A stretch of DNA of 64,000 nt from Thermococcus sp. 21S9 (lineage in GTDB: Archaea; Methanobacteriota_B; Thermococci; Thermococcales; Thermococcaceae). The DNA lies in assembly GCF_012027635.1 (NCBI RefSeq), contig NZ_SNUS01000001.1, forward strand, positions 1,116,001 to 1,180,000. Reading direction: 5' to 3'. Shown piece by piece: positions 1-64,000 of the stretch. Below the pieces are notes generated by a model. It saw only the letters and a program-made list of their open reading frames with translations. It did no database searches and was not told the origin of the DNA. Positions within the stretch are counted from its first letter, which is position 1, and every line of letters begins with the position of its first letter. A program made the translations under genes and the position numbers.

Positions 1-399
1 AAGCGCTGGGGAGTCAAGGTCCAGTTCCACAAGGCCCAGAGGGCCGGAAAGGGCAGGCACATCGGTAACCTCGGTCCCTGGCACCCCGCTCGCGTCATGT
101 GGACCGTTCCGCAGGCCGGTCAGATGGGCTTCCACCACAGGACCGAGTTCAACAAGAGGCTCATAGCGATAGGCGAGAACGGAAAGCTCGTGCTCAACGG
201 CAACGAGATTGAGATAACCCCGAAGGGTGGCTTCCCGCACTACGGAATCGTCAGGAGCGACTTCCTTATGATTGAGGGTAGCGTTCCGGGTTCCTTCAAG
301 AGGATAATCCGCGTTAGGCCTGCTATAAGGCCACCCAAGAAGAAGCCACCCGTTGAGAGGCCCCAGATAACCTACGTCAGTAGGGAGTCCAAGCAGTGA
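1..399 (+). CDS. rpl3: 50S ribosomal protein L3 (uL3), 3' part
   Basis: This is the C-terminal 132 residues of uL3, an early-assembling large-subunit protein that reaches the peptidyl-transferase centre. The reading frame is open from base 1, so the start lies outside the window. The segment rich in Gly, His and Trp ([20 protein letters not shown]) matches the tip loop of archaeal/eukaryotic L3. It is the first visible gene of the S10-type superoperon; rpl4 starts 10 bases after its stop. The assignment is firm; only the 5' part is missing. Confidence 0.95.
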
Positions 400-409
400 G
401 GTGAGATAA

Positions 410-1177
410 ATGAAGGTTAAGGTCTTCAACCTCGAAGGCGAGCCCGTTGAGGAGATAGAGCTCCCCAAGGTGTTCAGCACTCCCTTCAGGCCCGACCTCA
501 TCAGGAGAGCTGTCATCGCTTCCTGGACCCACAGGATACAGCCCCAGGGAAGGGACCCGCAGGCGGGTAAGAGAAGGGTCACTGAGAACATCGGTAAGGG
601 CCACGGAATGGCGAGGGTTGAGAGGATAAAGACCCCGCCGAGGTTCGCGGCATTCGTTCCGTTCGCTCGCGGTGGAAGGAGAACCCATCCGCCGAAGGTC
701 GAGAAGATAATCTGGGAGGACATCAACAAGAAGGAGCGCAGGTTGGCCATAATGAGCGCCATTGCCGCAACCGCCAACCCCGACCTCGTTAGGGCGAGGG
801 GTCACGTGGTTGACAACGTTCCGGCCTTCCCGCTGGTCGTCGTTGACGACCTTGAGAAGGTCTTCAAGACCGCCCAGACCAGGGAGATATTCAAGAAGCT
901 CGGCGTTTGGGACGACATCGAGAGGGCCAAGAGGAACACCAAGATAAGGGCCGGTAAGGGTAAGATGCGCGGAAGGCGCTACAAGAAGGCCAAGGGCCCG
1001 CTCATCGTCGTTGCCAAGAACGAGGGAATCGTCCAGGGAGCGAGGAACCACCCAGGTGTTGACGTCGTTACCGTTGACAACCTCGGCGTTGAGCTTCTCG
1101 CGCCCGGAACTCACCCCGGAAGGCTTACGGTCTGGACTAAGGGCGCTATAGAGAGGCTTAGGGAAATCTACGGGTGA
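410..1177 (+). CDS. rpl4: 50S ribosomal protein L4 (uL4)
   Basis: The 255-residue uL4 binds 23S rRNA, and its extended loop lines the peptide exit tunnel. The archaeal/eukaryotic long form is evident from the basic loop around residues 45-95 and the C-terminal domain ending in [16 protein letters not shown]. The ATG is preceded by GAGGTGAGATAA, a typical ribosome binding site for this genome. It follows rpl3 and is 6 bases from rpl23, so it is almost certainly co-transcribed with them. Confidence 0.96.
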
Positions 1178-1183
1178 TGAGAG

Positions 1184-1444
1184 ATGGACCCCTATAAGGT
1201 TATCATAAGGCCACTCGTTACCGAAAAGGCTGTTTCGCTCATAGAGAGGGAGAACAAGCTCACATTCATAGTGGACAGAAGAGCTACCAAGGCCGACATC
1301 AAGAGGGCCGTGGAAGAGATGTTCAACGTCAAGGTCGAGAAGGTCAACACCCTCATCACCATGAGGGGCGAGAAAAAAGCTTACGTCAAGCTCAAGCCCG
1401 AATACGACGCGAGTGAGATTGCCGCAAGGTTGGGATTGTTCTGA
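1184..1444 (+). CDS. rpl23: 50S ribosomal protein L23 (uL23)
   Basis: The 86-residue uL23 sits at the exit of the peptide tunnel and forms the docking site for SRP54, which is encoded at about 29.3-30.6 kb in this window. The N-terminus [16 protein letters not shown] and the motif [11 protein letters not shown] are typical of the family, and the length is normal for archaea. It lies between rpl4 and rpl2 with short gaps. Confidence 0.96.
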
Positions 1445-1455
1445 GGTGATGTGAG

Positions 1456-2175
1456 ATGGGAAAGAGTCTCATACAGCAGAGGAGGGGTAAGGGCACTACC
1501 ACCTTCCGCGCTCCTTCCCACAGGTACAGGGGAGCCGTTAAGTACGTTCCTCTTAGCGTGACTAAGGAGAAGACCCTCAGGGGAATCGTTGAGGAAATCC
1601 TCCACGACCCGGGAAGGACCGCCCCGGTCGCGAGGGTCAAGTTCGAGGACGGGACCAAGAAGCTCATCCTCGCTCCGGAAGGAGTCCTCGTCGGCCAGGA
1701 AATCTACATCGGCCCCGAGGCTCCGGTGGCGATAGGCAACACCCTTCCGCTCGCCAAGATACCGGAGGGAACCTACGTTTACAACATCGAGGGCATTCCG
1801 GGCGACGGCGGAAAGTACGTCAGGGCTGGAGGAACCTACGCCCTCGTCGTCAGCAGGGAGAAGGGCAAGGTCATCGTTCAGCTTCCGAGCGGTGAGCTCA
1901 AGCAGTTCAAGCCCGAGTGCAGGGCAACCATCGGTGTCGTTGCCGGCGGTGGAAGGCTCGAGAAGCCCATCGTCAAGGCCGGTAAGGCCTACTACATCGC
2001 CAAGGCCAGGAACAGGTTCTGGCCCAAGCCGAGGGGTGTCAAGATGAACGCCGTCAACCACCCGCACGGTGGTAAGGAGCACCACATAGGCAGGCCGAGC
2101 ACCGTTTCGAGGCGCGCTCCGCCCGGAAGGAAGGTCGGTCACATAGCCGCGAGAAGAACTGGTAGGAGGAAGTGA
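1456..2175 (+). CDS. rpl2: 50S ribosomal protein L2 (uL2)
   Basis: The 239-residue uL2 is an rRNA-binding protein at the subunit interface, needed for peptidyl transferase assembly. The invariant NHPHGG segment, carrying the conserved functional histidine, lies near residue 202, followed by the basic tail ending RRTGRRK. It starts with ATG after a GAGGTGATGTGAG leader, and its stop overlaps the region of the rps19 ribosome binding site. Confidence 0.97.
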
Positions 2176-2177
2176 AG

Positions 2178-2579
2178 ATGGCGAGAAAGAAGGAGTTTAA
2201 GTATAGGGGTTACACGCTCGATGAACTGCTCAACATGTCCCTTGAGGAGTTCGCCAAGCTCCTTCCGGCCAGGCAGAGGAGAAGCCTCAAGAGGGGCCTT
2301 AGCCCGGAGCAGAAGAAGCTCCTCAGGAAGATTCGCCTGGCCAAGAAGGGCAAGTACAGCAAGCCCATAAGGACCCACAGCAGGGACATGATAGTCCTCC
2401 CTGAGATGGTCGGCATTACCATTCACGTCTACAACGGCAAGGAGTTCGTCCCGATTGAGATAAAGGAGGAGATGATAGGCCACTACCTCGGTGAGTTCGC
2501 CCTCACGAGGAAGATAGTCCAGCACGGCTCACCGGGTGTTGGAGCTACCAGGTCATCGATGTTCGTGGCAATCAAGTGA
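2178..2579 (+). CDS. rps19: 30S ribosomal protein S19 (uS19)
   Basis: The 133-residue uS19 is a small-subunit head protein near the A-site tRNA. An in-frame GTG lies at 2172, but the ATG at 2178 is preferred because GGAGGA sits 7 bases upstream and the product then begins [17 protein letters not shown], as expected. The conserved tail [20 protein letters not shown] is present. It begins 2 bases after the rpl2 stop. Confidence 0.95.
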
Positions 2580-2589
2580 GGTGGTTTAG

Positions 2590-3060
2590 ATGAGCAGGGG
2601 CAGGTTTTCCTACTCATTCCAAAATTTTGACCCCGAGAGGATGGCTCGCGCAAGCGGAAGGGACCTCAGGATTTCACCCAAGCACAGCGTCGAGCTCCTC
2701 AGGGAGATAAGGGGTATGATGCTCAACGACGCCCTCAAGTACCTTGACGACGTTATAAACCTTAGAAGGCCCGTTCCTATGAAGCGCTTCAACGACAGCC
2801 AGGGTCACAAGCCGGGCAAGGGCTTCGGCCCCGGAAGGTACCCGGTCAAGGTCGCCAAGGCCGTCAAGAAGATACTCCTCAACGCCAAGAACAACGCTGA
2901 GCAGAAGGGCCTCGACGTCGACAGGCTCAAGATAATCCACGCGGCAGCGCACAGAGGCCCGGTCCTCAGGGGCTACATCCCGAGGGCCTTTGGAAGGGCC
3001 ACCCCGTTCAACGAGGAGACGACCCACATAGAGATAGTCGTCGAGGAGATTAGGAGGTGA
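2590..3060 (+). CDS. rpl22: 50S ribosomal protein L22 (uL22)
   Basis: The 156-residue uL22 has an extended hairpin that lines the peptide exit tunnel. The archaeal form is recognised from the N-terminal [20 protein letters not shown] and the C-terminal loop [20 protein letters not shown]. It is in the standard place between rps19 and rps3; the rps3 ribosome binding site is formed by its last codons. Confidence 0.96.
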
Positions 3061-3065
3061 GACCT

Positions 3066-3695
3066 TTGGCTATCGAGAGGTACTTCATCAAGGAAGGCGT
3101 TAAGGAGATGCTCATCGACGAGTACCTTGAGAAAGAACTTAGAAGGGGCGGTTACGGAGGCCTTGACATCAAGAAGACTCCCCTTGGAACCAAGGTCATA
3201 ATCTTTGCCGCGAGCCCCGGTTACGTCATCGGCAGGGGTGGAAGGAGGATAAGGGAACTGACCAGAATCCTCGAGAGGCAGTTCGGTCTCGAGAACCCGC
3301 AGATTGAGGTCGAGGAAATCAAGAACCCCTACCTCAACGCCAAGGTTCAGGCGGTAAGGCTTGCTCAGGCCCTCGAGAGGGGAATCCACTTCAGGAGGGC
3401 CGCTTACTCAGCAATCAGGGCCATCATGAGGAACGGTGCTCGCGGTGTTGAGATTAGGCTCAGCGGAAAGCTCACCGGTGAGAGAGCCAAGAGTGTCAGG
3501 TTCTACCAGGGCTACCTCGCCAAGGTCGGCAACCCGGCCGAGACCCTCGTCAGCAAGGGCTATGCTCAGGCCCTGCTCAAGCTCGGTGTTATAGGAGTTA
3601 AGGTTGCCATCATGCCACCTGACGCGAGGTTGCCAGATGAGATTGAGGTCAAGGACATAGTCGAGGAAGAGGTGAGCGCCGATGAAGCCCAGTGA
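3066..3695 (+). CDS. rps3: 30S ribosomal protein S3 (uS3)
   Basis: The 209-residue uS3 forms part of the mRNA entry channel. An N-terminal KH domain carries GRGG at residues 56-59, and an S3 C-terminal domain follows. The frame is open from a GTG at 3057, but the TTG at 3066 is chosen: GGAGGTGA lies 7 bases before it and the product then begins [15 protein letters not shown], as in other Thermococcales. A TTG start in a highly expressed gene may lower translation. Its end overlaps rpl29 by 14 bases. Confidence 0.95.
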
Positions 3696-3882
3696 GATTA
3701 GGGAGATGAGCATAGAGGAGATTGAGCAGAAGATAAGGGAGCTCCGCCTCGAGCTTGCCAAGGAGAGGGGCGTGCTCACCATGGGGGCTTCCCTCGAGAA
3801 CCCCATGGTCATCCGCAACCTCAGGCGCGACATCGCGCGCCTGCTTACCATAAAGAAGGAGAAGCTTAGGGAGAAAAGGTGA
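3682..3882 (+). CDS. rpl29: 50S ribosomal protein L29 (uL29)
   Basis: The 66-residue, mostly helical uL29 lies next to uL23 at the tunnel exit. The N-terminus [18 protein letters not shown] and the motif [16 protein letters not shown] are diagnostic. Its ATG lies inside the last codons of rps3 in another frame, a 14-base overlap that implies translational coupling. Confidence 0.95.
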
Positions 3883-3888
3883 GGTTAG

Positions 3889-4185
3889 GTGCCGAGGATT
3901 GTGAACCCTCTGGATGAGATGCTCTTTAAGGAGGTCCTGAAGGAACAGCAGAGGATTAGGGTCTACATTGAGAGGGCCCGCTACGGAAAGCTTAAGACCA
4001 TAATCGAGGGCATAGACGAGAAGGAGTTCGACCTCGAGGACATAGCAAAGAAGCTGAAGGCGAAGCTGGCATGTGGCGGAACCGTAAAGAAGGGAAGGAT
4101 AGAGCTCCAGGGCGACCACAGGGACCGTATCAAGAAGTTGCTCGGAGACCTTGGATTTTCCGAGGAGCTCATCGAGGTCGAGTGA
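3889..4185 (+). CDS. Translation initiation factor aIF1 (SUI1 family)
   Basis: The 98-residue SUI1-fold protein is homologous to eukaryotic eIF1. It binds the small subunit and monitors start-codon selection. The motifs [19 protein letters not shown] and the final [14 protein letters not shown] identify the family. It starts with GTG after GGTGAGGTTAG. It is embedded in the ribosomal operon between rpl29 and rnp1, and its last codon overlaps the rnp1 start by 4 bases (GTGA). Confidence 0.93.
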
Positions 4186-4448
4186 CGCGGAAAAACCTAG
4201 TCTGGCACGAGCTCATAGGCCTCAAAGCAAAGATTATAAGGGCATCTCATCCAGAGCTGGTCGGCATCGAGGGCTACGTCCTTGACGAGACGAGGAACAC
4301 CCTCACCATAGGTGGGGAGAGGGTTTGGGTCGTTCCAAAGGACGTGGTCGAGATTGAGTTCGACCTCGGCGATGAGAAAATCCGAATCAACGGTCGTGAT
4401 TTGATTGGAAGGCCCGAGATGAGACTCAAGAAGAGGTGGCGGAAATGA
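4182..4448 (+). CDS. rnp1: RNase P protein component 1 (Rpp29/Pop4 family)
   Basis: The 88-residue Rpp29-type subunit of RNase P helps the RNA subunit remove 5' leaders from pre-tRNA. The barrel-like core [20 protein letters not shown] and the tail [12 protein letters not shown] are typical. A GTG start at 4182 overlapping the aIF1 stop is chosen. The frame stays open back to an ATG at 4071, giving a 125-residue form as annotated in some Pyrococcus genomes, but that extension lies wholly inside aIF1. The exact start is therefore open; the family is not. Confidence 0.88.
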
Positions 4449-4789
4449 GAGAGATTGGATTGAGGGTTCAGCCTCCCGCTGAGGTATGTAACGACCCCAA
4501 GTGCCCCTGGCACGGGAACCTCAAGATACACGGGAGATACGTTGAAGGTATAGTCGTCAGCGACAAGGGTAAGAAGACCGTCGTCGTTGAGAGGCAGTAC
4601 TACCACTACCTCAAGAAATACGAGCGTTACGAGCTCAGGAGGAGCAAGGTTCACGCCCACAACCCGGAGTGCATCAACGCCAAGACCGGCGACAAAGTCC
4701 TCATAGCCGAGACCAGGCCGATAAGCAAGACCAAGAGCTGGGTAGTTGTGGCCGTCCTTGAGAGGGCCGAGAGGAAGGAGGGGGTGTGA
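4445..4789 (+). CDS. rps17: 30S ribosomal protein S17 (uS17)
   Basis: The 114-residue uS17 is a primary 16S rRNA binder with an OB-fold. The motif [20 protein letters not shown] and the segment [20 protein letters not shown] are archaeal S17. The ATG at 4445 overlaps the rnp1 stop (ATGA) and is preceded by GAGGTGG; an in-frame GTG at 4436 is less well placed. Confidence 0.95.
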
Positions 4790-4793
4790 GGCA

Positions 4794-5219
4794 ATGGCCA
4801 AGAAGGGTGCCGGTGCGACGAGGGGAATCAGCCCCGTTAGGCCCACCCGCGCGCTCCCGATTGGGGCCTACCTCAAGGTCGCCGACAACAGCGGTGCCAA
4901 GGTCATCCAGATAATCGGCGTCGTCGGCTACAAGGGAACCAGGAGGAGGCTTGCCAGCGCTGGAGTCGGTGACATGGTCGTTGCGACCGTCAAGAAGGGA
5001 AGGCCCGACATAAGGCACCAGGTCGTCAGGGCTGTCGTCGTCAGGCAGAGGAAGGAGTACAGAAGGCTCGACGGCATGCGCGTCAAGTTCGAGGACAACG
5101 CGGCCGCGATAGTTACCCCCGAAGGCGTCCCGAGGGGAACCGAAATCAGGGGTGCCATAGCCAGAGAGGCCGCCGAGAGGTGGGTCAGGCTCGGTAGCAT
5201 AGCGAGCATAGTGCTGTGA
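4794..5219 (+). CDS. rpl14: 50S ribosomal protein L14 (uL14)
   Basis: The 141-residue uL14 is located at the subunit interface. The signature [14 protein letters not shown] is present near residue 29, and the C-terminus SIASIVL is as expected. The start ATG follows GGGGGTGTGAGGCA at the end of rps17. The open frame extends further upstream, but that part is antisense-like noise inside rps17. Confidence 0.95.
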
Positions 5220-5229
5220 GGTGAGAGTT

Positions 5230-5595
5230 ATGAAGCTTGATATGAAACAGCCGAGAAAGCAGAGGAAGTTCCTCTACAACGCTCCCCTTCACCTTAGGAA
5301 CAAGATAATGAGCGCGACCCTCAGCGAGGACCTCAGGGAGAAGTACGGCGTCAGAAACCTCCCGATTAGGGTCGGCGACAAGGTCAAGGTCATGCGCGGA
5401 GACTTCAAGGGTAAGGAGGGAAAGGTCGTCGAGGTCGACCTCAAGAGGTACAGGATTCACGTTGAGGGCGTCATCCAGAAGAGAACCGACGGAACCGAGG
5501 TTTACTACCCGCTCCACCCCTCGAACGTGATGATTGTTGACCTCAACCTTGACGATGAGAGGAGAGAGAAGATAATTAAGAGGAGGGCTGAGTGA
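5230..5595 (+). CDS. rpl24: 50S ribosomal protein L24 (uL24)
   Basis: The 121-residue uL24 is an assembly-initiator protein with a KOW motif ([19 protein letters not shown], about residues 48-66). The N-terminus [19 protein letters not shown] is the archaeal form. The ATG at 5230 is used in preference to an in-frame GTG at 5221, because GAGGTGAGAG precedes it. Its last base is shared with the rps4e start. Confidence 0.95.
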
Positions 5596-6326
5596 TGGCG
5601 AGAAAGGGTCCGAAGAGGCACCTTAAGAGACTTGCCGCCCCGACCGCTTGGTACATCCACAGGAAGGCCTACAAGTGGGCCGTTCGCCCGAGCCCGGGTC
5701 CGCACAGCATGAAGACTTCCATACCGCTCCTTTACATAGTCAGGGATTACCTCGGCTACGCCAAGACCGCTCGTGAGGCCAGGAAGATACTCAACGAGGG
5801 CAAGATACTCGTTGACGGTAGGGTTAGGAAGGACTACAAGTTCCCCGTTGGAATCATGGACGTTGTCTCGATTCCGGAAACCGGGGAGCACTACAGGGTT
5901 CTGCCCAACAGGATTGGCAAGCTCATCCTCCACCCGATAAGCGAGGAAGAGGCAAAGCTCAAGCCCTTCAGGATTGACAACAAGAGGATGGTCAAGGGCG
6001 CGAAGGTCCAGCTCAACCTCCACGACGGAACCAACCACCTCGTTGGCCTTGCCGAGAAAGATGCTTACAAGACCTCATACACCGTCATCATGAAGGTTCC
6101 GGAGAGGCAGATAGTCAAGATACTGCCCTTCGAGGTCGGTGCCTACGTCTTCGTTACCCAGGGTAAGAACGTCGCGAGGAAGGGTAAGATAGTCGAGGTC
6201 AGGCACTTCCCAATGGGCTGGCCCGACGTCGTCACCATCGAGGACGAGAACGGCGAGCTCTTTGACACCCTGAAGGAGTACGCCTTCGTCGTTGGTAAGG
6301 ACAAGCCGGAGATTTCCCTTCCGTGA
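5595..6326 (+). CDS. rps4e: 30S ribosomal protein S4e (eS4)
   Basis: The 243-residue eS4 is found only in archaea and eukaryotes. It has a basic N-terminus ([19 protein letters not shown]), an S4-like RNA-binding region around residues 43-100 and a KOW segment ([13 protein letters not shown]) near residue 195. The start overlaps the rpl24 stop (TGATG). It occupies the usual archaeal place between rpl24 and rpl5. Confidence 0.95.
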
Positions 6327-6337
6327 GGTGAGAGACG

Positions 6338-6889
6338 ATGCAGATTAACAGGGAGGCTATCCTTGCAGACTGGGAAGCTCACCCGATGAGGAAGCCGAGG
6401 ATTGCGAAGCTCACCATAAACATCGGTGTTGGCGAGAGCGGTGAGAGGCTTACCAAGGCCGAGAAGATGCTCCAGGGCCTCGTCGGCCAGAAGCCGATAA
6501 GGAGGCGCGCGAAGCAGACCAACAAGGACTTCGGAATAAGGCGCGGTGAGCCGATAGCGGTTAAGGTCACCCTCCGTGGAAAGAAGGCCTACGAGATGCT
6601 CGACAGGCTCCTTGAGGCCGTTGACAGGAAGCTCAGCGTCGGCAACTTCGACGAGCACGGGAACTTCTGCTTTGGAATCCAGGAGCACATCAACATACCG
6701 GGCGTCGAGTACGACCCCGAGATAGGTATCTTCGGTATGGACGTCTGCGTCACCCTTGAGAGGCCCGGCTTTAGGGTCGCCAAGAGGAAGAGGCAGAGGA
6801 GGAAGATACCGGCCAAGCACAAGCTGACGAAGGAAGAGGGTATAGTCTTCGCTATTGAGGAGTTCAAGGTCAACGTGGAGGGATTGTGA
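6338..6889 (+). CDS. rpl5: 50S ribosomal protein L5 (uL5)
   Basis: The 183-residue uL5 binds 5S rRNA and contacts P-site tRNA in the central protuberance. The motifs [19 protein letters not shown] and [17 protein letters not shown] are conserved. It begins with ATG after GAGGTGAGAG and ends one base before the rps14 start. Confidence 0.96.
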
Positions 6890-6890
6890 G

Positions 6891-7061
6891 ATGGCGAAGG
6901 CTGATTACAACAAGAGGAAGCCGAGAAAGTTTGGTAAGGGAGCGAGAAGGTGCATGCGTTGCGGCCAGTACGGCCCGATAATCAGGATACACGGCCTTAT
7001 GCTCTGCAGGCACTGCTTCCGCGAGGTCGCTCCAAAGCTCGGCTTCAAGAAGTATGAGTGA
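6891..7061 (+). CDS. rps14: 30S ribosomal protein S14, zinc-binding type (uS14)
   Basis: The 56-residue uS14 keeps the zinc ribbon: CMRC and CRHC pairs in [14 protein letters not shown] and [16 protein letters not shown]. It is a head protein of the small subunit. The ATG directly follows the rpl5 stop. The length is typical of archaeal zinc-type S14. Confidence 0.95.
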
Positions 7062-7072
7062 GGTGAGAAGCG

Positions 7073-7465
7073 ATGACTCTGCTTGACCCGCTTGCGAACG
7101 CTCTCTCCCACATGACCAACAGCGAGAGGGTTGGAAAGAAGGAGGTTTACATAAAGCCCGCCTCGAAGCTCATCGGTGAGGTTCTCAGGGTTATGCAGGA
7201 GAACGGCTACATCGGCGAGTTCGAGTTCATAGACGATGGAAGGGCAGGCATCTACCGCGTTCAGCTCATCGGCAAGATAAACAAGGCCGGTGCGATTAAG
7301 CCGAGGTTCCCCGTCAAGGCCAGGGACTACGAGTACTGGGAGAAGAGGTTCCTTCCAGCGTTCGAGTTCGGAATCCTCATAGTGTCCACCTCCCAGGGCG
7401 TTATGACCCACAAGGAGGCCCGTGAGAAGGGCATCGGTGGAAGGCTGATAGCCTACGTCTACTGA
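7073..7465 (+). CDS. rps8: 30S ribosomal protein S8 (uS8)
   Basis: The 130-residue uS8 is a primary 16S rRNA-binding protein. The N-terminus [20 protein letters not shown] and the C-terminal [20 protein letters not shown] are diagnostic. In some archaea S8 also represses its own operon; no such site was identified here. Confidence 0.96.
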
Positions 7466-7475
7466 GGTGAGAGCG

Positions 7476-8030
7476 ATGCCGATAGACGCGTGGATAAGGG
7501 AAGAGGTTGAGATTCCAGAGGGAGTCGAGGTCACCATCGAAGGCAACACCGTCAAGGTCAAGGGCCCCAAGGGAGAACTCCAGAGGGAGCTCAAGTACCC
7601 GGGCGTTAAGATATTCACCGAGGACGGCAAGGTCGTTGTTTACAAGGAGTTCCCGAGGAAGAAGGACATCGCCATCGCGAGAACCTTCAAGGCCCACATA
7701 GCCAACATGATTAAGGGCGTCACCGAGGGCTTCACCTATAAGCTCAAAGTGGTCTACAGCCACTTCCCGGTCACCGTCAAGGTCCAGGGCGACGAGGTCG
7801 TCATCGAGAACTTCCTCGGTGAGAAGAACCCGAGGAGGGCCAAAATCCTTCCGGGCGTTACGGTGAAGGTTCGCGGTCAGGAGATAACCGTTGAGGGCAT
7901 AGACAAGGAAGCCGTTGGCCAGACCGCGGCCAACATCGAGCAGGCCACGAGGATAACGAAGTGGGACAGGCGTGTCTTCCAGGATGGTATTTACATAGTT
8001 GAGAAGGCTGGCAAGCCGATAAAGTTCTGA
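7476..8030 (+). CDS. rpl6: 50S ribosomal protein L6 (uL6)
   Basis: The 184-residue uL6 consists of two related alpha/beta domains near the factor-binding site. Segments [18 protein letters not shown] and [20 protein letters not shown] mark the repeats. The ATG at 7476 follows GAGGTGAGAG; an in-frame GTG at 7467 belongs to the ribosome binding site. Confidence 0.96.
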
Positions 8031-8040
8031 GGTGTGAGAA

Positions 8041-8424
8041 ATGGACGAGAAGGCGAGACTCCTTAGGGTGAGGGCCAGGCTCAAGAGGAAGAAGCCCAAG
8101 TTCCTCCGTCAGGAGTGGTGGAGGTACCCGAAGTTCAAGAACAACCCCAAGTGGCGCAGGCCCAAGGGAATCGACAGCAAGATGAGGCTCAAGAAGAAGG
8201 GCAAGCCCCGCTCACCGAGCATAGGCTGGAGCTCACCGAAGGCCGTTCGCGGGCTTCACCCGAGCGGTTACGAGGAAGTCCTCGTTCACAACGTCAAGGA
8301 ACTCGAGGCAATAGACCCGACCAGGCAGGCCGCGAGGATAGCTGGAACCGTCGGCGCGAGGAAGAGGGAGCTTATAATCGCGAGGGCCAAGGAGCTCGGA
8401 ATTAAGGTCCTCAACGCGAGGTGA
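8041..8424 (+). CDS. rpl32e: 50S ribosomal protein L32e (eL32)
   Basis: The 127-residue eL32 is specific to archaea and eukaryotes. The core [20 protein letters not shown] and the motif [19 protein letters not shown] identify it. It lies between rpl6 and rpl19e as in other archaea. Confidence 0.95.
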
Positions 8425-8429
8425 TGCTC

Positions 8430-8876
8430 ATGCTTAAGATGCAGAGAAGGATTGCCGCTGACATTTTGAAGTGCGGTGAGAACAGGGTTTGGATTGACCC
8501 CGAGAGGATTGACGACGTTGCCGCGGCAATAACAAGGGAGGACATAAAGAGGCTCATCCACGACGGCGTCATCAAGAAGAAGCCCATCAAGGGCCAGAGC
8601 AGGGCCAGGGCGAGGGCCTTCCACGAGGCGAGGAAGAAGGGACGCCACAGGGGCCCCGGAAGCAGGAAGGGTAAGAAGACCGCCAGGATGGGCAAGAAGG
8701 AGCGCTGGATGATGACCATAAGGGCCCTCAGGAAGGAACTCAGGAAGCTCAAGGCCGAGGGCAAGATTGACGCCCACACCTACAGGAGGCTCTACATCAG
8801 GGCCAAGGGTGGCCAGTTCAAGAACAAGAGGCAGCTCTACCTGTTCATGCAGGAGCACGGCATCTTGAAGGAGTGA
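8430..8876 (+). CDS. rpl19e: 50S ribosomal protein L19e (eL19)
   Basis: The 148-residue eL19 is an archaeal/eukaryotic large-subunit protein with a long C-terminal helix. It is identified by [20 protein letters not shown] and [19 protein letters not shown]. Starts at 8421 (GTG) and 8424 (ATG) are in frame, but GAGGTGA at 8418-8424 gives proper spacing only to the ATG at 8430. Confidence 0.94.
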
Positions 8877-8886
8877 GGTGAGATAA

Positions 8887-9492
8887 ATGGCGAGAGGACC
8901 AAGGTATAGGGTTCCCTTCAGGAGGAGGAGAGAGGGTAAGACCAACTACCACAAGAGGCTCAAGCTCCTCAAGAGCAAGAAGCCGAGGCTCGTCGTGAGG
9001 AAGACCCTCAACCACCACATAGCGCAGATTATAGTCTACGACCCGAAGGGCGACAGGACGATAGTTTCCGCCCACACGAGGGAGCTTATCAGGGACTTCG
9101 GCTGGAAGGGCCACACCGGAAACACCCCGAGCGCCTACCTCCTCGGACTGCTCATCGGTTACAAGGCAAAGAAGGCCGGCGTTGAGGAGGCCATACTCGA
9201 CATAGGCCTTCACCCGCCGACGAGGGGCAGTTCAATCTTCGCCGTCCTCAAGGGAGCCGTTGACGCTGGCTTGAACGTTCCGCACAGCGAGGAGATATTC
9301 CCCGAGGACTACAGGATAAGGGGCGAGCACGTGGCGGAATACGCCAAGGCCCTCAAGGAGGAGGACGAGGCCCTTTACAGGAAGCAGTTTGGTGGCTACC
9401 TCGTCAAGGGCCTTGAGCCCGAGAAGCTCCCCGAGCACTTTGAAGAGGTTAAGGCCAAGATAATCGAGAAGTTTGAGGGGGCGAGAGAATGA
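8887..9492 (+). CDS. rpl18: 50S ribosomal protein L18 (uL18)
   Basis: The 201-residue uL18 (archaeal long form, related to eukaryotic L5) binds 5S rRNA. The N-terminus [20 protein letters not shown] and the segment [20 protein letters not shown] are typical. Its stop overlaps the rps5 ATG by 4 bases. Confidence 0.95.
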
Positions 9493-10196
9493 GCGACCCG
9501 AGAGAGATTGCCCAGAGGGTTCTTGAGGAGTGGGAGCCGAGGACCAAGCTCGGCATGCTCGTCAAGGAGGGTCAGATAACTGACATTCACGAGATATTCA
9601 GGAAGGGTTACCAGATAAAGGAGCCCGAGATAGTCGACGTCCTCCTTCCCGAGACCAACCTCAGGGAGAATCAGGAAGTGCTCGACATCGCTCTCACCGT
9701 CAGAATGACCGACAGCGGTAGGAGGATTCGCTTCAGGGTTCTCGCAGCTGTTGGCAACAGGGACGGCTACGTCGGCCTCGGAATCGGCCACGGAAGGGAA
9801 GTCGGTATAGCCATCAGGAAGGCCATCAGCTACGCCAAGATGAACATCATCGAAATCAAGCGCGGTTGCGGTTCATGGGAGTGCAGGTGCAGGAGGCCAC
9901 ACTCGATTCCGTTCGCCGTCGAGGGCAAAGAGGGAAGCGTCCGCGTCAAGCTCATGCCCGGACCGCGTGGCCTTGGACTGGTCATCGGTGACGTCGGCAA
10001 GAAGATACTGAGCCTGGCTGGCGTTCAGGACGTCTGGTCTCAGACCCTCGGTGAGACGAGGACCACCGTCAACTTCGCCAAGGCAGTTTTCAACGCCCTC
10101 TACAACACCAACCGCGTTGCCATACAGCCCGGTATGGAGGAGAAGTACGGTATCGTCGTTGGCAGGGCGATGCCTCAGAGCTTCACCCTTGAGTGA
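9489..10196 (+). CDS. rps5: 30S ribosomal protein S5 (uS5)
   Basis: The 235-residue uS5 contributes to decoding accuracy and the mRNA channel. The dsRNA-binding-like N-domain contains [20 protein letters not shown] with VGIGHG-type glycine turns; the second domain includes [24 protein letters not shown] overlap with rpl18 indicates coupling. Confidence 0.96.
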
Positions 10197-10207
10197 GGTG
10201 AGAGAAG

Positions 10208-10675
10208 ATGGCAAAGCTCGCACTCATAAGGCTTAGGAGCGGGATTAGGGCGAGGGGAGAGGTGAGGGACACCCTCGCCATGCTTCGCCTTCACAGGATT
10301 AACCACCTCGTCATAGTCGACGACAACCCGAGCTACCGTGGAATGATACAGAAGGTCAAGGACTACATCACCTGGGGCGAAATAGACAAGGAGACCCTCG
10401 TCAAGCTCCTCAGAAAGAGGGGCAGGCTCGTCGGCAACAAGCCGATAACCGACGAGTACGTCCAGGAGAAGCTTGGAATGACCATCGAGGAGTTCGCCGA
10501 TAAGGTCATCAACGGCGAGATGAAGCTCAGGGATTTACCCAACATCAAGCCCGTCTTCAGGCTCCACCCGCCGAGGGGAGGACTGAAGGGAAGCAAGAAG
10601 CGCACCTTCAAGGAAGGCGGGGCTTTAGGTTACAGGGGCGAGAAGATTAACGAGCTCATTGAGAGAATGCTCTGA
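10208..10675 (+). CDS. rpl30: 50S ribosomal protein L30 (uL30)
   Basis: The 155-residue uL30 is the long archaeal version, with an L30 ferredoxin-like core ([40 protein letters not shown]) and an archaeal/eukaryotic extension. It is spaced 11 bases from both neighbours. Confidence 0.95.
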
Positions 10676-10686
10676 GGTGGCGAGAG

Positions 10687-11133
10687 ATGATTAGGAGGAG
10701 GAAGAAGGTTAGGAAGTTCCGCGGAAGTCACACTCACGGATGGGGGTGCAAGAAGAAGCACAGAGGAGGAGGAAGCAAGGGCGGTCGTGGTATGGCCGGT
10801 ACCGGTAAGAGGAAGGACCAGAAGTTCACCTGGACCATCAAGTACGCCCCCGACCGCCTCGGCAAGCGCGGATTCCACAGGCCCAAGGCCGTTCAGTACG
10901 TCCCCAAGGTCATCAACCTGAGCGACATCGACGAGAACTTCGAGCTCTTCAAGGACATGGGCATCATCTACGAGGAGGAAGGAAAGCTCGTCTTCGACGC
11001 CACCCAGCTCGGCGTTGACAAGGTTCTCGGTACAGGAAAGCTCACCCGCGCCATCGTTGTCAAGGCCTACTACGTTACCCCCAAGGCCGAGGAGAAGATT
11101 AAGGCCGCTGGTGGCGAGGTCATCCTCGCCTGA
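10687..11133 (+). CDS. rpl15: 50S ribosomal protein L15 (uL15)
   Basis: The 148-residue uL15 has a basic N-terminus ([18 protein letters not shown]) followed by [20 protein letters not shown]. It is the last ribosomal gene before secY. A T-rich stretch (TTTCTTTCAACTTTT) follows the stop and could reduce read-through into secY. Confidence 0.95.
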
Positions 11134-11162
11134 TTTCTTTCAACTTTTGGCGGGTGTCGGCT

Positions 11163-12614
11163 ATGGGAAAGGTAAGGGACATTGTATACGCCATAGAGCG
11201 CTACTTCCCCGAGGTTGAGAGGCCGAAGAGGCACGTTCCCCTCAAGGAGAAGTTCATGTGGACCGGAATAGTTCTACTGCTCTACTTCATACTCGCTGAA
11301 ATCCCGTTGTATGGAATCCCACCCAAGGTTCAGGATTACTTTGCAACGCTCCGTTTCGTGCTTGCGGGTAGGAGTGGCTCCCTGTTAACTCTGGGTATCG
11401 GTCCCATCGTTACCGCGAGTATAATCATGCAGCTTCTCGTTGGTTCCGAGATAGTTAAGCTCGACCTTTCAAATCCCGAGGATAGGAGGTTTTACCAGGC
11501 CGCTCAGAAGCTGTTTTCGGTATTCATGAGCTTCTTCGAGGCGGCTATCTACGTCTTCGCGGGAGCGTTTGGTAAGGTCAGCACTGGGATAGGTGCATTC
11601 CAGACCGTCACGAGTCCGGATGGGTTCGTCTACATTGGCTTGGGCCTTGCGCTCCTGATAGTCCTCCAGCTGGGATTCGCGTCAACTATGCTTATACTCC
11701 TTGATGAACTCGTCAGCAAGTGGGGAATAGGCAGTGGTATCAGTCTCTTCATTGCCGCGGGAGTTTCGCAGACGGTCATTTACAAGGCCCTCGCGCCAAT
11801 ACCGAGCAAGGAGTACATCGACCCGCTCACTGGCCAGCCGGCAATCGTCGGTGCTATCCCTGCGTTCATACAGCACCTCCTTAAGGGGGACATTACCGGT
11901 GCCCTCTACCGTGGTGGTACCCTGCCGGACATGGTCAAGCTCATGGGAACAATAGTGGTATTCCTCATCGTCGTCTACCTTGAGAGCATGCGCGTCGAGA
12001 TTCCGCTCAGCTACGGTCGTGTAACCGTTCGCGGAAGGTACCCGATAAGGTTCATGTACGTCAGCAACATCCCGATAATCCTCACCATGGCGCTCTACGC
12101 CAACATACAGCTCTGGGCCAGGCTCCTCAATAACTACGGCATAACCTGGCTTGGAACCTTTGGGGAGAACGGATACCCGACCAGCGGTTTCGTCACGTAC
12201 CTCTACCCACCAAGGGACATCTTCCACGTCATAGCCGACCCCTGGAGGGCCTTCGTCTACGCGATAATGACGATATTCTGGTCGCTGATATTCGGTTTCC
12301 TCTGGGTTGAGCTGACTGGACTCGACGCGAAGAGCATAGCAAGACAGCTCCAGCAGGCAGGACTTCAGATTCCGGGCTTCAGGCGCGACCCGAGAATCCT
12401 TGAGAGGGTCCTCCAGCGCTACATACCGTACGTTACATTCTGGGGTTCATTCACGCTGGCGTTGGTGGCAGTGCTCGCGGACTTCTTCGGAGCGCTGGGT
12501 ACGGGAACAGGAATACTGCTGACGGTCGGTATACTCTACAGGTTCTACGAGGAGATAGCGAGGGAGCAGGCAACGGAGATGTTCCCTGCCCTCAGAAGGT
12601 TCTTCGCCAAGTGA
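11163..12614 (+). CDS. secY: Preprotein translocase subunit SecY
   Basis: The 483-residue, ten-helix channel subunit of the Sec translocon exports or inserts nascent proteins delivered by SRP. The first helix lies near residues 35-55; the plug/helix-2 region includes [20 protein letters not shown]. Loops [20 protein letters not shown] and [20 protein letters not shown] are archaeal. The ATG at 11163 gives [18 protein letters not shown]; an in-frame GTG at 11154 is not preferred. A GGGTG motif upstream is weak. Confidence 0.96.
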
Positions 12615-12636
12615 CCCTTTCCTTTTTGCAAAACCT

Positions 12637-12643
12637 TTTAAGG
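12637..12643 (+). promoter_or_regulatory. Probable TATA box for adk
   Basis: TTTTAAG in a T/A-rich stretch after the secY stop, 41 bases before the adk ATG. It suggests that adk and the genes after it can be transcribed apart from the secY end of the superoperon. Confidence 0.4.
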
Positions 12644-12684
12644 CCGTTCTTCCTTACCCCACCAGAACTCCCTGGGTGAGAGCT

Positions 12685-13275
12685 ATGCCGTTTGTGGTCA
12701 TGATTACAGGCATTCCAGGAGTTGGCAAAAGTACCATTACGAGACTTGCCCTCAAGAGAACCCGTGCGAGGTTCAGGCTCGTAAACTTCGGCGACCTAAT
12801 GTTTGAAGAGGCCGTTAAGGCCGGTCTCGTTGAGCACAGGGATGAGATGAGAAAGCTCGACCCGAAAACGCAGAGGGAGCTCCAGCTCAAAGCCGCCCAG
12901 AAGATAGTCGAGATAGCCCGGGAGGAACCGGTACTGCTCGACACCCACGCGACCATAAGGACTCCCGTTGGCTACTTACTTGGTTTTCCCAGGGAGGTTA
13001 TAGAGGTCATAAACCCCAACTTCATAGTGATAATCGAGGCGACGCCGAGCGAGATACTCGGAAGGCGTCTCCGCGACCTCAAGAGGGACAGGGACGTTGA
13101 GACCGAGGAGCAGATTGAGAGGCACCAGGACCTCAACAGGGCCGCGGCGGTGAGCTACGCCATGCACTCAAACGCACTCATAAAGATAATCGAGAACCAC
13201 GAGGATAAGGGTCTTGAAGAGGCGGTTAACGAACTCGTCCAAGTGCTGGACCTGGCGGTGAGTGAGTATGATTGA
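12685..13275 (+). CDS. adkA: Adenylate kinase, archaeal type
   Basis: The 196-residue enzyme interconverts ATP + AMP and 2 ADP. The P-loop GIPGVGKST lies at residues 8-16. The protein is the archaeal family, not homologous in detail to bacterial Adk. The ATG at 12685 follows GGGTGAGAGCT. It is placed directly after secY, as in many archaea, and overlaps the following DUF106 gene by 8 bases. Confidence 0.94.
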
Positions 13276-13792
13276 GGGGATTTATCAGTTCCTTGACAAG
13301 GTCTTTGGGCCGTTTATGATGAACTACCACCCGCTATGGGTCATAACGTTCATGGGCTTCATAATCGGCGGGTTTTACACGTTGCTCTACTACTTCTTCA
13401 CGGACATTGAGAAGCAGAAGAAACTCCAGAAGCTCGCCAAGGAAGTTCAGAAGGAAATGAGGGAGGCGCAGAAGAGCGGTGATGAAAAGAAGCTCAGAAA
13501 GGCCCAGCAGAAGCAGTTAGAGCTTATGAAGATGCAGGGCGAACTTATGAAGCAACAGATGGTTCCAATGTTCCTAACGATGCCAATATTCTGGATATTC
13601 TTCAGCTGGCTCAGGAGATGGTACACCGAGGTCGCGATAGCCAAGGCTCCCTTTAACTTCTTCCTCTTCGACTGGTTCCACAAGATGTACCACTCCGCTC
13701 TGTCGGGAAGTGAACTTGGCTACTTCGGCTGGTACATCCTTTCGAGCTACGTCATTGGTATGGTGCTCAGAAAGCTCCTCGACATGGGATAA
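13268..13792 (+). CDS. DUF106/EMC3-like membrane insertase
   Basis: The 174-residue protein belongs to the DUF106 family, the archaeal branch of the Oxa1/YidC/EMC3/TMCO1 superfamily. One transmembrane segment lies near residues 20-42. A long charged coiled coil follows (residues about 45-95, [20 protein letters not shown]). Two or more hydrophobic segments follow ([30 protein letters not shown]). By family knowledge it inserts simple membrane proteins with the ribosome; its place beside secY fits. The ATG at 13268 is preferred over the GTG at 13262. Confidence 0.88.
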
Positions 13793-13834
13793 ATTTAAAA
13801 ACGCTCCGCTGAAAGGGGTTGCGAGGTGAGAGTA

Positions 13835-14104
13835 ATGAAGCCGATGTACCGCTCAAGGTCATGGAGGAGGAAGTACGTTAGGACTCCCGGAGGAAGAACC
13901 GTAATCCACTTCGAGAGGAGGAAGCCCAAGGTTGCCCACTGCGCCATGTGCGGAAGGCCCCTCAACGGCGTTCCGCGCGGAAGGCCGAGTGAGCTCAGGA
14001 AGCTCCCGAAGACCGCCAAGAGGCCCGAGAGACCCTACCCGAACCTCTGCCCGAGCTGCATGAGGAAGGTTATGAAGGCCCAGGTTAGGGCTTCCCTCAG
14101 CTGA
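13835..14104 (+). CDS. rpl34e: 50S ribosomal protein L34e (eL34)
   Basis: The 89-residue eL34 is an archaeal/eukaryotic zinc-ribbon protein with cysteine pairs CAMC and CPSC. The N-terminus [20 protein letters not shown] is characteristic. The ATG at 13835 follows GAGGTGAGAG. A TATA-like AAATTTAAAA lies just after the previous stop. Confidence 0.94.
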
Positions 14105-14113
14105 GGTGCGCCT

Positions 14114-14707
14114 ATGCCGAAGGGCTGCCTCGTCATAACCGTCAGTGGTCTGGCCGGTTCCGGAACTACTACCCTCTGCCGGAACCTTGCCAAGCACTAC
14201 GGCTTCAAGCACGTTTACGCCGGGTTGATATTCCGGCAGATGGCGAAGGAAAGGGGAATGACCCTGGAGGAATTCCAGAAGTACGTCGAGTTCCACCCGG
14301 AGATAGATAGGGAAGTTGACCGGAGGCAGGTCGAGGCAGCCAAGGAGTGTAACGTTGTCATTGAGGGTAGGCTCGCCGGATGGATGGTCAAGAACGCGGA
14401 CCTTAAGATATGGCTCGACGCTCCAATAATGGAGCGTGCCAAGAGGGTTGCAAGAAGGGAAGGCGTCTCCGTTGAGGAGGCCTTCGTCCAGATTGCCGAG
14501 AGGGAGAAACAGAACAGGAAAAGGTATTTAAACCTCTACGGTATCGACATCGAGGACAAGTCGATTTACGATTTAATCATAAACACTGCCAAATGGGGTC
14601 CCGATGGGGTCTTCGCGATTGTGAAGGCCGCCATCGACCACCTTTACCCCGACGGCGACGCGGGGTCGGGTTCAAGCCCGGAAAACAAAAAGAAGGAGGT
14701 GGGATGA
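14114..14707 (+). CDS. cmk: Cytidylate kinase
   Basis: The 197-residue kinase phosphorylates CMP/dCMP. The nucleotide-binding loop SGLAGSGTTT is at residues 11-20, and VIEGRLAGWMVKNADLKIWL carries the substrate-site Arg. It is the archaeal Cmk type, about 190 residues. It sits between rpl34e and rpl14e, the standard Thermococcales order, and shares its stop with the rpl14e ribosome binding site. Confidence 0.93.
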   Translation: MPKGCLVITVSGLAGSGTTTLCRNLAKHYGFKHVYAGLIFRQMAKERGMTLEEFQKYVEFHPEIDREVDRRQVEAAKECNVVIEGRLAGWMVKNADLKIWLDAPIMERAKRVARREGVSVEEAFVQIAEREKQNRKRYLNLYGIDIEDKSIYDLIINTAKWGPDGVFAIVKAAIDHLYPDGDAGSGSSPENKKKEVG

Positions 14708-14959
14708 ATGCCAGCTATTGAGGTCGGAAGGATTGCCGTCGTTATTGCTGGAAGGAGGGCCGGACAGAAGGTCGTCGTTGCCGACATAATCGACAAGAAC
14801 TTCGTCCTCGTCACCGGCGCTGGCCTCAACAAGGTCAAGCGCAGGAGGATGAACGTCAAGCACCTCGAGCCCCTTCCGGAGAAGGTCAACATCGAGCGCG
14901 GTGCCTCCGACGAGGAGATAAAGAAGGCCCTCGAAGAGGCCGGCATAAGCCTTGAGTGA
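14708..14959 (+). CDS. rpl14e: 50S ribosomal protein L14e (eL14)
   Basis: The 83-residue eL14 has a KOW-type start ([20 protein letters not shown]) and [14 protein letters not shown]. It begins immediately after the cmk stop with a GGAGGTGGG ribosome binding site. Confidence 0.94.
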
Positions 14960-15027
14960 GGGCTTTCCCTCACTCTTCTTCCAATAAGTTTCTTAACGCT
15001 TCTCTCGTTAATTCTTCGGGGATTGAC

Positions 15028-15741
15028 ATGATTGCACTCGTTACCGGCGCAACCGGTGGAATCGGAAGGCTTCTCGTGAAGGTGTTGCTTGATGAAAGTT
15101 ACAGTGTTGTTGGCGTGGGAAGGAGACGGGAGAAGCTCGAGGAGCTGAAGGCCCTCGGCGACTTTGACTACATCGTTGCTGACTTAAGCGAGCCAAACAG
15201 TGCAGAAAGAATAGCAAAAGCCCTAAGGGAGCTTGGAATAGGGGAACTCGACCTCCTCGTGAACAACGCCGGCTATGCACTCAGGAAGCCCCTTCTTAAG
15301 CATAGCGACGAAGAACTCGAGAGGCTATTCAAGGTTAACGCGTTGGTTCCCATTGAGCTCACGCGGGAGCTGTTGCCCCTCTTTAGACCCGGCTCAACGG
15401 TCGTCTTCGTAATCAGCGGGGTCGCCTTCGTGAACGTTCCCGAGCTTCCATCTTACTGCGCCGCCAAGGGCGCACTGCACTACCTCGCGGTGAACCTCGA
15501 GCGGGAGCTGAAGAATAGGGGAATCCGTGTCATGCGCGTCTATCCAAAGCAGGTCAAGACGGAGTTCTTCACCCGGAACAACGTGCCATACCCGAAGGGT
15601 TCAATAGAACCCGAAGACGTCGTTAGGGCAATAATAAAGGGGCTGAAGAAGGGTAAACGGGAAGTCTTCGTCCCCGGCTACCTCAAACTGGTCAAATACC
15701 TCCCCAACTGGCCGGTTTTCACGTATCGCTTTAAGTATTAG
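15028..15741 (+). CDS. Short-chain dehydrogenase/reductase
   Basis: The 237-residue SDR oxidoreductase is NAD(P)-dependent, with unknown substrate. The nucleotide-binding TGATGGIG is at residues 6-13, followed by NNAGYA, a catalytic serine region (VISGVA) and the YCAAK catalytic Tyr/Lys motif. Arg-Arg after the second strand (GVGRRREK) suggests NADPH preference. The frame is open further upstream, but the ATG at 15028 gives the natural N-terminus. It is an unusual metabolic guest between rpl14e and cbf5. Confidence 0.85.
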   Translation: MIALVTGATGGIGRLLVKVLLDESYSVVGVGRRREKLEELKALGDFDYIVADLSEPNSAERIAKALRELGIGELDLLVNNAGYALRKPLLKHSDEELERLFKVNALVPIELTRELLPLFRPGSTVVFVISGVAFVNVPELPSYCAAKGALHYLAVNLERELKNRGIRVMRVYPKQVKTEFFTRNNVPYPKGSIEPEDVVRAIIKGLKKGKREVFVPGYLKLVKYLPNWPVFTYRFKY

Positions 15742-15746
15742 GTGGG

Positions 15747-15754
15747 TTTATAAG
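15747..15754 (+). promoter_or_regulatory. TATA box for cbf5
   Basis: TTTATAAG located 44 bases before the cbf5 ATG, in the short gap after the SDR gene. It indicates that cbf5 has its own promoter. Confidence 0.5.
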
Positions 15755-15798
15755 GGGAGTTTTCGAGTTTAGGGCGATAACGCTCATCGGTGATGCTC

Positions 15799-16803
15799 AT
15801 GGCGAGGGACGAAGTGAGGAGAATCCTTCCGGCTGACATAAAGCGAGAGGTACTGATTAAGGACGAGAAGGCCGAGACGAATCCAAAGTGGGGCTTTCCG
15901 CCGGAGAAGAGGCCGATGGAGATGCACATACAGTTCGGCATAATCAACCTCGACAAGCCGCCGGGACCGACGAGCCACGAAGTTGTCGCGTGGATTAAGA
16001 AGCTCTTCAACCTGAGCAAGGCCGGCCACGGCGGAACCCTCGACCCCAAGGTCAGTGGTGTTTTACCGGTTGCCCTTGAGAGGGCCACGAGGGTCGTTCA
16101 GGCGCTCCTTCCTGCAGGTAAGGAGTACGTAGCTTTGATGCACCTTCACGGTGACGTTCCCGAGGACAAAATCCTCGCAGTCATGAGGGAGTTCCAGGGC
16201 GAGATAATCCAGAGGCCACCGCTGAGGAGTGCCGTAAAGAGGCGCCTGAGGACGAGGAAGGTCTACTACATCGACGTGCTCGAGATAGACGGCAGGGACG
16301 TGCTCTTCCGCGTTGGCGTCGAGGCGGGAACGTACATACGCTCGCTCATCCACCACATAGGTCTAGCTTTGGGCGTTGGAGCTCACATGGCCGAGTTGCG
16401 CCGTACCAGAAGCGGTCCCTTCAAGGAGGACGAGACGCTGGTGACGCTCCACGATTTGGTGGACTACTACCACTTCTGGAAGGAGGACGGCATTGAGGAG
16501 TACTTCCGGAAGGCGATACAGCCGATGGAGAAGGCCGTCGAACACCTCCCCAAGGTGTGGATAAGGGATTCGGCCGTTTCAGCTGTGACGCACGGTGCAG
16601 ATTTGGCCGTTCCGGGAATAGTCAAGCTCCACAAGGGCATAAAGAAGGGTGACCTCGTTGCGATAATGACCCTCAAGGACGAGCTTGTCGCTTTAGGAAA
16701 GGCCACGATGACGAGCGGGGAGATGCTCCAGAGGAGCAAGGGCATAGCGGTTGACGTTGACAAGGTCTTCATGCCAAGGGACTGGTATCCCAAAATGTGG
16801 TAG
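15799..16803 (+). CDS. truB: tRNA/rRNA pseudouridine synthase Cbf5
   Basis: The 334-residue catalytic subunit of the H/ACA ribonucleoprotein also acts alone on tRNA U55. The TruB catalytic motif GHGGTLDPKVSGVLPV (catalytic Asp) lies near residues 73-88, and a C-terminal PUA domain covers about residues 250-330. The ATG at 15799 gives MARDEVRRILPADIKREV as in Pyrococcus; GTG at 15790 and ATG at 15793 are part of the ribosome binding site. It ends the ribosomal superoperon. Confidence 0.96.
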   Translation: MARDEVRRILPADIKREVLIKDEKAETNPKWGFPPEKRPMEMHIQFGIINLDKPPGPTSHEVVAWIKKLFNLSKAGHGGTLDPKVSGVLPVALERATRVVQALLPAGKEYVALMHLHGDVPEDKILAVMREFQGEIIQRPPLRSAVKRRLRTRKVYYIDVLEIDGRDVLFRVGVEAGTYIRSLIHHIGLALGVGAHMAELRRTRSGPFKEDETLVTLHDLVDYYHFWKEDGIEEYFRKAIQPMEKAVEHLPKVWIRDSAVSAVTHGADLAVPGIVKLHKGIKKGDLVAIMTLKDELVALGKATMTSGEMLQRSKGIAVDVDKVFMPRDWYPKMW

Positions 16804-16804
16804 C

Positions 16805-16846
16805 GCCCCTTGCTGACGCAAGCGCCGGCGGAAGAGTTGGGTGCTT
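16805..16846 (-). repeat. Fragment of the tRNA-Arg-associated repeat
   Basis: About 42 bases match, at roughly 80% by eye and in inverse orientation, the segment at 26810-26852 beside tRNA-Arg(CCT). The shared words are CGCAAGCGC, GGCGGAA and TTGGGTGC, and both contain a small TTGC/GCAA hairpin. It lies between cbf5 and an AT-richer membrane protein gene. Confidence 0.6.
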
Positions 16847-16914
16847 TTGATTGATTTTCCTCATAAACAACTTTTATTAAACGTTTTAGCGTATCGTAGC
16901 AAGGTGGCATGTAT

Positions 16915-17892
16915 ATGGGCTGGAAGGACCCTCGTCTCCTCCTAAACTTTCTTCTCGGGATTGTTTTTCTGGCAGTCATGTTTCACTACTTCCTTTCGCT
17001 TCCATGGCGAGAAAGCTTCTTGTTTGGGGTCGTCCTATCGCTTCTCTATACTCTGGCCCATGTTCTTTGGAAGGAACCAGAGAAATGGAGAAAGTCTGGG
17101 CTCTTAAAATCCAGGGGCTTAAGGTACCTCATCTTTTTCCTGGGCTCGTTTGGGTTCGGTGTGCTCTTGTTCGGGTTTATGTATCTGGTCTTTGCAAAAC
17201 CGGGAACTTCGTTCGTTTCCCTCGTCAAGGTGCTCGGCGCTCTCTTTGCAATAGGCTCCTCCCTGATGTTCCTCGCCTCGGCGTTTTATAGCAAGAATAA
17301 GACGCCTGAGAAAATCACTTACTCCTGGCAGAACTTTCTGAGGGAGCTTTCGGCGTCAATTCTCCTATTCATGATTTCATACTTCTCCGGTGTTAGCTTG
17401 GAAAAGAGTGTTTCAATGGCTCTTTATGTTTTTGTTATCGCTGGCTGGTACTACTCCATGATGGCCCACAAATATGTGATATCTGACCGGGTACTCAAAA
17501 TCCGGGCCGTTATGAATTTTGTTGCCATTACTTTGGGGCTGTACCTGTTTGTAACTGACAACGTAATCATCAGTGGGCTGGCTGGGGTAGTTTTCGCGGT
17601 TGTCTCTGAAAAAGACTACAAGATAACACGGAAGCTCATTGAGAGGGGACTGCTGGAGAGGAAATACGCTGAAATTGGGGCTGGACGCTTGTTTTATGCC
17701 GTCTTTTATGGACTTGGGGTGGTGGTTGCTTTGATGATAATCACAGGGAACTACAGCTTTTCGTTTATCCGGGAATCCCTGTTAACTATGTTTAGGCTCC
17801 TGTACCTCTTTACGACGATGTTTTTGCCCTTCGGGACGTTTATCGGGTGGTTGAGGTTGAGGATTCATGGTGTGGGAATCGATGAGCAATAG
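16915..17892 (+). CDS. Polytopic membrane protein, unknown function
   Basis: The 325-residue protein has around nine hydrophobic segments (for example FLLGIVFLAVMFHYFL, SFGFGVLLFGFMYLVF, GLAGVVFAVV). No family is recognised. The ATG at 16915 is 7 bases after AAGGTGG, whereas the ATG at 16909 is too close to it. Codon use is more AT-rich than in neighbouring genes and a repeat fragment precedes it, hinting at lineage-specific acquisition. Its job is not deducible from context. Confidence 0.75.
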   Translation: MGWKDPRLLLNFLLGIVFLAVMFHYFLSLPWRESFLFGVVLSLLYTLAHVLWKEPEKWRKSGLLKSRGLRYLIFFLGSFGFGVLLFGFMYLVFAKPGTSFVSLVKVLGALFAIGSSLMFLASAFYSKNKTPEKITYSWQNFLRELSASILLFMISYFSGVSLEKSVSMALYVFVIAGWYYSMMAHKYVISDRVLKIRAVMNFVAITLGLYLFVTDNVIISGLAGVVFAVVSEKDYKITRKLIERGLLERKYAEIGAGRLFYAVFYGLGVVVALMIITGNYSFSFIRESLLTMFRLLYLFTTMFLPFGTFIGWLRLRIHGVGIDEQ

Positions 17893-17941
17893 CGCTGGTG
17901 AAACCTGCCAACCTGGACATGGATTCGCGTGCATCCCCACC

Positions 17942-17949
17942 TTTATAAA
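17942..17949 (+). promoter_or_regulatory. TATA box giving a probably leaderless transcript
   Basis: TTTATAAA ends 21 bases before the methyltransferase ATG at 17971. This is about the distance to the transcription start in archaea, and no ribosome binding site precedes the ATG. Confidence 0.55.
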
Positions 17950-17970
17950 CCCCTCAACGAAGCACCGCAC

Positions 17971-18558
17971 ATGAGCCACTACTACTCCGAAGAGCCGAAC
18001 GTCCCGCTGAAGACGAAGACGATAGAGGTCTGCCTTAGGGGCCACTGCTTCAAGTTCATCACTGCGAGCGGTGTCTTCTCCTTCGGGAAGCTCGACCGGG
18101 GGACGGAGTTGCTCATAGAGAACATGGTTCTCGACAGGAACTGGCGCGTCCTCGATTTGGGCTGTGGCTACGGGGCTATTGGCATAGTCGCATCGCGCTT
18201 CGTTGACTACGTCGTCATGACCGACGTGAACAGGAGAGCGGTCAGCATAGCGAGGAAAAACTTAAAAATCAACGGCGTTAGAAACGCCGAGGTCAGGTGG
18301 GGAAGCCTCTACGAGCCCGTTAAGGGCGAAAAATTCGACTCAATCATCACCAATCCCCCCGTGCACGCGGGAAAGGAAGTCCTGAGGGAAATAGTTATAA
18401 ACGCTCCCCGGCATCTCAACGATGGTGGCCTCCTGCAACTGGTGATTAAGACGAAGCAGGGGGCAAAGTATATTAAGGCCCTCATGGATGAGCACTTCAC
18501 CGAAGTGAGAGAGCTCGCGAAGGGGAGCGGTTACCGCGTGTACGCCGGGATTGCCTAG
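17971..18558 (+). CDS. RsmC-like class I methyltransferase
   Basis: The 195-residue SAM-dependent methyltransferase has motif I VLDLGCGYGAIGI (about residues 60-72) and the amino-methylating NPPVHAGKE motif near residue 120. It resembles the archaeal MJ0882/RsmC-RlmG group that methylates exocyclic amines of guanine in rRNA; the substrate is inferred. It probably starts leaderless at the ATG at 17971. Its final 15 bases, including the TAG stop, lie inside the tRNA-Ser gene. Confidence 0.85.
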   Translation: MSHYYSEEPNVPLKTKTIEVCLRGHCFKFITASGVFSFGKLDRGTELLIENMVLDRNWRVLDLGCGYGAIGIVASRFVDYVVMTDVNRRAVSIARKNLKINGVRNAEVRWGSLYEPVKGEKFDSIITNPPVHAGKEVLREIVINAPRHLNDGGLLQLVIKTKQGAKYIKALMDEHFTEVRELAKGSGYRVYAGIA

Positions 18559-18630
18559 CCTGGGAAGGCGCGGGCCTTGAGAGCCCGTGGGCGTTTGCCC
18601 GCCGGGGTTCAAATCCCCGTCCCGGCGCCA
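18544..18630 (+). tRNA. tRNA-Ser(TGA)
   Basis: An 87-base type II tRNA. The acceptor GCCGGGA pairs with TCCCGGC before discriminator G and an encoded CCA. The anticodon loop is CTTGAGA, followed by a long variable arm (GGGCG-TTT-GCCC region) and T arm CGGGG-TTCAAAT-CCCCG. The 5' end overlaps the methyltransferase 3' end by 15 bases. No TATA box stands at the normal distance, so it is probably processed from the upstream mRNA. Confidence 0.95.
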
Positions 18631-18672
18631 AAATCCCTTTGATTCCCAAGAGGGATGGGAGGTGTATTCGTA

Positions 18673-19122
18673 ATGACCGAGAACTTCAGGCACATAGTCC
18701 GCGTTGCGGGCGTTGATTTGGATGGACACAAGCAGTTGAGATGGGCACTGACAGGGATTAAGGGAATAGGAATAAACTTCGCCACTATGGTGCTCAGGGT
18801 TGCAGGACTCGACCCCTACATGAAGGCCGGTTACCTCACCGACGAGCAGGTCAAGCTGATAGAGAAAATCCTCGAGGACCCCGTCGCCCACGGAATCCCG
18901 GCCTGGGCCGTCAACAGGCCGAAGGACTACGAGACCGGCAAGGACATGCACCTCATTACCGCCAAGCTCGTTATGGCCTGGCGCGAGGACGTCAACAGGC
19001 TCAGGAGAATACGCGCTTACCGCGGTATAAGGCACGAGCTCGGCCTGCCACTCCGCGGTCAGAGGACCAGGTCGAACTTCAGGCACGGAACTACGGTCGG
19101 CGTTAGCAGGAGGAAGAAGTGA
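18673..19122 (+). CDS. rps13: 30S ribosomal protein S13 (uS13)
   Basis: The 149-residue uS13 is a head protein contacting P-site tRNA and the large subunit. The helix-two-turn-helix region ([20 protein letters not shown]) and the basic tail [20 protein letters not shown] are conserved. The ATG at 18673 follows GGAGGTG by 9 bases; an upstream in-frame start at 18655 overlaps the ribosome binding site. It opens the alpha-type operon. Confidence 0.95.
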
Positions 19123-19132
19123 GGTGGTGTAA

Positions 19133-19675
19133 ATGGGAGACCCGAAGAGGCAGAGGAAGAAGTACGAGACTCCCTCTCACCCCTGGATTAAGGAGAGACT
19201 CGACCGCGAGAGGGTTCTGAAGAGGAAGTACGCCCTCAAGAACAAGAAGGAGCTCTGGCGCCACGAGACCCAGCTCAAGGAGTTCAGGCGTAGGGCGAGG
19301 CGCCTTCTCGCCGCCCGCGGTAAGCAGGCCGAAATCGAGAGGCAGCAGCTCCTCCAGAGGCTCCACAGGCTCGGCCTTCTCCCGGCCGATGCAGTTCTCG
19401 ATGACGTTCTCTCGCTCACCGTTGAGGACGTCCTCGAGAGAAGGCTTCAGACGATAGTTTACAAGAAGGGACTCGCCAGGACCATCAAGCAGGCCAGACA
19501 GCTCATAGTCCACGGCCACATCGAGGTCAACGGCCAGATAATCCGCTCACCCGGCTACCTCGTCCTCCGCGAGGAGGAGGACACCATCACCTACTCCAAG
19601 AACTCTCCCTTCGCGAAGGAATCTCACCCGGAGAGAATGGTTATCGAACAGGCCAAGCAGGGTGGTGAGGCATGA
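19133..19675 (+). CDS. rps4: 30S ribosomal protein S4 (uS4)
   Basis: The 180-residue uS4 nucleates 16S rRNA folding. The S4 domain is at about residues 100-165 ([33 protein letters not shown]). It is the archaeal/eukaryotic type ([18 protein letters not shown]). It overlaps rps11 by 4 bases. Confidence 0.96.
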
Positions 19676-20094
19676 GCGAGGAAACCCAGCAGCAGGTTAA
19701 CCTTAAGAAGAAGGAGAAGTGGGGAGTTGCCCACATTTACTCCTCCTACAACAACACCATCATCCACATCACCGACCTCACCGGGGCCGAGACCGTCTCC
19801 AGGTGGAGCGGTGGTATGGTCGTCAAGGCCGACAGGGACGAGCCCTCTCCGTACGCGGCTATGATTGCCGCCAAGAGGGCCGCTGAAGAGGCTATGGAGA
19901 AGGGCTTCGTCGGTGTTCACATCAAGGTTCGCGCCCCCGGAGGAAGCAAGAGCAAGACCCCTGGACCCGGTGCTCAGGCGGCAATCAGGGCCCTCGCGAG
20001 GGCCGGCCTCAGAATCGGCAGGGTGGAAGACGTTACCCCGATACCGCACGACGGAACCAGGCCCAAGGGCGGTAGGCGCGGTAGGCGCGTCTGA
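19672..20094 (+). CDS. rps11: 30S ribosomal protein S11 (uS11)
   Basis: The 140-residue uS11 is a platform protein near the exit site. The motifs [20 protein letters not shown] and the end [18 protein letters not shown] are diagnostic. It starts at ATG 19672, overlapping the rps4 stop. Confidence 0.97.
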
Positions 20095-20123
20095 CCTCTA
20101 CAACTTCTTTTTTGGTGATGCAA

Positions 20124-20906
20124 ATGGAGCCGAAGTTTGAAATTCTTGAAAAGAGGGAGGACTCGATAAAGTTCATCGTTAGCGGCATAGACGTCGCCTT
20201 TGCCAACGCCCTTAGAAGGACTATTTTGGCCGACGTCCCGACCTTTGCCGTTGACGAGGTCGAGTTCTTCGAGAACGACTCCGCTTTATTCGACGAGATA
20301 ATCGCCCATAGGTTGGCCATGATTCCTCTCACGACTCCTGTCGAGAGGTTCTCGCTCGACGCGCTTGAACTCGACGACTACACCGTTACTCTCTCACTCG
20401 AGGCAGAGGGGCCCGGTATGGTTTACTCCGGCGACCTCAAGAGCAGTGACGAGGGAATCAAACCCGCGAACCCGAACATTCCGATAGTCAAGCTCGCCGA
20501 GGGGCAGAAGCTCACGCTCAACGCCTACGCCAAGCTCGGTCGCGGAAAGGACCACGCCAAGTGGCAGCCGGGCTTCGTCTACTACAAGTACCTGACGAAA
20601 ATCCACGTTAGCAAGGACGTTCCCGACTGGGAAGAGCTCAAGGAGCTCGCCGAGAGGCGCGGTTTACCTGTTGAGGAGAAGAAGGACGAGATAGTCATAA
20701 CCACCACCAAGGCCTTCTACCTGCCGAGGAAGTTCGAGGCCTACGAGGGCGAGAAGATTAGGGAAGAAGTAGTGCCTGGAACGTTCGTCTTTACAGTGGA
20801 AACAAACGGAGAGCTCCCCGTTGAGGAAATCGTGAGCATAGCGCTCAAGATACTCATGAGGAAGAGCGATAGATTTATAAACGAACTCCATAAATTAGCC
20901 GACTGA
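20124..20906 (+). CDS. rpoD: DNA-directed RNA polymerase subunit D (Rpo3)
   Basis: The 260-residue RNAP assembly-platform subunit is equivalent to half of the bacterial alpha dimer and eukaryotic RPB3. It is identified by [20 protein letters not shown] and the dimerisation tail [19 protein letters not shown]. The insertion domain lacks cysteines, so no Fe-S cluster is expected. The ATG at 20124 follows GGTGAT; ATG at 20118 is possible. The end carries the TATA box of tRNA-Leu. Confidence 0.94.
20874..20881 (+). promoter_or_regulatory. TATA box of tRNA-Leu(CAG), inside rpoD
   Basis: TTTATAAA ending 26 bases before the tRNA 5' end and lying in the last codons of rpoD, so the tRNA can be made independently of the operon mRNA. 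Confidence 0.6.
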
Positions 20907-20907
20907 C

Positions 20908-20995
20908 GCGGGGGTAGCCGAGCCTGGCCAAAGGCGCGGGATTCAGGGTCCCGTCCCGTAGGGGTTCCGGGGTTCAAATCCCCGCCCCCGCACCA
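20908..20995 (+). tRNA. tRNA-Leu(CAG)
   Basis: An 88-base type II tRNA. Acceptor GCGGGGG pairs with CCCCCGC, discriminator A, encoded CCA. The anticodon loop is TTCAGGG within stem CGGGA/TCCCG, and a long variable arm is present (TCCCGTAGGGGTT). It begins 2 bases after the rpoD stop. Confidence 0.95.
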
Positions 20996-21053
20996 TAACG
21001 CTCACCCCGTCCACCTGTCGGTTTCCCTGCGAGAGCGTTGAGGAGGTATGTTC

Positions 21054-21419
21054 ATGGTCAAGAGAACCGGTCCCACCGACATCAACCTGAGAAGGCTCAT
21101 TCGGGCACTCAGGAAGAAGTCGAACGAAGAGGGAGTTAAGATTTGGAAGGACATCGCTTGGCGCCTTGAGAGGCCGAGAAGGCAGAGGGCTGAAGTCAAC
21201 GTCAGCAAGATAAACCGCTACACCAAGGAGGGCGACACCGTAATCGTTCCGGGAAGCGTCCTCGGTGCAGGAAAGCTCGAGCACAAGGTCACCGTTGCAG
21301 CTTGGAAGTTCAGCGAGACCGCTAAGAAGAAAATCCTTGAGGCCGGTGGCGAGGTCATAACCATCGAGGAGCTTATGGAGAGAAACCCGAAGGGTAGTGG
21401 AGTAATCATAATGGAGTGA
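21054..21419 (+). CDS. rpl18e: 50S ribosomal protein L18e (eL18)
   Basis: The 121-residue eL18 is the archaeal/eukaryotic relative of the L15 fold. It is identified by [20 protein letters not shown] and [27 protein letters not shown] at 21041-21047 is spaced correctly for the ATG at 21054 rather than that at 21048. Confidence 0.94.
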
Positions 21420-21425
21420 TGGGCC

Positions 21426-21854
21426 ATGAGGATTATTAACGCTGAAGGACTCATACTCGGAAGGCTCGCCTCGAAGGTTGCCAAGATGCTCCTCGAGGGC
21501 GAAGAGGTCGTTATCGTCAACGCCGAGAAGGCCATCATCACCGGAAACCGCGAGGACATCTTCGCCAAGTACAAGCAGAGGACCGAACTCAGAACCAGAA
21601 CCAACCCGAGGAGGGGCCCCTTCTATCCGAAGAGGAGCGACGAGATAGTCAGGAGAACCGTTAGGGGCATGCTCCCCTGGAAGACCGACCGCGGAAGGAA
21701 GGCCTTCAGAAGGCTCAAGGTCTACGTCGGCGTTCCCAAGGAGTTTGAGGGCAAGGAGCTTGAGACCATAAGCGAGGCCCACATGTCGAGGCTTGCCACG
21801 CCGAAGTACGTCACCGTTGGTGAAGTGGCCAAGTTCCTCGGTGGAAAGTTCTGA
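21426..21854 (+). CDS. rpl13: 50S ribosomal protein L13 (uL13)
   Basis: The 142-residue uL13 shows [20 protein letters not shown] and [20 protein letters not shown]. It lies 6 bases after rpl18e and 10 before rps9, the usual archaeal rpl18e-rpl13-rps9 order. Confidence 0.96.
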
Positions 21855-21864
21855 GGTGAGAAAG

Positions 21865-22272
21865 ATGAGGGTCATCCAGACTGCTGGAAAGAGGAAAACC
21901 GCCATAGCGAGGGCCACCATAAGGGAAGGAAAGGGAAGGGTGAGAATCAACCACAAGCCCGTCGAGATAATCGAGCCCGAGATAGCGCGCTTCACCATTA
22001 TGGAACCGCTCATCCTTGCCGGCGAGGAGATTGTCAGCAAGGTTGACATCGACGTCAAGGTCGAGGGCGGAGGCTTCATGGGTCAGGCCGAGGCCGCACG
22101 CGTTGCCATAGCAAGGGCCCTCGTCGAGTGGACCAACGACATGAACCTCAAGGAAAAGTTTATGAAGTACGACAGGACTATGCTCGTTGGCGACAGCAGG
22201 AGGACCGAGCCCCACAAGCCCAACCGCTCGACCAAGGGTCCGAGGGCCAAGAGGCAGAAGTCCTACCGTTGA
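21865..22272 (+). CDS. rps9: 30S ribosomal protein S9 (uS9)
   Basis: The 135-residue uS9 has a C-terminal tail ([11 protein letters not shown]) that reaches P-site tRNA. The N-terminus is [20 protein letters not shown]. The ATG at 21865 after GAGGTGAGAA is chosen; longer versions of this open frame reach into rpl13 and are not real. Confidence 0.96.
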
Positions 22273-22304
22273 TGCCTTCCCTTTAACAATTTGAGGTGTG
22301 GGAA

Positions 22305-22502
22305 ATGATAGTCCCCGTCAGGTGCTTCACCTGCGGAAAGGTGCTGGCAGACAAGTACTACGAGTTCAAGAAGAGGGTTGAGGCCGGGGAAGACCCTGGC
22401 AAGGTCCTCGACGACCTCGGCGTCGAGAGGTACTGCTGCAGGAGAACGCTCCTCAGCCACGTGGAGCTCATCGACCAGGTAATGGTTTATAAAGTCTACT
22501 AA
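22305..22502 (+). CDS. rpoN: RNA polymerase subunit N (Rpo10)
   Basis: The 65-residue zinc-binding RNAP subunit is homologous to RPB10, anchoring subunits D and L. The unusual CX2C...CC site is seen in [11 protein letters not shown] and [10 protein letters not shown]. The ATG at 22305 follows GAGGTGTGG. A TATA box for tRNA-Pro lies in its last codons. Confidence 0.96.
22486..22493 (+). promoter_or_regulatory. TATA box of tRNA-Pro, inside rpoN
   Basis: TTTATAAA ending 26 bases before the tRNA-Pro 5' end, the same distance as for tRNA-Leu(CAG). Confidence 0.6.
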
Positions 22503-22519
22503 AAACCGCAATTCTGGGC

Positions 22520-22597
22520 GGGGCCGTGGGGTAGCTTGGTCTATCCTCCCGGCTTGGGGTGCCGGAGACCCGGGTTCAAATCCCGGCGGCCCCACCA
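22520..22597 (+). tRNA. tRNA-Pro(GGG)
   Basis: A 78-base tRNA. Acceptor GGGGCCG pairs with CGGCCCC, discriminator A, encoded CCA. Anticodon loop TTGGGGT in stem CCGGC/GCCGG; T arm CCGGG-TTCAAAT-CCCGG. It lies between rpoN and rpoK. Confidence 0.95.
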
Positions 22598-22654
22598 ACA
22601 TTCCGTTCACTGAAAAAACCTCTCTTGAAGGTGTGGAAGGAAGGGGTGGTGAGT

Positions 22655-22828
22655 ATGTTCAAGTACACCCGCTTTGAGAAGGCCCGCATCATCGGTGCGA
22701 GGGCTCTGCAAATAGCGATGGGCGCCCCCGTGCTGATAGACGTTCCCGAGGGAATAACTCCCCTTCAAGCTGCCTTGATGGAGTTCGAGAAGGGAATAAT
22801 CCCGCTCACCGTAATAAGGCCGAGCTGA
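22655..22828 (+). CDS. rpoK: RNA polymerase subunit K (Rpo6)
   Basis: The 57-residue subunit is homologous to RPB6/omega and stabilises the largest RNAP subunit. The core [20 protein letters not shown] and the tail [14 protein letters not shown] are typical. The ATG at 22655 follows GGTGGTGAGT. The next gene starts 6 bases after its stop. Confidence 0.95.
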
Positions 22829-22834
22829 TGAACG

Positions 22835-23860
22835 ATGACGGTGATAGAGAACGTAATCGGCAGGGTTGCAGTGCTCAAGGGGGGCAAATACTCCGTTGAG
22901 GTAGACGTCATAACCAGCTCGAGCTTTGGGCGGTTTGCCTCGCCGATAGACGAGAACCCGAGCCTCTACATAGCCGAGGCTCATCGCGCTGTGAGCGAGG
23001 TTGACGAGATAATCGGACCCGAGCTAATAGGCTTCGACGCAACCGAGCAGGAGCTGATAGACAGCTACCTCTGGGAGATAGACGGAACCGAGAACTTCGG
23101 CCACATCGGAGCCAACACCGCGCTGGCGGTTTCTATAGCCACTGCAAAGGCCGCCGCCAGCGAGAAGAACCTTCCCCTCTACAGCTATCTTGGTGGAACT
23201 TTCACCACTGAGTTGCCCGTTCCAATCCTTGAGCTCGGTCGGGGTGAGGAGTTCGACTACTACGTCATGGTTCGCGATTTGATGGAGATTACCGACGTCG
23301 TTGACGCTTTCAACAGCGTCCTTGAGAACGTTGAGGGCAACACCGTTGAGGCCTACTCAAAGGCCACCGAAAAGGCCACCGACGAGCTCGGCCTTGAGGT
23401 TGCCCTCGGGCTCGTCCAGAAGAAGGAGCTCGACATTGAAACCGTCCTCTCGACGGTTGAGGACAACAACGTCGCTTACATAAAGCCCATTGGCGGTGAG
23501 GAGCTCTTCCTTGAGCTCATAGCCGGAACCCACGGGGTCTTCGTTGACGGCGAGTACCTCTTCCGTGAGAAGGACATACTCGACAGGCGCTACTACAACG
23601 CGCTCTCCATAAAACCCATAAACCTGGGCACGCTCACCGACTTGTACAATCTCATAAACGACGCCAAGTCGGAGAGAATCGTTCCAATCCTCTCGGAGGC
23701 TCGCTACGAGTCCTCCGATGAGGCCCTTGCCCACCTCGCGGTGGGCTTCCGTTGCCCGGCGATGGTCCTGGGGAAGGACTCCATCGCCAGGCTGAACGAG
23801 CTGATAAGAATAGCTGAGGATTTGGGTGAAAGGGGCAGGATAATAACCTTTGAAGGATGA
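22835..23860 (+). CDS. Enolase-like protein, probably inactive
   Basis: The 341-residue protein is homologous to enolase but shorter than the usual ~430. Fold markers remain: ENFGHIGANTALAVSIATAK, LPLYSYLGG, LAHLAVGF, LNELIRI. Active-site segments are lost: the N-terminal GASTG loop is absent, the SHRSGET motif reads SEARYESS, and the lysine of the KTG segment is not kept. Catalysis of 2-phosphoglycerate dehydration is therefore unlikely. It sits where enolase is often found in archaea, between rpoK and rps2, and may have a structural or regulatory role. Confidence 0.85.
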   Translation: MTVIENVIGRVAVLKGGKYSVEVDVITSSSFGRFASPIDENPSLYIAEAHRAVSEVDEIIGPELIGFDATEQELIDSYLWEIDGTENFGHIGANTALAVSIATAKAAASEKNLPLYSYLGGTFTTELPVPILELGRGEEFDYYVMVRDLMEITDVVDAFNSVLENVEGNTVEAYSKATEKATDELGLEVALGLVQKKELDIETVLSTVEDNNVAYIKPIGGEELFLELIAGTHGVFVDGEYLFREKDILDRRYYNALSIKPINLGTLTDLYNLINDAKSERIVPILSEARYESSDEALAHLAVGFRCPAMVLGKDSIARLNELIRIAEDLGERGRIITFEG

Positions 23861-23875
23861 GGAGGTGTGAAGGAA

Positions 23876-24481
23876 ATGGAGGAGTATCTCGTTCCACTCG
23901 ACCAGTATCTGGCAGCGGGTGTCCACATCGGCACCCAGCAGAAGACCCAGGACATGAAGAAGTTCATATACCGCGTCAGGCAGGACGGCCTCTACGTCCT
24001 CGACGTCAGGAAGACCGACGAGAGGCTCAAGGTGGCCGGTAAGTTCCTCGCCAAGTTCGACCCGGAAAACATCCTGGCCGTTAGCGTCAGGCTCTACGGC
24101 CAGAAGCCCGTCAAGAAGTTCGGCGAAGTCACCGGTGCCAGGGCCATTCCGGGCCGTTTCCTCCCGGGAACCATGACCAACCCGCAGGTCAAGAACTTCT
24201 TCGAGCCGGACGTCATCATCGTCACCGACCCAAGGGCAGACCACCAGGCCATGAAGGAGGCCGTTGAGATTGGAATACCGATAGTTGCCCTCGTCGACAC
24301 CGAGAACTTCCTGAGCTACGTTGACCTTGCCATTCCGACCAACAACAAGGGTAGAAAGGCCCTCGCGCTCATCTACTGGATACTCGCCAGGGAGATACTC
24401 TACAACAGGAAGGAAATCGAGAGCAGGGAGGACTTCAAGGTTCCCGTTGAGGACTTCGAGATGAGGATTGTGAGGACCTGA
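23876..24481 (+). CDS. rps2: 30S ribosomal protein S2 (uS2)
   Basis: The 201-residue uS2 is the archaeal/eukaryotic Sa-type. Motifs [20 protein letters not shown] and [20 protein letters not shown] are highly conserved. The ATG at 23876 follows GGAGGTG by 8 bases; the GTG at 23867 is part of that site. Confidence 0.96.
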
Positions 24482-24489
24482 GGGGAAGG

Positions 24490-24497
24490 TTTTTAAC
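24490..24497 (+). promoter_or_regulatory. TATA box of tRNA-Leu(TAA)
   Basis: TTTTTAAC 23 bases before the tRNA 5' end in the gap after rps2. Confidence 0.45.
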
Positions 24498-24520
24498 TTT
24501 CCCCCTGTATTTCCCCTCGC

Positions 24521-24608
24521 GCGGGGGTGCCCGAGCCTGGCCAAAGGGGCCGGACTTAAGATCCGGTGCCGCAGGGCTTCGCGGGTTCAAATCCCGTCCC
24601 CCGCACCA
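24521..24608 (+). tRNA. tRNA-Leu(TAA)
   Basis: An 88-base type II tRNA. Acceptor GCGGGGG/CCCCCGC, discriminator A, encoded CCA. Anticodon loop CTTAAGA in stem CCGGA/TCCGG, long variable arm, T arm GCGGG-TTCAAAT-CCCGT. Confidence 0.95.
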
Positions 24609-24611
24609 AAC

Positions 24612-24620
24612 CTTTAAAAG
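24612..24620 (+). promoter_or_regulatory. Probable TATA box for rpl40e
   Basis: CTTTAAAAG between tRNA-Leu and rpl40e, 45 bases before the rpl40e ATG; suggests independent transcription. Confidence 0.45.
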
Positions 24621-24665
24621 TTCCCCGTTGAACGAAACCCGTCAAGGTCATTTGAGGTGGTTGAG

Positions 24666-24821
24666 ATGGCGAGATTCCCCGAGGCTGAAGCAAGAATCTT
24701 CAGGAAGCTTATCTGCATGCGCTGTGGCGCCACCAACCCCTGGGGCGCAAAGAAGTGCAGAAAGTGTGGTTACAAGGGGCTTCGCCCCAAGGCCAGAGAA
24801 CCGCGCGGTGGCGGACGCTGA
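24666..24821 (+). CDS. rpl40e: 50S ribosomal protein L40e (eL40)
   Basis: The 51-residue zinc-ribbon ribosomal protein, free of the ubiquitin fusion found in eukaryotes. Cysteines lie at residues 17, 20, 31 and 34 ([20 protein letters not shown]), followed by a basic tail. The ATG follows GAGGTGGTTGAG. Its stop codon touches the end of the convergent padR gene with no gap. Confidence 0.93.
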
Positions 24822-25151
24822 TTAGGTTTTCTTCAACTTTTTCAGCGTTTCTTCCAGAAACTCTATTCCCTCTTTTAGCAGTTCCTCACCCTTCGGCGTA
24901 AGCTTGTAGTACTTTCTGGCCGGCTTTCCTGTTTCGCTCTCCTGCCATTCTGCCGTAACGTAGCCGTCCTTCTCCAGCTTGTACAGGACGACGTACGAGC
25001 TGACGGTTGCTGGCTCGAAGTCAAAGGCCTCTTTTATGCGCTCCTTGAGCTCGTAGGCGTACATCGGCCTCTCCTCGAGGAGCCGGAGTATGTAGAGCCA
25101 GAGCACCTCCTTCGTAACCTTATTCCTCAACCTCTCTATTGGCGTCGTCAT
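24822..25151 (-). CDS. PadR-family transcriptional regulator
   Basis: The 109-residue winged-helix protein has the PadR pattern: helix LWLYILRLLEERPMYAYELK, recognition region PATVSSYVVLYKLEKDGYV and wing GKPARKYYKLTPKGEELLKE, then a short C-terminal helix for dimerisation. By family knowledge it is a repressor responding to small molecules. It is divergent from the FUN14-like gene with a 106-base gap holding an inverted repeat, so autoregulation and control of the neighbour are plausible. Confidence 0.88.
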   Translation of the reverse strand: MTTPIERLRNKVTKEVLWLYILRLLEERPMYAYELKERIKEAFDFEPATVSSYVVLYKLEKDGYVTAEWQESETGKPARKYYKLTPKGEELLKEGIEFLEETLKKLKKT

Positions 25152-25163
25152 GCTCCCACCTGT

Positions 25164-25178
25164 TTTACGTCTTGTAAA
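25164..25178. promoter_or_regulatory. Inverted repeat, possible PadR operator
   Basis: TTTAC-GTCTT-GTAAA, a perfect 5-base inverted repeat beginning 13 bases upstream of the padR start and overlapping its probable promoter. Family members bind such dyads to repress themselves; the assignment here is inferred. Confidence 0.35.
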
Positions 25179-25218
25179 TATTTTGGAAGCGTGTAATTTA
25201 AGCCTTTTGGGGATAAGG

Positions 25219-25226
25219 TTTTATAC
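25219..25226 (+). promoter_or_regulatory. TATA box for FUN14-like gene
   Basis: TTTTATAC ending 31 bases before the ATG of the FUN14-like gene. Confidence 0.5.
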
Positions 25227-25257
25227 GTTCGCTTCCTAAGGAACCTCGGTGGTGATT

Positions 25258-25557
25258 ATGGATTTCAACGTGAGTGGCATGTTTGGAGATATGGGCGTTG
25301 GAGCCCTCGTTGGATTCATCACCGGATACGCTCTCAAGAAACTCATGAAGCTGGCGATAGCTATAATCGGTGCCTACGTCCTGAGCCTATTCTACCTCCA
25401 GCAGAAGGGAGTAATAACAATAAACACAGACAAGCTATTCAACCTGACCGGTAGTCTTACCCAGCAGGTGGTCAGCCTCAGCCAGAAGGTCGTTGGAATC
25501 CTCCCGGGAACCAGCGCTTTCGTCGCGGGCTTTTACCTCGGTTTCAAAAAAGGATGA
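25258..25557 (+). CDS. FUN14-family membrane protein
   Basis: The 99-residue protein has the FUN14 pattern of Gly-rich hydrophobic segments: GALVGFITGYALKKLMKL, LAIAIIGAYVLSLFYLQQKG and a last AFVAGFYLGFKKG. FUN14 proteins occur in archaea and as mitochondrial outer-membrane proteins; the archaeal function is unknown. The ATG at 25258 follows GGTGGTGATT. It is convergent with the phosphoesterase-fold gene, 4 bases apart. Confidence 0.8.
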   Translation: MDFNVSGMFGDMGVGALVGFITGYALKKLMKLAIAIIGAYVLSLFYLQQKGVITINTDKLFNLTGSLTQQVVSLSQKVVGILPGTSAFVAGFYLGFKKG

Positions 25558-25561
25558 GGAA

Positions 25562-26323
25562 TCAGACCTTCCCGCGGTAGAGAATCTTGATGAGCTCCTC
25601 GGGAAGGCCTTCCTTCTTGATTTTCTCCTCAACGAGCTTCTTCTCTTTCTCGTAGTCGACCTCGATGAACTTGGCGTGGAGCGTGTCAACGTCAACCAGC
25701 GCGAAGGTTGCCTTGTGGTTCTTGCTCGGCGGGTAGCCTATGCTTCCGGGGCAGATGACCCTACCGTACCTCGTCATCGCGTTGACCGGGTACTTCGGCG
25801 ACGCCACGAAGAGTATCTCGTAGTCCTTGACAGGCCTCATTATGGCCTCGTAGTAGCTCGTCGGCTGGTCGGGAAGAACCTGCCCATCGAACGGGTTGAG
25901 CGGGCTTCCGTAGACGCCAAAGATGTCGTTCTTACCTATCTTGTCGACGAGGTAAATCGGCAGGTCCCTGATGAACTCCCTGCCCTCGTGGCCGAGCTTC
26001 TCCCAGGTGTACTTGAGGGCCTTCTTGATGTATGGTGGGTAGTCCAGCTTGTCGATGTAATCAGGCCCCTCCGCGTGCGGGTCGCTGGCGGCTATAACCT
26101 GGTCGAACTCACCGCGGATGACCTTGACGACGTTGTTCCTGATGAGGTCGTCGAGCGTGTCAAGGACCTCACTCGGGTACGGGAAGAGACCGACGACGTT
26201 TCCAAGGACGTAGTACTTCTCAATCTCATAACCTTCCTCCTTGAGAGCCTCAATCTTCTCGAGGGCCTTCGCCAGGGCGGGGAGGTTTCCGTTTATGTTC
26301 GCCAAAACAGCCACGTACACCAT
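25562..26323 (-). CDS. Metallophosphoesterase-fold protein lacking metal ligands
   Basis: The 253-residue protein aligns along its length with calcineurin-like phosphoesterases of the YfcE-like group, but the metal-binding positions are changed. The expected SDIHGN reads ANINGN, LGDVVG reads LGNVVG, RGNxD reads RGEFD, VHGSP reads VYGSP and GHTHxP reads ASPKYP. The framework (FPYPSEV, CPGSIGYP) is kept. It is unlikely to be a hydrolase and may bind a ligand or partner. A TATA-like TTTAAAT on the minus strand near 26374 precedes it. Confidence 0.85.
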   Translation of the reverse strand: MVYVAVLANINGNLPALAKALEKIEALKEEGYEIEKYYVLGNVVGLFPYPSEVLDTLDDLIRNNVVKVIRGEFDQVIAASDPHAEGPDYIDKLDYPPYIKKALKYTWEKLGHEGREFIRDLPIYLVDKIGKNDIFGVYGSPLNPFDGQVLPDQPTSYYEAIMRPVKDYEILFVASPKYPVNAMTRYGRVICPGSIGYPPSKNHKATFALVDVDTLHAKFIEVDYEKEKKLVEEKIKKEGLPEELIKILYRGKV

Positions 26324-26431
26324 GATACCACCTCCGTTTTTTCTTACCTGAAGAAACTAAAAGCTCCAAGGTATTTAAACGTTTCGGGGCATTTGAGTTT
26401 TGATAGAAGGGTATTGAGAGGGCTCAGGGCA

Positions 26432-26518
26432 TCAGAAGGGAAGGCGTCCCTTCTTTTTCTTGGCCCTCTTCTCCCTGTGCATGCTCTCAAGGTAGAGTAA
26501 GAGTGCGTCCTCTATCAT
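26432..26518 (-). CDS. 28-residue microprotein
   Basis: This very short gene encodes MIEDALLLYLESMHREKRAK followed by KKKGRLPF. The support is a perfect ribosome binding site, AAAGGAGGTGAGAGAG, directly before the ATG. The same 16 bases plus ATGATA occur before the other small gene at 30879. The product would be an amphipathic helix with a strongly basic end. Function unknown; it may be a peptide binding a nucleic acid or ribosome. Real translation is inferred. Confidence 0.6.
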   Translation of the reverse strand: MIEDALLLYLESMHREKRAKKKKGRLPF

Positions 26519-26570
26519 CTCTCTCACCTCCTTTGGTTTTTGAATCTTGAGGTATCCTGCTCAATGGAAC

Positions 26571-26852
26571 TCGTTTGTCAAACTTCGCGCTCGGCCTTTG
26601 TGAAAGCTGGCGGAAATGCCCGTTCTTACCAATGGGCAAAAGTCAGTCGTGCATTAGGCGAGTGCAACTTTGACTGGGGGTTTGACACTAAATGAAGCCC
26701 CTTTCGAGTAGTTTCGACTTTGTTTTCGGCGCCTAAAGGGCGCCTTTGAAGAGTGAAACACCGATTGAAGGAGCAAATGGAGGAAACCTGCTTAAAACAA
26801 GGACATGCCCGAGAAAGGCACCCAATTTTCCGCCAGCGCTTGCGCAAGCAGG
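26571..26852. repeat. tRNA-Arg-associated intergenic repeat, copy A
   Basis: A non-coding stretch of about 280 bases between the microprotein gene and the 3' end of tRNA-Arg(CCT). The block 26629-26763 aligns with 36029-36162 of copy B (shared words GTGCA, GCAACTTT, GTTTC, GAAGAGTGAAACAC). GCTGGCGGAAA occurs near 26605 and, inverted, near 26829. A long hairpin lies at 26711-26759. Short open frames in it look like chance. Confidence 0.65.
26711..26759. repeat. Long hairpin unit, copy A
   Basis: Outer stem GTTTC/GAAAC and inner stem GGCGCCT/GGGCGCC around an AAA loop. It corresponds to the hairpins at 36109-36158 and 36293-36339 with compensatory base changes. Confidence 0.7.
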
Positions 26853-26860
26853 GGCTGTGA

Positions 26861-26938
26861 TGGCGGACCGGCGGGGCTTCGAACCCCGGACCTGCGGCTT
26901 AGGAGGCCGCCGCCCTATCCTGGCTAGGCTACCGGTCC
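26861..26938 (-). tRNA. tRNA-Arg(CCT)
   Basis: A 78-base tRNA on the minus strand. Acceptor GGACCGG/CCGGTCC, discriminator G, encoded CCA. Anticodon loop CTCCTAA in stem GCGGC/GCCGC; T arm CCGGG-GTTCGAA-type. It lies between repeat copy A and the Lrp gene. Confidence 0.95.
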
Positions 26939-26967
26939 ACTGCCCGCTATTCCCTCCCGGGGAAGAG

Positions 26968-26975
26968 TATTTAAA
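26968..26975. promoter_or_regulatory. Shared TATA box, tRNA-Arg(CCT) and Lrp gene
   Basis: TATTTAAA lies 30 bases from the tRNA-Arg 5' end (minus strand) and about 25 bases from the Lrp start (plus strand). As the only TATA-like element in the gap it may serve both directions. Confidence 0.45.
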
Positions 26976-26999
26976 GTTTACGGTTTACTTTTGGCGGTG

Positions 27000-27452
27000 A
27001 TGGTGGTGGATGAGCTCGACATCAAGATAATCTCACTCCTCCAGAAAAACGCGAGGCTCTCCTACCGTGAGATAGCGAGGGAGCTGAACGTTGCTGTGGG
27101 AACCGTGTACAACAGGATAAAGAGGCTCGAAGAGGAGGGTGTTATCAAGGGTTACGCTCCGGTTCTTGATTACGAAAAGCTGGGCTTTGGGTTAACGGCG
27201 CTCATCGGAATCAAGGCGCAGGGGCGGAAGATAGCGGAGATAGAAAGAAAGATAGCCGAGAAAACCCGGGCGATGATGGTCTACGACATAACGGGCGAGT
27301 TTGACATCTTCGTCATAGCGAAGTTTAAGGACAGGGAGGACATGAACCGCTTCGTGAAGTGGCTTCTATCCCTGGATGGGGTTGAGAAAACGAACACGAG
27401 CGTGGCCATGCAGGTTGTGAAGGAGGAGCCAAGGTTAGCCCTTGAGGACTAA
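27000..27452 (+). CDS. Lrp/AsnC-family transcriptional regulator
   Basis: The 150-residue protein has an N-terminal winged helix (LDIKIISLLQKNARLSYREI, VAVGTVYNRIKRLEEEGVIK) and a C-terminal RAM ligand domain (MVVYDITGEFDIFVIAKF-like region). Such proteins regulate amino-acid or energy genes; its effector is unknown. The ATG at 27000 would give a leaderless mRNA; GTG codons at 27003 and 27006 are alternatives. It converges with the next gene, overlapping by 18 bases. Confidence 0.88.
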   Translation: MVVDELDIKIISLLQKNARLSYREIARELNVAVGTVYNRIKRLEEEGVIKGYAPVLDYEKLGFGLTALIGIKAQGRKIAEIERKIAEKTRAMMVYDITGEFDIFVIAKFKDREDMNRFVKWLLSLDGVEKTNTSVAMQVVKEEPRLALED

Positions 27453-27764
27453 CACCTCGTCGAGGAAGCGCTTTGCAAAGTCCTCGAAGCTCTCAACGGG
27501 AAGCTCCACTTCCTTTCCGTTGACCTTTCCCCTGAAAACGTAGCGTCTCGCCGTTATCTCCAGGATTTTTTTGAAGTCCGGGCTGGTCTCCACGGTTCTT
27601 TCGAGAACCCTCGTGAACTCGTCGCTGTCAACCTCAACGACAACTCCCTCTATAACCACCCTCTTTCCGCAATCCTCTTCGCTACACTCAAACTTGAAGG
27701 GAACGCCGGGGGCGAACTCTATCGGCAGGCTCAGCCCCTCGGCGTTGTAGATGAACCCCTTCAT
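27435..27764 (-). CDS. Conserved hypothetical protein, 109 residues
   Basis: A soluble, mainly acidic protein with no recognised family. It contains one CX4C-like pair (FKCSEEDCGKR reads FECSEEDCGKR) that might bind metal, in a beta-rich first half, and a helical second half ending FAKRFLDEVLVLKG. It lies one base downstream of the HTH-phosphoribosyltransferase gene on the same strand, so the two are probably co-transcribed. Confidence 0.7.
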   Translation of the reverse strand: MKGFIYNAEGLSLPIEFAPGVPFKFECSEEDCGKRVVIEGVVVEVDSDEFTRVLERTVETSPDFKKILEITARRYVFRGKVNGKEVELPVESFEDFAKRFLDEVLVLKG

Positions 27765-27765
27765 A

Positions 27766-28482
27766 TCAATCCAACCTTATGAGGCTTTCAACCGGGAACT
27801 CGTATTCCTCCTGGAGTTTCTCAACGATGTCGCCGACGCTCACGAGGAAGAACATTCCTATCGGCTTTGCTCCGGCCTGCTTCGTCATCTCGACGAGGGC
27901 CCTCTGGGTTTCTCCGCTCCTTATCACGTCGTCCACTATGAGGACGTTCTCGCCCTTCTTGAGTGCCCACTGGGGAAGGTACAGGGTCATAACGGTTCCC
28001 GAGGCGCTGGGAACGTAGCTGACCTCGTAGAACTTCTCAACTCCGACTTCCTTCTTCTTCTTGGCGTAGACTATGTCCGCTCCGAGTTCCCTCGCTATGT
28101 GGACGCCGAGGGCTATTCCATCGGTTGCGGCAGTGAGCACCTTGTCGACGTCCTTGTCAAGGTACCTCCCGGCCACCTCTTCCGCTATAAGACTCATCAG
28201 GGCCGTGTCGCTGAGCACGGGCATGTTGTCGAAGAAGCCCCTCTCATCGAACTTTATCCTCTTCTTTACCTCCTCCTCAAGGTTTATGTAGGGCAGGAGG
28301 AGCTGGAGCAGTTCCCTCGTCCTCTCGGCGCTTGGAAGGACCTTTCCGCGAACGTACCTGTTCAGAACCGTTATCGGCAGTCCCGTTATTTTCGAGAGTT
28401 CCTCGTAGGTGTAGCTTTTCTTGAGGAGCCTCAACACCCTGATGAGTCTGAGCTTCTCCTGGACGGACTTTAGCTGGCTCAT
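27766..28482 (-). CDS. HTH-phosphoribosyltransferase regulator (GfcR-like)
   Basis: The 238-residue fusion joins a helix-turn-helix (YTYEELSKITGLPITVLNRY, residues 24-43) to a type I phosphoribosyltransferase domain with the PRPP motif VLIVDDVIRSGET near residue 185. It resembles archaeal orotate-phosphoribosyltransferase-like regulators such as haloarchaeal GfcR, which controls sugar metabolism. DNA binding controlled by a phosphoribosyl ligand is inferred. Enzymatic activity is uncertain. Confidence 0.85.
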   Translation of the reverse strand: MSQLKSVQEKLRLIRVLRLLKKSYTYEELSKITGLPITVLNRYVRGKVLPSAERTRELLQLLLPYINLEEEVKKRIKFDERGFFDNMPVLSDTALMSLIAEEVAGRYLDKDVDKVLTAATDGIALGVHIARELGADIVYAKKKKEVGVEKFYEVSYVPSASGTVMTLYLPQWALKKGENVLIVDDVIRSGETQRALVEMTKQAGAKPIGMFFLVSVGDIVEKLQEEYEFPVESLIRLD

Positions 28483-28537
28483 CCTCTCACCTCCGCGTGC
28501 CCGTTGTTTAACAAGAAAATGTATAAATACGTTTCGG

Positions 28538-29023
28538 TCATCCGAGAACCTTACGCCGGTACTCCTCTATGACGTCGCCGTATTCCCTCAGGAGAAACTC
28601 CTTTGTAACCGGTTCCCCATCTGGATGATTGATTCCAGGGCAGAATGAGTCCTCCTTAACGTAAATCTCCATCTTCTTCCCGTGTTTGATGAAGATGAAC
28701 GGGTAGAGTCTGCATGCGAGGGGTCTGTGGGCGTAAATCCTGCACCTCTTTGTTTCAGGGTCGAGGAAAACGCACGCCCCGTCGAAGGGCCTCTTCTTTA
28801 TGGCGTAGCCAAGGAACTTGTCCCCCCGATAGAAAAGTTTCTCATAATCCACGAACTCCCACGTGTTGTATCCAAGCTCTTCGATTCTCGTTATGTCCTC
28901 ATCTCTTAGGGGAATTTCGAGTTCTTCACAACACTTTCCGCATTCCTCGAGGCATTTAAATTTGAAGGAAGGGTCGGACTCGACCTCGAGGGTTTCGAGG
29001 TCAATAGTCGCGACCCACCTCAA
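28538..29023 (-). CDS. YkgJ-family cysteine cluster protein
   Basis: The 161-residue protein has the YkgJ cysteine pattern: CLEECGKCC near residue 25, CVFLDPETKRCRIYAHRPLA followed by CRLYP, and FCPG. The family is thought to bind zinc or Fe-S; the role is unknown. A TTG start at 29023 preceded by GGGGGTGA is preferred; the frame runs on to 29050 but would overlap the upstream gene. It is the last gene of an SRP54-RAM-YkgJ run. Confidence 0.85.
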   Translation of the reverse strand: MRWVATIDLETLEVESDPSFKFKCLEECGKCCEELEIPLRDEDITRIEELGYNTWEFVDYEKLFYRGDKFLGYAIKKRPFDGACVFLDPETKRCRIYAHRPLACRLYPFIFIKHGKKMEIYVKEDSFCPGINHPDGEPVTKEFLLREYGDVIEEYRRKVLG

Positions 29024-29027
29024 GGCT

Positions 29028-29267
29028 TCACCCCCGGTAGGTGCTCGCAATCAGCGTTTCGGTCATCTCAATCTCCGGAATCTTTCTGAGGACTTCGTCG
29101 TGGAACTTGTCAAGGTCCTCTATCCTTGGAACCTCCACGCGGAGTATTATGTCGTATTCGCCGTAAACCCTGTAGGCCTCCTTAACGCGTGGGTCCTTCT
29201 TGAGCTCCTCGTAGACCTTCTCCTCGTTTCCGGGCTTTACGACCACCAACACGAAGGCCTCAATCAT
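29028..29267 (-). CDS. Stand-alone RAM (Lrp effector-binding) domain protein
   Basis: The 79-residue protein consists only of the alpha/beta ligand-binding domain of Lrp/AsnC regulators ([33 protein letters not shown]), without a DNA-binding part. Such proteins form oligomers that bind amino acids. It overlaps the SRP54 stop by 4 bases and its stop supplies the ribosome binding site of the next gene. Confidence 0.88.
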
Positions 29268-30610
29268 ACCCCGAACCCCCCTAAGTTGAACTTCTTGGCC
29301 ATCTTGGCCAGCTTTCTCTTATTCATGCTCTTGAACATCTTCTTCATTTGGTTGTACTGGTTTAAAAGCTCTCTGACTTCAGACGTGCTCGTTCCCGAAC
29401 CCCGGGCAATCCTCTTTATGCGGGAGTAGTTGATTATCTCCGGGTGCTCAAGCTCCTCCTCCGTCATCGAGTCCATTATTACGCGATACCTCTTAAGCTT
29501 CTCCTCCCCGACCTTAATCGCGTCATCTGGAAGCGAGTAGCCAAGGCCTGGAATCATCTGGAGTATCTGCTTGAGCGGGCCCATCTTCTGCATCGCCTCG
29601 AGCTGGGCGTACATGTCCTTGAGGTTGAATTTGCCCTTGAGGAACTTCTCAACGTCTTCCTCGGTGAATTCCTGCTGTTTCTGAAGCTCTTCAATCTTCT
29701 CAAGGAGTCCCTGGATGTCTCCAAGGCCGAGGAGCCTTGAAACGAAGCGCTTGGGGTCGAAGGGCTCCAAATCGTCTATCCTCTCGCCGACACCTATGAA
29801 CTTAATCGGCGCCCCCGTTGCGGCAACGGCGGAAAGCGCTCCACCGCCCTTGGCCGAACCGTCGAGCTTCGTGACGATTATCGAGCCTATCGGAGTGGCT
29901 TCTTTGAAGGCCAGCGCCTGGTTGTAGGCCTGCTGGCCGATGGTTCCGTCTATGACGAGTATGACCTCGTGGGGCTTTATGGCCTCGCTTATCTGCCTCA
30001 TCTCCTCGATGAGGCCCTTCTCCTCCTTGTGCCTTCCGGCGGAGTCCACGATTATGACGTCAACTCCTTTCTCGCGGAAGTGCTCAACCCCTTCCCTTGC
30101 GAGCTTGACCGCGTCCTTCTCGTTGGGGTCGCCGAAGACCTCTATGCCGTAGGGGTCGAGGAGCTGTCTGAGCTGGTGGTACGCTCCGGGACGCCAGGTA
30201 TCGGAACATACGACACCGACCTTGTAGCCCCTCTTCTGAAGGTGCCTCGCCAGCTTAGCCACGCTCGTCGTCTTTCCTGAACCCTGAATACCGACGGTGA
30301 GCAAAACGGTCGGCTTTTCCTTTATCTCGAGGGGCTTCGCCTCGGTTCCTAGGAACTTCGTGAGCTCTTCGTAGACTATCTTGATGATGTGCTCCTTCCT
30401 GCTGACGCCCGCCGGCGGTTCCTCTTCGAGGGCCCTCTTCTGTATCGTTTTCGTGAGCTGAAGAACGAGCTTGACGTTGACGTCCGCCTGCAGGAGTGCC
30501 CTCTGGATGTCCCTAACTACCTCCTTTATCGTCGCCTCGTCAACGGTTCCGGAGCGCGCGAGCTTCCTGAGGGCGTTGTTAAGGGCCTTTCCAAGTTTTT
30601 CTAACGCCAT
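29264..30610 (-). CDS. srp54: Signal recognition particle GTPase SRP54
   Basis: The 448-residue Ffh/SRP54 protein carries an N domain, a GTPase domain with GIQGSGKTT (about residues 104-112), DTWRPGA, DSAGRH and [10 protein letters not shown], and a Met-rich M domain (about 295-430) that binds signal peptides and 7S RNA. The ATG at 30610 follows GGTGGTGAG; upstream in-frame codons to 30745 are non-coding. A TATA box (TTTATAAA) lies at 30641-30648. It would work with SecY and uL23 encoded earlier. Confidence 0.96.
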
Positions 30611-30640
30611 CTCACCACCGTTACTATGAGGGCTGGGGAG

Positions 30641-30648
30641 TTTATAAA
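30641..30648 (-). promoter_or_regulatory. TATA box for the SRP54 operon
   Basis: TTTATAAA, 30 bases from the SRP54 ATG on the minus strand. Confidence 0.6.
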
Positions 30649-30669
30649 CGGTTGGGTGGGGAAGCTCTG

Positions 30670-30677
30670 TATAAATG
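30670..30677 (+). promoter_or_regulatory. TATA box for the candidate C/D RNA
   Basis: TATAAATG, ending 19 bases before the candidate C box; there is no protein gene at the matching distance on this strand. Confidence 0.4.
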
Positions 30678-30696
30678 CACGCATTTTTCAAAAACA

Positions 30697-30760
30697 GCGA
30701 TGATATGTCTCTTTTCTTTGAACAAAAGTGTTCATTGAGGCTCAAAATCCGTCCTGAGGC
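30697..30760 (+). ncRNA. Candidate C/D box guide RNA
   Basis: Between divergent SRP54 and a microprotein gene. A C box (GCGATGA, 30697-30703) follows a TATA box at normal distance, and a D box (CTGA, 30754-30757) is followed within 4 bases by a T tract. The 61-base C-to-D length suits archaeal C/D RNAs. Internal D' and C' boxes are poor (TTGA at 30718, CATTGA at 30733), and no terminal stem is obvious. Guide targets were not determined. Tentative. Confidence 0.35.
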
Positions 30761-30820
30761 ATTTTTTGAGCGAGTATAGCGCTGAACACGGCATTCTTGC
30801 TGAAATCGGGGCTGAAAACC

Positions 30821-30828
30821 TTTTTAAA
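30821..30828 (+). promoter_or_regulatory. TATA box for the 34-residue microprotein gene
   Basis: TTTTTAAA, 50 bases before the microprotein ATG. Confidence 0.45.
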
Positions 30829-30878
30829 CCGAAAAACCCGTAGTAGATACTGGAGAGAATGAAAAGGAGGTGAGAGAG

Positions 30879-30983
30879 ATGATATGGCCGATAGCCATGT
30901 ACGAGTACATGTTCACGCGTGAGAGGGAGAAGAGAAAGAAGCCCATACCCGAGGAGCTCGAGTACGTCGAGATGCTCCAGTGA
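30879..30983 (+). CDS. 34-residue microprotein
   Basis: This small gene encodes MIWPIAMYEYMFTREREKRK then KPIPEELEYVEMLQ. It has its own TATA box and the ribosome binding site AAAGGAGGTGAGAGAG, identical to that of the 28-residue gene at 26432-26518. The two peptides share a short hydrophobic start, an aromatic/Met stretch and a REKR-K basic cluster. No function is known. The next gene has its own TATA box at 30986. Confidence 0.65.
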   Translation: MIWPIAMYEYMFTREREKRKKPIPEELEYVEMLQ

Positions 30984-31022
30984 AGTATTTAAGCGGTCTT
31001 TTCTATTTCCCCCGGTGGTGCT

Positions 31023-31877
31023 ATGAGGATTCATCACGAGTGCGTTGCCTGCGCGATAAACCAGTGTCAGAAAATCGTCGAGATGAGCTTAACCGATGAA
31101 AATTCCCGCAGGGATGCGATGTTGTTTTCGCTCAAGCGCGCCTCCGAGCTGTTCTCAAAGGACTCAATTCCTGCAGTCGTTGGGGGATTGCTCTTCCTCG
31201 ACCTCTACGAGTTCATTGGGAACGACGACCCTTTCAGGGACTACAAGCGCCTTTCAAACGAGATGGCAAAGGGACTTGTGGGCCACTTTGAGGATTCCGA
31301 CCTTAAAACCGCACTAAAGCTCGCGATAGCCGGAAACGTCGTGGACTTTTCAACGGGCTACAACCCTGAGAAGCTTGAGGAGGACATCAGAAAGGTTCTC
31401 GAGGAGAGCCTTCGTATAGACCACAGCGATGAGCTCTTCACGAGACTGAAGCGCGCTGGGGTTCTTCTCTACCTCGTTGACAACTGCGGTGAGATATACT
31501 TCGACAGGCTATTCCTCGGGAAGCTGAGAGAGGAGTTTCCGAACCTTAAAATAATCGTTGCGGGTAAGGCCGGCCCGATAATAAACGATGCAACCGTTGA
31601 AGACCTCCTTGAGGCAGGCTTCGAAGGAATTGCTGAGGTCATCTCAACGGGCTCGAGACTGCCGGGCACTCCAATCGAGCACGTTTCAGAGGAGTTCCTT
31701 GAGGTTTTCCGCTCGGCGGACGTCGTCATTGCTAAGGGGCAGGCCAACTTCGAGACCCTGAGTGAACTTCGGGACTCCAGAATCTTCTTTCTGCTCAAGG
31801 CCAAATGCCCGGCAATCGCGAGGGAAATCGGGGTCCCAATAGGCTCCCTCCTCTGCTTTAACCCTGCTCTTCGTTGA
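31023..31877 (+). CDS. DUF89 (ARMT1-like) metal-dependent phosphatase
   Basis: The 284-residue protein belongs to DUF89. The N-terminal CVACAINQC motif and the active-site LYLVDNCGEIYFDRLF (about residues 150-165), AGKAGPIINDATVEDL and VIAKGQANFETL segments are intact. By family knowledge these are metal-dependent phosphatases that remove damaged sugar phosphates. The start is the ATG at 31023; a TATA box TATTTAAG lies at 30986-30993. Confidence 0.88.
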   Translation: MRIHHECVACAINQCQKIVEMSLTDENSRRDAMLFSLKRASELFSKDSIPAVVGGLLFLDLYEFIGNDDPFRDYKRLSNEMAKGLVGHFEDSDLKTALKLAIAGNVVDFSTGYNPEKLEEDIRKVLEESLRIDHSDELFTRLKRAGVLLYLVDNCGEIYFDRLFLGKLREEFPNLKIIVAGKAGPIINDATVEDLLEAGFEGIAEVISTGSRLPGTPIEHVSEEFLEVFRSADVVIAKGQANFETLSELRDSRIFFLLKAKCPAIAREIGVPIGSLLCFNPALR

Positions 31878-31956
31878 TTGTCGATATTATTTTTAACGAA
31901 TGTCTATCAGAAAGCCTTTTATACTTTGAAGTGGTACATAGTAACGGTGATAGGCT

Positions 31957-32166
31957 ATGGCAACCGTTATTAAGCGTGACCCCTCAAAGTTTTTGAGAGA
32001 GATGAAGACCCACTACGGGGACGTATGGCGCATGCCGTCAAGCAGGTACCTTCTTCAGCCCGATTTCGTTGTAGTTGACCCCAAAACCGGAAAGAAGACC
32101 AAGGTCAGCTTCGTGTCCCTTGACGATGGAGAAGTGGTTGGAGTCGTTTACGACGACCTCGGATGA
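31957..32166 (+). CDS. Small hypothetical protein, 69 residues
   Basis: A basic then acidic small protein (TVIKRDPSKFLREMKTHYGD) with a beta-rich C-terminal half (FVVVDPKTGKKTKVSFVSLD). No family is recognised. It has a TATA-like TTTTATAC at 31917 and GGTGATAGGCT before the ATG, so it is probably a real single gene. Confidence 0.6.
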   Translation: MATVIKRDPSKFLREMKTHYGDVWRMPSSRYLLQPDFVVVDPKTGKKTKVSFVSLDDGEVVGVVYDDLG

Positions 32167-32246
32167 TTTCGTCTTTTGCCTTACCCACTTCTGACTTTGG
32201 CCGGAAATCATAAATAGGATTCTGTGTTACCTAACTTGGTGGGAGC

Positions 32247-33548
32247 ATGTCGGTTGATATTTACAATGAAGTGCTTTACCTGACAAGGAGTATTAAGGAC
32301 CCTTATCTTCGGGCCATTACGTATGCGAGAATAGGATATTACATGCACCGGGCCAAAAATCCCCGCTACGCCGAAGCATTCACCCGGGCCCTGAAGGCCG
32401 TTGCCTCGATAGACAACCCAATACTAATCGTGAAGGCCCTCATAGAAGTCGCTACATTTCTCGGGAAGACGGGGTCCAAAAGCGCCACGAAGACTTTTAT
32501 TCAGGCTTACGAGTCCATTAAGACCTTCCCTCAACCCCTACGGGATGAAATGCTTGAGGAACTCGTCCACAGGCTTCTTGAGCTTGGACGTGTTGACGAC
32601 GCTTTCTTCTATGCCAAGGAGATTGAGAACAACGTAAAGCGCAACGACACCCTCCTTCACGTCATCCATCACTACATTGAGAAGGGCAACCTGCGTAAGG
32701 CCCGGCTCATCCTTGAGCTAATCGAAGACGAACCCTGGCATTCCATAGCGGCGTATGAGGTTCTTAAGGAGCACCTGAAGAGGGAAGAGTTCGGCAGTGC
32801 CATCAAGGTTCTCTCGGAGTTCAAGAGCGAGTACTGGCTTGGGGAGGCAATGAAGGCCGTTGCAGTTCATCTCAAAAAGGCCAACGTTCCAGAGGGGACC
32901 TATGAGAAGTTCGTTGACGTGGCCCTGAGCATATCTTCCAGAGTTGGGTTCGAGGTTCTCATCTCCTTCCTCATAGGCGTCGCCGCACAGGGAGAAATAG
33001 ACTTCGTTATAAGCGTCCTGTCCAAGGTTCCACGCGAGCTTCGTTCTGAGCTCCTCAGGTCCCTTGTTCAGGCGGTTCTTGACAGGCCCGAACTCCTTGA
33101 GAGACTCATTGATAGGCTAATCGGCGATGAGAAAGAGCTCGTAATGAGCACAATACTCGATGCCCTCCTTGAGAGACAGCCGAGCGGGGAGTACTACGAG
33201 CTCGTGAAGAGAATAGGCTCTGAAACCGACAGCGAGAGGGTGATAGTCAAGGCAGTCCGCTACCTCTCGAAGCTCCACGCCTACGATGACGCCTGGGAGC
33301 TGGCTTCAAAGGTCACCAATCCTTATCTCCGCTCGTTGGCCTTCGGAAGCATCGCCGTTGAGAAGCTCAAGGAGAACGACGTTGACGGGGCCATTGATGC
33401 TTCCCTTGAGGTGAAGGACCCGCGCTGGGGCTCTTGGCTCCTCAGCGAAATCCTTGCCAAAATTCTTGAGGTCAAAACGGGAGGAGAGCTTAAGGAGGAC
33501 ATCGAAGAGCGCGCCGAAGCACAGCGCAAACTCTGGGAGGGGAGCTAA
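32247..33548 (+). CDS. Alpha-solenoid (TPR-like) repeat protein
   Basis: The 433-residue protein is made throughout of helical hairpin repeats of about 30-35 residues. A recurring signature DPYLRAITYARIGYY, NPYLRSLAFGSIAVEKL, DPRWGSWLLSEILAKI links it to the protein at 36803-37873. No catalytic motif, signal peptide or membrane helix is seen. It is probably a scaffold for protein interactions; partners are unknown. A TATA box CATAAATA lies near 32208. Confidence 0.75.
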   Translation: MSVDIYNEVLYLTRSIKDPYLRAITYARIGYYMHRAKNPRYAEAFTRALKAVASIDNPILIVKALIEVATFLGKTGSKSATKTFIQAYESIKTFPQPLRDEMLEELVHRLLELGRVDDAFFYAKEIENNVKRNDTLLHVIHHYIEKGNLRKARLILELIEDEPWHSIAAYEVLKEHLKREEFGSAIKVLSEFKSEYWLGEAMKAVAVHLKKANVPEGTYEKFVDVALSISSRVGFEVLISFLIGVAAQGEIDFVISVLSKVPRELRSELLRSLVQAVLDRPELLERLIDRLIGDEKELVMSTILDALLERQPSGEYYELVKRIGSETDSERVIVKAVRYLSKLHAYDDAWELASKVTNPYLRSLAFGSIAVEKLKENDVDGAIDASLEVKDPRWGSWLLSEILAKILEVKTGGELKEDIEERAEAQRKLWEGS

Positions 33549-33590
33549 CGTTTTAAAGTCCTCCCCTCAATTCTCTTTTCAGGTGATACC

Positions 33591-34394
33591 ATGCCGAGGA
33601 TAGCCATTATTGGAGGCTCCGGAGTCTACGACCCGAAACTGCTTGAGAATATAAGGGAGGAAACCGTTGGGACCCCCTACGGAACGGTAAAGGTCAAGAT
33701 AGGAACCTACAAGGGCGAGGAGATAGCGTTCTTGCCGAGGCACGGGGAGAAGCACAGCGTTCCGCCCCACAAAATAAACTATCACGCCAACATCTGGGCG
33801 CTCCACGAGCTCGGTGTTGAAAGGATTCTCGCAACCTCGGCCGTCGGTTCGCTCAATCTCGACATGAAGCCTGGCGACTTCGTAATCCTCGACCAGCTCA
33901 TGGACTTCACGAAGACGAGGCACTACACCTTCTACGACGGCGAGGACAGCCCCCACGACAGGAAGTTTGTAGCGCACGTTGACTTCACAGACCCCTACTG
34001 CCCGGAGCTCAGGAAGGCCCTCATCACCGCCTCCAAGGAGCTCGGCTTTACCTATCATCCCACCGGAACATACGCCTGCATGGAGGGGCCGAGGTTTGAG
34101 ACGAGGGCCGAGATAAGGGCGCTCAAGATACTCGGCGCCGACGTCGTTGGCATGACCCAGTGTCCGGAAGCGGTCCTCGCGAGGGAGCTCGAGATGTGCT
34201 ACGCGAGCGTTGCCATAGTCACCAACTATGCCGCGGGAATCAGCAAGGAGAAGCTCACCCACACCGAGGTCGTCGAGCTCATGGCGAAGAAGGGCGAGGA
34301 GATAAAGCTCCTCCTCATGAAGGCAGTGGAGCACATTCCCAAGGAGCGTCGCTGTCCGTGCAAGGATGCCCTCAAGGGCGCAACGGGCGAGTGA
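33591..34394 (+). CDS. Purine nucleoside phosphorylase (MTAP family)
   Basis: The 267-residue trimeric-type nucleoside phosphorylase has phosphate site GGSGVYD and RHGEKHSVPPH, and MEGPRFETRAE for ribose. The base-site segment VTNYAAG carries Asn rather than the Asp typical of methylthioadenosine phosphorylases, suggesting 6-oxopurine nucleosides (inosine, guanosine). A C-terminal CPC motif (ERRCPCKDALKG) resembles the stabilising disulfide of Pyrococcus PNP. It salvages purines. Confidence 0.88.
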   Translation: MPRIAIIGGSGVYDPKLLENIREETVGTPYGTVKVKIGTYKGEEIAFLPRHGEKHSVPPHKINYHANIWALHELGVERILATSAVGSLNLDMKPGDFVILDQLMDFTKTRHYTFYDGEDSPHDRKFVAHVDFTDPYCPELRKALITASKELGFTYHPTGTYACMEGPRFETRAEIRALKILGADVVGMTQCPEAVLARELEMCYASVAIVTNYAAGISKEKLTHTEVVELMAKKGEEIKLLLMKAVEHIPKERRCPCKDALKGATGE

Positions 34395-34498
34395 TGTTCT
34401 CTTCTCTCCATTTCTCCCCCGAAAAGTGCTTACGTTGCGAACCGAAAGTTAAGGAAAGTGTTTAATAGTAGGGCGACCTAATTCTCCTGGTGATGCGA

Positions 34499-35836
34499 AT
34501 GAAGTACGACGTCGTGATTATCGGAGCCTCCGCGGGAGGTATCACAACGGCCATCTCGGCCAAGAAGTTCTATCCGGACAAGAGCGTCCTCGTCATCAAG
34601 AGGGAAAAGGTGGGCATGATTCCCTGCGGAATTCCCTACATCTTTGGAACCCTGAAGAGCGTTGACGATGACGTACTGCCAGTTGAGAAGTTCCTTGAGC
34701 CCCTCGGCGTCGATATCCTGACGGACGAAGTTACAGACATCGACCCGAAGAGGAAGGTCGTCAGGACCAGGTCCGGAAAGGAGATAGCCTGGGAGAAGCT
34801 GGTCCTGGCAACGGGCTCGAAGCCTGCAAAGCCCGACTTTCCGGGCATTGACCTCGAGGGAATATACACCGTTCCCAAGGACTACGAGTACCTCACGAAG
34901 CTCCGCGAGAGGGTTGAGGAAGCCGAGAAAATCGTCATCGTCGGCGGTGGTTTCATAGCCCTTGAAGTTGGCGACGAGATAAGGAAGCTCGGCAAGGACG
35001 TGACTCTGGTCGTCAGGAGCAGACTGCTACGGAGTTCCTTCGACCCTGAGTTCAGCGAGATGGTCGAAGAGAGGCTGAAGGAAGCAGGAATAAACATTGC
35101 CTACGGACAGGTTGAGGGCTTCGCCAGGAACGGGAAGGTGGAAAAAGTCAAGCTCCTCGACGGAAGGGAAATCTCGGCCGATTTGGTAATCCTCTCCACA
35201 GGTTACCGGCCCAACGTCGAGCTGGCCGTTAAGGCCGGCCTCAAGGTTACGCGCTACGGGGTCTGGACCGACGAGTACATGAGGACGTCTCACCCCGACA
35301 TCTTTGCGGTTGGAGACTGCGTGGAGCACAGGGACTTCTTCACGGGCAAGCCCTACCAGCTCATGCTCGCCTCTACGGCCACCTTCGAGGCGAGGATTGC
35401 AGGGGCGAATCTCTTCAAGCTCCAGATTGTCAGGGAAAACAGGAGGACGATAGGTGCCTACTCGACCCATATAGCGGGCCTCACCCTCGCGGCGGCCGGT
35501 TTGACGGAGGAGCAGGCAAAGAAGGAAGGATTTGAGGTCATCGTGGGCTACGGCAGGGGTCCGGACAGGCACCCGGCGAAGTTCCCGGACACCTCGATGG
35601 TAACTGTAAAGCTCATCTTCTCCCGCGACAGGGGTGCGATACTTGGAGCCCAGATAGCCGGTGGCAAAAGCGTCGGCGAGATGATAAACATCCTCGCCCT
35701 TGCGATACAGAAGAGGCTCACGGCGAGCGAGCTCTACACCCTCCAGATAGCGACCCACCCGCTTCTGACGGCCTCGCCCGTCGGCTACCAGATACTTCAG
35801 GCGGCCGAGGACGCGCTGGCGAAGCTGAGGACGTGA
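34499..35836 (+). CDS. FAD/NAD(P)-dependent disulfide reductase (CoA-disulfide reductase/Nox family)
   Basis: The 445-residue flavoprotein has FAD site [14 protein letters not shown], redox cysteine in [11 protein letters not shown] (near residue 42), NAD(P) site [17 protein letters not shown] and second FAD motif [12 protein letters not shown] single active-site Cys places it in the CoA-disulfide reductase/NADH oxidase/NSR group; the exact substrate (CoA disulfide, sulfur, O2) cannot be told. The ATG at 34499 follows GGTGATGC. A TATA-like TTTAATAG lies near 34460. Confidence 0.88.
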
Positions 35837-35930
35837 GTTTTCTTTGAATTTCCTTTTTTCACAAATGGTGTACTGCCTTTTAATATTGTATTCTATTGTA
35901 TTCTTGGAGAAGAATCACGAACCTTGGTCA
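35837..35930 (+). terminator. T-rich region after the flavoprotein gene
   Basis: Runs TTTTCTTT and CCTTTTTTC in the first 30 bases after the stop look like an archaeal T-tract terminator. The remaining bases are AT-rich and without features. Confidence 0.4.
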
Positions 35931-36108
35931 AACTCTGCGGGACTCTTGTCCCTTGCGTCGAGCAAAGCTCAACGTCGCGCAGGCGAGCAAGCTTTGTGAA
36001 AGCTTGACCAAAACAGTATCCTTTTTATTAAATGAGCAGAGATTAGCCGTGCACTAACTAAAGGCAACTTTAAGAAGGGTTTATCTCTTGAATAACCATT
36101 TCAAAGCA

Positions 36109-36158
36109 GTTTCAACTTTGCTTTTGGCGTCCAAAGGACGCCGTTTGAAGAGTGAAAC
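36109..36158. repeat. Long hairpin unit, copy B1
   Basis: Outer stem GTTTCA/TGAAAC and inner stem GGCGTCC/GGACGCC with AAA loop; same layout as 26711-26759. The fifth inner pair is T-A here and C-G in copy A. Confidence 0.7.
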
Positions 36159-36292
36159 ACTCACAAGCAAGCTTTTGGGAAAGGCTTCACCAAAAGTTAG
36201 TAGCTCCTCGCTGAGGACCCCAATAAAATCGATTTTACTCACAAAATCGCTCTTTCCAACTGGAGACCACAAAAACAGCACCCTACATGAGG

Positions 36293-36339
36293 GTTTACTC
36301 TCCCTTGACGCCCTTCGGGCGTCGATTCTAAAAGTAAAC
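36293..36339. repeat. Long hairpin unit, copy B2, inverted
   Basis: Outer stem GTTTACT/AGTAAAC and inner stem GACGCCC/GGGCGTC with TTC loop. It lies in the opposite orientation to unit B1 and is paired by different bases. Confidence 0.6.
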
Positions 36340-36444
36340 CTCTGCAAAAGGAACAATTGGAGAGGTTCTCACGCTCAAGACGACAAGTCAATGAGAAAAA
36401 CTCACCTGAAATATCGCTTTCCAAAAGGGGCTACCAACTTTGAT

Positions 36445-36468
36445 GAAACTTTGCGAAGGCAAAGTTTC
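36445..36468 (-). terminator. Perfect 10-bp hairpin directly after tRNA-Arg(GCG)
   Basis: Arms 36445-36454 and 36459-36468 are exactly complementary with a 4-base loop. In the tRNA transcript the hairpin begins 2 bases after the CCA end, so it may act in termination or 3' processing. Confidence 0.45.
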
Positions 36469-36470
36469 GA

Positions 36471-36548
36471 TGGCGCCCCGGCGGGGATTTGAACCCCGGA
36501 CCTCGAGGTCCGCAGCCTCGCGCCCTATCCAGACTAGGCCACCGGGGC
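36471..36548 (-). tRNA. tRNA-Arg(GCG)
   Basis: A 78-base tRNA on the minus strand. Acceptor GCCCCGG/CCGGGGC, discriminator G, encoded CCA. Anticodon loop CTGCGGA in stem CGAGG/CCTCG; T arm CCGGG-GTTCAAAT-type. A TATA box lies 29 bases upstream. Confidence 0.95.
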
Positions 36549-36576
36549 ACTGCCCGCTAACCCTTCTCGGAAACGC

Positions 36577-36584
36577 TTTATAAA
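36577..36584 (-). promoter_or_regulatory. TATA box of tRNA-Arg(GCG)
   Basis: TTTATAAA located 28 bases from the tRNA-Arg 5' end, on the minus strand. Confidence 0.55.
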
Positions 36585-36610
36585 TTTAACCTTTCCCAGA
36601 GACCGAAAAA

Positions 36611-36618
36611 TTTATAAA
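36611..36618 (+). promoter_or_regulatory. TATA box of tRNA-Gly
   Basis: TTTATAAA located 31 bases before the tRNA-Gly 5' end; with the tRNA-Arg box it forms a divergent tRNA promoter pair. Confidence 0.55.
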
Positions 36619-36649
36619 TGCTCCCCGGATGAGTTAGTATCGGGCCTGT

Positions 36650-36726
36650 GCGGTGGTAGTCTAGCCTGGCTAGGACAGCGGCCTGCCACGCCGCTGGCCC
36701 GGGTTCAAATCCCGGCCACCGCACCA
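36650..36726 (+). tRNA. tRNA-Gly(GCC)
   Basis: A 77-base tRNA. Acceptor GCGGTGG/CCACCGC, discriminator A, encoded CCA. Anticodon loop CTGCCAC in stem GCGGC/GCCGC; T arm CCGGG-TTCAAAT-CCCGG. Confidence 0.95.
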
Positions 36727-36802
36727 CAAACTTCTTCTGGGGCTTCATCTCAAAACAAGTTCTCTCTGTCTGCTCTCTTGATACATAAGAAAAGAACATC
36801 AG

Positions 36803-37873
36803 TTAGTTCTCACTGGAGTTTTCAACACTTTTTCCAAGCTCAAAGAGCTCCCTGGAAATCCTCCTCAGCCGTTCGTCGCCCTTTTCTTTGGCCTCCTCGA
36901 GCATCTCAAAGGCGAGGAACTTCAGAATCCTGCCCCTCTTCCATTCGTCAGTTGCCCATATCAGCGCGTTTCGTAGGAACTCCGTGTCAACTCCCCTCTC
37001 CTTGGTAACCTCATAGGCCACCATCAGCCTCGTTGCAGGGTTATGGGTCTTTTCGAGGTACTTCAGAACTAACTCAGGCTTGTCGAGGTTTTTTCTGGCC
37101 AGGAGCGACCCCAGGACATCCGAAACTTCAAGCTCCCGAAATATTTCCTCTGCCCTGGCCGTGTCTCCTGTTTCAAGAAGCCTAACGCCAATTTCCTCAA
37201 GGTAAAAGCTCCTGAAGGGCTCGGGAAGCCCCTTTGCGAGCTTCTCGGCTTCTTCAAGTTCACCCTCCTCAATGAGCTTTCTGATGTATTCGAACACGTA
37301 GTCCTCGGGCTCTGACTCCTCGCTTTCAAAAACCGGCTTCGGCGGTTCCCTCTTTGGACCCTCCGCTGACCTGTCCACTACCCCGCTCATGACTTCCCCC
37401 TTAATCCTGTGGAGCACCGAGCCGGGCATCAGCTTGCCGTCCTTGTAGATGATTCCGTATGGGAGGGGTTTGAGGTCCTCAAGGTCCCTCTCATCGAGTT
37501 TCAGGTCGCTCAATCGAATCTCAACGCCCTTGGTCGCTATGGCCCTCGCCAGGAAGTTGCTAACCGCCCTAAAGGCTTTCTTCCTCAGGAATGAGTTTCC
37601 AATCTTCCTCGCGGTTTCCAGGGCCTCTTTGAACTTTTCATTCTTGGAAAAAATGTAGGCCAGGGAGCGAAGCGCCTCGTCCCTAACCGAGGGTTCTTCA
37701 ATGGACAGTGCCACCTCGAGGGCCCTCTCCGGTTCATCCGCGAGGGCTTCTGCGACCCATCTTAGTGCATAGGAGCGCCAGTAGGGGTCTTCTATCTTCC
37801 TTGCTTCCCCCTCTGCCCCCGCAACGTCCCCTTCGCTGAGGAGTTGCCTGACGAGTAACAGCCTCTCGTCCAT
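36803..37873 (-). CDS. Alpha-solenoid (TPR-like) repeat protein
   Basis: The 356-residue protein has helical repeats at both ends (residues about 1-110 and 195-350) separated by a less structured, charged linker with KREPPKPVFESEESEPEDYV. Repeats such as EDPYWRSYALRWVAEALA and EEPSVRDEALRSLAYIF resemble those of the protein at 32247-33548. Function unknown; scaffold role is inferred. It follows the uridine phosphorylase gene by one base on the same strand, suggesting co-transcription. Confidence 0.75.
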   Translation of the reverse strand: MDERLLLVRQLLSEGDVAGAEGEARKIEDPYWRSYALRWVAEALADEPERALEVALSIEEPSVRDEALRSLAYIFSKNEKFKEALETARKIGNSFLRKKAFRAVSNFLARAIATKGVEIRLSDLKLDERDLEDLKPLPYGIIYKDGKLMPGSVLHRIKGEVMSGVVDRSAEGPKREPPKPVFESEESEPEDYVFEYIRKLIEEGELEEAEKLAKGLPEPFRSFYLEEIGVRLLETGDTARAEEIFRELEVSDVLGSLLARKNLDKPELVLKYLEKTHNPATRLMVAYEVTKERGVDTEFLRNALIWATDEWKRGRILKFLAFEMLEEAKEKGDERLRRISRELFELGKSVENSSEN

Positions 37874-37874
37874 C

Positions 37875-38708
37875 TCAACCCCTCAGCCCGGGGAACCATA
37901 CCTTCTTTCCTTTCCTCTCTTTCTCCTCGTCCCACTCGGCGAGTATCTTCACGGCCTCGCTTGCCACCATCGCGGCTTCCTTCTCACCGGCCTTTCCGAA
38001 CTCGTTCGTAACGCGGTTCGCAAACACTGCACAGACGCAACCGGCCCTAAGCCCGTAGATGTTGGCGAGGGTGTAGAGAGTGGCCGCCTCCATTTCAAAG
38101 TTCGTTACCCTCGCCTGTCTGAGGTCGTCCACTATGTTCCTCGCGAAGCTCGGGAAGTAGCCGTTCAGACCCGGTCTGCCCTGGCCAAGGTAGAAGCTGT
38201 CCGTCGAGGCCGTGATGCCGATGTGGTATCTAACTCCAAGGGTTTCGGCCGCCTCGATAAGAGCCAAAGTCACCTCAAGGTCCGCAACGGCTGGATACTC
38301 GACGCGGACGTACTGCTTTGAGGTTCCTTCGAGCCTCACCGCCGCCTTGGCTATAATCAGGTCGCCTATTTCCATTCCCGGCTGGATTGCACCAGTTGAA
38401 CCAACCCTTATGAACGTGTCAGCGCCTATCGCCGCGAGCTCCTCGATGGCGATAGCGGTCGAGGGCCCGCCTATTCCCGTCGAGGTGACGCTTATTGGAA
38501 CGCCCTTGTATTTGCCGGTGTGCGTTCTGTACTCCCTGTGAAAGGCTATCTCCCTCGCTTCATCCCAGAGGGAGCTTATCTTCGGCACTCTCTCCGGGTC
38601 GCCCGGCAGGAGAACGTAGCGCGCAACGTCACCTGGCTTGCAGGCTATGTGGTACTGGTAGCCTTCCTCGGTTTGTGGCCTTTCGGCTGAAATGAACTTC
38701 TCACCCAT
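37875..38708 (-). CDS. udp: Uridine phosphorylase
   Basis: The 277-residue NP-I family phosphorylase cleaves uridine to uracil and ribose 1-phosphate. Motifs: VLLPGDPERVPKIS (phosphate), GIGGPSTAIAIEELAAIGAD, RVGSTGAIQPG and FEMEAATLYTLANIYGLRAG (ribose Glu-Met-Glu). The ATG at 38708 follows AAGGTGGTT; a GTG at 38717 is less likely. With the purine phosphorylase at 33591 it points to nucleoside salvage. Confidence 0.9.
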   Translation of the reverse strand: MGEKFISAERPQTEEGYQYHIACKPGDVARYVLLPGDPERVPKISSLWDEAREIAFHREYRTHTGKYKGVPISVTSTGIGGPSTAIAIEELAAIGADTFIRVGSTGAIQPGMEIGDLIIAKAAVRLEGTSKQYVRVEYPAVADLEVTLALIEAAETLGVRYHIGITASTDSFYLGQGRPGLNGYFPSFARNIVDDLRQARVTNFEMEAATLYTLANIYGLRAGCVCAVFANRVTNEFGKAGEKEAAMVASEAVKILAEWDEEKERKGKKVWFPGLRG

Positions 38709-38771
38709 GGCAACCACCTTTTTAAGTTTCGATGTCTTTTATTCCACACCATCCCTAAAAAAGGTGATGCT

Positions 38772-39824
38772 ATGCTACGCTGTTCCCGATGCGGGAGGAC
38801 ATACCCGGAAACCTTTCGCCTTACCTGCGACTGCGGGGGAACGCTCCTCGTCGAGAGTAACTTAAAGGCATTCACACCGGAGCCGTTCCTCGACGTGAGA
38901 CGCTACCGCAGGCATCTGCCCGTTAACGGGAGAGTCATCCCGGTTCCAGCGATTACACCTGTAAGCGGGCTCGAAATCAACGGTGTTAAGGCCTTCTTTA
39001 AGCTTGACTACCTCCAGCCGAGCGGGTCCTTCAAGGACAGGGGCACCTGGGTTACGGTTTCAAAGTTGCTCAATGAGGGCATCACAGAGGTCGTCCTTGA
39101 CAGCTCCGGGAACGTCGCGCTGAGCTTCGCACTCTACGGCCTTGCAAACGGAATCCGCGTTCATGCCTTCGTCTCCTACGATACGAGCCCCGGCAAGCTC
39201 TCGCTCCTCCAGGGGCTCGGTGCTGTTGTTCATTACGTTGACGGAGACAGAATGGCCGTCCACGAGCGCGCGGTCGAGTTCTCCGAGCGGAGCGGAATCA
39301 CCTACGTCTCCCACTGGCTCAACCCCTACTTCCTGGAGGGCACCAAGACGGTGGCCTTTGAAATCTACGAGCAACTCGGAGTTCCCGACTGGGTTCTTGC
39401 CCCGACCGGAAGTGGAGCCCTCTTTCTCGGCCTCTGGAAGGGTTTCTCCGAACTAAAATCGATGGGGGAGATTGATAGACTTCCAAGGCTCGTCGCGGTT
39501 CAGGCTTCCGGCTACGAGAGCCTCTGCGAGCGCTCGGCAGTGAAAAACATCCTCGCTGAAGGGATAGCCATTCCCGAACCGCCGAGGCTCGACGAGATGA
39601 GAAAGGCTCTGAAAGAAACCGACGGGCTCTGCGTGAGCGTTGACGAGCTTGAAACGATGGGCGCGCTCAGCTGGCTTAAGAGGCATGGCTTTCTGGTCGA
39701 GCCAACGTCCGCCGTTGTTCTCTCCGCGCTGTGGAAGCTCATTGAAACGGACCTGGTTGAAAAAGGTGAACTCGTTGTTTTGCCTCTGACGGGGTCTGGA
39801 CTTAAACTAACCCAAGGTATTTAA
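38772..39824 (+). CDS. Threonine synthase-like PLP enzyme
   Basis: The 350-residue fold-type II PLP enzyme has an N-terminal zinc-ribbon-like [20 protein letters not shown], a PLP lysine in [10 protein letters not shown] (near residue 86), the [13 protein letters not shown] asparagine loop and the phosphate-binding [10 protein letters not shown]. This fits threonine synthase (O-phosphohomoserine to threonine), but paralogues such as cysteate or threonine deaminase-like enzymes cannot be excluded. Confidence 0.8.
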
Positions 39825-39858
39825 ACTCTTGCGCCAACTAACTCCGGAGGTGGTGGCG

Positions 39859-40734
39859 ATGATAAGGTACCCTGCAGTCGCGGGAAGCTTCTATCCATCT
39901 GACGAGACGCTCATCGAGATGCTGGGGGAGTTCTTCAGCGACCTTGGCGAGGAGGGTAGCGAGAGAAGGATAACAGCCGGAGTCGCACCCCACGCCGGCT
40001 ACGTCTTTTCGGGCTACACAGCATCGAGAACATACAAGGCCATCTTCGAGGACGGCCTGCCGGAGACCTTCGTAATCCTCGGGCCGAACCATACAGGCCT
40101 CGGCTCGCCGATAGCGGTCTATCCTGAGGGAGAATGGCTGACACCACTCGGGAGCATCGAGGTCGATGCCGAGATGTCCAAGGCGATAGCGAAGCTCTCG
40201 GGCATAGCGGACTTGGACGAACTCGCGCACAGGTACGAGCATTCCATCGAGGTTCAGGTGCCCTTCATTCAGTACCTTGCCGAGCTCGCGGGTAAAAAAG
40301 TCAAAATCGTCCCGATAACCCTCGGCATTCAGGACGAGGAGGTTTCAAGGGCCCTCGGAAAGGCGATATTCGAGGCGAGCGAGGAACTCGGCAGGGACGT
40401 CGTGGTCATAGCGAGCACCGACTTCATGCACTACGGCCCGGCCTACGGCTACGTGCCCTTCAGAGCGAGGGCCGACGAGCTCCCGCACAGGATAAAGGAG
40501 TGGGACTTCAGGCTGATAAGGAGAATCCTTGACTTCGACGTTGACGGCCTGTTTAGAGAGCTCCGCGAGATGAGGCACACGATGTGCGGGCCCGGGGCCG
40601 TTGGGACTGCCATCGTTTACTCCCGTCTCGCCGGGGCGCTTGAGGCGGAGCTTTTGCACTACACGACGAGCTACGAGGTCAGCAGGAGCACCGAGGCGGT
40701 CGTTGGCTACGCGAGCATCGTGATGAGGAAGTGA
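39859..40734 (+). CDS. MEMO1-family protein (AmmeMemoRadiSam protein B)
   Basis: The 291-residue protein is related to extradiol dioxygenase-fold MEMO. It keeps the family's conserved residues in [24 protein letters not shown] and STDFMHYGP. In archaea it is linked with AMMECR1 and a radical SAM protein, which are not in this window. The ATG at 39859 follows GGAGGTGGTGGCG; the frame extends 30 bases further upstream without a good start. Confidence 0.9.
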
Positions 40735-40765
40735 AGTTTTAATAGTTCCCCTCCTATTTTCTACC

Positions 40766-41041
40766 ATGAACATCGACGATGCCGTGAGAAAAATCCTCCA
40801 GCTCGGCGGTGACAGGGTGAAGTTCGTCATTCTCTTCGGCTCCCACGCGAGGGGGGAGGTGAGGAGGGACAGCGACGTTGATATCCTCGTGGAGTCTGAA
40901 AGGCCCGTTGGGTTGATAACGTTCGTTCGCCTTCAGGAATACCTTGAGGGGCTCCTCGGGGTTAAGGTTGACCTCGTAACGAAAAACGCTCTAAAAAAGC
41001 GCCTCAAAGAAAGGATTCTGGAAGAGGTGAAATACGCATGA
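40766..41041 (+). CDS. MNT-type minimal nucleotidyltransferase
   Basis: The 91-residue protein has the polymerase-beta-type motif [19 protein letters not shown] (GS, then DxD). MNT proteins usually act as antitoxins that modify a HEPN toxin encoded next to them. No HEPN gene is found here; the next gene, mevalonate kinase, starts 22 bases on. It may be an orphan antitoxin or serve another target. No clear ribosome binding site precedes the ATG; a TTTTAATAG box lies 25 bases before it, so the mRNA may be leaderless. Confidence 0.82.
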
Positions 41042-41063
41042 AGAAACTCCTGGAGGGTCAAAG

Positions 41064-42068
41064 ATGAGGGTTCTGGCATCTGCCCCTGCTAAAATTATCC
41101 TCTTCGGCGAGCACAGCGTTGTCTATGGAAAGCCCGCGATTGCCGCCGCGATAAACCTGAGAACCTACGTATGGGCCGAGTTCAACGACAGGGGAGCAAT
41201 CAGGATAGAGGCCAAGGACATACGGGTTCCCGGTTTGACAGTTTCCTTCTCGGAGGACGAGATTTACTTCGAGAGCGATTACGGGAAAGCCGCAGAGGTC
41301 CTCAGCTACGTCCGCCAGGCGATAGAGCTCGTGAAGGACGAGGCTGGAAAGAACGGAAGGGGCATCACCGTCTCGATAACGTCTCAGATTCCAGTTGGGG
41401 CTGGCCTCGGTTCATCTGCCGCCGTAGCGGTTGCCACAATCGGCGCGGTTTCAAAGCTCCTCGGTCTCGAGCTGACCAACGAGGAAATCGGAAAGCTCGG
41501 CCACAGGGTTGAACTCCTCGTTCAAGGAGCATCGAGCGGTATCGACCCGACGGTCTCGGCGATAGGTGGCTTTATTCACTACGAGAAGGGAAACTTCGAG
41601 CACCTCCCCTTCACTGAGCTTCCCATAGTTGTCGGTTACACGGGCTCCAGCGGTTCAACAAAGGAACTCGTAGCGATGGTGAGGAGGACCTACGAGGAGA
41701 TGCCGGAGATAGTCGAGCCCGTCCTCGTTGCGATGGGCAAGATAGTGGAGAAGGCCCGGGAGGTTCTCCTTTCAGACCTCGACGAGAGCCTTCGCTTCGA
41801 GAGGCTTGGAAGGCTGATGAACATCAACCACGGCCTCCTTGATGCCCTCGGCGTTTCGACGAAAAAACTCAGTGAGCTGGTCTATGCAGCGAGAACCGCC
41901 GGGGCTTTGGGGGCCAAGATAACCGGGGCCGGTGGAGGTGGCTGTATGTACGCCCTCGCTCCGGAGAAACAGAGCGAGGTAGCCACTGCGATAACGATAG
42001 CGGGTGGAACGCCGATGATAACCGAGATAAGCAGGGAAGGCCTTAGGATAGAGGAGGTGATTCCGTGA
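41064..42068 (+). CDS. mvk: Mevalonate kinase
   Basis: The 334-residue GHMP kinase phosphorylates mevalonate in the archaeal mevalonate pathway. Motifs: [20 protein letters not shown], the ATP loop [15 protein letters not shown] and [14 protein letters not shown]. It ends overlapping the next gene by 4 bases, forming an operon with ipk and idi. Confidence 0.95.
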
Positions 42069-42859
42069 TAATCGTCAAGCTCGGCGGAAGCGTCTTCAGC
42101 GACAAATCCGGTGAGCCCGAGAACTTCAGGGAGAACGTTGTCCGTTCAATAGCGGAGGAGATTAAGAGATTCTATCCCGAGGAGGACTTCATAATAGTTC
42201 ACGGTGGCGGGAGCTTTGGTCACCACTATGCCAAGGAATACAGAATCCGGGACGGACTCCTTGGGTTATCAGAGGAAAACCTTTTCTGGCGCAAGAAGGG
42301 TTTCTCTCTAACCCACCACGCCATGTTGCGGGCGAGCATGAAAATCGTTGAAGCCTTCATTGAGAGAGGCCTCCCCGCGGTCTCCGTCTCGAGTTCCTCT
42401 GTGTTCCTCATGGATTCCAACAAGGTTGTCTACGGTGATGTTGAGCCCGTGAGGAAGCTGATTGAAACGGGGTTCATCCCCGTCCTTTTCGGAGATGTGG
42501 CAGTTGACCTCGCTCGGGGCGTTGATATACTCTCCGGCGACCAGATAGTTACCTACCTCACCAAGCTCTTCAGGCCGAGGAAGGTAATTTTCCTGATGAG
42601 CGTCGACGGAATCTACGACGGAAAACCGGGCGAGGGGACCCTACTCTTTGAACTTTCCCCGGATGAAATAGACAACCTCATAAAGCGTCTCGCTGGGTCT
42701 GCAGGAACCGATGTAACGGGAGGAATAATAAACAAGCTAAGGGAAGCGAAGGAGATAGCGCGTTTCGCGGAGGTCTGGTTCGTCAACGGCCTCGTCCCTG
42801 GCAGGTTGGAAGGTGCGATAAAGGGCGACGGCTTCGGGACGAGGATTCCAAAAGCCTAA
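42065..42859 (+). CDS. ipk: Isopentenyl phosphate kinase
   Basis: The 264-residue amino-acid-kinase-fold enzyme converts isopentenyl phosphate to IPP, the archaeal alternative route. N-terminal [11 protein letters not shown], then [15 protein letters not shown] with the catalytic His, and late [14 protein letters not shown]. It starts with GTG overlapping the mvk stop (GTGA). Confidence 0.94.
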
Positions 42860-42892
42860 TAATCCTCCTGAGAAGTTTTGGCGGTGGTTGGA

Positions 42893-44014
42893 ATGGAGGA
42901 GTTTGATAGGGAGGAGCTGACCATCATCAGGAAGTTCGAGCACATAGAGCACTGCCTCAAGAGGAACGTTCAGGCTCACGTTTCCAACGGTTTTGAGGAC
43001 GTGCACTTCGTCCACATGAGTCTGCCCGAGATTGACAAGGATGAAATCGATTTGAGCGTCGAGTTCCTCGGGAGGCGCTTTGACTACCCGATTTTCATAG
43101 CGGGAATGACCGGTGGAACGAAGGGTTCCCAGCTCGCCGGAAGGATAAACAAGACCCTCGCGAAGGCGGCGCAGGAGCTCAACATACCGATGGGCGTCGG
43201 CAGTCAGAGGGCGATGATAAGGAAACCTGAAACCTGGGAGAGCTACTACGTTAGAGATGTAGCTCCGGACGTCTTCCTCGTCGGCAACCTTGGGGCACCG
43301 CAGTTCTCCGAAACCATCCCGGAGCGCTACGGCATAGAGGAGGCTTTAAAGGCCGTCGAGACGATTCAGGCGGACGCTCTGGCGATACACATGAACCCCC
43401 TGCAGGAGAGCGTCCAGCCCGAGGGGGACACGCAGTACAGGGGTGTTCTCAAAGCTTTGGCTGAACTCAAGGCGGAGTTTCCCTACCCGATAATAGCGAA
43501 GGAAACAGGAGCGGGGGTTTCCAGGGAGGTCGCGATTAGACTGGAGAGCATTGGAATCGATGCGATAGACGTGGGTGGTCTCGGAGGGACAAGCTGGAGC
43601 GCGGTCGAGTACTACCGCGCAAAGGACGAGCTCGGAAGGAACCTCGCGCTCCGCTTCTGGGACTGGGGGATTAAGACCGCTATAAGCGTCGCCGAGGTTC
43701 GCTATTCGACTGACCTGCCGATTATAGCAACGGGAGGAATGCGCGACGGGATAACGATGGCCAAAGCCCTCGCGATGGGCGCGACATTTGCGGGGGTGGC
43801 GTTACCCCTCCTCAAGCCCGCTGTGAAGGGCGACGTCGAGGGCGTCATCAAAATCCTGAGGCGCTACATCGAGGAGATAAGGAACTCGATGTTCCTCGTT
43901 GGTGCCAAAAACGTCGAGGAGCTGAGGAGGGTCCCGCTCGTCATCACGGGCTTCACGAGGGAGTGGCTCGAGCAGAGGATTGACCTGCCAACATACCTAA
44001 AAATTAGGGGGTGA
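42893..44014 (+). CDS. fni: Isopentenyl-diphosphate isomerase, type 2
   Basis: The 373-residue FMN-dependent isomerase interconverts IPP and DMAPP. Motifs: [12 protein letters not shown] (FMN), [29 protein letters not shown] with the catalytic Gln/Glu, and [17 protein letters not shown]. The ATG at 42893 follows GGTGGTTGGA. The TGA stop is followed directly by the AT-rich orphan pair. Confidence 0.95.
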
Positions 44015-44017
44015 TTA

Positions 44018-44500
44018 TTGTTGGATATCTCCCCAGTGGAGATTTCTCGATTTTTGGTTATTATAGTTGGTCTTTATGGCTCTTATAAAGACATTAAAAA
44101 TAGCCGTCTTATAATACGCCGGAATGCTCTTAGTAGTTCCATAATCTACCAGAGAACTTTAAAGTCTCTTGAGAATAAAATGTATAACGTTTTGTTTGGT
44201 AAACCTAATTCGAGAGAGCGGATTATTCTGCTAACAGCCCCTCTTGGCGTTGTAGTTGCTGTAATGTTTTACATCATACACTACATCAAAAGTTCAGGAG
44301 TTGATGATTTTCAGGGGTTCCTACTGGAGTTTTTTATTAATAGTGACAAGGGCATTAACTTTGTGAGTTACATTGCTATCTTGATGATGTATCTATGGTT
44401 ATTTTTTAAACTATTAAACTATATTATAGAAGATCCTTACGGAGATATCCATCTAAAGCTCCACTTATGTCATTCCATGAGAAACTTTTGTACCAATTAG
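44018..44500 (+). CDS. Orphan membrane protein, AT-rich
   Basis: The 160-residue protein has two or three hydrophobic segments (FLVIIVGLYGS, LTAPLGVVVAVMFYIIHYI, YIAILMMYLWLFFKLL). It is visibly AT-rich with codons (ATA, TTA, TTT) unlike its neighbours. The start is TTG at 44018 or 44021 after GGGGTGA; exact start uncertain. No homolog is recognised. It overlaps the next orphan by 34 bases and splits the isoprenoid operon. Confidence 0.6.
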   Translation: MLDISPVEISRFLVIIVGLYGSYKDIKNSRLIIRRNALSSSIIYQRTLKSLENKMYNVLFGKPNSRERIILLTAPLGVVVAVMFYIIHYIKSSGVDDFQGFLLEFFINSDKGINFVSYIAILMMYLWLFFKLLNYIIEDPYGDIHLKLHLCHSMRNFCTN

Positions 44501-44925
44501 TTGAGATACTGATGGAATTGTTTTCTGTCATTATCATCTCTGGCATGATCCTGTACGCACTGGGACTTTATGCTTTATACTTACAATTCAGAGACGCTTC
44601 TTATATATACAGTATTGTGATAACTATTTTGTTTCTGGCATTGTTTTTCATGTATATCCTACGGGATTACTTAAGATTGAGAAGTTCTATATTGGGAATG
44701 GCAGGATATAGTCTTATACTGCATGGTCATATAAGTCCCCCAAAGGTGAAAGTTGTTCTAAAAAATGGGCGTGAAATTCTCGGACAAGTAGTTCCACCGT
44801 ATACTGATAAAAACGTGATGGTTGTCTTACATTTTCCATATTTTTCAGATACTCCACGAGTACTCAATTATATCCCCTGGGATGAAATTTCATGTTTTGA
44901 ACTTTATGAGATTGACGAATCCTAA
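44467..44925 (+). CDS. Orphan membrane protein with C-terminal beta domain
   Basis: The 152-residue protein has two hydrophobic helices (FSVIIISGMILYALGLYA, SIVITILFLALFFMYILRDY) followed by a soluble beta-rich end (KVVLKNGREILGQVV, YIPWDEISCFELYE) that recalls a small barrel. AT-rich as its neighbour. The ATG at 44467 lies inside the previous frame. It may form a two-component membrane unit with the upstream gene; function unknown. Confidence 0.6.
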   Translation: MSFHEKLLYQLVEILMELFSVIIISGMILYALGLYALYLQFRDASYIYSIVITILFLALFFMYILRDYLRLRSSILGMAGYSLILHGHISPPKVKVVLKNGREILGQVVPPYTDKNVMVVLHFPYFSDTPRVLNYIPWDEISCFELYEIDES

Positions 44926-44934
44926 AATGCACAC

Positions 44935-44946
44935 CTTTTTAAACCC
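44935..44946 (+). promoter_or_regulatory. TATA box for RNase J
   Basis: CTTTTTAAACCC, about 70 bases before the RNase J ATG, giving a predicted leader of about 45 bases that includes a GC-rich hairpin. Confidence 0.5.
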
Positions 44947-44970
44947 TCGTTCAGAGTAATGTCCAACGCA

Positions 44971-44998
44971 GCCCCGCGCCTCAGGAGGGGCCCGGGGC
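44971..44998 (+). promoter_or_regulatory. GC-rich hairpin in the RNase J leader
   Basis: GCCCCG (44971-44976) pairs with CGGGGC (44993-44998), with further pairing CCT/AGG inside. The ribosome binding site GGGAGGATGA starts at 44999, directly after it. Confidence 0.5.
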
Positions 44999-45013
44999 GG
45001 GAGGATGATTGAG

Positions 45014-46357
45014 ATGATAAAGGTCTACACAATCAGCGGTTACGAGGAAGTCGGTAAGAACATGACGGCCGTTGGCTACTCCGACGGCAGGAAGGAGGAA
45101 GTCGTGATAATCGACATGGGCATAATGCTCGACAGAGTCATGATTCACGAGGACACGAGCATTCAGAAGTTCTCCGACAAGGAACTCCAGAAGCTCGGCG
45201 CGATTCCGGACGATAGAATCCTGTGGAAGAGCCGGAACAAGAAGGTCGTCGCGATTACGCTCACCCACGGCCACCTCGACCACATCGGCGCGATAGCCAA
45301 GCTCGCCCCGCACTACCCGGATACACCCGTCTACGGAACACCCTACACGATTAAGCTCGCCAAGGGCGAGGTCAAGAGCGAGGAGTACTTCGAGGTCAAG
45401 AACCCGATGTACGAGACGAACTACGGCGAGATAGTCCAGGTGAGCGAGAACCTCGCGATTGAGTTCATTCGCATGACCCACTCGATTCCGCAGGCTTCCA
45501 TGGTGGCGATACACACACCGGAAGGCGTCGTTCTCCACACCGGTGACTTCAAGTTCGACAACAACAACCCGCTCGGCGAGAGGCCCGACTACAAAAGGCT
45601 GAAGGAGCTCGGGAAGGAGGGCGTCAAGGTTCTCATAGCGGAATCAACGCGCGTTGCCGAACCCACGAAGACGCCGAGCGAGGCAGTGGCTCAAATGCTT
45701 CTCGAGGACTTCTTCCTCTACGAGGGCATGGACGAGAAGGGATTGATAGCGACGACCTTCGCGAGCCACATCTTCCGCCTTCAGGAGCTCATCTGGATAG
45801 CCAGCAAGATGGGCAGGCAGGCGGTTCTCGTTGGTCGCTCCCTCGCGAAGTACACGGGCATAGCGAAACAGCTCGGCCTCATAAAGATGAAGGGAGCAAG
45901 GGCCGTCAGGAGCCCCAACGCCGTCAGGAAGGTCCTTAAAGAGGTTTCTCAGGCGAGGGAGAACTATCTACTCATAGTTACCGGCCATCAGGGCGAACCC
46001 GGAGCGGTATTGACCAGAATGGCGGACGGCGAGCTCTACGACATCGGAAAGGACGACACCGTCGTCTTTTCAGCTGGAACGATACCGAACCCGCTCAACT
46101 ACGCCCAGCGCTACAAGCTCGAGACCAAGCTCAAGATGCGTGGCGTGAGAATGATTAAGGACCTCCACGTTTCCGGCCACGCGAGCAGGGAAGACCACCG
46201 CTACCTCATAAGGCTCCTCAACCCCGAGAACATCGTCCCGGCCCACGGCGAGTTCAGGATGCTCACCCACTACGCAGAGCTGGCCGAGGAAGAGGGCTAC
46301 ATGATTGGAAGGGACGTCTTCGTGTCAAGGAACGGCTACGTCGTCGAGATTCCGTGA
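45014..46357 (+). CDS. Ribonuclease J (archaeal 5'-3' exonuclease)
   Basis: The 447-residue metallo-beta-lactamase/beta-CASP enzyme has zinc motif LTHGHLDHIGAI, HTGDFKFD and beta-CASP VTGHQGEPGAVL, then HVSGHASREDHRYLIR. Archaeal RNase J degrades RNA from the 5' end. The ATG at 45014 has GGGAGGATGA 5 bases upstream; the ATG at 45005 is inside that site. It sits in the isoprenoid cluster, as commonly seen in Thermococcales. Confidence 0.94.
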   Translation: MIKVYTISGYEEVGKNMTAVGYSDGRKEEVVIIDMGIMLDRVMIHEDTSIQKFSDKELQKLGAIPDDRILWKSRNKKVVAITLTHGHLDHIGAIAKLAPHYPDTPVYGTPYTIKLAKGEVKSEEYFEVKNPMYETNYGEIVQVSENLAIEFIRMTHSIPQASMVAIHTPEGVVLHTGDFKFDNNNPLGERPDYKRLKELGKEGVKVLIAESTRVAEPTKTPSEAVAQMLLEDFFLYEGMDEKGLIATTFASHIFRLQELIWIASKMGRQAVLVGRSLAKYTGIAKQLGLIKMKGARAVRSPNAVRKVLKEVSQARENYLLIVTGHQGEPGAVLTRMADGELYDIGKDDTVVFSAGTIPNPLNYAQRYKLETKLKMRGVRMIKDLHVSGHASREDHRYLIRLLNPENIVPAHGEFRMLTHYAELAEEEGYMIGRDVFVSRNGYVVEIP

Positions 46358-46424
46358 GGGCAAAGCTGATAAAGACTTGTCCCATTTTTCCTTTGATTGC
46401 TTTCATCACTCACGGGGTGGTAAC

Positions 46425-47456
46425 ATGGGGAAGTATGATGAACTCTTTAGCAGGGTTAAAACCAAGGCTAAGGTCGTCGACGAGAAAATCTTCGAGCTCA
46501 TCCCTGAGAGGGAGCCCAAGAACCTCTACGATGCCGCGCGTCACTATCCGCTCGCAGGTGGCAAAAGGGTTCGCCCTTTCGTCGTTCTCAGAGCAACGGA
46601 AGCAGTTGGCGGTGACCCTGAGAAGGCGCTCTATCCAGCGGCCGCGGTGGAGTTCATTCACAACTACTCCCTCGTCCACGACGACATAATGGACATGGAC
46701 GAGCTGAGGCGCGGAAGGCCGACCGTTCACAAGGTCTGGGGCGTCAACATGGCTATCTTGGCTGGCGATTTGCTGTTTTCAAAGGCCTTCGAAGCGATAG
46801 CCAGGGCTGAGGTAAGCCCCGAGAAGAAGGCGAGAATCCTTGATGTTCTCGTGAAGACCTCAAACGAGCTCTGCGAGGGTCAGGCGCTCGACATAGAGTT
46901 CGAGACGAGGGACGAGGTAACGGTTGACGAGTACCTCAGGATGATTAGCGGAAAGACGGGGGCGCTCTTCGACGGCTCGGCAACGATAGGCGCAATCGTC
47001 GGCACCGACAATGAGGAGTACATCCGGGCCCTCTCGAAGTGGGGAAGGAACGTGGGGATAGCCTTCCAGATATGGGACGACGTGCTCGATTTGATTGCCG
47101 ACGAGGAGAAGCTTGGAAAGCCCGTCGGAAGCGACATAAGGAAGGGCAAGAAGACGCTCATAGTCAGCCACTTCTTCCAGCACGCGAGCGAGGAGGACAA
47201 GGCCGAGTTCATGAAGGTTTTTGGAAAGTACGCCGGCGACGCCAAGGGCGACGCGCTTATCCACGACGAGAGGGTAAAGGAAGAGGTAGCGAAGGCTATC
47301 GAACTCCTCAGGAAGTACGGTAGCATAGACTACGCCGCTCAGTACGCCAAGAACCTCGTGAAGGAAGCCAACGAGGCGCTAAAGGTTCTCCCCGAGAGCG
47401 AGGCGAGGAAAGACCTTGAACTCCTCGCCGAGTTCCTTGTCGAGAGGGAGTTCTGA
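46425..47456 (+). CDS. idsA: Geranylgeranyl/farnesyl diphosphate synthase
   Basis: The 343-residue trans-prenyltransferase elongates DMAPP with IPP to C15/C20 chains for archaeal lipids. First aspartate-rich motif DDIMD at residues 86-90, followed by RRGRPTVH; second motif DDVLD in FQIWDDVLDLIAD. The residue five before the first motif (Tyr in YSLVHDD) is a chain-length determinant. The ATG at 46425 follows GGGGTGGTAAC; longer versions reach into RNase J. Confidence 0.94.
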   Translation: MGKYDELFSRVKTKAKVVDEKIFELIPEREPKNLYDAARHYPLAGGKRVRPFVVLRATEAVGGDPEKALYPAAAVEFIHNYSLVHDDIMDMDELRRGRPTVHKVWGVNMAILAGDLLFSKAFEAIARAEVSPEKKARILDVLVKTSNELCEGQALDIEFETRDEVTVDEYLRMISGKTGALFDGSATIGAIVGTDNEEYIRALSKWGRNVGIAFQIWDDVLDLIADEEKLGKPVGSDIRKGKKTLIVSHFFQHASEEDKAEFMKVFGKYAGDAKGDALIHDERVKEEVAKAIELLRKYGSIDYAAQYAKNLVKEANEALKVLPESEARKDLELLAEFLVEREF

Positions 47457-47457
47457 T

Positions 47458-48267
47458 TCACTCTCCCTTTTGTACAATCAGCCACCCCACAGGAGGATGC
47501 TCCGCCCCGGCCTTCCAATTTTCATAGGCTCTCCCCCACCTTCTCAAAAGCTCGGCGCGCTTTTCCTCGTCTTCTACCTTCTCCACATACTCCCTGGGAA
47601 TGTAGGCGAGGTAGTGTGGCAACTCGGGCTCGAACGTCCCTCTCTTGATTACATCTCCCCCTGCCTGCTCAACGAGTTCGATGAGCTTTTCAAGCGTCGG
47701 GTAGTGGAGGTCGTCCTTCTCGCCGAACAGCGCCTCAAAGATTTCCTCGCGCAGGTTGTAGAGCTCGAGGTGTGTCCTCTGTCGCTCGTTGTTCGCCACT
47801 GGAAGGCTCTCCGCGATGAATACCCGCTCCGAGACACGGAGCATCTCTGATATGGCTTTAACCATCGTCTCTTCGTTCTTCAGGCTCCTGACTCCGTGAA
47901 CGAGAACCGCCAAGTCGAAGGTTCTGAACGGAAACGGCAACTCCCGTGCGTCGAGCTTGAGCGGTATTATCCTGTGCTTTACGCCGGCAGATGATGTTAC
48001 CTCCTCGAAGAAGCGCCAGCGGGAGCGGTCAACCGCAACGACACGGCCGGTCTCACCAACGAGATAAGCGAGGGGAACGGTGGTTAAGGCATGGGCGCCA
48101 CATCCCACTTCAAGGACGTTCATTCCCTCCCGGATAGGCGCGAAGCGGAGGACGCGGAAGCGTTCGAGCATTTCGACATGGAGCCAATCCGAAGGAAGCG
48201 GTGGCTCGTTCCGGGGTGGGATTTTTGAAAGAACTTCTCTCTTAAATGTTTCCTCGCTAACAGGCAT
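47458..48267 (-). CDS. SAM-dependent methyltransferase
   Basis: The 269-residue class I methyltransferase has motif I VLEVGCGAHALT near residue 54, motif II VVAVDRSRWRF and FDLAVLVHGVRSL at motif IV. The long C-terminal part contains PHYLAYIPREYVEKVEDEEK. The substrate is unknown. The ATG at 48267 follows CGGTGTTTTCC. It converges with idsA, one base apart. Confidence 0.82.
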   Translation of the reverse strand: MPVSEETFKREVLSKIPPRNEPPLPSDWLHVEMLERFRVLRFAPIREGMNVLEVGCGAHALTTVPLAYLVGETGRVVAVDRSRWRFFEEVTSSAGVKHRIIPLKLDARELPFPFRTFDLAVLVHGVRSLKNEETMVKAISEMLRVSERVFIAESLPVANNERQRTHLELYNLREEIFEALFGEKDDLHYPTLEKLIELVEQAGGDVIKRGTFEPELPHYLAYIPREYVEKVEDEEKRAELLRRWGRAYENWKAGAEHPPVGWLIVQKGE

Positions 48268-48376
48268 GGAAAACACCGAAAAGGGCTAACAGGCTTCTCT
48301 TTAAGGCGTTTTCGGAGAAAAGGTTTTATAAGTTGAGGGAGTATTAATAGTAACCCGAAATTTTTAGGTGGTTTCG

Positions 48377-48760
48377 ATGAAAAGCCTGTCGACAAATGAT
48401 ATGTTGACCTTCTTCGGGGACGTTTTTCTAGTATTCCTTCTGGGAACTGTGGCGAGTGCGCTCATCTACACCCTGGTTGGTTGGTCGAGTAGCTGGCTGG
48501 GAATTAACAACGGCGCTTGGGAAGCGATTGCATCAATTACCATCGCGCTCTTGGGCGTTTCCGTGTTCCAGCGTGGAACACTCTCCACCCTAAATGGAGG
48601 TTTGCCGAGGTTTGCCCTCTATGCATTGGTTTCATGTATCCCGGTTCTCTTCCTCTTAGGTTACTGGCCGGTTGGTAGTCTCTTTCTGGGTTTTCTTGGA
48701 GGTTATGTAGAAAAGGAAATCGGGAAAAATTGCAAAACCGATACCCTTCACTCAACATAA
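48377..48760 (+). CDS. Small membrane protein, unknown function
   Basis: The 127-residue protein has about four hydrophobic segments (FLVFLLGTVASALIYTLVGW, IASITIALLGVSVFQ, FALYALVSCIPVLFLLGYW, LFLGFLGGYVEKE). No family is recognised. The ATG at 48377 follows TTAGGTGGTTTCG, with AT-rich promoter-like sequence before. Its end overlaps the 3' end of convergent leuS by 13 bases. Confidence 0.65.
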   Translation: MKSLSTNDMLTFFGDVFLVFLLGTVASALIYTLVGWSSSWLGINNGAWEAIASITIALLGVSVFQRGTLSTLNGGLPRFALYALVSCIPVLFLLGYWPVGSLFLGFLGGYVEKEIGKNCKTDTLHST

Positions 48761-51645
48761 ACCGCCGGTTTCAACGGCATCGCCTGCTTCTTCTTTCCTC
48801 CCTTATCTTCATCGGGGTTGATTATCAGCTCGACGCCAAGTTCCTTCTCTATGAAATCCTTCGCTTCCCTCAAAGCTTTCTCCTCGTCTATCCTCTTGAC
48901 CTCGAAGGCCCGCTCCTTTATAAGGCGCTGTATCAGCTTGCTGACCGCCTTGCCGTGCTTCCTCATCTCCGGGTCCTTCATCAGCTCCCCCATCGCCGAC
49001 TTGAAGTCCCTCTTCTCGGCGACGACCTCAACGACCCTCCACTTCCACTCTGGGGCAGTGTAGACGTAGACCCTGCTTGGGTTCTCTATCTTCGCAACGC
49101 GGATTATCTCCTTGACGTCCTCGATGAAGGCCTTAACGAACTCCTCTTCCGCCTCTACCGTCTCGTCCCACCACTCGGGGACGGGCTCGGGCCAGGGGGC
49201 GAGGCTGACGAAGCCCTCTCCTCCAAGCTTCTCCCAGAGTTCTTCGCTGATGTGTGGCGTGAACGGCGCCATGAGCCTGACCCAGATTTCCGCGAGCTTT
49301 CTCAGCACGTAGCGCTTGGCCTTGTCGTCCCTTCCCTCGGTTCTGCGCATGTACCAGCGCAGGTCGTTTAGAACGGTGTAGAACGCCCACTGAACTGCCG
49401 TCCTCGTCCTGAACTCCTCAAGGGCTTTGGTGGTTCCCTCGATGGCCTTGTTAAGGCGGTGGAGCATCCAGCGGTCGATGTTCTTGAGCTCGGCTTCCTC
49501 GGCCTCGTAGCTTGAGAACTCGCTTATCAGCTCGTAGAAGCGCTCGACCTGCCTGCGGAGCTTTCCGACCTCCTTCCTGCGCCAGTCGAAGTCGCTGTCG
49601 TGCTCGGCGAGACCCATTATGTAGAGCCTGACGACGTCTGCCCCATTCTCCTCTATGGCATCTATGAAGTTCAGCACGTTGCCCTTGCTCTTGCTCATCT
49701 TCTGGCCCTCGAGCGTTCCGAAGCCGTTTACAGCGATTCCCTTCGGCCAGTGCTCGCGCCTGAATATAGCCGTGTGGTTGAATATGAAGAACGTCAGGTG
49801 GTTCGGAATGAGGTCCTTAGCTGAACAGCGCCAGTCGAGCGGGTACCAGTACTCGAACTCCTCCTTCATCTCGTGGGTTGTCTCCGCCGGGATTCCGGTC
49901 TTCTCCTCAAGCTCCTTCTCGCGCTCCTCGCTGAAGTCCTCGCGGAAGATGTAGTCGAAGAACTCCCTCGTGAGCTTCTCGGGGTCGAGTCTGCCCTCCT
50001 CGCGGAGCTTGTTTATGTGCCTGCTTATCGTGTAGTAGGCCATGTAGATGGTTGAGTCGCTCAGGCTCTCGATGACCCACTCCGGGTCCCAGGGCAGGGG
50101 CGTTCCGAGGCCGACCTTTCTGGCACAGGCCTTCTTGTCGAGCCAGTCTATAACCGCCTCGAACTGCGCGCGCCTGCTCTCGGGGTAAATCGTCATGTTT
50201 GCCAAAGCTTCTCTCGCCTTCTCTTTCCACTCGGGGTTTCCGTAGTCTATGAACCACTGGTCGTGGATTATCTTGATGACGGCCTGGTTGCCGAAGCGCG
50301 AGATGACGGGCTTCTCCGCGAACTCGTACATTATCTCGGCAATGCCCTTCTCCATCAGCTCCTTGGCTATGAGGTCCTTTACCTCCTGAACTGGCTTGCC
50401 TTTGTAAGGCTCAATCTTGAAGCGCCCCTTGTGGTACTCGGCCTTGTAGATGTTCTTCGTCGCTTCCTCGAGCTTTTCTTTGTCCTTCTGGCTCTTCACG
50501 CCGAGCCTCTCGACTTCCTCAACGGCCGGGAACTCGCCGTAGCCCTCAAGCTCTATCAGCGAGATGTAGGTGATGTCCTCCAAGACGCGCGGGTCTATGT
50601 CGAACTTGAGGAGCAGTTCGGTTTCCTTCTTGAGGTCTTCGAGGGCTATGTGGTCGAAGGGGGCATGCGCTGGAACGCTCATTACTACTCCAGTCGCGTT
50701 GTCCGGGTCAACGAACTCCGCCGGCAGAATGATGACCTCGTCGCCCGTTACCGGGTTCTTTACGTATTTTCCTATGAGCTTCTCGCCCTTGAACTCCTCG
50801 ATGACCTCTATCTCTCTGTCCTGGAATGAGAGCTTGTAGGCCGCTTCCTTGCTGATTATCCAGGTCTCTTCCCTGTCACCGCGCCTGACTTTGGCTTTGA
50901 CGTAGGTGGCGTTGGGGTTGAGCCACATGTTGGTTACTCCATAGACGGTCTCCGGTCTGAGCGTCGCGGCCGGGAGGTAGATTTTCTCACCGTTCTCCTC
51001 GAGGATGAACTTGATTATCACGTATTCGAGAATCTGAACGTCTTCACCTTCCATTATGTCGTGGTCGCCGAGGGGAGTTCCGACTACCGGGTCCCAGCGG
51101 ACGCGATGCGCGCCCTTAACCACCAGTCCCATGTCCTTGAGCGTCCAGAACTGCCACTCTATGAACTTGCTGAAGGGCGGGAACAGAGAGGTGGTGTGGA
51201 ATTCCCTTGTCCAGTCCACGCTGAAGCCGGCCCTTATGAAGGTCTCCTTCGCGGCCTTCATGAAGTACTTGACGATTTCCTTGGGGTCCTCGAACTTCCA
51301 GAGTATCTCCTCGGGCACCTTGTAGACGTCGCGGTAGATGTGTATCGTCTTGGGGTCGCGGTTCTTTATACGCTCGGCGATTCCGACTATCGGCGCGCCG
51401 GTGATGTGCCACGCCATCGGAAAGAGCACGTTGTAGCCCTGCATGCGCTTAAAGCGAGCTATGACGTCGGGAATCGTGTAGGTTCTCGCGTGGCCGACGT
51501 GGAGGTGGCCGGAAAGGTACGGGAAGGCGACCGTTATGTAGAACTTCTTCTCCTTGGGCTTCGCGTTTCTGTCGGGTTCGAAAACTCTCTCCTCAAGCCA
51601 GCGCTTCTGCCACTTCTCCTCAATGGCCTTGAAGTCAACTTTCAT
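48748..51645 (-). CDS. leuS: Leucyl-tRNA synthetase
   Basis: The 965-residue class I synthetase of archaeal/eukaryotic type charges tRNA-Leu, two species of which are encoded in this window. Signature HIGH is HVGH (in YLSGHLHVGHARTYTIPDV); KMSKS is exact in LEGQKMSKSKGNVL. The CP1 editing domain lies at about residues 170-460 (LPAATLRPETVYGVTNMW). The ATG at 51645 follows GGAGGTTTTGG; a TTG at 51651 is too close to this site. The leader contains a long inverted repeat. Confidence 0.96.
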   Translation of the reverse strand: MKVDFKAIEEKWQKRWLEERVFEPDRNAKPKEKKFYITVAFPYLSGHLHVGHARTYTIPDVIARFKRMQGYNVLFPMAWHITGAPIVGIAERIKNRDPKTIHIYRDVYKVPEEILWKFEDPKEIVKYFMKAAKETFIRAGFSVDWTREFHTTSLFPPFSKFIEWQFWTLKDMGLVVKGAHRVRWDPVVGTPLGDHDIMEGEDVQILEYVIIKFILEENGEKIYLPAATLRPETVYGVTNMWLNPNATYVKAKVRRGDREETWIISKEAAYKLSFQDREIEVIEEFKGEKLIGKYVKNPVTGDEVIILPAEFVDPDNATGVVMSVPAHAPFDHIALEDLKKETELLLKFDIDPRVLEDITYISLIELEGYGEFPAVEEVERLGVKSQKDKEKLEEATKNIYKAEYHKGRFKIEPYKGKPVQEVKDLIAKELMEKGIAEIMYEFAEKPVISRFGNQAVIKIIHDQWFIDYGNPEWKEKAREALANMTIYPESRRAQFEAVIDWLDKKACARKVGLGTPLPWDPEWVIESLSDSTIYMAYYTISRHINKLREEGRLDPEKLTREFFDYIFREDFSEEREKELEEKTGIPAETTHEMKEEFEYWYPLDWRCSAKDLIPNHLTFFIFNHTAIFRREHWPKGIAVNGFGTLEGQKMSKSKGNVLNFIDAIEENGADVVRLYIMGLAEHDSDFDWRRKEVGKLRRQVERFYELISEFSSYEAEEAELKNIDRWMLHRLNKAIEGTTKALEEFRTRTAVQWAFYTVLNDLRWYMRRTEGRDDKAKRYVLRKLAEIWVRLMAPFTPHISEELWEKLGGEGFVSLAPWPEPVPEWWDETVEAEEEFVKAFIEDVKEIIRVAKIENPSRVYVYTAPEWKWRVVEVVAEKRDFKSAMGELMKDPEMRKHGKAVSKLIQRLIKERAFEVKRIDEEKALREAKDFIEKELGVELIINPDEDKGGKKKQAMPLKPAVYVE

Positions 51646-51715
51646 GTCCAAAACCTCCTCAAGGTTTTTCCAAAAGAGCGGGAGTCAAGAATAGGGGGGT
51701 TATCGATGAAATCAG

Positions 51716-51768
51716 GCACCGATGTGATTCCAGTGGAGAAGACACTCCCCCCTCATCGGCATCGGTGC
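51716..51768 (-). promoter_or_regulatory. Inverted repeat in the leuS leader region
   Basis: GCACCGATG (51716-51724) and CATCGGTGC (51760-51768) are perfectly complementary across 35 bases. CCCCCCT at 51747 can also pair with AGGGGGG at 51693, giving an alternative fold. The gap lies between divergent genes, so a terminator role is excluded. Confidence 0.5.
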
Positions 51769-51784
51769 GAGTAACGGCTTTGGG

Positions 51785-51792
51785 TATTTAAG
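51785..51792. promoter_or_regulatory. Shared TATA-like element, leuS and DUF835 gene
   Basis: TATTTAAG lies about 47 bases before the DUF835 start (plus) and, read as CTTAAATA, would start leuS transcription near 51760 (minus). Confidence 0.4.
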
Positions 51793-51838
51793 GTTTTTGG
51801 GCCCTAAAACTCTTAAGGGGTAACGTTGAGTTCGAACC

Positions 51839-52855
51839 ATGCCTCAGGTCGTGGAAATTGAGTCAGTAATGCTCGCGGTCAGCCTTGTGACGTCTGGATA
51901 CCTGCTCATCCGGGCACTGCGTGAGAGGTCGCTTGCGCTATTCTCTGCATCGTTGGGCTGGGCTTTTCTCTTCGTCCACGTTTTCATCAGGCTCTTCGTT
52001 GACCAGGCCGTTGCCGAGGCGTTTCTGTACTTCTTCGCCCTTGGAGTTTCCCTGTACGTTGTTCTCCTCATAAAGGAGATGCACCCGACCAAAACTTACC
52101 TCTTCGCCTTCTACATGCTGACCCCGATATCTCACGTTATCTACCGCTTCCTGGAGGTCTTTGGATACTCCATACCCAAGGGGATTGGTGGCATCGCCAA
52201 CGACTCGGGCATTATGTTACTCGTCACCGCTTACATCGCCTACCGCGCCTTCCGCAGGCCCCTTCTCTCAATCTCGGTCGTTCCCGTTGCGGTCGTCTTT
52301 CTAGCCTATAAGGCACTTCGCGGAACCCTCCTGGGGCTCGGGCTGATGACCCTCGGGGCGCTCGTGTTCTCGATAGCAACAATCCGGGTTACGAGCATGG
52401 GGCTCTTCAAAGGTGGAAGCGTTCCCGAGGTGGACGTCACGGGGCTCGTCATAGTTGACAGTCGGAAGCTTAAATCCCTCTTCGAGAAGTACATGGATTC
52501 TCCCGTTCTGCTCATAACAAGGGAGGAGGGAGAGTTCCCCGAGAACTGGTCAGTCTTCCGGATTTCCGCGGTTCCCTTCGAGAATTCCATCCCCCCTACA
52601 GCGCTTGAGAGGCTGAGGCATATCATAGTCCAGTACCTGGTTGAGGCTGAGAAGAGTGGTGGGAGGGGCCTTGTAATTATCGACTGCCTTGATTTCCTGT
52701 TCCTTTACAATGATAAGCTTACGGTCCTAAAGTTCCTTGGGGATGTGCGGGACCATGCGATAGTGCATGAGGGTGTTGTATTCGTTGCCGTCGGCGACTC
52801 AATTGACGCCCACACGAGACGCCTTATCGAAAAGTTGAGTGATGGGAAGGTTTAG
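51839..52855 (+). CDS. DUF835 membrane protein
   Basis: The 338-residue protein has an N-terminal membrane part of about seven segments (residues 5-190, e.g. AFLYFFALGVSLYVVLLI) and a C-terminal soluble DUF835 domain (TGLVIVDSRKLKSLFEKY, RGLVIIDCLDFLFLYND), which is a RecA/KaiC-like remnant common in Thermococcales. Signalling or regulatory function is inferred only. It starts at ATG 51839 and converges with pepQ. Confidence 0.82.
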   Translation: MPQVVEIESVMLAVSLVTSGYLLIRALRERSLALFSASLGWAFLFVHVFIRLFVDQAVAEAFLYFFALGVSLYVVLLIKEMHPTKTYLFAFYMLTPISHVIYRFLEVFGYSIPKGIGGIANDSGIMLLVTAYIAYRAFRRPLLSISVVPVAVVFLAYKALRGTLLGLGLMTLGALVFSIATIRVTSMGLFKGGSVPEVDVTGLVIVDSRKLKSLFEKYMDSPVLLITREEGEFPENWSVFRISAVPFENSIPPTALERLRHIIVQYLVEAEKSGGRGLVIIDCLDFLFLYNDKLTVLKFLGDVRDHAIVHEGVVFVAVGDSIDAHTRRLIEKLSDGKV

Positions 52856-52884
52856 CTCCGGTCCAAAATAAAACTAACGGAGAC

Positions 52885-53952
52885 TTAGAGGACGATTAAG
52901 TCTCGCCTTGCGCCTGTTAACCTTCTTCCCCTTCCCTCCACGACGACGTCGTCCTCTATTCTCACCCCTCCGAGCCCAGGGACGTAGATTCCGGGCTCTA
53001 TCGTGAAGGTCATGCCGTTCTCGAGGACGACCTCTCCGTCGGGTCCAATGTAGGGTTCCTCATGGACATCCAGGCCCAACCCGTGGCCGGTTCTGTGGGT
53101 GAAGTACTCCCCATAACCGGCCTCTTCTATGGTTCTCCTCGCGGTTCCGTCGATTTCCTTAGCCTTCACGCCCTCCCGAACGGCCTGAAAGGCCCTCTCC
53201 TGCGCCTCCCAAACGATTTCATAAATCTTCACGAGTCTCTCGTCGGGCTCTCCGAGGGCTATCGTCCTCGTTATGTCGGAGCAGTAGCCCTTCCACCTCG
53301 CCCCGTAGTCGAGTATCACCACCTCACCCTTCCTCAGCTTCCTGTTGCCTGGCTCGTGGTGTGGATTCGCCCCGTTCTCACCGGAAGCGACTATCGGCTC
53401 GAAGGAAATCCCATCCGAGCGCTCCCTTATCGCGAGCTCTATCTTCAAAGCCAGCTCCCTCTCGGTCATCCCGACCAAATCCCAGCTCAGGATTTCTTCG
53501 AAGACCTCATCAACGACCTTCGCCGCTTTCTCCATGAGCCTTATCTCCTCTGGGTCCTTCCTCATCCTGAGCTCCCTAATAACGATGCCCAGGGGATAGG
53601 GCCTCATCCTTACCGTCCTGCCAATCTCGATGAGCCAGTCCGCGCGCATGGTGTTCTCGATAAGGATTTTGCCGTCGCTTATACCGAGCTCGTGGGCAAT
53701 CGTTGCGAGTTTTGCGTAGGGGTTCTCGCCGTCGCGCCAGAAGGTAACGGGCACGTCACTCAGGACATTCTCGTAGAGGCTCGGAACGAGGAGGTGAAAC
53801 TCTCCGTCGGCGTTTAAAGCCAGAATCGTTGGTCTCTCCCCTGCCTCGTGGATTCTTATGCCAGTTAAGTAGTAGAAGTTTGAGCCCGGACTGACGAGCG
53901 CTCCATCGAATCCCCTCTCCTTCATCAGCTTCGCGAGCTTTTCGATTCTCAT
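52885..53952 (-). CDS. pepQ: Xaa-Pro dipeptidase (prolidase)
   Basis: The 355-residue metallopeptidase (M24 family) cleaves dipeptides with C-terminal proline. The five metal ligands are visible: VVILDYGARWKG, CSDITRTI, THRTGHGLGLDVHE, TFTIEPGIY and GVRIEDDVVV. The N-domain begins MRIEKLAKLMKERGFDGAL. The ATG at 53952 is used; the frame runs on upstream across the PAP2 gene but that is not coding. Size matches Pyrococcus prolidase (~350). Confidence 0.94.
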   Translation of the reverse strand: MRIEKLAKLMKERGFDGALVSPGSNFYYLTGIRIHEAGERPTILALNADGEFHLLVPSLYENVLSDVPVTFWRDGENPYAKLATIAHELGISDGKILIENTMRADWLIEIGRTVRMRPYPLGIVIRELRMRKDPEEIRLMEKAAKVVDEVFEEILSWDLVGMTERELALKIELAIRERSDGISFEPIVASGENGANPHHEPGNRKLRKGEVVILDYGARWKGYCSDITRTIALGEPDERLVKIYEIVWEAQERAFQAVREGVKAKEIDGTARRTIEEAGYGEYFTHRTGHGLGLDVHEEPYIGPDGEVVLENGMTFTIEPGIYVPGLGGVRIEDDVVVEGRGRRLTGARRDLIVL

Positions 53953-53983
53953 GCCACCACCAAGGTTATTTCTTGGGCTGACC

Positions 53984-54613
53984 TTAAACCCTTTTCTCAA
54001 GCCCCACCGCGACGAGCGCCACGAGAAAGCCCGCCACCGCGTCCCAGACCCAGTGTTCACCGAGGAGAACCGTCGAGATTGGGACGAGCGCGAGGAAAAC
54101 TGCAAGCGGGATGTTTTCCTTCCTCTTAACTTCCAGAACCGAGAGCAGGCCGATGAAGGCCAGCGTACAGTGAGGAGATGGGAGAACGAACTCGGGCCGA
54201 GCGGTCCAGTCGTTGGGCGCGTAGCGCCCAGGGAGGTCGTAGACCACGTGGGGCGCGTGGACGTGCAATATCAGAAAGGACAGGGCCAGGATTCCAAAGC
54301 CGAGGGCGAACCTGAAGGCGAGTCTCTTTGCCCGCTCTGGGTCGGTGAAGGTTAGGTAGAGCGCCGGGAGCCAGAAGCTACCCGCGAATCCGGCCCTATA
54401 AACCGCTCTCATGAATGCGTGAAGGAAGCGGTGGGAGACCGTCCAGCTCACGAGGGAATACTCGAAGCGGTAAGATGTTAAGGGCAATTGAAGGAGGGAA
54501 CGGGTAACGTCGGCGCTCCAGCGCCCGATGAATGGATAGACCAGGGCATAGGCGTCCCAGGAGAGGTAAACCACGAGGAAGAGGAGGATGAGCCTCAACC
54601 GTTTTCCCGTCAT
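53984..54613 (-). CDS. PAP2-family membrane phosphatase
   Basis: The 209-residue membrane protein has about six hydrophobic segments and the PAP2 motifs: PSPHCTLAF (phosphate-binding Ser/His) and LGEHWVWDAVAG (catalytic His and Asp). It probably dephosphorylates a lipid or polyprenyl phosphate at the membrane, or transfers a head group. The ATG at 54613 is preceded by GGAGG at 10 bases; a TTTTTAAGG box overlaps the divergent rpl15e promoter. Confidence 0.85.
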   Translation of the reverse strand: MTGKRLRLILLFLVVYLSWDAYALVYPFIGRWSADVTRSLLQLPLTSYRFEYSLVSWTVSHRFLHAFMRAVYRAGFAGSFWLPALYLTFTDPERAKRLAFRFALGFGILALSFLILHVHAPHVVYDLPGRYAPNDWTARPEFVLPSPHCTLAFIGLLSVLEVKRKENIPLAVFLALVPISTVLLGEHWVWDAVAGFLVALVAVGLEKRV

Positions 54614-54632
54614 CGACGTTAGTCCTCCGCAA

Positions 54633-54642
54633 CCCTTAAAAA
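54633..54642 (+). promoter_or_regulatory. TATA box for rpl15e
   Basis: CCCTTAAAAA between divergent PAP2 and rpl15e genes; predicted transcript start near 54665, just before the first leader hairpin. Confidence 0.45.
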
Positions 54643-54668
54643 CCAACCCTCGAAACTCGACCGACTAA

Positions 54669-54702
54669 GCGGGTTCGCCCGCGGGATGTTCCGCTCTGCG
54701 GA
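54669..54702 (+). promoter_or_regulatory. Two adjacent hairpins in the rpl15e leader
   Basis: Hairpin 1 is GCGGG-TTCG-CCCGC (54669-54682); hairpin 2 is TCCGC-TCT-GCGGA (54690-54702). They lie in the predicted 65-base leader, before the ribosome binding site GGGAGGG. Confidence 0.55.
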
Positions 54703-54729
54703 GAACCACAAACGTGGGAGGGAATTGAA

Positions 54730-55314
54730 ATGGGAATGTACAAGTACATAAGGGAAGCCTGGAAGAGCCCCAAGAAGAGCTACGTGGGAGAGCTCCTCAA
54801 GAAGAGAATGATAAAGTGGAGGAGAGAGCCGGTCGTCGTTCGCGTTGAGAGGCCGACGAGGCTCGACCGTGCTCGCTCGCTCGGCTACCAGGCCAAGCAG
54901 GGCTACGTCGTCGTTCGCGTTAGGGTCAGGCGCGGTGGAAGGAAGAGGCCCAGGTGGAAGGGCGGAAGGAAGCCGAGCAAGATGGGTATGGTCAAGTACT
55001 CACCGAAGAAGAGCCTCCAGTGGATAGCCGAGGAGAAGGCCGCGAGAAAGTTCCCGAACCTTGAGGTCCTCAACTCCTACTGGGTCGGCGAGGACGGAAT
55101 GTACAAGTGGTTCGAGGTCATAATGGTCGACCCGCACCACCCTGTCATAAAGAGCGACCCGAAGATAGCCTGGATAGCCCTCAAGCCCCACAAGGGTCGC
55201 GTCTTCCGCGGTCTCACGAGCGCCGGCAAGAAGGGCCGCGGCCTGAGGAACAAGGGCAAGGGCGCTGAGAAAGTCAGGCCCAGCGTGAGGGCCAACAAGG
55301 GCAAGACCAAGTGA
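54730..55314 (+). CDS. rpl15e: 50S ribosomal protein L15e (eL15)
   Basis: The 194-residue eL15 is specific to archaea and eukaryotes. It shows [40 protein letters not shown] and the end [14 protein letters not shown]. It stands alone, away from the main ribosomal clusters, with its own promoter and a structured leader. T-rich sequence follows the stop. Confidence 0.95.
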
Positions 55315-55335
55315 TTTCCTTCCCTTTTCTCTTCA
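55315..55335 (+). terminator. T-rich terminator after rpl15e
   Basis: Pyrimidine-rich run with TTTCC, CCTTTTCTCTTC directly after the rpl15e stop. A further inverted repeat, AACAGTT/AACTGTT, lies at 55339-55362. Confidence 0.4.
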
Positions 55336-55400
55336 GTTTAACAGTTCTCAATAAACTGTTACTGCCGTTTCTGGGAGATAACGAGAGGGTGACTGCACTC

Positions 55401-55412
55401 ACCTTTTTAAAT
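55401..55412 (+). promoter_or_regulatory. TATA box for the DUF54-rnp3 operon
   Basis: CCTTTTTAAATC about 32 bases before the ATG of the DUF54 gene. Confidence 0.5.
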
Positions 55413-55443
55413 CCCTCCTCCAAAGGAGTTCGGGTGGGAGAAG

Positions 55444-55902
55444 ATGACGCTCAGGGCGCACCACGTCAGGCTTACAACCTTCATTCACGCGACCGAGGAC
55501 GAGGACAAGGTCTTAGAGGCGATAGGAACCTTCATTCCCGAGGAGATAGACGACGAGGACGTTCACTTTGATATCGAGGAAACCACTGGCTTCTTCGGCA
55601 ACCCGATTAAGGTCGTCAACGTCGAGATAAAGAGGAGCCGGGCAGTGAGAACTTTTCTCAAGCACTTCAAAGGGCTCCTCGACGAGAACGCGAGGCGCTA
55701 TATCCTTGAGAACCTCGACGAGAAGGTCGACGACGAGGGAACGCTCTACGTCCGCTTCAACAAGCAGAAGGCTTACCTCGGTGAGGTCGAGGTTGACGAG
55801 GGAGCCGACGTAATACAGGTTAGAATTAAGGTCAAGGCCTTCCCGATGAGAAAGGAGACCGTCGTGAAGGCAGTGAGGGAGTGGCTGGAGGAGAAGGAAT
55901 GA
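55444..55902 (+). CDS. DUF54 RNA-binding protein, predicted exosome-associated
   Basis: The 152-residue protein belongs to DUF54 (COG1325), annotated as a predicted exosome subunit or RNA-binding protein. Family segments HHVRLTTFIHATEDEDKVLE and LYVRFNKQKAYLGEVEV are present. The link with RNA processing is strengthened because its stop overlaps the start of RNase P subunit rnp3 by 4 bases. Confidence 0.85.
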   Translation: MTLRAHHVRLTTFIHATEDEDKVLEAIGTFIPEEIDDEDVHFDIEETTGFFGNPIKVVNVEIKRSRAVRTFLKHFKGLLDENARRYILENLDEKVDDEGTLYVRFNKQKAYLGEVEVDEGADVIQVRIKVKAFPMRKETVVKAVREWLEEKE

Positions 55903-56546
55903 GCGGGAGGGACTACTTCGTCGAGATGGACGTCAGGAGCGCGGAGGCCTACGAGTTAGCTAATGAGTGGTTCGACGAAGTAGTCTTCACCAAAAAGCTC
56001 GTTCTCGACAATGAGCCGGACTGGGACTCGCTTAAGGAGGAACTCCGAGAACTCAGAAGAACCTACGGGAAGGTCGCGGTTCTGCTCGTAACGAGAAAGC
56101 CGAGCCTGATAAGGGCTTTCAAGGCCAGGAACCTCAGAGCTCTGCTCTACGTTCAGGGAGGTGACATGAGGGTCAACAGGATGGCCATCGAGGCAAAGGT
56201 TGACGCCCTGATAAGCCCCTGGCTCGGGAGGAAGGACTACGGCTTCGACCACACGCTGGCTGGAATGGCCGGCAGGAGGGGCGTCGCGATAGGGTTTTCC
56301 CTCTCACCGCTCTTGAGGGCGAACCCCTACGAGAGGGCCCTAACGCTCCGCTTCATGGCCAAGGTCTGGGAGCTCGTCAGGAAGTACCGCGTTCCGCGCT
56401 TCATCACGAGCTCCGCCGAAAGTAAATGGGAGGTTCGTTCTCCTAGGGACTTGATGAGCCTCGGGATAAACATCGGAATGGAGATTCCGGAGGCGAGGGC
56501 AAGCCTGAACTTCCACCCGAGGCGGATTCTCGGCAAACTCGAGTAG
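55899..56546 (+). CDS. rnp3: RNase P protein component 3 (Rpp30 family)
   Basis: The 215-residue TIM-barrel-like subunit of RNase P pairs with Pop5 in 5' maturation of tRNA. Motifs: FVEMDVRSAEAYELANEWFD, DALISPWLGRKDYGFDHTLA and the end ITSSAESKWEVRSPRDLMSL. The ATG at 55899 is translationally coupled (ATGA) to the DUF54 gene. The window also encodes rnp1. Confidence 0.92.
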   Translation: MSGRDYFVEMDVRSAEAYELANEWFDEVVFTKKLVLDNEPDWDSLKEELRELRRTYGKVAVLLVTRKPSLIRAFKARNLRALLYVQGGDMRVNRMAIEAKVDALISPWLGRKDYGFDHTLAGMAGRRGVAIGFSLSPLLRANPYERALTLRFMAKVWELVRKYRVPRFITSSAESKWEVRSPRDLMSLGINIGMEIPEARASLNFHPRRILGKLE

Positions 56547-56555
56547 GTGTTGGCG

Positions 56556-57557
56556 GTGCTGAAGGTCGAGGTCACCTGCGGGCTTGACGAGCGGGAAAAG
56601 CTTGAGGAGACCCTGAAAAAGTGGGGCGTTCCCTTCTACACCGAGGAAGTGAAGGCCAATGGGAAGAGCGCCCTCAAGGTCACGGCCTTCGCTCCCGACT
56701 TCGTGATAAACGACCTCGTTGACGAGCTCGTTAAGGTCGTTGACATGAGGAAGGGCCACGCCTCGATAATCTGGTCGCAGGTCAGCGGGCGGTCGGTGCG
56801 CTACTCCTCCGCCGTCAGGTCCCTTGAAAGGTTCCGGGGCAGGTGGAGTATCGCCGACATCGAGGGCCTCATCGAGAGCGCCAACTCCCAGGCAAGGGTT
56901 GACCCGATTCAGCTGACCCTCGGGGCCGTTGCCTCCATGGTTGCCCTCTTCGGCCTGATTGGCAACAACATCGTCATGATTATCTCGGCGATGCTCCTCT
57001 CGCCAATACTCGGCCCCCTCTATGGCTTCTCGCTCAACGTCGTCATGGGGCGCGGAAGAGACGCCCTCACCGCCGTCTCCTCGATTCTCAAGCTCCTGAC
57101 GGTTATATTCACCTCCGCCCTCCTTGTCTCACTCCTCCTGAGGCTCTTCGACCTCATGCCGGCCGAGCCGACGAGGGAAATCCTCATCAGAGGAGATTCA
57201 GGGGTCGTCTACATCCTCCTCGCGGTTCTCCTTGGCTACGCTGGCGTGGTGGCGATAGTGAGCAGAATCCCGGAGATTCTTGCGGGAGTCTCGATAGCGG
57301 CCGCCCTCGTGCCCCCGACAACCGTTGTGGGAATCTCGCTCGCGATGGGATGGTGGGGCATCTTCTTCGGCTCGCTCCGCCTCACCGTCGAGAACGTCCT
57401 CGGCCTGCTCATAGGTTCCCTACTCGGCCTATACATCCTCAACGTTTCGCCGAGGAGCTACTACGAGAAGCGGTCCGCGAAGCTCTACACGAGGAGGACA
57501 GTTGCCGTTCTGGGTATTATGCTACTCTTTCTCGTCCTGCTGGAGATAATAAAATGA
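56556..57557 (+). CDS. DUF389 membrane protein
   Basis: The 333-residue protein has an N-terminal soluble part of about 110 residues (LKVEVTCGLDEREKLEETL) and a C-terminal DUF389 domain with around six hydrophobic helices. It includes the conserved SANSQARVDPIQLTLGAVAS and SAMLLSPILGPLYGFSL segments. Function unknown; related proteins are proposed transporters. The start is GTG at 56556 or 56547; the first is chosen tentatively. Confidence 0.82.
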   Translation: MLKVEVTCGLDEREKLEETLKKWGVPFYTEEVKANGKSALKVTAFAPDFVINDLVDELVKVVDMRKGHASIIWSQVSGRSVRYSSAVRSLERFRGRWSIADIEGLIESANSQARVDPIQLTLGAVASMVALFGLIGNNIVMIISAMLLSPILGPLYGFSLNVVMGRGRDALTAVSSILKLLTVIFTSALLVSLLLRLFDLMPAEPTREILIRGDSGVVYILLAVLLGYAGVVAIVSRIPEILAGVSIAAALVPPTTVVGISLAMGWWGIFFGSLRLTVENVLGLLIGSLLGLYILNVSPRSYYEKRSAKLYTRRTVAVLGIMLLFLVLLEIIK

Positions 57558-57566
57558 GAACCGGGT

Positions 57567-58430
57567 TCAGCGGAACATCCTCCAGCTGTCCCTGTCGTCG
57601 AGCCTGGGATACGAGCTCGCAAGCAGAACGGCGCCCGTGACTTGGTTCACCATTTCGGCCAGGTCCCTTCCGCGCCTGTAGTCAATGAGACTCGCCATAT
57701 CAGTTCCTCGGAGATGGAATGTTCCAACGTTCACCTCGGGGTCTTTTAGCAGGAAGTCAACGACCTCCCTTGCAACGGTCTTTTCGCTGACGAGGCCGTA
57801 TGTTACGGTCTTCATAGTCAGTGCCGTCCAGAGCGAGACGGCGTCAAATGTAAGCTGGTAGGACGCTCTAATGTAAAAATCTGTTCTCTCAGGTGCCCAC
57901 TCCGCGCTGTTCCGAAGGGCAGTGTCAAGGAGGGTCGATGCCGTCATCTGGAGTTTGTCGAGGTAATCAACCGCGGACATTTCGTTTTCGATTCCGTTGA
58001 ATACAAGGGCAAGTGACGCGATGGCCCCCGCGAGGAGAGTTCCAAGGGGACCCTCTGGGGCAGTGTGCCCTAAGGATGCCAGAACGGTTCCAAGAAGGAG
58101 TTCCCAGCTCACCATGTAGAACGGGCCAAGCTTTGGGCTCCTCATTATGTCCCGGAGGGCGGGACCGAATACGTAGTGAATTCCCCTTCTGGCGTCTACC
58201 TCACTCAGGGGTAGCCAGTAGTGTCTGTCACTGTGGGGTATCTTCTTCCAGTCCTCGACTGCCCGGACCCTGGGAGCCCTGCCCTCGACCCCGGAGAGTT
58301 CTTCAACGGTAGAAGCGAAACTTTCAAGGGCAACACCAACGTTTCTGGAGAACTCGGTTTCGTTCCTCGAGTTCAGAAAAGCCCTGAGAAACTCCATCTC
58401 AACAGACCGCGAGGGCGGTTCGTCTCCCAT
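57567..58430 (-). CDS. Hypothetical protein, 287 residues
   Basis: No family is recognised. The sequence is soluble and mainly helical, except for a moderately hydrophobic centre (WELLLGTVLASLGH, LLAGAIASLALVFNGI) that may be one or two membrane segments. A good GGTGATGCCCC leader and an ATATAAATTTT box near 58445 on the minus strand support expression. It converges with the DUF389 gene, 9 bases apart. Confidence 0.65.
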   Translation of the reverse strand: MGDEPPSRSVEMEFLRAFLNSRNETEFSRNVGVALESFASTVEELSGVEGRAPRVRAVEDWKKIPHSDRHYWLPLSEVDARRGIHYVFGPALRDIMRSPKLGPFYMVSWELLLGTVLASLGHTAPEGPLGTLLAGAIASLALVFNGIENEMSAVDYLDKLQMTASTLLDTALRNSAEWAPERTDFYIRASYQLTFDAVSLWTALTMKTVTYGLVSEKTVAREVVDFLLKDPEVNVGTFHLRGTDMASLIDYRRGRDLAEMVNQVTGAVLLASSYPRLDDRDSWRMFR

Positions 58431-58551
58431 GGGGCATCACCATAAAATTTATATGTAACAATGTAGATTTAAGTTTTCTGGGCACTGAAAAATTCAACGC
58501 TGTTTCTATCTGTTCCTCAATGAAATAAAATGAAAACAAGCTCAATTTTGT

Positions 58552-59886
58552 TCATTCTGCGGGTTTTCCAAGCGCCGGGAAGTAGTCCGGTTCGTAGTCC
58601 TCGAGTTTTCCGTCCAGGTAATCCTCGTAGCCCTTCAGGTCGAGTAGACCGTGACCGCTCAGGTTGAAGAGTATGACCTCCTCCTTCCCTTCCTCCTTCG
58701 CTTTCAAAGCTCTGTCTATGACGCCCTTTATCGCGTGGGCGCTCTCCGGTGCTGGGATTATGCCCTCGGTCTTCGCGAACAGCTCCGCCGCCTGGAAGAC
58801 CTCGTTCTGGTGGTAAGCGACTGGCTTGACGATGCCGTGATTTATCAGAACGCTCAGCGTTGGGGCTAAGCCGTGGTAGCGAAGTCCTCCAGCGTGAATC
58901 GGCGGGACGTAGTAGGTGTGGCCGAGTGTGTGCATCTTCATCTTTGGAGTGTAACCGCCGGAGTCGCCGAAGTCGTATTTGTAAACCCCGCGCGTCATGC
59001 TCGGAGCCGCTTTCGGCTCGACCGCTATGAACTCGTATTCGTTTTTACCGCTCAGGACGTCCCTCACGAAGGGGTATGCCAGTCCCGCGAAGTTGCTTCC
59101 ACCGCCGACGCATCCGATTATCACATCGGGCTCTTCAAACTCCTTCATCTGTTCAATGGCCTCAAGCCCTATAACAGTCTGGTGCATGAGCACGTGGTTG
59201 AGAACGCTCCCTAGGGCGTATCTTGCCTTCTCGTCCCTTAAAACGTCTTCAATCGCCTCGCTTATCGCTATTCCAAGGCCTCCGGGATGGTTCGGGTCCT
59301 CGCTCAGGAACTTCCTCCCGATTTCCGTCCTGTCGCTTGGACTGGGGTAGATTTCGGCACCGTAGAGGCGCATTATCGTCTTCCTGTAGGGCTTCTGGAA
59401 GTAGCTGGCGCGCGCCATGTAAACGCGAACTTTTAACCCGAGCAGGGCACCGGCCAGGCTCAAGGCGGTTCCCCACTGACCTGCTCCGGTCTCGGTAACG
59501 AGCCTCTCTATTCCCTGCTCCTTCGCGTAGTAGGCCTGGGCCAGGGCGGTGTTTATTTTGTGGCTCCCCGTTACCGTTGCTCCCTCGTACTTGAAGTAAA
59601 TCCTCGCCGGCGTGCCAAGGGCCTTTTCAAGGTTCGTCGCCCTGAAGAGCGGTGTTGGACGACCTATCTTGGCGTAGAGCTCACGGACCTTCTTCGGAAT
59701 CTCGATGTACCTTTCCGTGCTCATTTCCTGCTTTACCAGCTCCTCCGCGAAAATCCTCAACAGCTTCTCCGGCCTCATCGGCTCGTCGGTTTCCGGGTCG
59801 AGGGGCGGAGCTAACGGCTCCGGGAGGTCCGGCAGTATGTTGTACCACCTCTTCGGTATCTTCGAATCGGGCAGAACGGCTTTCAT
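58552..59886 (-). CDS. trpB2: Tryptophan synthase beta chain, TrpB2 type
   Basis: The 444-residue PLP enzyme belongs to the TrpB2 branch, longer than TrpB1 and found without an adjacent trpA. PLP lysine in [15 protein letters not shown]; phosphate loop [14 protein letters not shown]; end [10 protein letters not shown]. It condenses indole with serine or phosphoserine, probably as a salvage enzyme. No other trp genes are near. It starts at ATG 59886 after GGAGGAGGTGTTAGA. Confidence 0.93.
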
Positions 59887-59984
59887 TCTAACACCTCCTC
59901 CATCGATTTGTTTGAGAAAGAACGTCCCAAAGGGTGAGGGAATAAAAGCGTGAGAACTAACCCCGGGTTTGGATATTCAGGACT

Positions 59985-60085
59985 GCCAAAAGCAATCCCT
60001 CCTCAGCTCAGCGCCAAAAACAATCCCGCCTAACTGCTATGCCGGGGCTCGAGAAGCGACCTTCAAAGCCAAAAACAATCACTCC
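59985..60085. repeat. Short direct repeats upstream of trpB2
   Basis: Within the 315-base gap between trpB2 and the next gene, the word GCCAAAA(G/A)CAATC(C/A)C occurs at 59985, 60013 and 60068, each followed by a CCT. The spacing (28 and 55) fits a period near 28, with a changed unit at 60041 that keeps only GCC. On the minus strand they fall between a TATA-like ATATAAAC at 60124-60131 and the trpB2 start. The rest of the gap shows nothing. Confidence 0.6.
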
Positions 60086-60201
60086 TGACCATCATGGCGC
60101 ATCGTAGCAAAGAACCATACCTCGTTTATATGCTTTTTGTGTGTTTCCTTGGATTTCTGACAAAATTGTGAAAAGGGACAGGGCAGAAAATTGAAGAATC
60201 G

Positions 60202-60978
60202 TCAGCTTCCGGGTTTCTGGATTATCTCAATGGCCTTGTCAACGTCTGCTTTCCTTCCCTTCAGGGCTATCAGGGCGTAGTAGTCACCGCCGTCGTTTCT
60301 CAGGAACTTTATGCTCCTGTCCTTTTTCTTCATAACGTACTCCGCGTACTTGACCTGGTCCTCGCTTGAGTACACCAGGATTAAGACTTCAACGCCGTCT
60401 CCGATGTTGACCCTGAAGGAAAACTTGGCGAGATACCAGTCGGGAAGCGGTCCCGTCCAGTTGGCTGGGGAGATTGTGACGTTGTTCTCCATGAACTTGT
60501 TTCCGAGGGAAATTGCCATAGCCTCGGCTACCTTCCAGGGGCTCGGAGATGGCAGGGGGTTCGAGTCGAGCGGTTTTCCGCATAACCAGTATTCCTCAGT
60601 GGCGTTCAGGACGTCCTCGGGCTTTCCGCGGATTGCCAGAAACCGTGTTCCGTTGTATGCTATGTAGTAGGCCTTTGTTCTGCTCGTCCAGTAGCTCCAC
60701 TGGCAGGCCTCATTGCTCCAGTTCCCGGAGACCATTGAGTACCCTACCTCCGGGAGTTCGGCGAGCGTTTTTCCGTACAGTTCTCCCGCGTTGGGGATGC
60801 TCTCGTTTATTACTTCCACCTGCCCCAGGGTTTTCCAGCTCATGTTGATGAGGGCTGGTGGGTCGTTGTAACCCCACATCTCGGGCTTGGGAACTGGCGG
60901 TATGTAGTAATACTCCCAGTAAATGAACCCGGCCAGAATCAGGACTGCGACAACGGCTCCGATTATCTTCTTGTTCAT
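60202..60978 (-). CDS. Membrane-anchored extracytoplasmic protein, paralog 1
   Basis: The 258-residue protein has an N-terminal anchor (KKIIGAVVAVLILAGFIYW) and a soluble domain outside the cell with many potential N-glycosylation sites (NMS, NES, NWS, NGT, NAT, NVT, NWT). It is a paralog of the next protein upstream: shared NDPPALINMSW/TDPPVLQTVSW, WSN, CGKP and PSPWKVAEA/PSPQKALSY. Function unknown. The ATG at 60978 follows GGTGATGGAG. Confidence 0.75.
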   Translation of the reverse strand: MNKKIIGAVVAVLILAGFIYWEYYYIPPVPKPEMWGYNDPPALINMSWKTLGQVEVINESIPNAGELYGKTLAELPEVGYSMVSGNWSNEACQWSYWTSRTKAYYIAYNGTRFLAIRGKPEDVLNATEEYWLCGKPLDSNPLPSPSPWKVAEAMAISLGNKFMENNVTISPANWTGPLPDWYLAKFSFRVNIGDGVEVLILVYSSEDQVKYAEYVMKKKDRSIKFLRNDGGDYYALIALKGRKADVDKAIEIIQKPGS

Positions 60979-60983
60979 CTCCA

Positions 60984-61760
60984 TCACCTGCAGGAGGCTC
61001 CTCTTGTATTGGCAACGCTCTCAATGGAGTCGTAGGCCTTCGAGACGTCCCATGTGGGACCCTCAAGCACCACAAGCGCCCGATAACCAAGGGTGGAGAG
61101 GCAGAGCGTTTTTCCCTCAAAGAGAGACCTCGCGTACTCAAGCTGTTCGTCCGTTGCGTAGATTAGAATCAGTATTTTCACCTTCCCCGCCTCTACACTG
61201 TAGTTGGCGAGGTTCCAGGGGATTTTTTCGTCCCACTCCGAAGGAACGACGATTACGCCGTCTTTCTCCAGGGCATCACCAATCAGCGAGACGGTGTAGG
61301 AGAGGGCTTTTTGAGGACTGGGGCCGATGACAGTCGTTTTCCATCCGGGCTTTCCGCACTTTGAAGTCTCGTTCACCCACTCGACGACCGCCTTCAGGTC
61401 TCCGCGTGCCACTAAAACGCCCTCCTCCGTTTCCCCAACGTAGTATGCCTTTCTCCCGTTCCAGATTGTCCATCTGCAGTTGCTCCAGTTGGCGTAGACC
61501 GGATAATAGCCGAGGGCCCTGAGCTGGTAGTCGAGCTTTTCCTCGACGTCCCTGGAAAGCGTCGTCACCTCGATGTTCCCGTTCCTTTCCCAGCTCACGG
61601 TTTGGAGAACCGGCGGGTCGGTGAGGTTCCAGAGGACGGGTTTTTCCGCAGGTTTAACGCTTCCTCCCCCGTTCTCCCCGTTCCTGGGCAGGTAGTTTAC
61701 GACGCCAACGGCTATGAGCGCGATAACTATGATTGCCAGAATCCTATGCGTTCCCTTCAT
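60984..61760 (-). CDS. Membrane-anchored extracytoplasmic protein, paralog 2
   Basis: The 258-residue protein has anchor ILAIIVIALIAVGVVNYL, a short Gly/Asn-rich linker and an outside domain like that of paralog 1, with which it forms a tandem duplication in one operon. Cysteines in SNCRWTIW and KCGKPGW are kept in both and could form a disulfide. Function unknown. It follows the 147-residue gene by 9 bases. Confidence 0.75.
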   Translation of the reverse strand: MKGTHRILAIIVIALIAVGVVNYLPRNGENGGGSVKPAEKPVLWNLTDPPVLQTVSWERNGNIEVTTLSRDVEEKLDYQLRALGYYPVYANWSNCRWTIWNGRKAYYVGETEEGVLVARGDLKAVVEWVNETSKCGKPGWKTTVIGPSPQKALSYTVSLIGDALEKDGVIVVPSEWDEKIPWNLANYSVEAGKVKILILIYATDEQLEYARSLFEGKTLCLSTLGYRALVVLEGPTWDVSKAYDSIESVANTRGASCR

Positions 61761-61769
61761 TCCAACACC

Positions 61770-62213
61770 TCACGCGACCTCGGTTTGCTCGTAGGGGCTC
61801 CTTCCCTGCCTGTGCTTCACGAGGAGCGAGTAGAAGAACTCCTTCAGCTCAGGCGACATGCCGTCGTCGAGGAGGATGTCCGCCTTTCCAGGGTAGTCCT
61901 TCTCGGCCTTCGTCACGAGCAGGGCAATCTTCGGGGTCAGGTGTTCGAGCAGGGCCTTACCGACCTCCGCATATTCCTCGTCGTCGAGCTCCTCGTCGCT
62001 CTCGATTGCTATGTAGACGATGAACCCCTTCATCTGGACCGCCAGGGCGGTTTCAGTTTCGGTCACCTCGAAGAAGGAGAAGTTGTAGCCCTCCCTCTCT
62101 GCCCTCGCTATGAGGAGGCCCTTTATTGAGAGCGTAACCGGCTTTTCTCCAATCTCGAAGATTAAATCCTCCGCGAACTCCCTTCGCGCTATCGAGTAAA
62201 GCTCGTCCCTCAT
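61770..62213 (-). CDS. Hypothetical protein, 147 residues
   Basis: A soluble acidic protein with alternating strands and helices ([38 protein letters not shown]). No family is recognised. It is the first gene of an operon with the two anchored paralogs, suggesting a joint role. Divergent from nikR. Confidence 0.65.
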
Positions 62214-62256
62214 GCTCGAACCTACTCCGGTTCGGATAAAAGACTTTTGGAACAGA

Positions 62257-62264
62257 TTTATAAC
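62257..62264 (+). promoter_or_regulatory. TATA box for nikR
   Basis: TTTATAAC, 30 bases before the nikR ATG. No NikR-type palindrome (GTGTTAC...GTAACAC) was found around it. Confidence 0.5.
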
Positions 62265-62294
62265 TTCCGTGCCATCATCTCACTTGGTGGTGTT

Positions 62295-62711
62295 ATGAAG
62301 GTGGTTCGTTTCGGCGTCTCCGTACCCGAGGAGTTGCTCGAAAAGTTCGACAGGATAATCGAGGAGAAGGGCTACGTCAACAGGAGCGAGGCGATAAGGG
62401 ACCTCATGAGGGACTTCATAATCAGGCACGAGTGGGAGACCGGCGATACCGAAGTCGCGGGGACGATAACGATGCTCTACAACCACGACGAGGCGGACGT
62501 CGTCAAGGAACTCCTCGACCTGCAACACGAGTACCTTGAAGAAATCGTCTCCAGCATTCACGTCCACATGGACGAGCACAACTGCCTCGAGGTCGTCATC
62601 GTCAAGGGAAAGGCGAGCAGGATAAAAGAGATAGCGGACAGGCTACTGAGCCTCAAGGGAGTGAAGCACGGCAAGCTCGTCATGACCGGAACCGGGAAGG
62701 AGCTGGTTTAA
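62295..62711 (+). CDS. nikR: Nickel-responsive regulator NikR
   Basis: The 138-residue protein has a ribbon-helix-helix DNA-binding domain ([20 protein letters not shown], residues 3-22) and an ACT-like nickel domain with ligands in LQHEYLEE and [11 protein letters not shown] (His and Cys). The length equals the Pyrococcus protein. It represses nickel uptake, relevant for hydrogenases; no target genes are here. The ATG at 62295 follows GGTGGTGTT. Confidence 0.94.
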
Positions 62712-64000
62712 CCCACCACCTCCACTATTTCTCCACCTCCCGGAGGCAGAATCGCGTTCAAATCCTCCTCACGAACCTTGTAGCCCCACTTCTCAAGGAT
62801 TCCGCGAATCTTCTTGACGAGCTCGCCCTTCTTGAGCCTGCCGGGTCTTATGACGATGTACCTGTTCGTGTGGGCCTTAATCGCGTCAACGGGCGCGCAG
62901 ACGACGTAGTCTTCCCCTTCGTAGTTTATCACGCCGACGGCTAACTTCAGCGGAAGCCCGCGAAGCCAGTTCCTCTTCCCGTAGACCATGAAGGCGCCCT
63001 TGCCGAGGTACTCACCGCTGGGAGCTTGCTTCGTCACCTGATTTGGATAGGCCCAGTAGGCGTCCGCTCCATACAGCCCCTGACTCCACGCTCTGCTCAT
63101 CGAAACCGCGAACTGGCAGGCCTCAAAGATGGTCTTCTCTCCAGCCTTTTGCCCGTCCTTGATGACGACGTGGGGAGCGCCGTAAACGTCGGCGTGGCAG
63201 TAGAGGTCGTTCTCGGTCATGTGCCTCTTTATGAGAACCTCGTTCGTTCCTGCATCTTTTCCCGCCAAGACAAGAAAGCCCTCGCTCGAAACGAACCAGC
63301 GGAACTTCTCGAACCACTTCTTCTTTCTCCTCTCGATTTTCTTGACGTTAAGTTCCTTCTTCATCTCCTCCTCGATGAGCTTCTCGACCTCGTCGAGCTT
63401 GCGCTTCGTGTCCTCGTAGGCTTTGAGCGCTCCCTCGTACTTGTGCTTGAACTTCTTGGCCTTCTCGTAGTAGAGCTCGGCGTTCTCGCCTATGCTTTTG
63501 TTGAGGTAGAGCTTGACCTTCTTTCCTTCCAGCTCAATCGTTACGGCTTTCTCCTTCGGGTCAATGGCCTTCACCATGAGCGCAACTCTGTTGCCCTCTT
63601 TTTTGCCCGCCTCTATTCTCCTTTTGAACTCCTCCCAGCCGAGCTTTTCCGTTGCCTTCCTGAACTCGTCCAAAAGCCTCTCTATGAGGGCGTAGTTCGC
63701 GTAGATTAAATCCCCTATCTCCTGGTTCTCGTTCATGGCCCTCTCGAAGCCCTTCAGCATCTCCTCCTGCTTCCTCAGCGTCGCCAGCAACTGTCTCTTC
63801 TTGTTTTCGAGCTTTCTCGTCCTCTCGATTTTGGCCTTCTCGATTGTGAGCTTACCGAAGTACTCGTCGAGGGCCTCGCTGAAGGTGGGGAAGTACTTCT
63901 TTTCAAGCCCCTCGTAGATTTTCAGCTCGATTGGAACGACGTCGTGCATGTTGCCGTCCTTGTAGACGATGTTCGGCCTCGGCTCGTCGTTGAAAGTTCT
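62708..64000 (-). CDS. rqcH: RqcH/NEMF ribosome quality-control protein, 3' part
   Basis: The C-terminal 430 residues of the NFACT family; the start lies beyond the window. A coiled coil (about 63.2-63.85 kb) separates the N-domain from the NFACT-R domain with [20 protein letters not shown] and [15 protein letters not shown]. These proteins bind stalled large subunits with a peptidyl-tRNA and recruit tRNA-Ala for C-terminal tailing. It overlaps the nikR stop by 4 bases in convergent orientation. Confidence 0.92.

Follow-up and report, generated by a model that had tools for sequence, protein, structure and literature searches.

Positions 25562-26323 of the window (the whole stretch of 64,000 nucleotides of Thermococcus sp. 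21S9 DNA that was analysed) hold a gene, here called pME (pseudo-metallophosphoesterase), whose product is probably a lineage-specific pseudo-metallophosphoesterase, one that uses its remodelled face for metal-free binding, the partner most likely being a protein. None of the eight metal-ligand positions is kept in any of the 69 intact orthologs from Thermococcaceae, whereas all eight are kept in all 27 canonical copies compared. As the same eight positions are conserved throughout one group and lost throughout the other, chance is not a reasonable explanation of the pattern in these sequences. The features discussed below are listed in Table 1.

Table 1. Features of the pME locus, in window coordinates.
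Feature	Coordinates	Strand	Basis or remark
pME gene, 253 aa	25562-26323	-	intact frame, orthologs 1NNW and 2GJU, fold match
Promoter-like BRE/TATA stretch CCGAAACGTTTAAATAC	26371-26387	-	read from sequence
Ribosome site GGAGGTGG	26328-26335	-	downstream of CCGAAACGTTTAAATAC, read from sequence
Motif I, ANINGN (residues 8-13)	26285-26302	-	in place of D-x-H-(G/S)-N; ligands D and H gone
Motif II, LGNVVG (residues 40-45)	26189-26206	-	in place of canonical GD(L/F)VG; Asp gone
Motif III, RGEFD (residues 70-74)	26102-26116	-	in place of (R)GNHD; Asn and His gone
Motif IV, VYGSP (residues 137-141)	25901-25915	-	in place of H(G/A)SP; His gone
Motif V, ASPKYP (residues 174-179)	25787-25804	-	in place of GHTH; two His gone
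Conserved microprotein ORF, 31 codons	26432-26527	-	108 nt upstream of pME; association only
FUN14-family small protein, convergent neighbour	25258-25557	+	Pfam PF04930, synteny

Gene, fold and distribution

The pME gene runs on the minus strand from an ATG at 26323 to a stop at 25562, and its 253 codons are free of internal stops. A TATA-like motif lies upstream of pME in 47 of 69 copies, against 26% of shuffled upstream sequences, and a loose ribosome-site pattern is found upstream in 69/69 copies, a count made without a shuffle control. Among RNA elements, window positions 22000-32000 contain three tRNAs at the gathering score and nothing else.

By sequence, the assignment of pME to the calcineurin-like phosphoesterase family is weak: Pfam Metallophos (PF00149) scores 20.4 bits, under its cut-off of 21.5, PF12850 gives no match at E values up to 1, and an NCBIfam search returned nothing meaningful. 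The calcineurin-like phosphoesterase fold is a firm prediction from structure alignment of an AlphaFold model of only moderate confidence, which was built from 26 orthologs and served for fold matching only (mean pLDDT 63.7 for the best model, with residues 122-167 below 50, and 36.6-38.7 for the other four). With VIA-align, the top matches of this model are 1NNW (Z 27.0) and 2GJU (Z 26.4), followed by the streptococcal enzyme SapH (3QFN, Z 18.6) and 3RQZ (Z 17.5); below these, Z is at most 13.4 among the best 50 matches listed. The similarity to SapH thus exceeds the general phosphoesterase background seen in the matches listed, and the phosphoesterase-fold matches cover residues 1-252 of 253. 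In sequence searches of solved structures, pME matches 1NNW (E 1.5e-128) and 2GJU (E 2.6e-126), and the sole further match at E 0.01 is the metallophosphoesterase 3RQZ (E 1.4e-5). Neither pME nor its profile matches SapH at E <= 0.01, where 1NNW, 2GJU and 3RQZ are the only structures found.

pME is found in 73 of 94 Thermococcaceae genomes and in all six sampled genera of the family. Of these copies 69 are intact, three are frame-shifted (L097, L099 and L101, in genomes G069, G089 and G015), and one is partial, seemingly because it is cut by a contig end. The frame shifts may be either real or sequencing errors. Outside the family, 21 genomes of the phylum complete the set of 115, and none of them has a pME match at E 1e-8, while members of PF12850 occur in 113/115. 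In a separate motif-seeded scan, 21 named loci were recovered, every one assigned to Thermococcus, Thermococcales, Thermococcaceae or Thermococci.

Within the family, 74 genomes of good quality reach at least 90% completeness with contamination of 5% or less, and 14 of these have no pME. A quick tree was made from neighbouring proteins of 73 genomes (59 with pME and 14 without), leaving out loci that lack PadR or FUN14 beside pME. On this tree, the distribution of pME requires six changes, of which four are forced by well-supported branches. No remnant of pME was found within 1.5 kb of FUN14 in the 15 pME-less genomes searched. The gene is not essential, since it is absent from those 14 good genomes and frame-shifted in three others; as several lineages do without it, it is dispensable, yet it is probably useful and is kept by most.

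Loss of the metal ligands and subsequent constraint

Copies of pME were taken from 72 Thermococcaceae loci, of which 69 are full and intact and three are split; the alignment has 70 rows for the 69 orthologs, as the window's own gene is present twice. The canonical comparison set (n=27) consists of 20 copies selected from the same family plus seven of 12 loci from other families of the class, the other five being short, interrupted, partly matching or distant. Relative to these canonical copies, the replacements in pME are D9 to N, H11 to N or A, D42 to N, N72 to E, K, Q or R, H73 to F, Y or L, H138 to Y, H175 to S, and H177 to K or R. N9, N42, Y138 and S175 are invariant across the 69 orthologs and position 177 is basic throughout, while position 11 holds either N or A, and drift is seen at 72 and 73. 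The framework around the lost ligands is retained in the alignment, including N13, G41, G45, R70, G71, D74, GSP, PG and G196. Near motif V, pME also departs from four further residues that never vary in the canonical copies of the same family: N173 is C in all rows but one, Q179 is mostly F or Y, R181 mostly P and D182 mostly G.

A sequence-only reading of this DNA had described a phosphoesterase fold in an intact frame, with five altered motifs. The stop-free minus-strand frame and the alignment of the model to 1NNW, 2GJU, SapH and 3RQZ bear out the first two points, and ANINGN, LGNVVG, RGEFD, VYGSP and ASPKYP are all present with their ligands replaced. That reading had also proposed an alignment of orthologs, in which the substitutions turn out to be fixed in 69/69 intact sequences; orthologs with intact ligands, which it had named as contrary to its view, were sought among the same 69 and none was found.

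Strong purifying selection on pME is seen in a median dN/dS of 0.053 (range 0.010-0.108) in 56 pairs with 0.1 < dS < 1, drawn from the sequences with a length of exactly 253 residues (22 of 69). When entropy is profiled over 49 sequences below 95% identity, the mean is 0.37 bits for the six former active-site loops and 0.66 for the rest of the protein, and 0/252 circular shifts of the profile are as low; since the analyst picked the loops by where the motifs lie, and shifts next to each other are correlated, this is a description, not a strict probability. Part of this conservation can come from folding, through glycines and prolines.

A tree of 47 rows, 20 of them pME and 27 canonical, places pME in a single clade with full support (100/100); the tree program warned of long branches meeting among the rows from other families. 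The pME stem, on the pME side of the midpoint root, has 2.34 changes per site, compared with a median end branch of 0.1 in the whole tree. Because the ligands are widely conserved in canonical relatives, the direction of change was probably from canonical to metal-less. The history of pME looks like a single functional change followed by constraint. The fixed substitutions, low dN/dS and single clade together argue for the earlier suggestion of a pseudoenzyme under selection; that pME may be a ligand-binding or regulatory subunit was a further suggestion of the sequence-only reading.

The upstream microprotein and the gene neighbourhood

Relatives of the small frame upstream of pME, 21 of them aligned, occupy the corresponding position in other genomes. 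The product is about 30 amino acids long, with the consensus xMIEDALLLYLxSxxRExxxKKKK, that is, an EDALLLYL-like core and a lysine-rich tail, and E6, D7, A8 and Y12 are invariant. A profile built from the 21 aligned copies gives strong matches (E <= 8.1e-8) in 34 of 94 family genomes and weak ones (E 0.03 to 0.08) in seven more. Among the weak matches, that in G053 lies upstream of pME, and that in G045, a pME-less genome, lies within a long frame and is taken for chance. All 34 strong matches are upstream of pME on the same strand, by comparison of coordinates by hand, and 33 of them are 57 to 175 nt away. The exception is G076, where 969 nt separate the two, with transposase-like frames between them as judged by eye (L071 4077-4927). 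Strong matches thus occur in 34/73 genomes with pME versus 0/21 without (Fisher p 1.9e-5, uncorrected for kinship).

Over the first 14 codons, the pooled pN/pS of the microprotein is 0.39 in frame, and the two shifted frames give 1.05 and 2.03; the in-frame value is inflated by one row (L043) that is one codon out of register. The microprotein behaves as a real small gene. It is either a partner of pME or merely a co-inherited neighbour, as one deletion can remove adjacent genes, and it is the best lead toward a pME partner. A more specific proposal is a long shot: that pME and the microprotein form a pair, with the remodelled metal-free face of pME binding the lysine-tailed peptide as its dedicated ligand. 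If true, this pair would be the archaeal equivalent, in two components, of VPS29 and other scaffolds with the phosphoesterase fold.

On the other side of pME, the order PadR regulator, FUN14 protein and then pME in opposite orientation, convergent with FUN14, is seen in 59 of 70 loci. A MATE-like flippase (Pfam score 21.6 bits, below the cut-off of 24.9) lies between FUN14 and pME in 33 of these 59 loci and is absent in the other 26, including the window's own. In genus g3, taken to be Pyrococcus because its protein L098 has by eye the same sequence as 2GJU, pME is beside the flippase and a helicase in seven of eight loci and beside the flippase and FUN14 in the eighth. In the g3 genome G012 (L094 4995-6168), FUN14 and pME are head to head, whereas they are tail to tail elsewhere. 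FUN14 was found in 20/20 genomes tested, and as it stays in all 15 of these that lack pME, a functional tie between the two is not supported. A tie to the flippase is likewise not supported, given its absence from 26/59 FUN14 loci and its independent gain and loss; by eye, it still adjoins FUN14 in four of the seven pME-less loci with frames listed. Thus, with FUN14 persisting without pME and the flippase and pME coming and going independently, synteny yields no partner for pME.

Two other genes of the window were noted in passing. A zinc-ribbon-like protein of 54 aa at 24657-24821 (+ strand; PF13240 at 23.6 bits, under the cut-off of 25) is probably ribosomal protein L40e; this label, like PF1291, rps2, Lrp, GfcR, YkgJ and SRP54, is an informal gene name and not the outcome of a search. 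Among ribosomal-protein genes, an enolase-like protein of 341 aa at 22835-23860 (+ strand) passes the cut-offs for both Enolase_N (87.9 bits) and Enolase_C (30.9 bits, over the last third only), and a full enolase is encoded elsewhere in the same genome (439.7 bits). The SGAS loop, DEGGF, SIEDP and GDD, which we take to be enolase motifs, are present in the full enolase and by eye missing from the 341-aa protein, which is possibly a second degenerate enzyme homolog in the window.

Candidate functions and comparison with known systems

The favoured scenario begins with a copy of a SapH-like phosphoesterase that would have lost all of its metal ligands, probably on the Thermococcaceae stem, since pME is present in all six sampled genera. 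The metal-less copy would then have been held by selection. We infer from the replaced ligands that pME is catalytically inactive, that is, it would no longer hydrolyse phosphoesters via a dinuclear metal centre, and that N9, N42, R70, D74, Y138, S175 and K/R177 may make up the remodelled face, now a metal-free binding surface. The partner would most likely be a protein, as for VPS29 and the eukaryotic DNA polymerase B-subunits, because both of these inactive relatives, as described, belong to complexes as subunits. Loss of ligands is not automatic proof that no metal is bound, as VPS29 coordinates metal with Asn replacing Asp (PMC2674652).

The main rival, considered unlikely, is a small-molecule sensor, in which a metal-free pocket would bind a nucleotide or phosphate compound (e.g. 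Ap4A or a cyclic nucleotide) and report to another protein. The nearest named enzyme by fold, SapH, cuts Ap4A, the former active-site loops are conserved, and R70, D74 and a basic residue at 177 would suit such a pocket; however, the canonical invariants N173, Q179, R181 and D182 near motif V are gone as well, and there is no output domain within the 253 residues. It is quite improbable that pME is still an enzyme with a metal-independent mechanism or a relocated site: the invariant polar residues N9, N42, Y138 and S175 and the basic residue at 177 do occupy old ligand positions, but every metal ligand of the active relatives is gone, and the conserved neighbours, mostly convergent or unrelated, point to no pathway. 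We know of no metal-independent member of the calcineurin-like phosphoesterase fold. That pME is a dead copy being lost is very improbable: the presence changes on the quick tree and the three frame-shifted copies would fit, but a full intact frame in 69/73 genomes with pME and four invariant replacement residues speak against it, and the low dN/dS contradicts decay and, with the fixed substitutions, rules out recent decay.

The binding-protein reading builds on a protein and fold already known as structures. 1NNW from Pyrococcus furiosus and 2GJU (PH1004) from P. horikoshii are crystallised pME orthologs, deposited as 'hypothetical', and are 72% and 71% identical to pME in structural alignment. 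All eight ligands are likewise gone from both, which differ from pME in having A for N at 11, K for E at 72 and Y for F at 73. In a literature search of partial coverage, no paper on pME or the 1NNW or 2GJU protein was found, nor any report of the complete, fixed ligand loss in this family. The metallophosphoesterases TK0547 (PMC4473059) and TK0574 (PMC12016516) could not be tied to pME from the accessible portions of those sources. Since ortholog crystal structures exist, the question of pME is directly testable, and the case cautions against automatic annotation of this gene as a 'metallophosphoesterase'.

Among active relatives, the canonical Thermococcaceae paralog (L002; C1:70324-70992 in the window's own genome) is 31% identical to pME over most of its length, including the C-terminal segment. 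Unlike pME, it keeps all eight ligands, passes the cut-off for Pfam Metallophos_2 (89.7 bits) and matches SapH (3QFM) by sequence (E 1.3e-12). The closest non-orthologous folds are SapH/Spr1479 (3QFM/3QFN), a streptococcal asymmetric Ap4A hydrolase, and 3RQZ. SapH is titled an active enzyme and 3RQZ a metallophosphoesterase, whereas pME is without any ligand of its canonical relatives; the SapH-type catalytic metal ligands are absent from pME in a comparison made via these relatives, not SapH's own structure.

The pseudo-phosphoesterase kind is also already known, from VPS29 and the polymerase B-subunits. VPS29, described as the scaffold for VPS35 in retromer (PMC9636581), carries Asn in place of the bridging Asp and a Phe in its catalytic site, as does pME, but still coordinates metal (PMC2674652), whereas pME has lost all ligands including every His. 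VPS29 is not among the best 50 fold matches listed for the pME model. In the eukaryotic DNA polymerase B-subunits, none of the catalytic residues of DP1 is left (PMC4996933), and one of this inactive kind, the human Pol delta regulatory subunit (3E0J), is a fold match to pME (Z 11.8) that stands among many active phosphatases in the list. These subunits are polymerase components with an OB domain in addition, whereas pME is a single domain, as the span of its fold matches leaves no room for a second. pME is a clean archaeal case in which a dinuclear metal site has been wholly lost while the fold and specific replacement residues are retained, and in which an enzyme fold has probably been turned into a binding protein. 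Should a partner be found, pME would offer a simple parallel, in prokaryotes, to the way in which retromer and eukaryotic DNA polymerases use scaffolds with the phosphoesterase fold.
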